Shown here one piece after another: positions 1 to 38,220 of a stretch of DNA of 38,220 nucleotides. Location of the stretch: the NCBI GenBank assembly GCA_031256895.1, contig JAIRPR010000102.1, positions 1-38,220 of the forward strand. The letters run 5' to 3'. The notes below the pieces were generated by a model. The model did no database searches and had not been told where the DNA came from. It saw only the letters and a program-made list of their open reading frames with translations. The DNA comes from Coriobacteriaceae bacterium. GTDB lineage: Bacteria; Actinomycetota; Coriobacteriia; Coriobacteriales; Eggerthellaceae. Both the position numbers and the translations under genes were made by a program. Every line of letters begins with the position of its first letter. Position 1 is the stretch's first letter.

Positions 1-646
<646 letters not shown>

Positions 647-829
647 TTAAGCCTTCGTTGCCTTTGCGGCCTCCGTGGCCTTTTGGCACGTGGCACGCTG
701 CGCGGCATCCGCAAGGCCACAAGTTGTCTCAGTGCTCGGCCAAGCTGTTGCGCGTTTTCGGCAGTGCCCATGATACTAGATGCGAAGCCCCCGAGGGGCA
801 AGACCATTGTTTCTTGAGAGAAGATTCAC

Positions 830-1040
830 GGTGTGAGGCCATGCGAGGCCATGCGAAACCGTACGAAACCGTGTGAAGCCCCGCATTGCTGTGCGAGGCT
901 TTGTGGCCATGGATTGCTGTGCGAGGTTTTGTGGCCATGCATTGCTGTGCGAGGCCATGCGAAGCCGTGCGCTGCTGCAGGCGACAATGCGAAACCATGC
1001 GCGACCGTGCGGTGATATGCGAAGCCCCGTGACGTCCAGC
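830..1040. repeat. Degenerate short-unit tandem repeat (about 10-bp TGCGAGGCCA/TGCGAAACCG units plus a 28-bp higher-order unit)
   Basis: Repeated tgcgaggcca / tgcgaaaccg; the 28-bp unit gctgtgcgaggctttgtggccatggatt is followed by gctgtgcgaggttttgtggccatgcatt. Lies between ecfT and the eno start. Confidence 0.8.
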
Positions 1041-1116
1041 AGGTCCGTGCGCAAGGTTGCCCAAACAAAGGCGGAACATGCCCACCAAGTGCGGAACATG
1101 CCCTGAGGCCTTACCC

Positions 1117-1962
1117 TTACAGGAAGAAGCCCAGCGCGACGCATGAAGCCAGGCCGCAAGTAAGGATCACGGCCGACCACAGGCTGAAGGGACGCACACA
1201 AAGCCTTGTGCGCTGCGGAAGCAGGGCATAGCAGCGCGCCTCCATAGCCAAAGCCAGCACATGCGCCCGCCTGAACAGGCCTACGAACAAGGGTATGAAC
1301 ACCGGTTGCCAGGCACGGACGCGCTGCACAAGACCCCCCTCGCCGAAGTGGGCACCGCGTGAAAGCTGGGCTCCATGGACCCTTTCAAGCTCTTCGGCAG
1401 TCAAAGGGATGAACCGAAGGGCGATGGACACTATCATGGCGATATCGCCCACAGGGACCTTCAAGGCCCCTAAAGGCCTCAAGAAGCCGTACAGCGCATC
1501 GGAAAGCTCGGTCGAGGTGGTGGTGAGGCCTACCACCAAGGATGCAATGACCAGCAACACGATGCGCAGCACCAAGAAACAGCCTCGAACGAAACCTGCA
1601 GGAGCAAAGCCGAAAGACCCTACCAGGGGCACCGGCTGCCATGCGCTCAGTGCGTCTTTCGGCACACCGCCCGATACCGATGAGATGTCAGCCTGCGCGA
1701 TATCAAAGATGAATGCGTTGCCGATAAGGGCTAAGACCAAGATGAGGGAAAGGGGGATGAGCGGGCGGAACATCCGTCCCCAAGGCAAACGTGCGTTGAT
1801 GCAGGCAATCAAGCAGAATGCCGCATTGATACCCATTCCTGCCCACGTATCCACAAAGAACAAAGCAAGTGAATAGGCCAGGAGCAACGGCAACTTGACC
1901 CGTGCGTCGCAGCGATGGACAAAGGACGTACCGGGGATAAAGGTGTCAAGGCTGAACCGCAT
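1117..1962 (-). CDS. Energy-coupling factor transporter transmembrane protein (EcfT/CbiQ family)
   Basis: 281 aa; hydrophobic, with N-terminal MRFSLDTFIPGTSFVHRCDARVKLPLLLAYSLALFF and conserved region ELERVHGAQLSRGAHF typical of EcfT. Confidence 0.9.
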   Translation of the reverse strand: MRFSLDTFIPGTSFVHRCDARVKLPLLLAYSLALFFVDTWAGMGINAAFCLIACINARLPWGRMFRPLIPLSLILVLALIGNAFIFDIAQADISSVSGGVPKDALSAWQPVPLVGSFGFAPAGFVRGCFLVLRIVLLVIASLVVGLTTTSTELSDALYGFLRPLGALKVPVGDIAMIVSIALRFIPLTAEELERVHGAQLSRGAHFGEGGLVQRVRAWQPVFIPLFVGLFRRAHVLALAMEARCYALLPQRTRLCVRPFSLWSAVILTCGLASCVALGFFL

Positions 1963-2016
1963 ACAGGCCTGCCTTGGCTGACCAGAGGTCTTCTTTCAGC
2001 TTGAACGGGTGCCCCA

Positions 2017-2274
2017 TCAGTCCTTGTTCTTCTTCTGGAACTCGTTGATGGCTGCCTGTGCGGCGCGGCTTGCGTCCTCTGCAAGTTCCTTGGCGTTCGT
2101 CACGAACGATTCCGCGCTTTCCTTCACTTGTTCGATAAGGCCAGGGGCTTTTTCCGAAGCTTGATCTATCAGCCCTTTTGCCTTCTCTGCCACAACGGGT
2201 GCCTTCTCTTGGGCTTTTGCCGCAACCGCTGAGGCCTTTTCTTGCACTTCCTTGGTGAAATCCTCTAATGTCAT
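2017..2274 (-). CDS. Small Ala/Lys/Glu-rich amphipathic-helix protein
   Basis: Likely start is ATG at 2274: MTLEDFTKEVQEKASAVAAKAQEKAPVVAEKAKGLIDQASEKAPGLIEQVKESAESF... (85 aa), with 11-mer-like helical repeats. The longer upstream ORF start runs through the palindromic intergenic element. Confidence 0.7.
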   Translation of the reverse strand: MTLEDFTKEVQEKASAVAAKAQEKAPVVAEKAKGLIDQASEKAPGLIEQVKESAESFVTNAKELAEDASRAAQAAINEFQKKNKD

Positions 2275-2357
2275 CTTAGTTCCCTTCCTATGAGCGAAGC
2301 GCACGGGGCGTGCGTACGCGGGGCCGGGCTGCCTTGTGCGACCATCCGCTGCCCTGG

Positions 2358-2468
2358 CATAAAAAGGCGCTGGATGGGTGCAGAAGGCTTGAAGGCCGAG
2401 CGAAGCGTATAGAGACATACGTGAGCGAGGCCTGAACGCCTTATGCGCCCATCCAGTGCCTTTTTATA
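2358..2468. repeat. Long imperfect palindromic element (copy A)
   Basis: ataaaaaggcgctggatgggtgc ... gcgcccatccagtgcctttttat; arms extend inward through aaggcttgaaggcc / aggcctgaacgcct, with core gagcgaagcgtata-gagac-atacgtgagcgag. Confidence 0.85.
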
Positions 2469-3222
2469 GCATAGCATATTCTTGGTAGAGCACCCTTAAC
2501 TCCTCGGGGTCCTCCTCATAGACGGCACCGTGCGGCTTCGAGGCGAAGACGGGCTTGCCTTGGTGGAAGACGAGCAGTTGTGTGAGGGGTACCTGTTCCC
2601 AGGTGCCATGGGCAAGGGGGCGTGTGCTGAAGATGAGGCCGTCGTGCCAGCGGCTGCTGAAGAGCGATTGTTTCAGGAAATTGGTGTGGACATAGGTGAA
2701 GGTGCCGTCGTTCAGTATCAGGTTGAGTTTGTTGCGGGGCGAAAGGGCTGCTATGGCTTCTGCGAGGGCAGTGAAGCGCGCCTCTTGGGTGGAAGAGGAA
2801 CGGGATAGGGCATCAAGGATGTAGAACAGCACCCCTTCGCTATCGGTTTCGCCTTGGCGTTTCTCAAGGAAAGGGCTGAGCTTCTCGGGGTCGAAGACGG
2901 TTCCGTTGTGAACGAGCATCCAGTGGCCGCCTTGTTGGTCAGCGGCAAGGAAGGGATGACAGTTCGCGTATGCGATGGATCCTTTTGTGGCGTAGCGGAT
3001 ATGCGCGAGCAGCTGTGTTGCCAGAATAGGGCTGCTCAAGCGGCTTTGCAGATAAGTGCTCTTCGAGGCGTCCTGCGGCTCTTTCTCAAGGTTTGGCCCT
3101 AAGGGCGTTTGCAGCGCAAAGCCCCAACCATGGGGTTGCTCGGTGCCGTGGCTGAAGAACTCCGACAGCACCTGGTTGACCTTCGCGGGGGCGGGCAGGC
3201 TTATGGCTAGTAGCTCACACAT
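2464..3222 (-). CDS. Class II glutamine amidotransferase (YafJ-like)
   Basis: MCELLAISLPAPAKVNQVLSEFFSHGTEQPHGWGFALQ... with Cys2 nucleophile and HIRYATKGS...NCHPF...HNGT motifs. Confidence 0.92.
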   Translation of the reverse strand: MCELLAISLPAPAKVNQVLSEFFSHGTEQPHGWGFALQTPLGPNLEKEPQDASKSTYLQSRLSSPILATQLLAHIRYATKGSIAYANCHPFLAADQQGGHWMLVHNGTVFDPEKLSPFLEKRQGETDSEGVLFYILDALSRSSSTQEARFTALAEAIAALSPRNKLNLILNDGTFTYVHTNFLKQSLFSSRWHDGLIFSTRPLAHGTWEQVPLTQLLVFHQGKPVFASKPHGAVYEEDPEELRVLYQEYAML

Positions 3223-3293
3223 GCTTTACGCGGCTCTCATCCGGTCTCACAAGCCGGTCCCGGTGCCATGGGAGACAGGCTCTGGTTATTATT

Positions 3294-3316
3294 ACTAAGT
3301 CTACTTGTTTAGTAGA
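3294..3316. promoter_or_regulatory. Candidate operator: overlapping inverted repeats upstream of the amidotransferase gene
   Basis: TCTACT-tgttt-AGTAGA overlapping TACTAA-...-TTAGTA in an AT-rich patch about 70-90 bp 5' of the gene. Confidence 0.35.
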
Positions 3317-3463
3317 TATTTTATCGTAAAGAAATGCTGTGTCAAGTATACACCGGTTTAACCAATTACGGGTTTGCCTCGTGGCATTAACCATTCATTC
3401 TGTCGCCATGCTTGCAGAGCTCAGGATAGATGGCGAACAGGAACTCTTTTCGCCTCTGCTCAG

Positions 3464-3530
3464 CTTATCGGGATTTTTATCGGTAAGAGCTGAAGCTTTA
3501 TCGGGAAAACCAGCGGCTTTATCGCCCAAA
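3464..3530. repeat. TTATCG motif array, last three copies spaced 21 bp apart
   Basis: TTATCG at 3465, 3477, 3498 and 3519 (spacings 12, 21, 21) inside cttatcgggatttttatcggtaagagctgaagctttatcgggaaaaccagcggctttatcgccc. Confidence 0.6.
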
Positions 3531-3642
3531 TATGCAGCCACCACCTGAGCATGCAACAATATATCCCATTGATCCGGTCGCTCAACAATGCCTCAACTGC
3601 TGAAGTTATTCAAGCAATAGTCCGCAATGCCCCAGAGTGCGC

Positions 3643-4467
3643 TTATTCCCCGTAGTGTGAGAGGAAGGCCTTTGTGCGTTCCTGCTGGGGATTGGCGATG
3701 AGCGAGGCTGCTGTTCCCTCTTCGACTATCACCCCGCCTTCCATGAAGACGATGCGGTCGGCTACATCGCGGGCAAAGGACATCTCATGGGTCACTATGA
3801 CCATGGTCATGTGTTCTGCGGCCAGGTCGCGTATGACGTTAAGCACCTCACGCGTCAGTTCGGGGTCAAGGGCGCTGGTCGGCTCATCGAAGAACAGGAC
3901 CTGGGGGTTCAAAGCCAATGCACGCGCAATCGCGACGCGTTGCTGCTGCCCGCCGGAAAGCTCACAGGGTACCATGTTCTCTTTGCCCGCTAAGCCCATC
4001 TTGTCAAGCAAGCTTTGGGCAAGAGCCACTACCTCTTCCCGTTCGCGCTTCTGGACGCGCAAGGGGGCAGCGGTGATATTGTGTAAGACGGTGTAATGGG
4101 GAAAAAGATTGAAGTTCTGAAACACCAGGCCAAAACGTGTCTTCGCATGCTTGAGGACAGCCTTGGAAGCATAGACGGCACAGCCGTTGGCATCGTTTTC
4201 AGCAATGGTGAGGTCGCCATAGGCAAGACGGCCGCTCTCGAAGGTCTCGAGAAGGGTGGCGCAGCGAAGCAAGGTGGATTTCCCCGAACCAGATGGCCCG
4301 ATGACGGCGACCACCTCGCCCGTATCGACCTTTATGCTGATGTCCTTAAGGACACGGGCATCGCCGAAGCTCTTCTTGATATGCTCAAGGCTTAGCAGGT
4401 GCTTTTGTTCTCGTGTCGGCTTTTGGTCTGACACCTTCGCTGAGGGCTTGGGCTTTGCCTCATTCAT
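3643..4467 (-). CDS. Polar amino-acid ABC transporter ATP-binding protein
   Basis: Walker A GPSGSGKST, signature LSGGQQQR, Walker B VLFFDEPTSALDPE; GlnQ-like. Confidence 0.95.
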   Translation of the reverse strand: MNEAKPKPSAKVSDQKPTREQKHLLSLEHIKKSFGDARVLKDISIKVDTGEVVAVIGPSGSGKSTLLRCATLLETFESGRLAYGDLTIAENDANGCAVYASKAVLKHAKTRFGLVFQNFNLFPHYTVLHNITAAPLRVQKREREEVVALAQSLLDKMGLAGKENMVPCELSGGQQQRVAIARALALNPQVLFFDEPTSALDPELTREVLNVIRDLAAEHMTMVIVTHEMSFARDVADRIVFMEGGVIVEEGTAASLIANPQQERTKAFLSHYGE

Positions 4468-5113
4468 GGTAGTAATCCATCTTCTTCTCGACCAGGTTCA
4501 TAGCAAAAGCCACAACCGCGTTGAACACATAATAGAACACCCCTGCCACCGCGAAGGCGACCATAGATTTCTGAGCAGCGGCGATGGCTTTCGCCGTGGT
4601 GAACATCTCGGGCACGCTGAGCACGAAGGAAAGCGAGGTGTCTTTGACCAGGGTGATGACCTCGTTGGTGACAGCCGGAAGAATACGTTTCACTACCTGG
4701 GGAAATATGATGGAGAAAAAGGTCTGAGCCCGCGAATAACCCAGCACGCCTGCCGCCTCGTACTGGCCACGCGGAATGGATTGGATGCCGCTGCGGTATA
4801 TCTCGGCAAAGTAAGCGGCATAGTTGATGACGAAGGCGATGATGGTTGCGACAAAGCGGTAGCTGTCTCCGATACCGATTCCGAACCCGAAATAGGGAAG
4901 GTAGTACACCACCATCAGCTGCAGCATCAAGGGCGTGCCCCGCATGACCGAGATATAGATCTGCACTGCGATGGAAAGGGGCTTGATCCTGCTCATGCGC
5001 CCAAAAGCAACAAGCAGGCCCAAAGGCAACGACCCCAGCAGCGTCAAGCAGAATATCTGTAGACTGACGATAAATCCTTCGCCCAGCATCCCCAGCATGG
5101 TGGCTAGCTCCAT
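4460..5113 (-). CDS. Amino-acid ABC transporter permease (HisM/GlnP family)
   Basis: 217 aa membrane protein with the conserved AAYFAEIYRSGIQSIPRGQYEAAGVLGYS EAA loop; overlaps the ATPase gene start by 8 bp. Confidence 0.94.
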   Translation of the reverse strand: MELATMLGMLGEGFIVSLQIFCLTLLGSLPLGLLVAFGRMSRIKPLSIAVQIYISVMRGTPLMLQLMVVYYLPYFGFGIGIGDSYRFVATIIAFVINYAAYFAEIYRSGIQSIPRGQYEAAGVLGYSRAQTFFSIIFPQVVKRILPAVTNEVITLVKDTSLSFVLSVPEMFTTAKAIAAAQKSMVAFAVAGVFYYVFNAVVAFAMNLVEKKMDYYHE

Positions 5114-5160
5114 TACCGGGTCACCACTCTTGCTTTCCCCAATGACGCAGCCCCCTGCGT

Positions 5161-5265
5161 GGCCTTCCTCGGAAGGCCATCAATGAGGGCAGGGGGCGTG
5201 AAGGCCAAGCGATGCGTATACGGGATACGTGAGCGAGGCCTGAGCGACACCTGCCCCATTCAGGG
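5161..5265. repeat. Long imperfect palindromic element (copy B) plus an adjacent GGCCTTCC-tc-GGAAGGCC hairpin
   Basis: atgagggcagggggcgtgaaggccaagcgatgcgtata ... atacgtgagcgaggcctgagcgacacctgccccat; same core as copy A (2358-2468). Confidence 0.8.
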
Positions 5266-6093
5266 CCTTCCGAGTATCCACATGTCGTAGGAAATCCCCA
5301 TACTCCCATACTTCTCGCAGAGCTTCTTCACCGTTCCATCAGCAACCATCTCCTCCAAGACCTTTTGGATCTGGTCGCGCAGCTGGGTGTTGCCCTTGAG
5401 GAAGCCTACGCCATAGTGTTCGGAGGAAAGGGGGTCTCCCTCAAGGATGATGAACTTGTCTTCCTTGCCGGACACCTGGAACTTCGCAACCGGAAGATCC
5501 ATGGCCACCGCATCGACCGAGCCGCTTTCAAGCTCGAGGAAGGCGCTGTTGTAGTCAGCCACTGGCTGTATCTTCTTGAAGGTCTTTGCGAGATCCTCTT
5601 GATCGCCGCCTGCCTCCAACAGATGAAGCGCCGCGCTATCGGCTTGGGCCATGACGGTCTTATCCTTCAAGCCTGCAAGCGTGGTGATGCCGGAATCCTT
5701 CTTGACAACGATGACCTGGCTGTTGTCCATGTAGGGGTCGGTGAAGGTATAGCTGTCCTCGCGGCCTTCGATGGTGAAGCCGTTCCAAATGCAATCGATG
5801 GAGCCACTGGAAAGCTCGAGGTCCTTGGCATCCCAATTGATGGGCTTGTACTCGACTTCCCAGCCAAGGCGGTCGCAGACCTCTTTGGCACAATCGAGGT
5901 CGAAGCCAGTGAACTCGCCATCGTCGCCCACATAGCCATAGGGTGGGAAGTCCTGGTCAAAGCCAACGACCAGTTTTCCTTGATGGCTGTCTCCTGAGCA
6001 ACTGGTGATCACCATGGCCATAGTAGCGCAAGCGAGCACAGCCACGAATGCCTTGAAGATCCTGTTCATGTTCATGTTCATGTTCATGTTCAT
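5260..6093 (-). CDS. Amino-acid ABC transporter substrate-binding lipoprotein
   Basis: Start at 6093 is supported by a Shine-Dalgarno-like AGGAAGG 5 nt upstream. MNMNMNMNMNRIFKAFVAVLACATMAMVITSCSGDS (lipobox ITSC), then SBP_bac_3-like KLVVGFDQDFPPYGYVGDDGEFTGFDLDCAKEV. Confidence 0.93.
   Translation of the reverse strand: MNMNMNMNMNRIFKAFVAVLACATMAMVITSCSGDSHQGKLVVGFDQDFPPYGYVGDDGEFTGFDLDCAKEVCDRLGWEVEYKPINWDAKDLELSSGSIDCIWNGFTIEGREDSYTFTDPYMDNSQVIVVKKDSGITTLAGLKDKTVMAQADSAALHLLEAGGDQEDLAKTFKKIQPVADYNSAFLELESGSVDAVAMDLPVAKFQVSGKEDKFIILEGDPLSSEHYGVGFLKGNTQLRDQIQKVLEEMVADGTVKKLCEKYGSMGISYDMWILGRP
6064..6093 (-). repeat. Hexanucleotide repeat (ATGAAC)x5 at the SBP start codon
   Basis: Plus strand gttcatgttcatgttcatgttcatgttcat, encoding (Met-Asn)x5 at the protein N-terminus. 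Confidence 0.95.
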
Positions 6094-6194
6094 GTTCCGC
6101 CTTCCTCTCTTTCTTGTTGGTCTCCCGGTTCCTTGTTGGAATCGTGTTTCCCGGGGTGCTCCCGTTTCCCAGGGCTGTCCCCGCAATCTGTTGA

Positions 6195-6445
6195 GCCGCC
6201 ATTCACTTGTCGGTCTCCCGCAACTTGCCGATCTGCCATCTCCTTTTCGGCCTGCCTGCCGGTTTTTGGGCGAGCGGCCGGTTCCTTGCCAGCCTTTGGT
6301 CGGCCTGCCGGTTCCTTGCCAACCTGCCGGTCTCTAGTCGAGCGGCCGGTTTCTAATCGGCCTGGCCAGCCTTTTTGGCCTGCCGGCTTTTGGTCGAGCG
6401 GCTAATCTTTGGTCAGCCTGGCCAGCCTTTTTGGCCTCCTTATCA
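6195..6445. repeat. Degenerate intergenic tandem repeats (cggcctgccggttccttgccagcctttggt and related units)
   Basis: Repeated ccggttccttgcca / cggcctgccgg / tggtcgagcggc, plus cctggccagcctttttggcct at 6361 and again at 6417. Confidence 0.8.
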
Positions 6446-6720
6446 ACCGAAAGCCAACGAAGGGCAGATAGTCGCAGCGGCTTTGGAGCCTCCATGGAGC
6501 ACCATTGCTCCATGGCTCTATTGTAGTAAAGCAACAAAAGTGTAACACATTTTCTTTATTTGAGCCATGCGCTTGAAGCCACTGCGCGGTTCTGGCGGTT
6601 ATAGGGGTGTTGCCGTTCACGGATTAGCCAGCAGAGGTGGTTCAACGGGGCGTGACAAGGCGGGCGTGACGGGGGACGTGACAAGGGATGTGGTAGGGGG
6701 CGGTTCCCTGTAACGCCCAT

Positions 6721-6832
6721 AAATGCATGGGGGCTTGAGTTCTCGTGTATTGCCGCAGGTGATGGCTTGGGCTTAAGGGCGGTTCCTTTGTCGCTGGTCA
6801 GGACTTGGGCTTGGGATTGATAGCTTTGCCGC
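6721..6832. repeat. Left copy of the long direct repeat flanking the ImmA/IrrE-DUF4411 module
   Basis: 94 bp perfect identity (6739-6832) to 8708-8801; homology with mismatches extends left to 6721/8690. Confidence 0.97.
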
Positions 6833-6940
6833 CGCCTGACCCGTGAACGGTGACAAACACTACCCCGAGGCACGTGTAAATGTCTTGCGATGGAGGATCT
6901 GTCCCGAAACTGTGGTATCCTTATCGGGAAGCGAGAGCAG

Positions 6941-8107
6941 ATGAAAAAAGTCAACCCACATATCATTCAATGGGCGATTGATTGGAATGGCCTTACAATC
7001 GGAGAACTTGAAAAGGCATTCCCTAAAATCAGGCAGTGGCTGGACGGCTCTCATGAGCCAACGTTCAAACAGCTTGAGAAGCTGGCCGCAAAGACCCACA
7101 CCCTGGTACCATATTTCACCATGCAAGCTATCCCAGATGTAAGCTTGCAGATAGCGGATTTCCGGAAGGCGAATCCCGGCGATGCAACCGCACCATCCCC
7201 TGAGCTCTTTGATACGATTGACGAACTGCTCTTCAAACAGGCATGGTTGCGCGATTATTTTGTAGAAGTGGGGGCAGACAAGTTAGAGTGGGTCGGTGCC
7301 TTCGCCCATCAGGCTGCTATGCCGGATGTCGACGCAATTGCAGATTACCTGCATGAACTGCTCGATTTGGAAGAAGGCTGGGCATCTCAAAGCGGCATCA
7401 GCTCCACCGATGAAGCATGGAGAACGCTCAGGCAGGCGATAGAGAAACAAAGGGTGGCGGTTTGCATAAGTGGGTATGCCGGAACAAATACGCGAAGGAC
7501 GCTGAAGGTCAGTGAATTCAGGGGATTTGCGCTTTCCGATGAATACGCCCCTTTCATTTTTGTGAATGGAGCCGATGCAAAGACCGCGCAGCTCTTTACC
7601 CTTGTACATGAGATGGCTCACATTCTCTTCTTTCAGACAGGCGTGAGCAGGCCAATCGAACCCCATAAGCCATTTGGCGGCGAAGACGAGACCGAGAGAT
7701 TCTGCGACCAGATTTCTGCTGAGTTCCTTTTACCAAGATCGCCCTTCTTAGGAATTTGGGCAGACACGAAAGACAAAGAAGCTGCATTGAAGCAATCTAC
7801 CAAGGAATTCAAGGTAAGCACAATTGTTGTTCTCCGACGCGCACTTGACTTGCAATTGCTCACCAAGCAGGAATTTGGAATCTTATATGACAGGCATTGC
7901 AAGGACAGGGATTTGATTAAAGCCGACAAGCCTTCTGGTGGTGACTATTATCGAAGCCAAGGGACGAAGCTCGGTACCGTGCTTACAGACGCAATATATA
8001 CCGCATTGAAGACCGGCTACCTCCAATTCGCCGATGCCTATAAGATGACCGGCTTCAAAAGCCAGAACCTGGACAGGTTCTACCGTGAGCGCGGTATGGT
8101 CTTATGA
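6941..8107 (+). CDS. ImmA/IrrE family metallo-endopeptidase, predicted regulatory/antitoxin-like partner (ORF can start at 6890)
   Basis: MKKVNPHIIQWAIDWNGLTIGELEKAFPKIRQWLDG (HTH-like N-terminus), then zinc motif LVHEMAHILFF (HExxH) and C-terminal ISAEFLLP. Confidence 0.92.
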   Translation: MKKVNPHIIQWAIDWNGLTIGELEKAFPKIRQWLDGSHEPTFKQLEKLAAKTHTLVPYFTMQAIPDVSLQIADFRKANPGDATAPSPELFDTIDELLFKQAWLRDYFVEVGADKLEWVGAFAHQAAMPDVDAIADYLHELLDLEEGWASQSGISSTDEAWRTLRQAIEKQRVAVCISGYAGTNTRRTLKVSEFRGFALSDEYAPFIFVNGADAKTAQLFTLVHEMAHILFFQTGVSRPIEPHKPFGGEDETERFCDQISAEFLLPRSPFLGIWADTKDKEAALKQSTKEFKVSTIVVLRRALDLQLLTKQEFGILYDRHCKDRDLIKADKPSGGDYYRSQGTKLGTVLTDAIYTALKTGYLQFADAYKMTGFKSQNLDRFYRERGMVL

Positions 8108-8700
8108 GTGATGCGACCTACCTTCTGGACTCTAACGCATTTATATCTCCATACAGGCGATACTATCGATTCTCTTTCTGTCCAGGCTTTTGGGATTTCT
8201 TGCACTTCCAATTCGAGAGCGGGGAATCCCAGAGCATCAGCAAGGTCTACGACGAGATTACAAGGAACACCGACGATTTGTCCAAATGGCTCAAAGCCAA
8301 TCTGAACAAGAAGATGTTTATCGACGCTACACAAGACCCTGAAGTCATCAGTAAATACGAAGATGTCTCTGCATGGGTGATGGGCAACGAACGGTTCCTG
8401 GATTCCGCTAAACGAGATTTCTTACAAGTTCCTGAAGCAGACCCGTGGTTATGTGCCTTTGCGGCAGTTCATGGCTGCACTGTTGTCACTGAAGAAGTAA
8501 GTGACCCCCAAGCGCGCAGAAGGGTCTCCCTCGCGGATGTTTTGGATGCATTCGAGGTGCCATACGTCAATGTCTTCGATTTTCTCGAAACGCAACAGGC
8601 CAAGTTCATTCTGGAGCAAACGAAGGATAATTGCCAAGCAGCTTGCCCCTCGTCAAGTTTATCGTCTGACCAGCAATACCGTGATTCAGAAATGCAATAG
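8104..8700 (+). CDS. DUF4411-family PIN-like protein, predicted toxin
   Basis: MSDATYLLDSNAFISPYRRYY...PEADPWLCAFAAVHGCTVVTEE, the PIN-like acidic-residue pattern; ATGA overlap with the upstream ImmA/IrrE gene. Confidence 0.88.
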   Translation: MSDATYLLDSNAFISPYRRYYRFSFCPGFWDFLHFQFESGESQSISKVYDEITRNTDDLSKWLKANLNKKMFIDATQDPEVISKYEDVSAWVMGNERFLDSAKRDFLQVPEADPWLCAFAAVHGCTVVTEEVSDPQARRRVSLADVLDAFEVPYVNVFDFLETQQAKFILEQTKDNCQAACPSSSLSSDQQYRDSEMQ

Positions 8701-8801
8701 GGCTTAGGTTCTCGTGTATTGCCGCAGGTGATGGCTTGGGCTTAAGGGCGGTTCCTTTGTCGCTGGTCAGGACTTGGGCTTGGGATTGATAGCTTTGCCG
8801 C
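8690..8801. repeat. Right copy of the long direct repeat; overlaps the last codons of the DUF4411 gene
   Basis: gttctcgtgtattgccgcaggtgatggcttgggcttaagggcggttcctttgtcgctggtcaggacttgggcttgggattgatagctttgccgc, identical to 6739-6832. Confidence 0.97.
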
Positions 8802-8862
8802 TGATGAAGGCCTGGGCTTTGGCTTGGTGCGGGTGCGCGTTGCTCCCTTCGGTTATCCGCGG

Positions 8863-10077
8863 TTATTTCAGGCCTGATACCGGGTCGGGTGGCGCGGCGG
8901 GCGGCAGGAGCTTGATGACGTGTGGCTCGAAATCGAGCAACTCAGCAAAGGTTATCCGGGTTCCCAGCTCAAGGCAGTGCTTCAAGCAGACATCGGAACA
9001 GGTGCCACACTGCACGCATTCGGCCATAGAGAACTCCAGGTAAGCCTTGTACGTTCCATCGTCTTTGCGGCTGGCATGTATCCCACCGCTGACGTGGTTC
9101 TTCCTTCGTGCGTTCTTCTTCGCTTCCTCGGTGCCTTCCTCGACAAGCTTGAGGGCGCCTGTGGGACAGAAGACCGAACACATGCCGCAGGCATTGCATA
9201 CCGCGGTATCTATGGCGGGGTTGCCCCAAAGGCGGGTCTCGCATCCGGCGATACGAGGAAGGCCCACCTGGTCGAGCGAGTCAAGGATGCCCATCCTTCG
9301 GGAGGCGTTGAATCGCGGAAGTGTCCCTTCGGCAGAGATGCCAAGCCGTTCCCGCAGGCTGAGGGTCTTTTCTTCCTGGTTCTTCTTGAGGATGTTGACC
9401 ACCGTTTTCCCGGCAGCATCTTTGGCGCGTCCCCGGGTCTGCGAGAAGAAATCCCTTCGCGACACCCCATAGAGCCCTGACGTGTCCTTGAGCACCATGT
9501 CTTCGGGAAACGCTTGGTCGCGTTCGAGGCGTGCGGGGCTCCCGAAGGCTTCAAGCAAGGTGTTCACCGAGGTCGCAGTGGCTTCGATCCCCGGGATGCA
9601 AGCACGGAACCTGCAGGTGTCACAAGTTCCGTCAACCGCCACGATGCGCGATATTCCCTGTGCTGCCAAGGCAATCAACAGGTTCTCTTCCAAACGGGCC
9701 AAACAAGGGACCTCAACGAACCTTTGTGGGTCGGCCCTGCGCTTCGCGGCTATCCGGGCACAGGCGATGACCACCCGGCCTTCGTCTTTTCCGCAAGCAG
9801 CTGCAAAGGATTGCGCCAATTCCTCATCAAGGGGACGCAAGGGGATCAGCGCCTCGGTCGGGCACACGACCGTGCAAGCCCCACAGGCGACGCAGGCCTT
9901 GTTGTTCAGTTCAAGGCTGTTCCCCTCTATGGTGAAGGCTTCTGTCGGGCATGCTTCCTGGCACTTGCGGCAGCGCACGTTGCGGTTGCGCACCACCACG
10001 CAACGGTTGGCAGCCACATAGACCGCCTTGCTCTCGAGTGCTTCGGCTAAATCGACTATATCGATGATACTGGGCAT
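8863..10077 (-). CDS. Multi-cluster 4Fe-4S ferredoxin-type protein
   Basis: Four CxxCxxxC-type motifs: CRKCQEACPTEAF, CVACGACTVVCPTEAL, CNACGMCSVFCPTGAL, CVQCGTCSDVCLKHC. Start at 10077 (MPSIIDIVDLAEAL) avoids overlap with the upstream stop. Confidence 0.9.
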   Translation of the reverse strand: MPSIIDIVDLAEALESKAVYVAANRCVVVRNRNVRCRKCQEACPTEAFTIEGNSLELNNKACVACGACTVVCPTEALIPLRPLDEELAQSFAAACGKDEGRVVIACARIAAKRRADPQRFVEVPCLARLEENLLIALAAQGISRIVAVDGTCDTCRFRACIPGIEATATSVNTLLEAFGSPARLERDQAFPEDMVLKDTSGLYGVSRRDFFSQTRGRAKDAAGKTVVNILKKNQEEKTLSLRERLGISAEGTLPRFNASRRMGILDSLDQVGLPRIAGCETRLWGNPAIDTAVCNACGMCSVFCPTGALKLVEEGTEEAKKNARRKNHVSGGIHASRKDDGTYKAYLEFSMAECVQCGTCSDVCLKHCLELGTRITFAELLDFEPHVIKLLPPAAPPDPVSGLK

Positions 10078-10084
10078 GGCCTGG

Positions 10085-11581
10085 TTATCCGTCCAAGAAG
10101 GACCGCTCAATGGCGGCCAGTTCCTCGGGTGTGTTGGCGTTGATGAAGCAACCGCCCATTGGTTCGACCTCGAGTACCTTGGTCTGGGGGAACTCGAAGA
10201 CCTTCACCTTGTTGAAGAAGGCCTGTGCCCGCTTGTCCCCCTGATCGAGTATCTCCTTGATGATGGGGATGCAGTCGTCCTTTCGATACATCGCGTGGAA
10301 GGGCTCGAAGCCGTGCTTGTTGACCGGCACGACCACATCGGCTCCGGTCTCGGTCATGGTGTTCGCTTCGGCAACCACTAAAGCGGGCGAAGCGAACACC
10401 ATGTCACAAGCCACAATGGCCACATACGGGTTGGTGGCTGCCTGGAGCGCCGTGTACAAGCCCGGCAAGGCGCCACGCGAATCGAACACGTCACGTACCA
10501 GTTTGATGGCTAGATGCGGAAACTCTGTTTTCAGGAACTCGAGGTTCTCGGGCTCGTTGGTGGTGATTATCATCTCGTCGGCAATCTGGCTCAGGCGTTC
10601 GACCAGGCGGGAAATAAGCGGGCGGCCGGCAAAGGGCACGGTGGCCTTGCTGCGGCCCATGCGGCGGCTTTCGCCGCCTGCCTGGATGGCCACGCTCACT
10701 CGGGGGCGGATGAAATGCTCTTCGACGAAATCGGCCAATCCTTTGGTGTCCTCAAGCGAAAATGCCGCAATGCCATAAGACTGTGCCGCCGCAAATGCCT
10801 CTTCGATGTCGGTGATGACCGCGATGGTTTCGGCAGTCGGAAGCTTGTTCGAGATATCCACGTGGTCGGGGGTATGCACCGTGAACTTCTGCAAGACGGA
10901 ATCCGGAATGGCAGCGGCTTGGCTGAGGGCAGCACCCGAAGCCGTGCCCGAAGCCGTGCCCGCGGCCGCACCCGTGGCCGCGGCTGCGGCCGTGCCCGAA
11001 GCCGCACCAGGAACCGTGGCCATGGTCGCGTTTGCACCAGGAGCCGCGCTCGCGGCAGTCCCTGCGGCAGCGCCAGGGACTGGCCCAGAGCCATAGACCC
11101 CTTCTGCCTTCTCCCGTGCTATGATTCCGCGTGTCATCTGCGTGAAGTCGGTGCCCAAAGGCCAGCCTTTCTCTGCCCCTTCGGCAAATACCGAAGCCAC
11201 ACGGCTGTCCGCATCGTTGGCCGCCCTCATTATCTCGATGGTGGGCAGGTTGCTCTTGCGGTAGCCTTCCACGATAACAATGTCGTGGCCGGGCATGTTG
11301 CGGAGAAGCTCCGAGCACTCCATTTCGCCCTCGATGGTCTTGATGCAGGCCATCTGACCAGGAGCCGCAATCACCGTTTCACTGGCACCTGCTGCGCGGT
11401 GCCGGTAGGAATCCTTTCCCGGATAATCGATATCGAAGCCCCTATGCGAATGATGCTTGATGGAACCGACGTCATAGCCACGTGCGACCAATTCTGCTGT
11501 CAGGCGCTCGACACGTGTCGTCTTCCCCGAGTTATGCCGCCCCACAATGGAGATGGCCGGGCTGGGTATAGGTACTTTCAT
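10085..11581 (-). CDS. Fused molybdopterin-guanine dinucleotide biosynthesis protein MobB-MobA
   Basis: N-term ISIVGRHNSGKTTRVERLTAELVARGYDVGSIKHHSH...DSYRHRAAGA (MobB P-loop); C-term VAIQAGGESRRMGRSKATVPFAGRPLI...ACDMVF (MobA). Confidence 0.93.
   Translation of the reverse strand: MKVPIPSPAISIVGRHNSGKTTRVERLTAELVARGYDVGSIKHHSHRGFDIDYPGKDSYRHRAAGASETVIAAPGQMACIKTIEGEMECSELLRNMPGHDIVIVEGYRKSNLPTIEIMRAANDADSRVASVFAEGAEKGWPLGTDFTQMTRGIIAREKAEGVYGSGPVPGAAAGTAASAAPGANATMATVPGAASGTAAAAATGAAAGTASGTASGAALSQAAAIPDSVLQKFTVHTPDHVDISNKLPTAETIAVITDIEEAFAAAQSYGIAAFSLEDTKGLADFVEEHFIRPRVSVAIQAGGESRRMGRSKATVPFAGRPLISRLVERLSQIADEMIITTNEPENLEFLKTEFPHLAIKLVRDVFDSRGALPGLYTALQAATNPYVAIVACDMVFASPALVVAEANTMTETGADVVVPVNKHGFEPFHAMYRKDDCIPIIKEILDQGDKRAQAFFNKVKVFEFPQTKVLEVEPMGGCFINANTPEELAAIERSFLDG
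10890..11105 (-). repeat. Ala/Gly/Thr-rich degenerate tandem repeat inside the MobB part
   Basis: GSGPVPGAAAGTAASAAPGANATMATVPGAASGTAAAAATGAAAGTASGTASGAALSQAAA; DNA repeats of gccgtgcccgaa / gccgcaccc type. Confidence 0.88.
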
Positions 11582-11598
11582 AACAGGAACCTCACAGG

Positions 11599-12195
11599 CT
11601 AGTCGGCGTGGATGCGGTTGATGACCTGGATATGTATCCCCTCCATGACATCGAGTGCCTTTTCGTGGAGCGCTTCGTCAAAAGAGGCGGTTGCGGAAGC
11701 GTCCACAATAACGGGCACTTCAGGGACAGCTGTCTTGGCGATGACGGCATTCGCCAAGACACAGATGTTGGATACCAAACCCACCAGCTCGATGCTCGAA
11801 AAAGGAAGCGTTCCATGCTTTGCGGCTTCAAGCTGCCTGCCTTGCAGGTACTCCAAGAGGCTCAGTGAACCGAAGCTCGGCTTGGTGAACACCTGGTCGC
11901 CCTCATCTTGCAGGACGGCCACCTTGCCGAAGAGCCTTGCGCCTTCTGTCCCGGTGAGGCAATGCTCCACGGGAAGGTTCCTTCCTTCCAGGGTTTCCAG
12001 GTAGCTTGGTCCATGCGTGTCCAAGGTGAAGGCAACCTCGTCGCCTGATGCCCGGTACTCGGCTATCTTTTCGGCGATGGGGCCTTCCAGCGCCTCGGCG
12101 CCCGGAAAGCCCAAGGATCCGTTCACAAAATCGTTCTGGTAATCCACGACCAGCAGCAGGCGCTTCGCTTCGACTGCTGCACCTTCCTTATACAT
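11599..12195 (-). CDS. Isochorismatase-family cysteine hydrolase (nicotinamidase-like)
   Basis: LLLVVDYQNDFVNGSLGFPGAEALEG...DTHG...HCLTGTEGARL...ELVGLVSNICVLANAVIAK. Confidence 0.92.
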   Translation of the reverse strand: MYKEGAAVEAKRLLLVVDYQNDFVNGSLGFPGAEALEGPIAEKIAEYRASGDEVAFTLDTHGPSYLETLEGRNLPVEHCLTGTEGARLFGKVAVLQDEGDQVFTKPSFGSLSLLEYLQGRQLEAAKHGTLPFSSIELVGLVSNICVLANAVIAKTAVPEVPVIVDASATASFDEALHEKALDVMEGIHIQVINRIHAD

Positions 12196-12487
12196 AGGCC
12201 TCCTTCTCCTTCAATGCCTCAAGCGCTCGGGCATAGCCGCCCGATCCATAGCTCAGGCATTTTGAGACCCTTGCCACCGTGGTCGCCGAAGCACAGGTCT
12301 TTTTGATGATGGTGGCATAGGACTTCCCTTCGCTGAGCATACGCGCCACTTCGAGGCGTTGGGTTATTTCCTGTATCTCCCTTATGGTGAAAAGGTCATC
12401 GAGCAAAAGACTGATGTCTTCCCGTTCATTCAGCCTGGTAAGAACGGTCAAGAGGTTGTCCAGTTCGCTGTTCTGCAGATCCTTCAT
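12188..12487 (-). CDS. YerC/YecD family TrpR-related regulator
   Basis: MKDLQNSELDNLLTVLTRLNEREDISLLLDDLFTIREIQEITQRLEVARMLSEGKSYATIIKKTCASATTVARVSKCLSYGSGGY; overlaps the hydrolase gene by 8 bp. Confidence 0.92.
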   Translation of the reverse strand: MKDLQNSELDNLLTVLTRLNEREDISLLLDDLFTIREIQEITQRLEVARMLSEGKSYATIIKKTCASATTVARVSKCLSYGSGGYARALEALKEKEAYV

Positions 12488-12609
12488 ATCCTTCCCTTCA
12501 TCCTTGGGGCTTGGGACGGCTTGCAGACGCAAGACCCGTGTGCGGGTTTCGTCAAACCGGCCATATACGTCCACTTCCCTCTCATCATTTCACTGCCTTC
12601 ACTATCCTG

Positions 12610-12745
12610 TTTCCCTTTGCTTCCGCTTCGCTGCCGTCATTCGTCTTTGCTTCCCTATCGCTGCCGTCACTCGTCTTTGCTTCCGCTTCTTTGCCCGCAC
12701 TGGTTGTTGCCCGCATTCGTTGTTGCCCGGACGCGTCTTTACTTG
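12610..12745. repeat. Intergenic tandem array (30-bp x3, then 16-bp x2) reaching the cimA stop codon
   Basis: ctttgcttccgcttcgctgccgtcattcgt / ctttgcttccctatcgctgccgtcactcgt / ctttgcttccgcttctttgcccgcactggt / tgttgcccgcattcgt / tgttgcccggacgcgt / ctttacttgccc. Confidence 0.9.
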
Positions 12746-14349
12746 CCCATCCTCATCAGGCCATAATCAAGGGCATCCACCAAGGCGTTCCAAGACGCCT
12801 CGATGATGTTCTCGGAAACGCCTACCGTGCCCCAGCTGCCTTGTTTGTCGCGAGAAGTGATGACCACACGCGTTATGGCGCCGGTCCCCACGTTCTCGTC
12901 CAGGATGCGTACCTTGAAATCGACCAGCTCTATTCCTTTTACGTCTGGGTAGAACTCGGTGATGGCCAAGCGCAGGGCGTTGTCGAGCGCACCTACAGGG
13001 CCTGCACCTTCGCCGGTTGCCACGAAGCGCCTCTTACCCACGTGTATCTTGATGGTTGCCTCGCTCATGGCATCCTTCGCCCAAGCCCCGGTGTCTTCCC
13101 GGTCATCAACGATGACCCGGAAGCTCTCAAGCTTGAAGTGGGGAGTGAAGCCTCCCAAAAGGCTGCGGATAAGGATGGCGAGCGACCCGTCGGCCACCTC
13201 GTAGCTGTAACCTTCCTGTTCACGGCGTTTTATCTCGTCAAGTATCTTCTGCACGGGCGCATCGTCGACGGAAAGGTCTATGCCTAAGGTCTTGGCCTTG
13301 GCAACAAGCGAAGCTTTGCCGGCAAGCTCGCTCACCAGCATCCGCGTCATATTGCCCACCGTGGATGGGTCGGCATGTTCATAAGCCTGAGGGAAGCGCG
13401 CTATAGCGCTGGCGTGCAAGCCCCCCTTATGGGCAAAAGCCGAAGCGCCCGTATAGGGGTGATGGCTGGGCACCGCCCTATTGCAGGTCTCCGCAACGAA
13501 CTGCGCAACACCGGTCAACTGCCGCAGTCGGTCAGGTCCGACGCAAACATAGCCCATCTTCAGCTCAAGGTCGGCAATGACGGTGAGGATGTCGGCATTC
13601 CCGACCCTCTCCCCGAATCCGTTCACGGTGCCCTGCACGGTGGTCGCCCCCGCCCGGACCGCAGCCAGGGTGTTTGCCACCGCGCAGCCGGAATCGTTGT
13701 GACAATGGATTCCCAGGGCAGCCCTCGGAACCACCGATGCCGCTTGCCGGACCATCTCTTCGACTTCGAAGGGCAATGCCCCGCCGTTGGTCTCACAGAG
13801 GTCGATCGAGTCGGCACCGGACAGGTAGGCTGCTTTCAAACATTCAAGCGCATAATCGGCGTTGGCCTTGAAGCCGTCGAAGAAGTGCTCGGCATCGAAG
13901 ACCACCCGCACGCCCTGGGACTTCAAGTAACTGACCGAATCGGCTATCATGCGCAGGTTCTCATTCAGAGTGGCCTGCAAGGCATGGATGACCTGCTGAT
14001 CCCAGGTCTTCCCCACTATGGTGACCACTGGTGCGCCCGATGTCAAAAGGTCGGCAAGCCCGGCATCGTTTTTTGCGGCCACACCCTTCTTGCAGGTCGA
14101 TCCGAAGGCCGCGATGCGCGCATGCTTCAAGGGAAGGCGCTGGACTTCCCGGAAGAAGGCGATGTCCTTGGGGTTCGAAGCAGGGTATCCGCCCTCGATG
14201 TAATCGATGCCGAACCCGTCCAAGCGCTCGACGATGCGCAGCTTGTCCTCAAGGGAAAGAACGATGCCTTCGCTCTGTTCGCCGTCCCGAAGGGTGGAAT
14301 CGTAGGTGTGTATCCTGTGCTTGGCCAAGCCTAGACCTCGGTCAGCCAA
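12739..14349 (-). CDS. cimA: Citramalate synthase
   Basis: HRIHTYDSTLRDGEQSEGIVLSLEDKLRIVERLDGFGIDYIEGGYPASNPKD...; HMG-CoA-lyase-like domain plus LeuA C-terminal-like domain; adjacent to an ilvE-like gene. Confidence 0.93.
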   Translation of the reverse strand: MADRGLGLAKHRIHTYDSTLRDGEQSEGIVLSLEDKLRIVERLDGFGIDYIEGGYPASNPKDIAFFREVQRLPLKHARIAAFGSTCKKGVAAKNDAGLADLLTSGAPVVTIVGKTWDQQVIHALQATLNENLRMIADSVSYLKSQGVRVVFDAEHFFDGFKANADYALECLKAAYLSGADSIDLCETNGGALPFEVEEMVRQAASVVPRAALGIHCHNDSGCAVANTLAAVRAGATTVQGTVNGFGERVGNADILTVIADLELKMGYVCVGPDRLRQLTGVAQFVAETCNRAVPSHHPYTGASAFAHKGGLHASAIARFPQAYEHADPSTVGNMTRMLVSELAGKASLVAKAKTLGIDLSVDDAPVQKILDEIKRREQEGYSYEVADGSLAILIRSLLGGFTPHFKLESFRVIVDDREDTGAWAKDAMSEATIKIHVGKRRFVATGEGAGPVGALDNALRLAITEFYPDVKGIELVDFKVRILDENVGTGAITRVVITSRDKQGSWGTVGVSENIIEASWNALVDALDYGLMRMGK

Positions 14350-15263
14350 TCATAGTAATCATCGACCTTCCCATATGCCACCTTGAAGAACTGTTCCTGC
14401 AAGGCACGGGTCACCGGGCCAGGCTTCCCTATGGGGCGCTCATCGATGCTGGCCACCGGGGTGACCTCGGCAGCAGAGCCTGTCATGAACACCTCGTCGG
14501 CCACATAGAGGTCTGAACGGGTCAGGCTTTCCTCTATGGAAGGGATATCCAGGTCGTCTGCCAGACAAAGCACGGTGTCGCGCGTAATGCCTTCAAGGAC
14601 GCCATCGGAAAGAGGGGGTGTGGAAAGGATGCCGTCCCGAACGACGAAGAGGTTCTCCCCTGTTCCTTCGCATACCAAGCCGGCCTCGTTCAACATGATC
14701 GCCTCGGCATAGCCATGGGCTTTTGCCTCAAGTTTGGCAAAGATGGAATTCATATAGGATGCGGTCGATTTCATCGCAGGTGGCAGCGCATTCACCGAAC
14801 GTTGGCGCCAAGAAGACACGCCGACGGCCACGCCGTTCTCGAATGCCTCTTCGCCCAGATAGGCGCCCCAAGGCCACACCGCGATGACCACATCGACCGG
14901 AGCCCCCGTAGGGTCTACCCCCATGGTGCCATAGCCGCGGTATACCAGCGGCCGGATGTAGCAGGCCTTAAGGCCGTTCTTGCGGATAAGCTTTACCGTG
15001 GCATCGCACAGCTCGTCCACCGTGTAATCAAGGTCTATCATGGCTATCTTGCAGCTGCGATGCAGGCGCTCCATGTGCTCCCGCAAGCGGAACACATAGC
15101 TCTTCTGGGAATCAGGGTCCTGATAACAGCGGATGCCCTCGAAGACCGCAGAGCCGTAATGCAGCGAATGCGTAAGGACGTGTGTGGTAGCCTGTTCCCA
15201 GGGAACCATTTCCCCGTTCTTCCAGATAAAATCAACTGCGCTGAATCCTGCCATGTCGCACAT
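14331..15263 (-). CDS. ilvE: Branched-chain amino acid aminotransferase
   Basis: FSAVDFIWKNGEMVPWEQATTHVLTHSLHYGSAVFEGIRCY...EAIMLNEAGLVCEGTGENLFVV. Confidence 0.93.
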   Translation of the reverse strand: MCDMAGFSAVDFIWKNGEMVPWEQATTHVLTHSLHYGSAVFEGIRCYQDPDSQKSYVFRLREHMERLHRSCKIAMIDLDYTVDELCDATVKLIRKNGLKACYIRPLVYRGYGTMGVDPTGAPVDVVIAVWPWGAYLGEEAFENGVAVGVSSWRQRSVNALPPAMKSTASYMNSIFAKLEAKAHGYAEAIMLNEAGLVCEGTGENLFVVRDGILSTPPLSDGVLEGITRDTVLCLADDLDIPSIEESLTRSDLYVADEVFMTGSAAEVTPVASIDERPIGKPGPVTRALQEQFFKVAYGKVDDYYDWLTEV

Positions 15264-15517
15264 CCCTTCTGTATCGTTGCAAGGCGGCTTGGCTTCGGTG
15301 CGTGCAGCCCCCGCCTGAGGCCGGGCGCCGGTGAAGCGCCCTACTTGCTCTGGCGATGGCGGCCAAGTACGTTTCGGCGGCCTCGCCCTTCAAACGATAT
15401 TGTACTCTAAGAGGCTAAAGTACGGAACAGGATTGCGGAAACTCTGCCGCAAAGGGTGTGCGGAAGAGCTGGATCAGCATGGGCCGCATGAGCCGCACAA
15501 GGAAGGAATGGAGTGGT

Positions 15518-15602
15518 GGAACGCGTGGCCGGGCATCACGGGGTGCGGGCACTCGGCCGAGGAACGCGTGGCCGGGCATCACGGGGTGCGCGATGCCCGG
15601 CC
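15518..15602. repeat. 30-bp direct repeat (x2, period 43 bp) with an 11-bp-stem hairpin
   Basis: ggaacgcgtggccgggcatcacggggtgcg at 15518-15547 and 15561-15590; GGCCGGGCATC (15570-15580) pairs with GATGCCCGGCC (15592-15602). Confidence 0.85.
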
Positions 15603-15667
15603 TGAGACTGAGCGGTTGTTATGGGTCTTCACTTGTCGGCCTGGCTATCGGCCTGGCCTTCAACCAC

Positions 15668-17764
15668 TTAGGTGTAGAAGAGGATGTCGTTGTAGGTGGG
15701 TACCGGCCAGTGTGCGCGGTCGGTCAGGCGCTCCAGGCCGTCTATGGCATGACGGAGCTTCTGCATCAGGGGGATGACCTCTTCGGCATAGGCGCTTGCC
15801 TTCTCTTGCTCGTTCTCGATATCGCGTACCCGATGATGGGTCTCGTCAAGGGCCTCCAAGTGCCCAGCTGCCTCATCAATGCCGGACAAGAGACGTTTGA
15901 GCTGTGCTTCCTGATGTGCAAGCGGCGCATCGGGCGAAACCGCCTTGATGGCGGTGATGGTGGCAGCAAGGGAAGCGGCATATTCGTTGATGGCCGGCAG
16001 GAAGGTGCGGCGTGCCATGCGCTTCATCACGCGTGCCTCAATATTGAGCGTCTTGTTGTACTTCTCAAGCTTGACCTCATAGCGGCTCTTGATCTCGGCT
16101 TCGCTCAGCACCTCGAAGGCCTCGAAAAGTTCGATGCTCTTCTTCTCTATGAAGCAAGGCAATGAATCCGCCGTCGTCTTCTTGTTGGCAAGACCGCGCT
16201 TTGCGGCCTCTTCTTCCCATTCCTGGCTGTAGCCGTTGCCGTTGAAGATGATGCGCTGATGTTTGATGAGGGATTCCCTGATGTATTCGATGGCAGCGGC
16301 CTCGAATTCCTGGCCGCTCTTGCCCTCGAGCGCGTCTGCGAATTCCTTGAGGCTCTTCGCCATGGCGGTGTTCAGTATCATATTGCAATCAGACAAGTTC
16401 AGGCTCGAGCCCGGCATGCGGAACTCGAACTTGTTGCCGGTGAAGGCGAAGGGGCTGGTGCGGTTGCGGTCGGTGTTGTCCTTGAGGAAGTTCGGCAGCA
16501 CCGCCACACCCAGGTCCATGGCTACCTTCTCCACGTTGTTGTAAGCGCCTTCCTGGCCGGTGATAAGGGCTTCCACGATGGCGTCGAGCTCGTCGCCCAG
16601 GAATATGGACACGATTGCCGGGGGCGCCTCGTTGGCACCGAGGCGGTGGTCGTTGCCGGCCGAGGCCACGCTCATGCGCAAGAGCTCTTGGTAGTCATCG
16701 ACCGCCTGGATGACCCCGGTCAAAAACACCAGGAAGCGCAGGTTGTCCATAGGGGTGTCGCCCGGGTCGAGCAGGTTGGTCTTCCCAGCCGAGACCGACC
16801 AGTTATTGTGCTTGCCCGAGCCGTTTATCCCCTCGAAAGGCTTTTCGTGCTGGAGGCAGACCAGGCCGTAGCGAGAGGCCAGAAGACGCATCTTTTCCAT
16901 CGTGAGCAGGTTCTCATCGACAGCGCGGTTCACGTTGGTGTAGATGGGGGCAAGCTCGTGCTGGGCAGGGGCAACTTCGTTGTGCTTCGTCTTGGCCGAA
17001 ACGCCCAGTGCCCACAGCTCATCGTCGAGCGTCTTCATGAACTCGTTCACGGTAGGCCTGATGGCGCCGAAGTAATGCTCTTCAAGCTCTTGGCCTTTGC
17101 AGGGCGGGTATCCAAAAAGGGTGCGCCCCGTCAGGATGAGGTCTTGACGTGCGGCGTAGTCCTTTTCGGAGATGAGGAAGTATTCCTGCTCCGAGCCAAC
17201 GGTGGTGGTCACCCGCTGATGGGGCTCCCCAAAAAGAGCCAGCACGCGGTTGGCTTGATCCTCGACCGCGCTCATCGAACGCAGCAGCGGGGTCTTCTTG
17301 TCAAGCGCCTCGCCGGTATAGCTGCAGAAGGCAGTGGGGATGCACAGCACCTCATCTTTGATGAAGGCATAGCTGGTGGGGTCCCATGCGGTATAGCCGC
17401 GGGCTTCGAAGGTGGCCCGCAGACCGCCTGAAGGGAAGCTTGAGGCATCCGGTTCGCCCTGGATAAGCTCCTTGCCCGAAAAACTCATGATGGCTCGGCC
17501 ATCAGGGCAGGGGTCGAGGAAGCTGTCGTGCTTTTCCGACGTGATGCCTGAGAGAGGTTGGAACCAATGGGTGTAATGCGTGGCGCCTTTCTCAATAGCC
17601 CATTCCTTCATGGCATGGGCTACCACGTTGGCCACCTCTAAATCAAGGGGTTCACCATCGCGTATGGTTTTGAGCAGGCTTTTATACGTTGCGGAAGGAA
17701 GCCTTTCCTGCATCGTATGCTCGTTGAACACCATGGAACCGTACAGTTCTGAAATATTCGACAT
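15668..17764 (-). CDS. glnN: Glutamine synthetase type III
   Basis: 698 aa; [17 protein letters not shown]...[21 protein letters not shown]...[22 protein letters not shown]...[13 protein letters not shown]...[20 protein letters not shown]. Confidence 0.96.
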
Positions 17765-17791
17765 AGTCCTTTTCGCTCCTCACTTCTTCTT

Positions 17792-17958
17792 CCTGCCGCA
17801 CACGGCACGTCTGCAACCGAATTCTCCTGCCGCACACAGCACGTCTACGACCTTCTTTTCCTGTCGCACGCAGAATGCCTGCAAGCGGTTTCTCTGGTCG
17901 CACACACGATGTCTGCGACCGGCGTTGCCTCTTACACGCAGGATGCCTGCGACCTACG
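17792..17958. repeat. Degenerate 34-bp tandem array upstream of glnN (about 5 units)
   Basis: Units start at 17792, 17826, 17860, 17894 and 17928; unit 4 carries the dyad GGTCGCA-cacacgatgtc-TGCGACC. Confidence 0.9.
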
Positions 17959-18159
17959 TATCCGCTTTTCCGCTTCCGGTGGGTGCCTCATGCCTTTCCC
18001 GCACAGCGTGCCCGCCGCAATCAAACGATTCTCTGACACACCTTATCAGAAGCGCACACCGAAGCAAACGAATTTTTTCATGCATACAAACTAAAGATGG
18101 AATGTTTCTAATTGTTTTCAAAGGGGAAAACTCATTGTTTCTCCCCTCATTTTCCTTAT

Positions 18160-18445
18160 CTGCCCCGGCTGCCCCTGGTGCCCTTGGTGTTCCGGCTGCC
18201 CGGCTGCCCCTGGTGCCCTTGGTGTTCCGGCAGCCCCATTGCCCGGCAGCCCCGTTGCCCTGGCTGCCTGGCTGCCCCGGCAGCCACTGGCGTTCCAGCT
18301 GCCCGGCAGCCCCGTTGCCCTGGCTGCCCTAGCTGCCCTGGCTGCCCCTGGTGCCACTGCTGCCCGATTGTCCGGTTGCCCCGGCAGCCCTGGCTGCCCG
18401 ATTGTCCGGTTGCCCCGGCAGCCTCATCCGATCTGTGGCTGTTTT
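18160..18445. repeat. Low-complexity array of about 9-bp units (gctgccccg/gctgccctg), collagen-like on the minus strand in places
   Basis: ccggctgcccggctgcccctggtgcccttggtgttccggcagcccc...; minus-strand reading includes GQPGQLGQPGQRG. Confidence 0.8.
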
Positions 18446-18545
18446 CCATGCTTTCTTTATTTATTCGCTACGAATGCTTGCTTTTTTGCTACGAAACGCT
18501 ATCTTCTTAATCGGTGAACGTTTTTGGGCATCTTGCCCTTCATAA

Positions 18546-18590
18546 AAGCCGAGACCCACAGGCAGGGGTCTTGGCTGCGGGTCTCGGTTG
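18546..18590. terminator. Putative hairpin terminator
   Basis: CCGAGACCCaCAG...CTGcGGGTCTCGG; on the minus strand it is followed by CTTTTATG. Confidence 0.45.
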
Positions 18591-18719
18591 GGCCAGGGGG
18601 CTTTCCTTTGAGCGGCTAGAGTGGAGGAAAGCCTCGGCAATAACAGGTGAGGATTGTTCATAAAACCTTGCGCTTCTACGTTGTACCCGTGACAAACACC
18701 TCGAATGGCCTGTGCGCAA

Positions 18720-18755
18720 GGGCACCCCTGGCCGCCTCTCGTGAGACAGCCAGGG
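18720..18755. terminator. Putative hairpin terminator
   Basis: GCACCCCTGGC-cgcctctcgtgagaca-GCCAGGGGTGtc stem (10 bp), downstream of the giant ORF on its strand. Confidence 0.5.
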
Positions 18756-18780
18756 GTGTCTTTGGGTCATCTTCCCCCTC

Positions 18781-18956
18781 AGCGGCCTGTGTGCCCGTGG
18801 GTCATCGCATCCCTCAACAGCTCGGTGTTCCCGTGGGTCACCGCATCCCTAAACAGCTCGGTATGCCCATGGGTCATCGCTTCCCTCAACAGCTCGGTAT
18901 GCCCATGGGTCATCGCTTCCCTAAACAGCAAGATGCACCCGTGAGTCATCTTCCCC
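18781..18956. repeat. 36-bp tandem array spanning the 3' end of the giant surface-protein gene
   Basis: gtgttcccgtgggtcaccgcatccctaaacagctcg / gtatgcccatgggtcatcgcttccctcaacagctcg and related; the unit most proximal to the gene encodes the C-terminal GEDDSRVHLAV-stop. Confidence 0.92.
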
Positions 18957-21900
18957 CTTTTCCTTCTTCCTTTTCACGAAGAACATCAAGAAGAGTTCCA
19001 GAGCTGTTGTCAGGCCGAACAGGGCTATCATCAGAAGGGTGGTGCTATCGCCTGCCTTGGGCACTATGGCCGGTGGCTGAGGGGCGTTTAGCTGCCACAC
19101 CGCGTAGAGGGTCTTGTCTGAGTCCATCAAGATGGCATCCCCCGGCTGGTACAGAATGCCGTTTCCTGCAATGCCCTGGCTTGCCGCGGTCATCTCGGCC
19201 GTGGAGGCCTGGCCGTTCATCGGGGTACCACCCAATGCGGCAGGGCTGTACGCGGAATCCAAACTGTAGCCTATAAAGGTGAAGCCGTCCTTCGACACCG
19301 TTCTTTCCTTGATGATTGCGTAGGTGTTGTGGGGGTAAAGCTCGGCTGCGGGCACATTTCCGAAGGTATGGCCATTGCCATCGTAGACCAAGGTCCAATG
19401 GGCGCCGACCCGGGCGACCACATCCACCGATACGCTGAGGTCGTTGCCTATGGCGAACATGATGTCAAAATCGCCGGGGCGCCTGGCATCATAGCCGCCG
19501 TTGTCAAGGACCACCAGGGGCACCGCAGCACCGAAGGCGGGGTTCTCGGTGCCATCGGGCAAATACCGGCGCACATCGATCGCACTGGCCTCAGCTTTGT
19601 CGATCGCCTCGCGATCGGTTCCTGTCACATCTGTCAGATCGATCATGAAATCATGGGCGCTGATGGCATAGCCGTCCTTGATGCTCCAATCGCCAATCAG
19701 CACCATGCCTGCCTGGGTGGTGGTGTTATGGTCGGAATCGGTCACCGAATAGGTCACGCGAAACACAGACTGCGGGTTGGCAAGGCTCACCGGTGTGTCA
19801 TGGGTGATGTTGGTGAGCGGGCCGTCCTCTGAGTCGTGCGCGGTGACGCCTTGCATATAGCTGGGCACAGTATCGGTGGCCGCCCCTTCCTCGAACACCG
19901 CCCCGGTGCCCTTGTTATACGGCACCACCTTCACAGCGGGCACATCAAGCACCGGAGCCGTGCGGTTCGACACCAAGAGCTCCACGGTAACAGTGGCGCT
20001 GTGGTCTTCTTCAACCCAGAAGGTGATGGCAAATATGTCGCCCTCTGCCAGGCTTCCCGCCATGCCATCGAATGATGTGCCGGCAGCCGGTGCATTCTTC
20101 TTCACAGCAGATACCAGCTTGAGCGAACCATCGGGGAAGGCCATGTCGCCACTGCGCAGAAAGCTTTCCGCACCAGAACGGGCTATGAAGGCCGCTTCGA
20201 TAGCTGCCAGGCCGTTTCCGGCAAGCTGGTTGGCATCGGGGACATTCATCACAAAGGCACCAGCCAGGATGGAATAGAGGTCGCCGTTCTTACCGACCTT
20301 TGCATCATCGTAGACCCTTGCAGTAATCTCGCGGATCAAGGAGGGATCGATGGCTAGGCTGAGCTTTATGCCGTCGTAGTCGCGGGCGACCGCCTGATAG
20401 CCGGCATCGTCGGGCACGGTGATGCCGAACTTGTCAATCGGCGTGCCGTCGCTTTTCCATGCCTCAACTTCGGATAGGCTTTTGATCTGCCCCTCCTTGT
20501 CAACCGTGTCCACGTCGCCACATCTCACAATGAACGAGTTGGCACGGAGCACATAGGCTGCGTTCCATCTGAAGGATCCATCGTCGATGACCACGGCGCG
20601 GCTCTTCCAAACGGTGTTGCCTGCGTCGTCAGTCACGCAGTAGGTAACCTTGGTGACACCTGGTTCGTCTGCATAGATGAGCGGCATATCGGCTATCTTG
20701 TCGCCATCTTGGTCCAGAATCACCCTGTTTGTGATGTCGCGGGGCGAGCCATCGGGATCATCGGCACTGACGCCCACCATGATCTGGGCTTGGGTCAGGG
20801 CGGTGTGTGATGTTCCTCGCGGCAGCACCAAAGGCGAGGGCACTGCCGTTATCACCGGCGGCGCACCGGCAACCACCTTTACGGTCAGGGTCAATTGGGC
20901 GGCACCATCGGCGTCTGTCACGACAACCTGGTAGCTACCGGTTGCCTGGGTGCCGGTCGGTCTGCCGAAGAACCCATCATCGTCGGCCACCACCACGCCC
21001 AACGGGGCAAGGCTGCCATCAGGCATGCCCTTGCGCGCACCCGCGCCCAGCTTGGCCAACAGGGCGGCCTCGGGAGCGCCCTGGCCTGCAGCCAGCTGTA
21101 TGGCATCTGCTTCCAGGGGGCTTATCTCGATGTCGTTACCGAAGACGAAACGCGTGTCCTGGCCTTGTCCTGTCGGCCCTGATGAAACGACCTGCGCGTC
21201 CACGACCTCGGCGGTCACGGTGCGCACCAGCACCGGGGCATTTGAGGGGTTGTCGTAACCGTTGAAGGTCAATGGGTAGATGCCCGCCTGCTTGGTGTAG
21301 CCGCCATCATTTGCAACCCAGCTCTGATCGGGGCTGAGCGGGGTGCCAGCGGGCACCTGCCCGCTCTCGTTGCTGCCGGCGATCAGGGAAAGGCCGCTCA
21401 AGGCACGCAGTTGTCCTGCGCTTGCAGAGCCTACAACCACGTCTTCCTTGGCTATGACGAAGCCTTTGGCAAACAGCACACGACCAAAGCCCAAGGTATA
21501 GCGCCCATCGTTCACCACCACCAGGCGGTCGCCTTCTGTGGTGTTCAGGTCGGCATCGGTGACAGAGAAGCGCACACGATAGGTGCCCGGTTGGGCAAGG
21601 TCTACCGGCGCACCCAAGGGGCTTGCCACCACGGCACTGGTGATGTCCTTGGGCTTGTCAGGCACCGTGGCTGTGGCCTTGCCATCGCCATCGGGGTCGG
21701 TGGCCGTCACGCCATAGGTGTCGGTGTAGGCACCAGGCAGCACGGCTCCCACGGGGGCTTGCGCAGGATCGCCTATCCAGACCTCCAAGGGGGTCGTGTA
21801 GGCAAGCAGGGGCGGCTTGCCGTCAGAGACGGTGCCTTTGACGACAACATGCTGGATGGCCTTGTCGATGAAGTAAGGCGTGGTAGCCAGCACCTGGATG

Positions 21901-24900
21901 GTGAATTCCACATCATAGTCGCCGCGCGAAGCAGCGAAGCCTCCGCGGTCCTCGATATGGGCTTTGGCGTTTGGTGCAGATGCCACAAGCTTTATCACAT
22001 GGGCATCTGCCGCTGCGATGAAGCCATCGGTGTTGATGAGGACTTGCGCCTCAAGGGTATTGACCATGAAATTCGAGGCATAGATGGCATACTGGCTGTC
22101 CTTTGAATCAGGGCCCAGCACATCGGCCACAACCACTGTTCCCGTCACAGCCTTCTCGGCCTTATAACCGGGCACCTTCCAGATAAAGGGATAGCCTCCA
22201 TTGCCGTTCGTGGGGTTATAGCCGGCAGGGATGCCGTCTTTCAGGTAGAGGCCAGGCGTAACGCCGAGGTCGTTCCCCTGCGTATCAAAAGCCTCGGCGT
22301 AGGAAAGGCTCCGAATGGCGTTCTCGTTGGCCTGTACTGCCCCCCGCTGTATCACGAAGTCGCGCGCACCGATGATGATGTCGTTTATGCCGTCGCCATC
22401 CTCGTCCTCTATGACGAAGCGCCCGTCGTCGATCACCACAGCGCGATAGGCCGTTGTGCTGTTGCCGGTGGAATCGGTTGCCGTGTAGCTCACTTGGTAT
22501 ACACCGATGTTATGGGTGTTGATGGATCCGCCGGGGCTCATGACCGCAACAGACATTCCCGAGAACAGCGCCGTTGAAGGACCGGTGACGTCGTCCCAAG
22601 CCGGGTAATCCTCGGCATCGGTCACCCGCACGGCGGCTTTCAGCTCTGCCTCGGTCATGGTGTGGTTTGTCAAGGTCTGCGGGATGACCAAGGGCGTCTG
22701 TGTGAAGGTGATGGCAGGGCCTGAGCCAGGGCCTACCTTCACCTCTATCGTCTTGTTGGCTGCGGTGTGATCGCGCACTGCCACGACCACGTCGAAGGTG
22801 CCGGGTGTCTTACCAAAGTATCCGTCGTCGTCAAGGACGATGACCGCAACAGCGTTGCCGAAATCAGGGTTGGCAGCCCCTGTGGGCAAGGTGGGCCTTC
22901 CATCGATGGCTTTCGCACCCGATTCGGCAATGACCTCGGATTCGGTGCCTGCGACATCGCCAATTTCCTTGGAGAAGCCCTGTGCGAACAGGTAGTAGCC
23001 ATCGACTTGGGGCCAATCGCCCACCAACACGATTCCGTCCTTGGTCACGGTGTTGTTGTCAGAATCGGTAACGGAGTAAGTTATCCGATACACCGCACCT
23101 TCGACCGAGGTGTCCACTGGTTTGTTGTAGCTTATCGCAGTCAGAGCGCCGTCCTCGAGATCGTAGGCTGAAACACCCTGAAGGTAACTGGGGCTTGTAT
23201 CTGCGGTGGTCCCGGGATCGGGGAAGGGGTCGCCCACAGGCACCACCTTCACGGCAGGCACATCGAGCACGGGGGCTGTGCGGTTGGACACCAACAGCTC
23301 CACCGTAACGCTGGCCGTCGGGTCTTGCGCCACCTGGAAGACCAGATCGAAGAGGTCGCCTTCAGCCAGGCTGCCGGCCAGTCCCTCAAAAGTGCTGCCA
23401 ATGCTGGGGGCGTTCTTCTTTGTTGCGGACACCAACACCACGGTGCCTTCTGGGTTGTCCATGCTGCCGCTCCGTAAATAGCTTACCGCGCCTGCCCGCG
23501 CTTTGAGGTCGGCCTCGATGGCAGCCGTGCCGCTGCCGGCTATCCCGTTGGCATCAGCTACGTTCATCACAAAGCCGCCTGCCAGAATAGAATAAGCCGT
23601 GCCGTTCGTGCCGATTTTTTCCCCATACACCTTGGCCGTGACCTCGCGAATCAATGGATCGTTCAGAAGCCCCAGCCTAACCGGCTTGTAGTTCGCGACC
23701 ACGGCGGTGTAGCCCGCATCATCAACCACGGTGATGTCGCCCGCGTCCACGGGGCTGCCTTCGACTCTCCAGGCCTTTACGCCCGAAAGCTGCTTTATCT
23801 GATCGGGGTCGTGAGGCACCACATCGGTGTCCTTCACGATGAAGGAATTGGCTTGCATGATATAGCGGGCATTCCAAACAAAGGTACCATCGTCGATGAT
23901 GACGGCACGGCTCTGCCATACGGTATTGCCCGCGTCGTCGGTCACACAGTAGGTCACCTTCGTGAGACCGGGTTCGTCAGCATAGATGACCGGCATGTCG
24001 GCTATCTTGTCGCCGTCTTGGTCTATCACTACCCGCCCGGTTATGTCGCGGGGCGAGCCATCGGGGTCGTCAGCCGATACTCCTGCCATGAGCTGGGCTT
24101 GGCTCAGGGCGGTGTGCGTTGTTCCCACAGGCAGCACTAGCGGGGTGGGCGTCGCCGTTATCACAGGCAGGGCGCCTGCTGCCACCGTGACAATCAAAGG
24201 AAGCCTGAGTATCCCGTCGGCATCGGCAAGCACCATTGTGTAGGTGCCGGTGGACTGCACCCCTGTCGTGCGGGCGAAGAAGCCCCCCGCATCGGCGATA
24301 TTCACGCCCAATGATGCAAGCGTGCCATCGGTGCTTGCCTTTCGTGCTCCCGCGCCAAGGGCTGTCATCAGGTCAGCATCACGGGCAGATTGGCTGCCGG
24401 CCAGCTGTATGGCATCTGCTTCCACGGGGGTGAGAACCACATGGTTGCCGAAAAGATAATGGGTGTCGGTCGCAGTGCCCGCAGGGCCTGAAACGACCAG
24501 CTGCGCATCCACAACCTCTGCGGTCACGATGCGGGAAATCGATGGTGCAGAAGAGGGGTTGTCGTTTCCGCGAACGGTCACCTGATAGGTGCCCTGTTGC
24601 TTGCCATAGCCGCCGTCGTCAGCTATCCAGACCTGGTCGATTCCCAGCCTTTCCCCCGCTTTAACACTGCCCTCGTTGCCGCCGGCGTACAGGGAAAGGC
24701 CTGTCTGACCACGCATTTGCGCCTGTTTGTCGGCAAGCGGCGCCTCGACGACGTCGCCCAAGGCTATAACGAAGGATTTGGCGAACAGAACACGGCCTTG
24801 GCCTACCTCGTAGGCGCCGTCGTTCACAACGACCAGACGGTCCCCTTCGACGGTATTGAGGTCGGCATCAGTGACAGAGATATGGACCGTGTGCATGCCC

Positions 24901-27900
24901 CTTGTTCCCAGATTGATTGGGCCGCCCACCGGAGTGGCCACGACTGCCGAGGTGATGTCTTTCGGCTGATCGGGGAATTTACCGGCTCCATCGGGGTCGA
25001 TGGCGCTTATGCCATAGGCATCGGTGTAGGCGCTTGGCAGGATGGCGCCGACAGGCATCTGGGCGGGATCGCCTATCCATACCTCCAAAGGAGTATTGAA
25101 GGTCAGCACAGGCGGTTTGCCGTCAGTCACCGTGCCGTTCACCACAACATGTTGGATAGCTTTGTCGATGATGTAGGGCGGGGTGTCCTTGACCTGTATG
25201 AGGAACTCGACAGGATAGACGCCCTGCGATGCCGCAAAACCCCCGCGGCTTCCGGTGACCGCAACCGCATCGGGAGCAGTTGCCACCAGCTTCACCACCT
25301 GCGCGTTCGCGGCAACAACGAAGCCGTCGGTGCTGATGATGGCCTGTGCCTCGGTGGTGTTCGCCAAGAAGTGTGAAGCGTACACCGCGTACTGGCTGTC
25401 CTTGTTTCCGGAATCGACCACATCGGCGGCGACCACATGGCCGACGACCTTTTTCTCGGCAGTTGTGCCATTGACGCACCAAATGAAGTCATAATCTGCG
25501 GGGATTGCAGCGGCGTAGTCTGCGGGAATGCCACCGACAAGCGAAAGGCCGGGCGTGGTACCCAGGTCGTTCCCTTCTGTGTCGAAGGCTTCCGCCCATG
25601 AGAGCGTCCGTATGTGCGAGGGGTTGTCCTGGACCTTGGTCTGTGCCACCACGAAATCGCGGGCTCCGATAACGATGTCGTATTTGCCGTCGTTGTCCTC
25701 ATCTTCCATGAGGTAGCGCCCGTCGTTGACAACCACGGCGCGGTAAGCGGTCGTGGTGTTGCCGGTCGAGTCGGTGGCCGTGTAGCGCACGCGGTACACA
25801 CCGACCTTATGGGTGTCAATTGCAGCAGCGGAGTTCATCGGCACAACGGACATGCCGGTGAAAAGCGCTGTAGAAGGGCCCGTAATGTCGTCCCATACCG
25901 GGTAGTCCTCGGCATCGGTCACCTGTAAGCCTGCCTTCAGGTCGTCCGGGGTCATCTGGTAAGAGGCGGCTGTCTGCCTGACCACCAGGGGGTATTCGAT
26001 GAACTTGATGTCGGGTGGCTGTCCCGGAAGGCCTACGGTGGTATCGACATACGCATCGGGGCTGCTGGCAGCATTGATGGTGAGGTAGCCGTGGTTCACT
26101 GCATCAGACGGCCACAGCCCGGCGACCTTCTCAAGGTCGGCCTTCACGATAAGTGCCACCTCGGTTCCTTGTGGCTGGCCTGACAGATAGGTGGCGATTG
26201 CCGCTGAATCGAAGGTATAGTTGGCCTGGGCACCGTTTGCGATGCCCCGGTAGACTACCGTGTTGCCTACCTTCACCTGCATGTTCCAATCGGGTGCGGT
26301 GACTTGCGCCAAGGTGAGGCCTGGCTCCATGACGTCTTTGATGTCAATGGAGGTAAAGCCGATGAAGGGATCGGCCCCGCTGGCCGGTGCCGGGGGCACG
26401 ATGAAGCCTAACTTGTACTCAAGCCTCTCGGTCAGATCGCTCACCGTGCGGGTAGCCGCCCAGGTGCCTGTGCCTGCAGGTGCGCCCGCCTGCGGGTCCC
26501 AGACCACTTTGGTGAAGCTGTCCTTGATGGCCTTGATGACAGCGGGATCGGGGGGTGCTTGCATATAGCCTGCATTCACTTCCCTGGACAGGTTGGCGCC
26601 GTTGGCATCCCGGTCGATGACCAGCACAGGGCTTACCCCGTTGCTGTCCACATCGCTGTAGACCGCAGAAGTCACGCGCCCGCCAGCAGGCACGAGCTGT
26701 GTGAAGCAAAGGCCGGTCGCCGGAGAAGGGGCGCACACCACATAGCTTCCCGGCCCGACGATGAACCCGTAGGAGCCGGCTGAGTCCGTCGTGGCGGTTT
26801 CAAGCGGGGCGGAAAAAGCAGTATCCGCCGCATCGAACAGCGACACCTGCTTGCCGGCAAGCGCAGATTCACCATTGCCGAACATGCCGTCGCCATCAGC
26901 ATCGGTGAAGAGGATGCCGCCTATCCTTCCGAGGACATGTGCCTTCGGCCTTTCGGAAGCGGTGAGGCCTTTATGCAAGACGCCGCCCAAGTAGACCTCG
27001 GCAGTATTGGTAGCGGTGGCCGGGTAGATACCTCCTGTTGCTTTGACCTGGGCTTTCAATTCTATGTTGATGTCGGTGCCTTCCAATTTGCTCATGACGG
27101 CGGCATAGGGCCCCGAAAAGCCTATCTTTAAGATGTTCGTGGTTGTGTCCAGGTTTGCCTGCGGCACCAGCCCTGCAACGGCATTGCCATTCTTGCTCAC
27201 GGTCACCACGACATTGGCCGCATTGCCCACCAGCATAAGGTCGGTGCCCAGGATGTCTTGTATCTCGACGCTCCCGAACGGGGTCATGTCGTCTGACATA
27301 TGTACGCGGATGCGATAGTCCAACACCTCGTTGACCGGATCGGTCACGGTGGCCTCGTTGCCCGCAAGGGGGTTCCCTTGTGCATCGGTCAATTCCTTTG
27401 CAAGGGATAAGCCACGGATGAACAGCTCGTCATTAGTGTCAGAATCGGTATCGTTTCCGGCGGTTACGCTGGCAGTGTTCGTGACGGCAAGACCGGCAGT
27501 GTCGCCCGCCGTATCGTGATCGTATCCAATGCCCCAGGTAGTTGCCGCCGGAAGGCTGCGCAGGATGGTCAGGGTACGGGTGGCGCTGTCAACCGTGTAG
27601 TCAATGCCTACGACCCAGCCTGCAGGAGGCACGAAGCTGCCGTCGAGGGACTCTTGTACCACGATAGGGCTCGGGATCGGCAGCGACCCGGAATTGGACA
27701 CCTCAAGCAAATAGCCAACGATGTCGCCCTGGTCTGCCAAGGTGCTTTGGCCTGTTGCAAGGCTCTTATCGATGTGGACATAATTGACCACTTCGATGTT
27801 TTTCGAGAGCGTGGTCAAGGGTGCGCCCGTCGGGGATATCGTATAGGTGTAGCTGCCTGTGGCATCAGTGTATCCGCCGCCGTCAACATCATAGGACACC

Positions 27901-30900
27901 TCGCGATAGCCCCGGGGTTCTGCCGGATCCATCTTCCAAACGCCGGTCTTTCCCAGAAGCTTTATCTGTGCAAGGCGCAGGCTGCCTTGTGCGGGCGCCA
28001 CCTTGCTCTGGAATATGGTGAAGTCATCTCCGGTCAGTATGTATTCCCCTACCACCGTCATATCAACGATGAACAGACGGGCATTGCTGGTGACATAGTT
28101 GCCGTCAGAATCGGTGGTGCCATAGACCACCCGGTAGATGCCTCGACGACTGACATCGACCGCATCGCTGGCAGGGTCGATGACGAATCGCGCATCATCC
28201 AAAAGATAGCTGGATGAATCCACGGCATCGCTTGCTGTCAGGGCCCCCAAGGTCTTATGGTAGGCAGGCGTATCCGCAAAGCCTGACTGGTTCAAGGAAA
28301 GCACGACCGGACTTGATGCCGTTAAGGTTGCCTGCGACAGCTTGACATCCACCGTGGCCAAGGTGGTACCCGGCTCTTCAGCCACCTGAGCGGTGAAGTA
28401 ATCGTCACGCACCGCATTCTTGGTGAGGTAGCGAACCACCAGCTGGCGGGTGGCGGCACTGGTGACCAGAACGCCGTTGCTCCATCCCTCCATCTTGTAG
28501 GCGCAGACGTTCGCCTCGTTCATGAGGTCAACGTTACTCACCCTGTCTGCCCAGGCGAAATCCTTGCGGTCGGTGATGTCGTTGTAAGAGAGGTAGTAGT
28601 TCGTGCCGATGACCACGTTATCGTTGGGATCGACGTGCACGAAGAAGGTCTCGCGGTAGTCTTCGCCCTTGAGTTTCACCGTGACTCGGTAGTCACCCGC
28701 AGCAGCGGCGCTGCCGAAGCGGAAGTCGGTCGATTCGACCTCGATTGCTGCCGCCGTCTTGCTGGGAACCAACAAGAAGCCCTGGGCTTCTACCAAGGCA
28801 AGCAGCCCTGCGTTATCGACGACCTGCTGGGCAGCCTTAAGGCCTATCACCTTGTTGTTGCCCGTTATGGCGAAGGCCACAGCCTGTACCGTGATGGTTG
28901 CGGCAGCCGGTATCACGCGGTCGTGGACCGCAGTCTGTGCGAACGGCTCGGCATTGCCCGAGGCATCGGCGAACACGATGGCGATGACATCTCCAGCCTG
29001 CAAGGCAAAGCCGCTTTGGATGGCGAAGGACCAGGTGCCGCCTGGATCCACCGTTGCGATGCCCGGTAAAGGTGCAAAGGCGGCTGTCCCGCGCTTGAAT
29101 TGCGCGGTAACACTTACCGGTGCATCGTCATGCACACCAGGCACCCAGGTGCCCGAAAGCTGGCTCTGGTTCTCATAGAAGTTCGCAGGGGCTATGGAGG
29201 CTGCCGGCAGGGGCGGCACCACGTCAGCAACCACAAGGGGGCCCGCTGAGGTGAAATCAGTGCCTATATGGCGCTTGGCAGAAGTCGGGTCGGGCACGCC
29301 ACGCCAGTACGCGGTGACCTCATAGCTGTCGCCCGGCTCCAGGAAAAGGTCTGCGTTGCCCGGTTCTGAAGCCGCTTTCTCAAGACGCAGGACGCCTTCC
29401 AACACGGCGGCGCCGGTTTCTGCAGAATAGACGGACTCGCTATCGAACGATCTGCTCATGCTGGCCGTCGTGTCGAATGTTGTGCCGTTTGCCTTGACAA
29501 CATGCACGATGCCGTAGACCTCGTCATCCCAGAAGGACCTTCCATTCAGATCAAGGCCTTCGGGCACCGTACCCAGCCAACGCAGGTATTTATCGGCATT
29601 CGTTGCCGGTTCGGCGCTGCGGATGACGGGAGGCGCGTTGTTCGCGCTCATGCGGGAATACGCGGCCATGCCGTTGCCCTTGGTGCTGGCATTGTACTGC
29701 GCAGCAAAGCCTGGCTCGGCTGAGGCCACCGTGACGAAGTCTGCCCCCGACAAACTGTAATCGAGCAAGGTCCACGATTTGAAGGGCGAGGCATTGAAAT
29801 CTTGGCCTTTCTCCCACACCGCAAGGTCTGAGTTCGTCGAGTTGAACTTCGAGCTGTTCCCGGTGTCAAAGATAAGGCCGCCACCCGGGCGGTCGTTGGC
29901 GAAGTCGTAATAGAGGGGGTTGTTCATGCTTATCTGGACATTGCCCCCCGTTGCCCTGACTATGCCGTTCGTCGCGCCGTTCGCGGCATCTGCCGTGCGC
30001 CCTTTGGCAACGAAAACGGCGTCTTGCCCTATATTTATCTTGCCGTTGCTCCGGTTGGATGCGTTGATCGCCGCCCCATAGGGGGCGTTTATGATGATGG
30101 CCGATCCGGCACCCTGCACGTCAAAGGTGAAGTCATTCGCGCCGAACTCGATGGCCGTGTTGTCGCCACCATCGGTGCCCGCAGTGCCACCGGGGTTCGC
30201 GGCTGTGCCGTTGCCCGCGTTCGTGACGAACACTTTGCCGCCCGAACTCACGATGAAACCGTTGCCCGTGCCAGTGCCGAAGCGAAGGGCGCTCACATCG
30301 CCGTAGTTGTTCGACTTGTCGAACTTCTTGGTGATGTGGACCTCGGCGCCGTCGGTCACGTTGAAGTACTGGTTGCCGCTCACCCGGAAGCGCATGACTG
30401 CTTGAATATGGTAGTCATAGCCCTTCAAGGAAGCACAGCTAAACTCGGTACCTTGGCCGGTCACGATAAGGCTTGAGTTCGAGACCTGCGAGACATAGGC
30501 AGAATTCGCTGCGAGGCTTTCCAGACGGACCTTCGCGCCGTTTGTGATGGTGGTCACAAGGCCGGTGCCCTGTAGGTTCATGACACCGCTGTTGTCGGCA
30601 CCGCCGCTGCCGGTCGAGGTGCCTATCAGGGTTGCCCCATCCACGGTGAAGGTATTGCCCGCTACAATATTGTTGTACCAGATGGCATGAGAATAGAGGG
30701 GGTTGTTGCCCGTGTAGAGGTTGGCCAGTTCCACCTTCGCTCCAGGACCTATGTCAAATCCCGCGCCGGCGGCACCGTTCACATGCAGGACTGAGTTGCC
30801 CCCGCTCAAGGTGACGTGCGCGCCTGGCTTGATGGTAAGGTTACGGACGTTGACGGTCTCTATGGTGTTCGTAGTGCCGTTGTGATGCGTCTGCCAATCA

Positions 30901-31844
30901 ACGGTACCCGCCAGCTCGACGTACGCGCTGGTTGCGTTGATCAGGCCTTGGCTGCCGCTGGCTGCGGAAGACACGTTCTCCAGCCTGATGGACCAGTTCG
31001 AGCCGTTCCCGGCGGTTGTGGCGTTCTGGCGCATGATGAAGGCGTTCGTGGCATTGACATAAGGCTTGCGCACGATGAGGTCCTTGACTGTCATGGTAAG
31101 TGCTGAAGTCGTGTTTGCCAAGCTGATTGCATTGGCCACGTTGTTGTCGCTGCCGAAATCCAGGGTGTGGCCGTTGCCTGCTATGGTCACGTTCTTGGTG
31201 AAAGCGGCCGGGCGATCGGCAGCAGCCGTGCCGGCAGGACGTATGATGTCGGATTTCAGGGAGATGGTGTTGGCTGGGGCGCCCAACACATCGTTTGCGT
31301 CGTTGACCCTCTTGATAGCGGCAAGGAACTCCGCCCAGGTGCTGACCCCTATGACCCCGGGGGCGTCATCGGAGTAAGGGCTGATGCCGATACCCCTGGC
31401 CTTCGGCACCTGCAGGCTGCCTTGATCCCCAGCGGGTGTTTGGGCACCCTCTTCGGGGCTTTCGGTCGCCGGCCCGGCTGTCTGCGGGTTGACGGCTTCC
31501 CCGGGGTTCACGGCTGTCTGCGAGTCGATGGCTTCCCCGGGATCGACGGCCTCCTGCGGACTGACGGCTGTCTGCGGGTTGACGGCTGTCTGCAGGTTGA
31601 CGGCTGTCTGCGGGTTGACGGCTGTCTGCGGGTTGACGGCTGTCTGCGGGTTGATGGCTCCTTCGGGGTCGCCGGCTGCAAGCCCGACCGGTACAGCAGT
31701 GCCCGACGATACGTTGGGGGCTATTGACGTATCGCGACTGTCGCCGAATGCGGCGAAAGGGCCCGCCGTCAGCAACATCGCAAAACTGAGGAACAGGGCC
31801 AATGCCCGTTTTCTTCCTGAGCCTTTCGGGGCTTTCTTGTTCAT
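18921..31844 (-). CDS. Giant (4307 aa) cell-surface/adhesin-like protein
   Basis: Signal peptide MNKKAPKGSGRKRALALFLSFAMLLTAGPFAAFG; NPQTAV repeats; beta-helix-like region; DUF11-like and SdrD B-like segment (GRIGGILFTDADGDGMFGNGESALAGKQVSLFD); serial Ig/cadherin-like modules (VTYSVTDSDNNT type); InlB-like WTLVYDGNGHTFG...LYAVWQLN; C-terminal VPKAGDST + TM + KRKKEKG. Confidence 0.95.
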   Translation of the reverse strand: MNKKAPKGSGRKRALALFLSFAMLLTAGPFAAFGDSRDTSIAPNVSSGTAVPVGLAAGDPEGAINPQTAVNPQTAVNPQTAVNLQTAVNPQTAVSPQEAVDPGEAIDSQTAVNPGEAVNPQTAGPATESPEEGAQTPAGDQGSLQVPKARGIGISPYSDDAPGVIGVSTWAEFLAAIKRVNDANDVLGAPANTISLKSDIIRPAGTAAADRPAAFTKNVTIAGNGHTLDFGSDNNVANAISLANTTSALTMTVKDLIVRKPYVNATNAFIMRQNATTAGNGSNWSIRLENVSSAASGSQGLINATSAYVELAGTVDWQTHHNGTTNTIETVNVRNLTIKPGAHVTLSGGNSVLHVNGAAGAGFDIGPGAKVELANLYTGNNPLYSHAIWYNNIVAGNTFTVDGATLIGTSTGSGGADNSGVMNLQGTGLVTTITNGAKVRLESLAANSAYVSQVSNSSLIVTGQGTEFSCASLKGYDYHIQAVMRFRVSGNQYFNVTDGAEVHITKKFDKSNNYGDVSALRFGTGTGNGFIVSSGGKVFVTNAGNGTAANPGGTAGTDGGDNTAIEFGANDFTFDVQGAGSAIIINAPYGAAINASNRSNGKINIGQDAVFVAKGRTADAANGATNGIVRATGGNVQISMNNPLYYDFANDRPGGGLIFDTGNSSKFNSTNSDLAVWEKGQDFNASPFKSWTLLDYSLSGADFVTVASAEPGFAAQYNASTKGNGMAAYSRMSANNAPPVIRSAEPATNADKYLRWLGTVPEGLDLNGRSFWDDEVYGIVHVVKANGTTFDTTASMSRSFDSESVYSAETGAAVLEGVLRLEKAASEPGNADLFLEPGDSYEVTAYWRGVPDPTSAKRHIGTDFTSAGPLVVADVVPPLPAASIAPANFYENQSQLSGTWVPGVHDDAPVSVTAQFKRGTAAFAPLPGIATVDPGGTWSFAIQSGFALQAGDVIAIVFADASGNAEPFAQTAVHDRVIPAAATITVQAVAFAITGNNKVIGLKAAQQVVDNAGLLALVEAQGFLLVPSKTAAAIEVESTDFRFGSAAAAGDYRVTVKLKGEDYRETFFVHVDPNDNVVIGTNYYLSYNDITDRKDFAWADRVSNVDLMNEANVCAYKMEGWSNGVLVTSAATRQLVVRYLTKNAVRDDYFTAQVAEEPGTTLATVDVKLSQATLTASSPVVLSLNQSGFADTPAYHKTLGALTASDAVDSSSYLLDDARFVIDPASDAVDVSRRGIYRVVYGTTDSDGNYVTSNARLFIVDMTVVGEYILTGDDFTIFQSKVAPAQGSLRLAQIKLLGKTGVWKMDPAEPRGYREVSYDVDGGGYTDATGSYTYTISPTGAPLTTLSKNIEVVNYVHIDKSLATGQSTLADQGDIVGYLLEVSNSGSLPIPSPIVVQESLDGSFVPPAGWVVGIDYTVDSATRTLTILRSLPAATTWGIGYDHDTAGDTAGLAVTNTASVTAGNDTDSDTNDELFIRGLSLAKELTDAQGNPLAGNEATVTDPVNEVLDYRIRVHMSDDMTPFGSVEIQDILGTDLMLVGNAANVVVTVSKNGNAVAGLVPQANLDTTTNILKIGFSGPYAAVMSKLEGTDINIELKAQVKATGGIYPATATNTAEVYLGGVLHKGLTASERPKAHVLGRIGGILFTDADGDGMFGNGESALAGKQVSLFDAADTAFSAPLETATTDSAGSYGFIVGPGSYVVCAPSPATGLCFTQLVPAGGRVTSAVYSDVDSNGVSPVLVIDRDANGANLSREVNAGYMQAPPDPAVIKAIKDSFTKVVWDPQAGAPAGTGTWAATRTVSDLTERLEYKLGFIVPPAPASGADPFIGFTSIDIKDVMEPGLTLAQVTAPDWNMQVKVGNTVVYRGIANGAQANYTFDSAAIATYLSGQPQGTEVALIVKADLEKVAGLWPSDAVNHGYLTINAASSPDAYVDTTVGLPGQPPDIKFIEYPLVVRQTAASYQMTPDDLKAGLQVTDAEDYPVWDDITGPSTALFTGMSVVPMNSAAAIDTHKVGVYRVRYTATDSTGNTTTAYRAVVVNDGRYLMEDEDNDGKYDIVIGARDFVVAQTKVQDNPSHIRTLSWAEAFDTEGNDLGTTPGLSLVGGIPADYAAAIPADYDFIWCVNGTTAEKKVVGHVVAADVVDSGNKDSQYAVYASHFLANTTEAQAIISTDGFVVAANAQVVKLVATAPDAVAVTGSRGGFAASQGVYPVEFLIQVKDTPPYIIDKAIQHVVVNGTVTDGKPPVLTFNTPLEVWIGDPAQMPVGAILPSAYTDAYGISAIDPDGAGKFPDQPKDITSAVVATPVGGPINLGTRGMHTVHISVTDADLNTVEGDRLVVVNDGAYEVGQGRVLFAKSFVIALGDVVEAPLADKQAQMRGQTGLSLYAGGNEGSVKAGERLGIDQVWIADDGGYGKQQGTYQVTVRGNDNPSSAPSISRIVTAEVVDAQLVVSGPAGTATDTHYLFGNHVVLTPVEADAIQLAGSQSARDADLMTALGAGARKASTDGTLASLGVNIADAGGFFARTTGVQSTGTYTMVLADADGILRLPLIVTVAAGALPVITATPTPLVLPVGTTHTALSQAQLMAGVSADDPDGSPRDITGRVVIDQDGDKIADMPVIYADEPGLTKVTYCVTDDAGNTVWQSRAVIIDDGTFVWNARYIMQANSFIVKDTDVVPHDPDQIKQLSGVKAWRVEGSPVDAGDITVVDDAGYTAVVANYKPVRLGLLNDPLIREVTAKVYGEKIGTNGTAYSILAGGFVMNVADANGIAGSGTAAIEADLKARAGAVSYLRSGSMDNPEGTVVLVSATKKNAPSIGSTFEGLAGSLAEGDLFDLVFQVAQDPTASVTVELLVSNRTAPVLDVPAVKVVPVGDPFPDPGTTADTSPSYLQGVSAYDLEDGALTAISYNKPVDTSVEGAVYRITYSVTDSDNNTVTKDGIVLVGDWPQVDGYYLFAQGFSKEIGDVAGTESEVIAESGAKAIDGRPTLPTGAANPDFGNAVAVIVLDDDGYFGKTPGTFDVVVAVRDHTAANKTIEVKVGPGSGPAITFTQTPLVIPQTLTNHTMTEAELKAAVRVTDAEDYPAWDDVTGPSTALFSGMSVAVMSPGGSINTHNIGVYQVSYTATDSTGNSTTAYRAVVIDDGRFVIEDEDGDGINDIIIGARDFVIQRGAVQANENAIRSLSYAEAFDTQGNDLGVTPGLYLKDGIPAGYNPTNGNGGYPFIWKVPGYKAEKAVTGTVVVADVLGPDSKDSQYAIYASNFMVNTLEAQVLINTDGFIAAADAHVIKLVASAPNAKAHIEDRGGFAASRGDYDVEFTIQVLATTPYFIDKAIQHVVVKGTVSDGKPPLLAYTTPLEVWIGDPAQAPVGAVLPGAYTDTYGVTATDPDGDGKATATVPDKPKDITSAVVASPLGAPVDLAQPGTYRVRFSVTDADLNTTEGDRLVVVNDGRYTLGFGRVLFAKGFVIAKEDVVVGSASAGQLRALSGLSLIAGSNESGQVPAGTPLSPDQSWVANDGGYTKQAGIYPLTFNGYDNPSNAPVLVRTVTAEVVDAQVVSSGPTGQGQDTRFVFGNDIEISPLEADAIQLAAGQGAPEAALLAKLGAGARKGMPDGSLAPLGVVVADDDGFFGRPTGTQATGSYQVVVTDADGAAQLTLTVKVVAGAPPVITAVPSPLVLPRGTSHTALTQAQIMVGVSADDPDGSPRDITNRVILDQDGDKIADMPLIYADEPGVTKVTYCVTDDAGNTVWKSRAVVIDDGSFRWNAAYVLRANSFIVRCGDVDTVDKEGQIKSLSEVEAWKSDGTPIDKFGITVPDDAGYQAVARDYDGIKLSLAIDPSLIREITARVYDDAKVGKNGDLYSILAGAFVMNVPDANQLAGNGLAAIEAAFIARSGAESFLRSGDMAFPDGSLKLVSAVKKNAPAAGTSFDGMAGSLAEGDIFAITFWVEEDHSATVTVELLVSNRTAPVLDVPAVKVVPYNKGTGAVFEEGAATDTVPSYMQGVTAHDSEDGPLTNITHDTPVSLANPQSVFRVTYSVTDSDHNTTTQAGMVLIGDWSIKDGYAISAHDFMIDLTDVTGTDREAIDKAEASAIDVRRYLPDGTENPAFGAAVPLVVLDNGGYDARRPGDFDIMFAIGNDLSVSVDVVARVGAHWTLVYDGNGHTFGNVPAAELYPHNTYAIIKERTVSKDGFTFIGYSLDSAYSPAALGGTPMNGQASTAEMTAASQGIAGNGILYQPGDAILMDSDKTLYAVWQLNAPQPPAIVPKAGDSTTLLMIALFGLTTALELFLMFFVKRKKEKGEDDSRVHLAV
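19410..26010 (-). repeat. Two tandem super-repeats of about 3.3 kb inside the giant gene
   Basis: Anchor VTDAEDYPxWDDxTGPSTALF at about 25900 and 22603; anchor DVPAVKVVP near 23250 and 19935. The order of the four module types is the same in both copies. Confidence 0.85.
31476..31668 (-). repeat. 18-bp coding tandem array (NPQTAV)n after the signal peptide
   Basis: INPQTAVNPQTAVNPQTAVNLQTAVNPQTAVSPQEAVDPGEAIDSQTAVNPGEAVNPQTAG. Confidence 0.95.
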
Positions 31845-32250
31845 AGAGCCTCACTCTCTTCGCATCCTGCGCTTGCCAGCTGTTGCGGATGCCGTCTTGG
31901 TGCCACTCGCGGTCAGGTATCTTGCCCGCACCCCCTGCGTTTTCATGCCGCATCCCAAAGTCAAAGACTCCTGTTGTGCGGCTGACGAAGGGGTCTGGTT
32001 ACCCTTCCACTTTTCTTTTAATGACCCTTCTGCGAATCTTCCCTCATTAAACAGCCTTGATCTGTCATGAGTGCTTATGTGGGATTGTTTCTATCGCAAT
32101 TAAAGTCCGTTTGCACTTTAAAGCAAGACAGTATTATTTTGATGCTCGCAGAATTGCGGTGTAACGAATTGAGCAAATAGCGTCATGACATGTAGCATGG
32201 TCTTGGGCGGAAGCGATGGTGGTGGGGGAAGCGGTGGTGAGGGAAGGTGC

Positions 32251-33681
32251 TCAGCAGTCCACGAGCGGCAGGATGACCTGTACCGCGAAGGTTCCTACTG
32301 GGGGCATCTTGTCGCGTCCTGGGGAACCTGCATCCCGAGTGGTTGCATGCCTTGTCCCCCCCATTTCCTGGCTCAGGTCCTTGGGTTTGAAAGAGGCATC
32401 CATCAGGCCGTCGCACTCGCTTACCCGGCGGCGCACCTGCAGGAGGCCTAACCCATGCGAGGGGCCCTCCTTCTGCGAGAGGAACACTCCTTTTCTGCTT
32501 ATCGGGGCGAGAGCAACGTTCTGTATGTTGAACAGCAGGTTCCTTCCCTGCTTTTTCAGAAGGATGTCGATATGCGGCTCGATCCCCTGCCCTGCCACCC
32601 GGTCGCTTGCCTCTATCGCGTTATCGAGCAGGTTGCCGATGATGGTGACCACGCTATAGCTGTCCACCGGCACGGGTCCGCCCCCTGATACTTCCAGGTC
32701 AAAGGGATGTCTCTTTTGCTTGCACACAGACAGCTTCGCTGCCAGGATAATGTCCATGGCCTTGTTCCCTGTTGTCACAAAGGCCTCGGCATCGGCCATG
32801 ATGCTTTGCAGATAGGCCGTATGGGCTGAAACTGCCTCGGTATCGCCCTTCTGTGCCAGACTGTCGATGACAGCCATGTGGTTCAAAAGGTCATGGCGCA
32901 GCTTGCGAAGCTCATTGGTGGCGCTTTCGAGGTCCTTGATATAGCTTTCCTCAAGCCTCATATAGCCGTCTTTCAAGATCAGGCGTTTCGCGTGGGCTAT
33001 CTGTTGGGTGTAGGCGATATGGAACACCAGGACCATCACCGCGGAACCGGCCACCATGATGCTTTCCGCATTATGGCTGTTCTGTTTGACGTGCTCGTAC
33101 AAAAGCACGCTGTTGAGCACCGACGTGTTGTCGAGCAGCAAGATGATGGCAAACATGCAGGTCCACAACAGTATCGTGGTACCGACCAGGTAGGAAGAAG
33201 GAGCCGATTCCTGGAAGCGGTATATCCGCGACTTCTTGATGAATGACACAGCCAAAACGGTCGCCCCCGCCGTGAGCAACATGCCCGCCACACTGGCGAT
33301 GTCGTCGGACAAGGCGAAGGCCCAGGATACCCGAACGCACAGCAGCATCATAAGGTAGTGGACGCTCACCGCGAAAGCGACCAGCCCCGATAGACGGAAC
33401 AGGTGCCCGCTCAGTTTCCCCTGTGCATTGATGAACAGGTGGATGTACAACATGAGCAGGGAAGTTGCCAAAACCAGCTGCACATAGGCTATCAAGGGCG
33501 TTGACACTATCACGGTGGGAACCAGTACAGCGGTCATCAACAACGAGACCCCCGCTGTGGGCAGGATGCGCGGTATTCGTTCTGCATAGATGTCGTTTAT
33601 CAGTATCACCCCGGCAGCGAACAGGACATACAGGCAAGCAAAGTTCACCAAGATTCCCGGGTTGCTCAAACTTGTCATCAT
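32251..33681 (-). CDS. GHKL-domain sensor histidine kinase (AgrC/LytS-like, multi-TM N-terminus)
   Basis: ELRKLRHDLLNHMAVIDSLAQKGD (phospho-acceptor His), VVTIIGNLLDNAIEASDRV (N box), SHGLGLLQVRRRV (G box). Confidence 0.93.
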   Translation of the reverse strand: MMTSLSNPGILVNFACLYVLFAAGVILINDIYAERIPRILPTAGVSLLMTAVLVPTVIVSTPLIAYVQLVLATSLLMLYIHLFINAQGKLSGHLFRLSGLVAFAVSVHYLMMLLCVRVSWAFALSDDIASVAGMLLTAGATVLAVSFIKKSRIYRFQESAPSSYLVGTTILLWTCMFAIILLLDNTSVLNSVLLYEHVKQNSHNAESIMVAGSAVMVLVFHIAYTQQIAHAKRLILKDGYMRLEESYIKDLESATNELRKLRHDLLNHMAVIDSLAQKGDTEAVSAHTAYLQSIMADAEAFVTTGNKAMDIILAAKLSVCKQKRHPFDLEVSGGGPVPVDSYSVVTIIGNLLDNAIEASDRVAGQGIEPHIDILLKKQGRNLLFNIQNVALAPISRKGVFLSQKEGPSHGLGLLQVRRRVSECDGLMDASFKPKDLSQEMGGTRHATTRDAGSPGRDKMPPVGTFAVQVILPLVDC

Positions 33682-33794
33682 ATACGGACCTTGATCCTTA
33701 CCATGCCGTTGCAGGCCTCAAGCACCTGAGGCCATCAAGAGGATGCAATGCCCAGCAAGCGACATCGACAGAGCTGGTCATTCCGTTGAGGGAC

Positions 33795-34949
33795 TCAAGC
33801 ATTTTCGACCTCAGGGGCACAACCGGCGAACTCCAGCCAGGCGGCAGTCATTTCCTTCTGGCGGTTCCGAGAGATGGGAATCTTTCGTTTGTCCCGCATG
33901 AGAAGCGAGCTTTTGCTCAGACATTCGATATGAGCCAGATTGACCAGATATGAGCGATGGGGGACCACGAAACCGCGGGGGAGCATCTGCTCGATTATGT
34001 CGTTGAAACGCGCACGGAAGACCTCTACCCCGTCGACGGTGTGCAGCTCCACAAACTGCAATTGCGCCTCGAAATAGCAGATGTCGGCTATTGCCACGCG
34101 CTTGATTCCCGTGTTCGTGTCTGCCAGGAATATCTGATCGCTCTTGTTCCTCATATGCCTGCTGGCAAAGTCCAATACCCGCTCGATTTCGCTTTGTCGC
34201 AAGGGCTTGACCAGGAAATCGAAGGCCTGGACCTTGTAGCCGTCGAAGACATATCCAACATTGCTGGTGGTGAACACGATTATTGCTTCCTTGTCCTGCC
34301 TGCGGATTTGGGCGGCTATCCGCAGCCCGTCATCATTGGGCGGCGTCAGGAAAGGGTGTGCGGTGTTGTTGTCCTCGTGCGTGGCGATCGCCCAGTTGCT
34401 GTCCCCGTGCGTGGCGCGGCTGTCCTCGTGCGTGGCGATTGCCCGGACGCTGTCCCCGTGAGTGGCGCGGCTGTCCCCGTGCGTGGCGATCGCCCGGGTG
34501 CTGTCACCGTTCGTCGGAGACCGCTTGATGTTCGTGTTCTGGAAGCTGCCCTGCGTCATTGCTGCGTTCGTGTTCTGGAAGCTTTTCGCCGTCTCTTGGG
34601 CGCTGTTGCCTCCCAGGTCGATATCCAAGAACAAAAGGTCGAAAGGCGCATGCTTCTTCGCATGAAGAAGGAAGCTTGCGGCATCGGAGAATCGGTGGAT
34701 CTGCGGCTTGATGTGCGTACTTGAGCGCGGGGAACCTGCTGGGTTGGTTGAACCGCCCGTGCGGGCAAGGCCGATGCCTCCTGGAGTGCCTCCTGTGTGG
34801 GCAAGGCCGATGCCTCCTGGAGTGCCTCCTGTGTTCAAGGTCACTTCCGGGCACCCACCTTCCGCCATCTGTTTGGCTTCCCATATTTTGATGCCCTGAA
34901 CCAGCTGATTGCGCTGTACCGCATTGTCTTCGCATATGGCTATGTTCAT
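33795..34949 (-). CDS. LytTR-family response regulator with repeat insertions in the receiver domain
   Basis: MNIAICEDNAVQRNQLVQGI (start at 34949), DLLFLDIDLGG phospho-site, IIVFTTSNVGYVFDGYKVQAFDFLVKPL, LytTR DNA-binding RRVAIADICYFEAQ...RSYLVNLAHIECLSKSSLLMRDKRKIPISRNR-type C-terminus. Confidence 0.94.
   Translation of the reverse strand: MNIAICEDNAVQRNQLVQGIKIWEAKQMAEGGCPEVTLNTGGTPGGIGLAHTGGTPGGIGLARTGGSTNPAGSPRSSTHIKPQIHRFSDAASFLLHAKKHAPFDLLFLDIDLGGNSAQETAKSFQNTNAAMTQGSFQNTNIKRSPTNGDSTRAIATHGDSRATHGDSVRAIATHEDSRATHGDSNWAIATHEDNNTAHPFLTPPNDDGLRIAAQIRRQDKEAIIVFTTSNVGYVFDGYKVQAFDFLVKPLRQSEIERVLDFASRHMRNKSDQIFLADTNTGIKRVAIADICYFEAQLQFVELHTVDGVEVFRARFNDIIEQMLPRGFVVPHRSYLVNLAHIECLSKSSLLMRDKRKIPISRNRQKEMTAAWLEFAGCAPEVENA
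34335..34605 (-). repeat. Coding tandem repeat array inserted after the receiver phospho-site (THGDS units; FQNTN 36-bp units)
   Basis: THGDSTRAIATHGDSRATHGDSVRAIATHEDSRATHGDSNWAIATHEDNN; DNA alternates 30- and 21-bp units; ttcgtgttctggaagct at 34531 and 34567. Confidence 0.92.
34755..34830 (-). repeat. 36-bp coding tandem repeat (TGGTPGGIGLAH) in the receiver N-terminal half
   Basis: gtgcgggcaaggccgatgcctcctggagtgcctcct followed by gtgtgggcaaggccgatgcctcctggagtgcctcct; one base differs. Confidence 0.95.
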
Positions 34950-35572
34950 ACACGCCTCCATGTAAACGCTTGTCGAACGCCCGTTGAGCGGGGAATCCCT
35001 ATCGCCGGTGCTGTACACAGGCGAAGACCGAAGCCCGAATGTTCCCCCCACATTGTGCGGGGACACGATGACCCGGTCGGATGCCTCGCATCCGCACCTC
35101 AACCATAAGCCTGTCGTCTCACGGGAACCCAAACGCAGCATTCGCTGGACTCCAAGGCACCGAGGTGCCCCGTCTTCTGGCTGGCCCACTCGACCGCCAT
35201 GCCCCGCACCCGAACAAGCTACTTCAGGGGTGCCTTTTGCAGCCGTTCATACTACACCAGAAGGATAACAATTACAAGAAGTATCAATAATGCTACGAAA
35301 TGCCTTTTTTAATTCCCGTTCACAAGCTGGCCATTGACGGTAACCCGCAATAACGATTTCTCTGTCCCAATCGGCGAAGGGCAATCGGGACACCTGTTGT
35401 CACGTGTTGTCCCTTGGGCGGAAATTTCCGAAAGGATGGTCACAGTTCAGAGGTTGGCCAACGACAACACAGCACCCTGATTGACTCCAATCGAAGAAGG
35501 AGAGAAACTTGCAGGTGAAGCACCCCTGCCGGCTAACCCGTGAACAGTTGCAAAGGATGTCCCTCAATCCCA

Positions 35573-35769
35573 ACAGGAACACACGCAGGAATCCACGCAA
35601 AACCCATGGAGGAACCAATACAGGAACCCATAGAGGAACCAACGCAGGTGCCCATGCGGGAATCGCAACAGGAACCCATGTGGGCGCCCATGCGGGAAAC
35701 GCAACAGGAACCCATGGAGGAACCAACGCAGGAACCCATGCGGGAAACGCAACAGGAACCCATGCGGGC
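35573..35769. repeat. 24-bp tandem array directly 3' of the ACT-domain gene stop codon
   Basis: ggaacccatagaggaaccaacgca / ggaacccatggaggaaccaacgca / ggaacccatgcgggaaacgcaaca and related. Confidence 0.93.
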
Positions 35770-36039
35770 TCATATCTTGTACATGAACTGGAAGACGTCC
35801 TCGCGTTGGATGATGATCTGGACACCGAGGTCTTTTCCTACACCCTGCAGCTGCTCTTGGACCTCGTTGAAGCCGGTTTTGGCGGTATCGAGCGTCACCA
35901 GCATAGTCATCGAGAATATTCCGCTCAGGATGGTCTGGCTGATATCATCGATGTTGGCACCGCAATCGGCCAACACCTTCGATGTTGCCGCAACGATGCC
36001 GCTCCTGTCTTTTCCCAATACCGATACGACACATTTCAT
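35770..36039 (-). CDS. ACT domain-containing protein (UPF0237 type)
   Basis: MKCVVSVLGKDRSGIVAATSKVLADCGANIDDISQTILSGIFSMTMLV... Confidence 0.93.
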   Translation of the reverse strand: MKCVVSVLGKDRSGIVAATSKVLADCGANIDDISQTILSGIFSMTMLVTLDTAKTGFNEVQEQLQGVGKDLGVQIIIQREDVFQFMYKI

Positions 36040-36121
36040 ACGCTTCTCCGTTCAGATGTCTTCATATCCTGTTTCTTCCTGCTCTGAGCAACCAGCCTGC
36101 ACGTTCTCCTTCCCTTACTGG

Positions 36122-36694
36122 TCAACGTGCGAAGATGAGCGAAAGCGCTTCTGATCTCGTTGCCTGGTTGCGCTCGAAGATGCCTCTGACCGCACTGGTG
36201 GTCGTCTTCGAGCCAGGCTTCTTGACCCCGCGCATGCTCATGCACATATGCTCGGCCTCGAGCACCACGATGACCCCTTGGGGCAGCAGGTGTCCGACCA
36301 GGGTGTCCGCTATCTGAGAGGTCAGGCGTTCCTGCACCTGGGGACGCTTCGCAAAAGCATCGACCAGGCGCGCCAGCTTTGAAAGGCCGCAGATACGTCC
36401 ATCAGCCCGGGGGATATAGGCCACGTGCGCCAAGCCGAAGAACGGCACCAGATGATGTTCGCACATAGAATAGAAGGGGATGTCGCGCACCAACACCATT
36501 TCCTCATGATGCTCGTCGAAGGTCACCTCGAAGTGCTGGGCAGGATCCTCGGTCATGCCCGCAAACACCTCCTCGTACATCTTTGCAACACGTGCGGGTG
36601 TTTGCAGCAGGCCTTCGCGGGCAGGGTCTTCTCCGATGCCCTCGAGAATAAGGCGCACTCCCTGTTCGATTTTCTTTGTATCCATTGGCAGCAC
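36122..36694 (-). CDS. folE: GTP cyclohydrolase I
   Basis: [38 protein letters not shown]...[23 protein letters not shown]...[28 protein letters not shown]. Confidence 0.97.
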
Positions 36695-36773
36695 CGTCCT
36701 GCCGCATAAGGGCGGCCTCAGTTTCTTGCGCTATCATGATACCACGAGTGATGGGGAAGATGATGCCACTGCC

Positions 36774-36799
36774 ACGGATGTTTCACGTGAAACATCCGT
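36774..36799. promoter_or_regulatory. parS-like palindrome (26 bp perfect palindrome with core TGTTTCACGTGAAACA)
   Basis: ACGGATGTTTCACGTGAAACATCCGT; the 16-bp core at 36779-36794 matches the established ParB parS consensus. Confidence 0.75.
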
Positions 36800-36913
36800 T
36801 CGAGGCCGTCCGTCCGGCGCTGTGGGCAGAACTGGGGCTGGGGCTTGTCCTGGCATCATCACTGTGGGCGGGGCGCCGCTGCATCCTCGGGGGCAGCGCG
36901 TGGCCTGCTGCGC

Positions 36914-37028
36914 TGCACCAACCCCCGTCCAGCGGACACGGGCAGGCGGAAAGTGGACACAGGGACGGTTCATCTGTCCACGTTGAATCGTCCCCGTGTC
37001 CCGCTGGACGGGGGCGAGGCGCTGGTGC
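36914..37028. repeat. Large inverted repeat between the two parS-like sites
   Basis: CCCCCGTCCAGCGG (36922-36935) pairs with CCGCTGGACGGGGG (37001-37014); the stem continues via ACACGGG/CCCGTGT with one bulge. Confidence 0.85.
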
Positions 37029-37034
37029 GCTGCC

Positions 37035-37060
37035 ACGGATGTTTCACATGAAACATCCGT
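37035..37060. promoter_or_regulatory. Second parS-like site, one substitution at the centre
   Basis: ACGGATGTTTCACATGAAACATCCGT; the flanks gccacggatg...catccgttcg are identical to the first site. Confidence 0.6.
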
Positions 37061-37119
37061 TCGGTGCTGTCGCCAGGGGGCAGGGCGCCCCTGCCCCCTG
37101 GCCTGCCGCCCCGGCGGCC

Positions 37120-38220
37120 TCAGCCCCTGCGCCCGCGGGCGCGCCGACGCAGGGCGGGTGCGCACAGGGCCGCCAGGGCGCACAGGGTCAGCGCGCAGGC
37201 CGCGGCCTGGGCGGCCGCAGAGCCGTCGCCCACGGCCACGCCCGCCCCGGGCCCGCCGATCCCGCTGCCGCCGCCTGCCCCGCCGCCGCCGGGGCCGCCA
37301 CCGCTGCCGCCGCCGCCGGGGCCGCCGCCGCTGCCGCCGCCGGGGGCCGTGCGCTGGACCACCAGGTAGCCCGTGCCCGACCCCTGGCCCTTGACGTCGG
37401 CGAAGCCCAGGCGCAGGGGGTAGGTCCCGTCGGGCAGCCTGTCGAGGAAGGCGGCTGAGAGGGCCACGCGGGCCGACCCCGCGTAGACCGCGCCGACCTC
37501 GTCCGTGCCGTCCATGACGAGCCACTCCGGCCCGCCCGCGTAGCCGGAGGGCTCGGCCACCACGTCGAGCGCGCGCGCGTCCAGCTCGAAGGAGGTGACC
37601 GAGCCTATGTAGCCCTTCCAGCGGACCTCGGCGCCCTCGCCGAAGGCGAAGACGTAGGCGGTGTCGGCGCCGGCGGCGCCGTTCGCGTCGAGCACGGGGT
37701 GGTCGTGGGCGAGCGCGGCGTAGGCCGCGTCGAGGGCGGCGTAGGCGTCGTCCACCTGGGGCTGGGTCGCGTCCCAGTCGGCCAGCACGTCGCGCGCGCG
37801 CTGGTAGGCGTCCACGAAGGCAGCCCAGGCGGCAGCGGTGAAGTTCTCCTCGTAGAGGCCGTAGGCGTCAAGGGTGGCCTGCACGTCGCCGGGCGTGGAC
37901 GTGGCGGCCTCGACCCCGTCCACCAGGCGCTCCAGCTCGCCCTTGTCCACCGTCTGCGCGACTCGGACCACGACGGTGCAGTAGGCGCGCACGAAGCCCG
38001 GCCCCGGCGCCAGGGCGCCGGTCGAGGGGTCGGGCACGGCCTCGACGTCGGGCACCCACACGACCGGCATGGCTATGTCGCCCGCGTGCGCCATCACCAG
38101 CGAGGCGCCCGCGCCCGTCGCGTCCCACTCGAAGTGGCCCTGGGCGGTCACGTCGGTCGAGCCGCTCATCACGGTGCCGCCCGTCAGGACGGAGGCGCCC
38201 AGCACCTGGAAGCGGTCGAT
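37120..38220 (-). CDS. C-terminal part of a very GC-rich surface protein (FIVAR-like region, Gly-rich linker, C-terminal TM and Arg-rich tail); 5' end outside the window
   Basis: VDKGELERLVDGVEAATSTPGDVQATLDAYGLYEENFTAAAWAAFVDAYQRARDVLAD..., APGGGSGGGPGGGGSGGGPGGGG, then AAAQAAACALTLCALAALCAPALRRRARGRRG. Confidence 0.8.
   Translation of the reverse strand: MDRFQVLGASVLTGGTVMSGSTDVTAQGHFEWDATGAGASLVMAHAGDIAMPVVWVPDVEAVPDPSTGALAPGPGFVRAYCTVVVRVAQTVDKGELERLVDGVEAATSTPGDVQATLDAYGLYEENFTAAAWAAFVDAYQRARDVLADWDATQPQVDDAYAALDAAYAALAHDHPVLDANGAAGADTAYVFAFGEGAEVRWKGYIGSVTSFELDARALDVVAEPSGYAGGPEWLVMDGTDEVGAVYAGSARVALSAAFLDRLPDGTYPLRLGFADVKGQGSGTGYLVVQRTAPGGGSGGGPGGGGSGGGPGGGGAGGGSGIGGPGAGVAVGDGSAAAQAAACALTLCALAALCAPALRRRARGRRG

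Follow-up and report, generated by a model that had tools for sequence, protein, structure and literature searches.

A 36-bp tandem array across the stop codon of a giant surface-protein gene in an array-dense genome

The gene for a 4,307-aa surface protein (18921..31844, minus strand) ends within a tandem array of 36-bp units, and this arrangement raises the question of whether the repeat adjusts the length of the protein, encodes a product of its own, acts on the transcript, or lies on the stop codon by happenstance. A preliminary description of this DNA had favored the first of these, proposing that recombination between units, or single T/G changes, would move the stop and alter the tail in 12-residue steps. 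The window, that is, the whole stretch of 38,220 nucleotides that was analyzed, is contig C183 of a MAG, probably a member of the Eggerthellaceae, of 2.36 Mb in 224 contigs with 77.5% completeness. We characterized the array and its host gene, and compared them with arrays sampled across the same genome and its relatives.

The array and the gene end that it overlaps

The array consists of five in-register 36-bp units on the minus strand (18956-18777), which span the TAG codon of the giant gene (18923-18921). Unit -1 (u-1; 18921..18956), GEDDSRVHLAV*, comprises the last 11 codons and the TAG that is the true stop. Read further in the frame of the giant gene, it is followed on the same strand by unit 0 (u0; 18885..18920), GSDDPWAYRAVE, with a GAG end; unit 1 (u1; 18849..18884), GSDDPWAYRAV*, with a TAG end; unit 2 (u2; 18813..18848), GCGDPREHRAVE, with a GAG end; and unit 3 (u3; 18777..18812), GCDDPRAHRPLR, which has an AGG end and a decayed 3' third. 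These re-derived units match exactly the in-frame translation given in the preliminary description, and the alternation of TAG and GAG ends noted there holds from u-1 to u2. A sixth, decayed partial unit absent from that description (unit 4; 18742..18777, minus strand; 22/36 identity) lies at 35-bp spacing and runs into a hairpin; its first 12 bases, GGGGAAGATGAC, are those that begin u-1.

TRF assigns 3.8 copies and a score of 213-216 to the array, whereas the top score among 60 first-order Markov shuffles of the window was 61, with 0.017 arrays of score at least 60 per window; the in-register array across the stop is therefore confirmed, and its origin as a chance product is excluded. Units u0 and u1 are 35/36 identical, the single difference being the TAG/GAG base, u0 and u2 share 31/36, and the identities to the core amount to 23-24 for u-1 and 25-26 for u3. 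The array ends upstream at u-1, since the 36 bases preceding it ("u-2") share merely 6-9/36. Among the 76,368 36-mers of the window compared, at least 23 identities are reached by the five units alone, and u-1 is consequently a real unit; the proposal that the authentic C-terminus is itself a diverged repeat unit stands, with u-1 in register at 24/36 identity. Divergence is greatest in the edge units and the central units are near-identical, as is typical of arrays that evolve through unequal exchange. The possibility that the units themselves form a hairpin was considered and rejected: CCCATGGG occurs in u0 and u1, but CCCACGGG or nothing takes its place in the other units, so there is no conserved stem.

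As judged from domain matches and sequence features, the host protein begins with a signal-peptide-like N-terminus, followed by NPQTAV-type 6-aa repeats, and contains a pectate-lyase-like adhesive domain, SdrD_B and Ig-like surface domains. Its C-terminus, VPKAGDSTTLLMIALFGLTTALELFLMFFVKRKKEK-GEDDSRVHLAV*, resembles a sortase sorting signal, with VPKAGD, a hydrophobic stretch (TM) and KRKKEK at the C-terminal end, where Pfam Gram_pos_anchor falls below its cut-off; the corresponding motifs in paralogs are PPTGD, PLTGD and PITGD. Because the genome encodes a sortase (PF04203 above cut-off, contig C163), that enzyme probably removes the array-encoded tail, which follows the PKAGD-type motif.

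Beyond the array, the minus strand carries a strong 16-bp hairpin with no T tract (approximately 18718..18758), a stretch 92% identical to the 3' region of a paralog on contig C98 of the same genome (18579..18615), and the probable rho-independent terminator of the giant gene (near 18587-18550), the inner stem-loop of which, CCGAGACCC...GGGTCTCGGCTTTT, occupies 18552..18571. The C-terminal region of the C98 paralog is 54% identical to the giant protein. The 92%-identical stretch starts 306 bp past the stop at the giant gene and 42 bp past the stop in the paralog, and the approximately 264 bp extra at the giant gene are the array, the strong hairpin and spacer. No array was found at the 3' end or in the 3'-UTR of the C98 paralog, and we infer a gain at the giant gene rather than a loss in the paralog.

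Searches for relatives place the array at this locus only. It has no match in the 398 other genomes of the order; moreover, the giant gene and the array are both missing from both genus-mates (three genomes of the genus were compared, including the MAG). In a scan of named genomes, the only matches were distantly related to the C-terminal repeat region of the giant protein, and the gene itself was not found there. Membership of a dispersed repeat family was rejected, as the whole assembly holds only the four tandem local copies at up to three mismatches, and the unit has no exact match in viral contigs.

Array density and placement across the genome

Background statistics were obtained from sampled stretches of approximately 492 kb (the window with L038-L057 and L134-L153), with arbitrarily picked contigs analyzed apart from those picked by surface-protein or terminator matches, tandem arrays defined by a TRF score of at least 60, and genes called by a simple codon-bias ORF picker. 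Per 100 kb, the MAG contains 29.1 arrays in the contigs picked arbitrarily and 31.9 over the full 492-kb sample; the two genus-mates have 15.2 and 18.0, and the range among six other genomes of the family is 2.5-7.0. Its minisatellite density is thus about twice that of the genus-mates and exceeds that of most family members 4- to 12-fold; counted per intergenic base, it surpasses the genus-mates approximately 3-fold and the six other family genomes 5- to 25-fold.

Among 80 arrays classed as non-genic or edge, 16 straddle a stop codon, where 18.8 +/- 3.7 are expected from random placement touching intergenic DNA. Stop-straddling is therefore predicted by density, and a minisatellite on a stop is expected from density alone; about 5 per 100 genes of the MAG have an array over the stop. 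Start codons are overlapped by only 3 of the 80 arrays against 18.6 expected, a count as low as this being reached in none of 500 random placements: arrays avoid start codons, and the 5' ends of genes are protected. Periods divisible by three are found in 21/47 non-genic arrays versus 49/53 genic ones, so the non-coding arrays are without frame constraint. Another genome, G002, in which arrays are few, has a mild excess at stops (6 versus 2.6 expected, P 0.02). A special enrichment at the stops of surface-protein genes was also considered and rejected, being anecdotal only (a 7-bp array on contig C72) and at chance level in the genome-wide test.

The array is very probably a lineage-specific 3'-UTR minisatellite that has grown by tandem duplication, and whose 5'-most unit overlaps the last 11 codons and the stop by happenstance. 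Tandem duplication, through replication slippage or unequal crossing-over, would build such an array in an unusually array-dense genome, and the growing array would capture the last codons and the stop of the giant gene. Copy number may then vary among strains of the species, here represented by a single genome, and this variation would be near-neutral because the affected residues belong to the tail behind the sorting signal; occasional shifts of the stop would be expected to have a small effect. The stop-codon array itself is a minor curiosity. Of more use is the pattern across the genome: a bacterial lineage whose minisatellites outnumber those of its family several-fold, with approximately 5% of gene ends affected, supplies many naturally occurring cases in which to follow how repeat growth makes C-termini and 3'-UTRs drift while the start regions of genes stay protected.

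Reading frames, stop shifts and other readings of the array

One observation that a purely neutral array does not predict is the conservative character of the changes between units in two frames other than that of the giant gene. In the gene's own frame, the changes among u0-u3 are S/C, D/G, W/R, A/E, Y/H and */E with one silent change (BLOSUM sum -3, P 0.84), consistent with no conservation past the stop. The same changes become E/D, M/V, H/H, H/N, T/T and F/L in the +1 frame (BLOSUM sum 25, P 0.005, or approximately 0.03 corrected for six frames), and the antisense frame that shares third positions with it behaves alike (BLOSUM sum 20, P 0.005, approximately 0.03 corrected). With seven changes and six frames tested, conservation in the +1 frame is suggestive only.

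The +1 frame contains a 56-aa ORF of uncertain status (18779..18949, minus strand), MTHGCILLFREA/MTHGHTELLREA/MTHGHTELFRDA/VTHGNTELLRDA/MTHGHTGR*, which covers the final 29 nt of the giant gene. Its bounds coincide with those of the array, and in every unit an RBS-like AGGG or GAGGG precedes an ATG or GTG; together with the conservative changes, these features would fit a real small gene encoding a 56-aa protein of 12-aa repeats, translated through coupling or re-initiation at the 3' end of the giant gene. We nevertheless regard such a gene as very unlikely: the changes number merely seven, the antisense frame yields the same P because the third positions coincide, a 12-codon unit has roughly an even chance of being free of stops, the G-rich stretches stem from the AAG/GAA/GGG codons of the tail, and no homolog of the ORF is found in the 398 other genomes of the order. 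A more elaborate form of this idea, in which the units serve as repeated translation-start modules (RBS-ATG-12 codons) and form a nested small gene over the stop of the adhesin, kept by selection in the +1 frame, so that the length of the small protein changes and the adhesin tail changes only as a by-product, appears very unlikely.

A tail-length switch, the idea in the preliminary description, would shift the stop through unit gain or loss or through T/G changes, with tail variants that influence how the adhesin is anchored or retained. The units are in frame with alternating TAG and GAG ends, and the near-identity of u0 and u1 makes exchange between them plausible, so the stop could in principle be moved by unit gain or loss. 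The predicted 12-residue steps hold in part: a one-unit deletion between u-1 and u0 would add 12 residues, but a T-to-G change at the first TAG would add 24, because u0 ends in GAG. Further evidence against a switch comes from the second stop in u1 and the mostly non-conservative changes in the frame of the gene, from stop-straddling at chance level genome-wide, with housekeeping genes such as purF among those affected, from the paralogs, whose tails are similarly short without the array, and from the sortase, by which a tail behind the PKAGD-type motif would probably be cleaved off. A selected or special switch is thus unsupported, and we hold it to be highly improbable.

A further reading, also very unlikely, is a cis-acting RNA or DNA element of repeated 3'-UTR units that affects transcript stability, processing or protein binding; the position of the array between the stop and the probable terminator, beside the strong 16-bp hairpin, would suit it, but no known RNA family in Rfam matches the window, the unit has no other copies in the genome and no homolog in the 398 other genomes of the order, and the paralog's 3'-UTR does without the array.

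Comparable loci and related repeat systems

Other gene ends of the MAG show similar arrays, as expected for minisatellite growth. A purF-like gene on contig C163, named from its C-terminal sequence and neighbors and not by family search, is followed from its stop by a 30-bp array of 3.5 copies (L045 6635-6739, as listed 16635-16739) that occupies the whole space before the following gene. The two genes nearly abut in both genus-mates, with no array between them, which makes this locus a clear example of an array gained recently within a probable operon. In a 49-bp array at a flavoprotein gene, the unit duplicates the end of the gene's own coding sequence (GRIAGANAAAAKP / GRIAGADAAAAKP) beyond the stop, and in a genus-mate the gene has no array over the stop. 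A fumarate-reductase-like flavoprotein matches 73 places in the 2.4-Mb assembly, versus 24 and 1 in the two genus-mates; the 73 matches are a large paralog family. A second surface protein with a sorting signal (contig C72, 496-aa partial ORF) has a perfect AGGAATA repeat of 6.6 copies from its stop (L040 1484-1529), found nowhere else in the sampled loci. Its 7-bp unit can change the frame, which makes this locus a good place to look for variation.

The array resembles bacterial minisatellites or VNTRs, such as the ETR and VNTR loci of M. tuberculosis, which likewise consist of tandem 30-80 bp units in intergenic positions near genes, and VNTRs adjoining genes have been reported to vary between isolates (PMC2734929). 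It differs from them in spanning a stop codon and in being known from one genome. Mycobacterial MIRUs are short repeated units whose small ORFs extend over the ends of genes, possibly with translational coupling (PMC12548453), and the 56-aa ORF similarly overlaps the end of the adjacent gene. However, MIRUs are scattered across many loci, with start codons apparently serving as insertion sites, whereas the present unit occurs at one locus only and the arrays of the MAG avoid starts. Like the SD repeats of staphylococcal adhesins, which are intragenic coding repeats in surface proteins (PMC3324548), the array is an in-frame minisatellite in the gene of a cell-surface protein; unlike those repeats, which lie inside the protein proper, it codes for only 11 residues, in the tail behind the sorting signal.

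The NPQTAV-type repeats close to the N-terminus of the giant protein are encoded by an 18-bp array of 10.3 copies (31475-31659), which is a likelier site than the tail for length variation in the displayed protein. Immediately upstream of the giant gene and on the same (minus) strand lie genes for a GHKL-type sensor kinase and a LytTR response regulator (32251-33681 and 33795-35189), a pair that may regulate the adhesin; two tandem arrays (34370-34514 and 34759-34834) lie within the LytTR gene.
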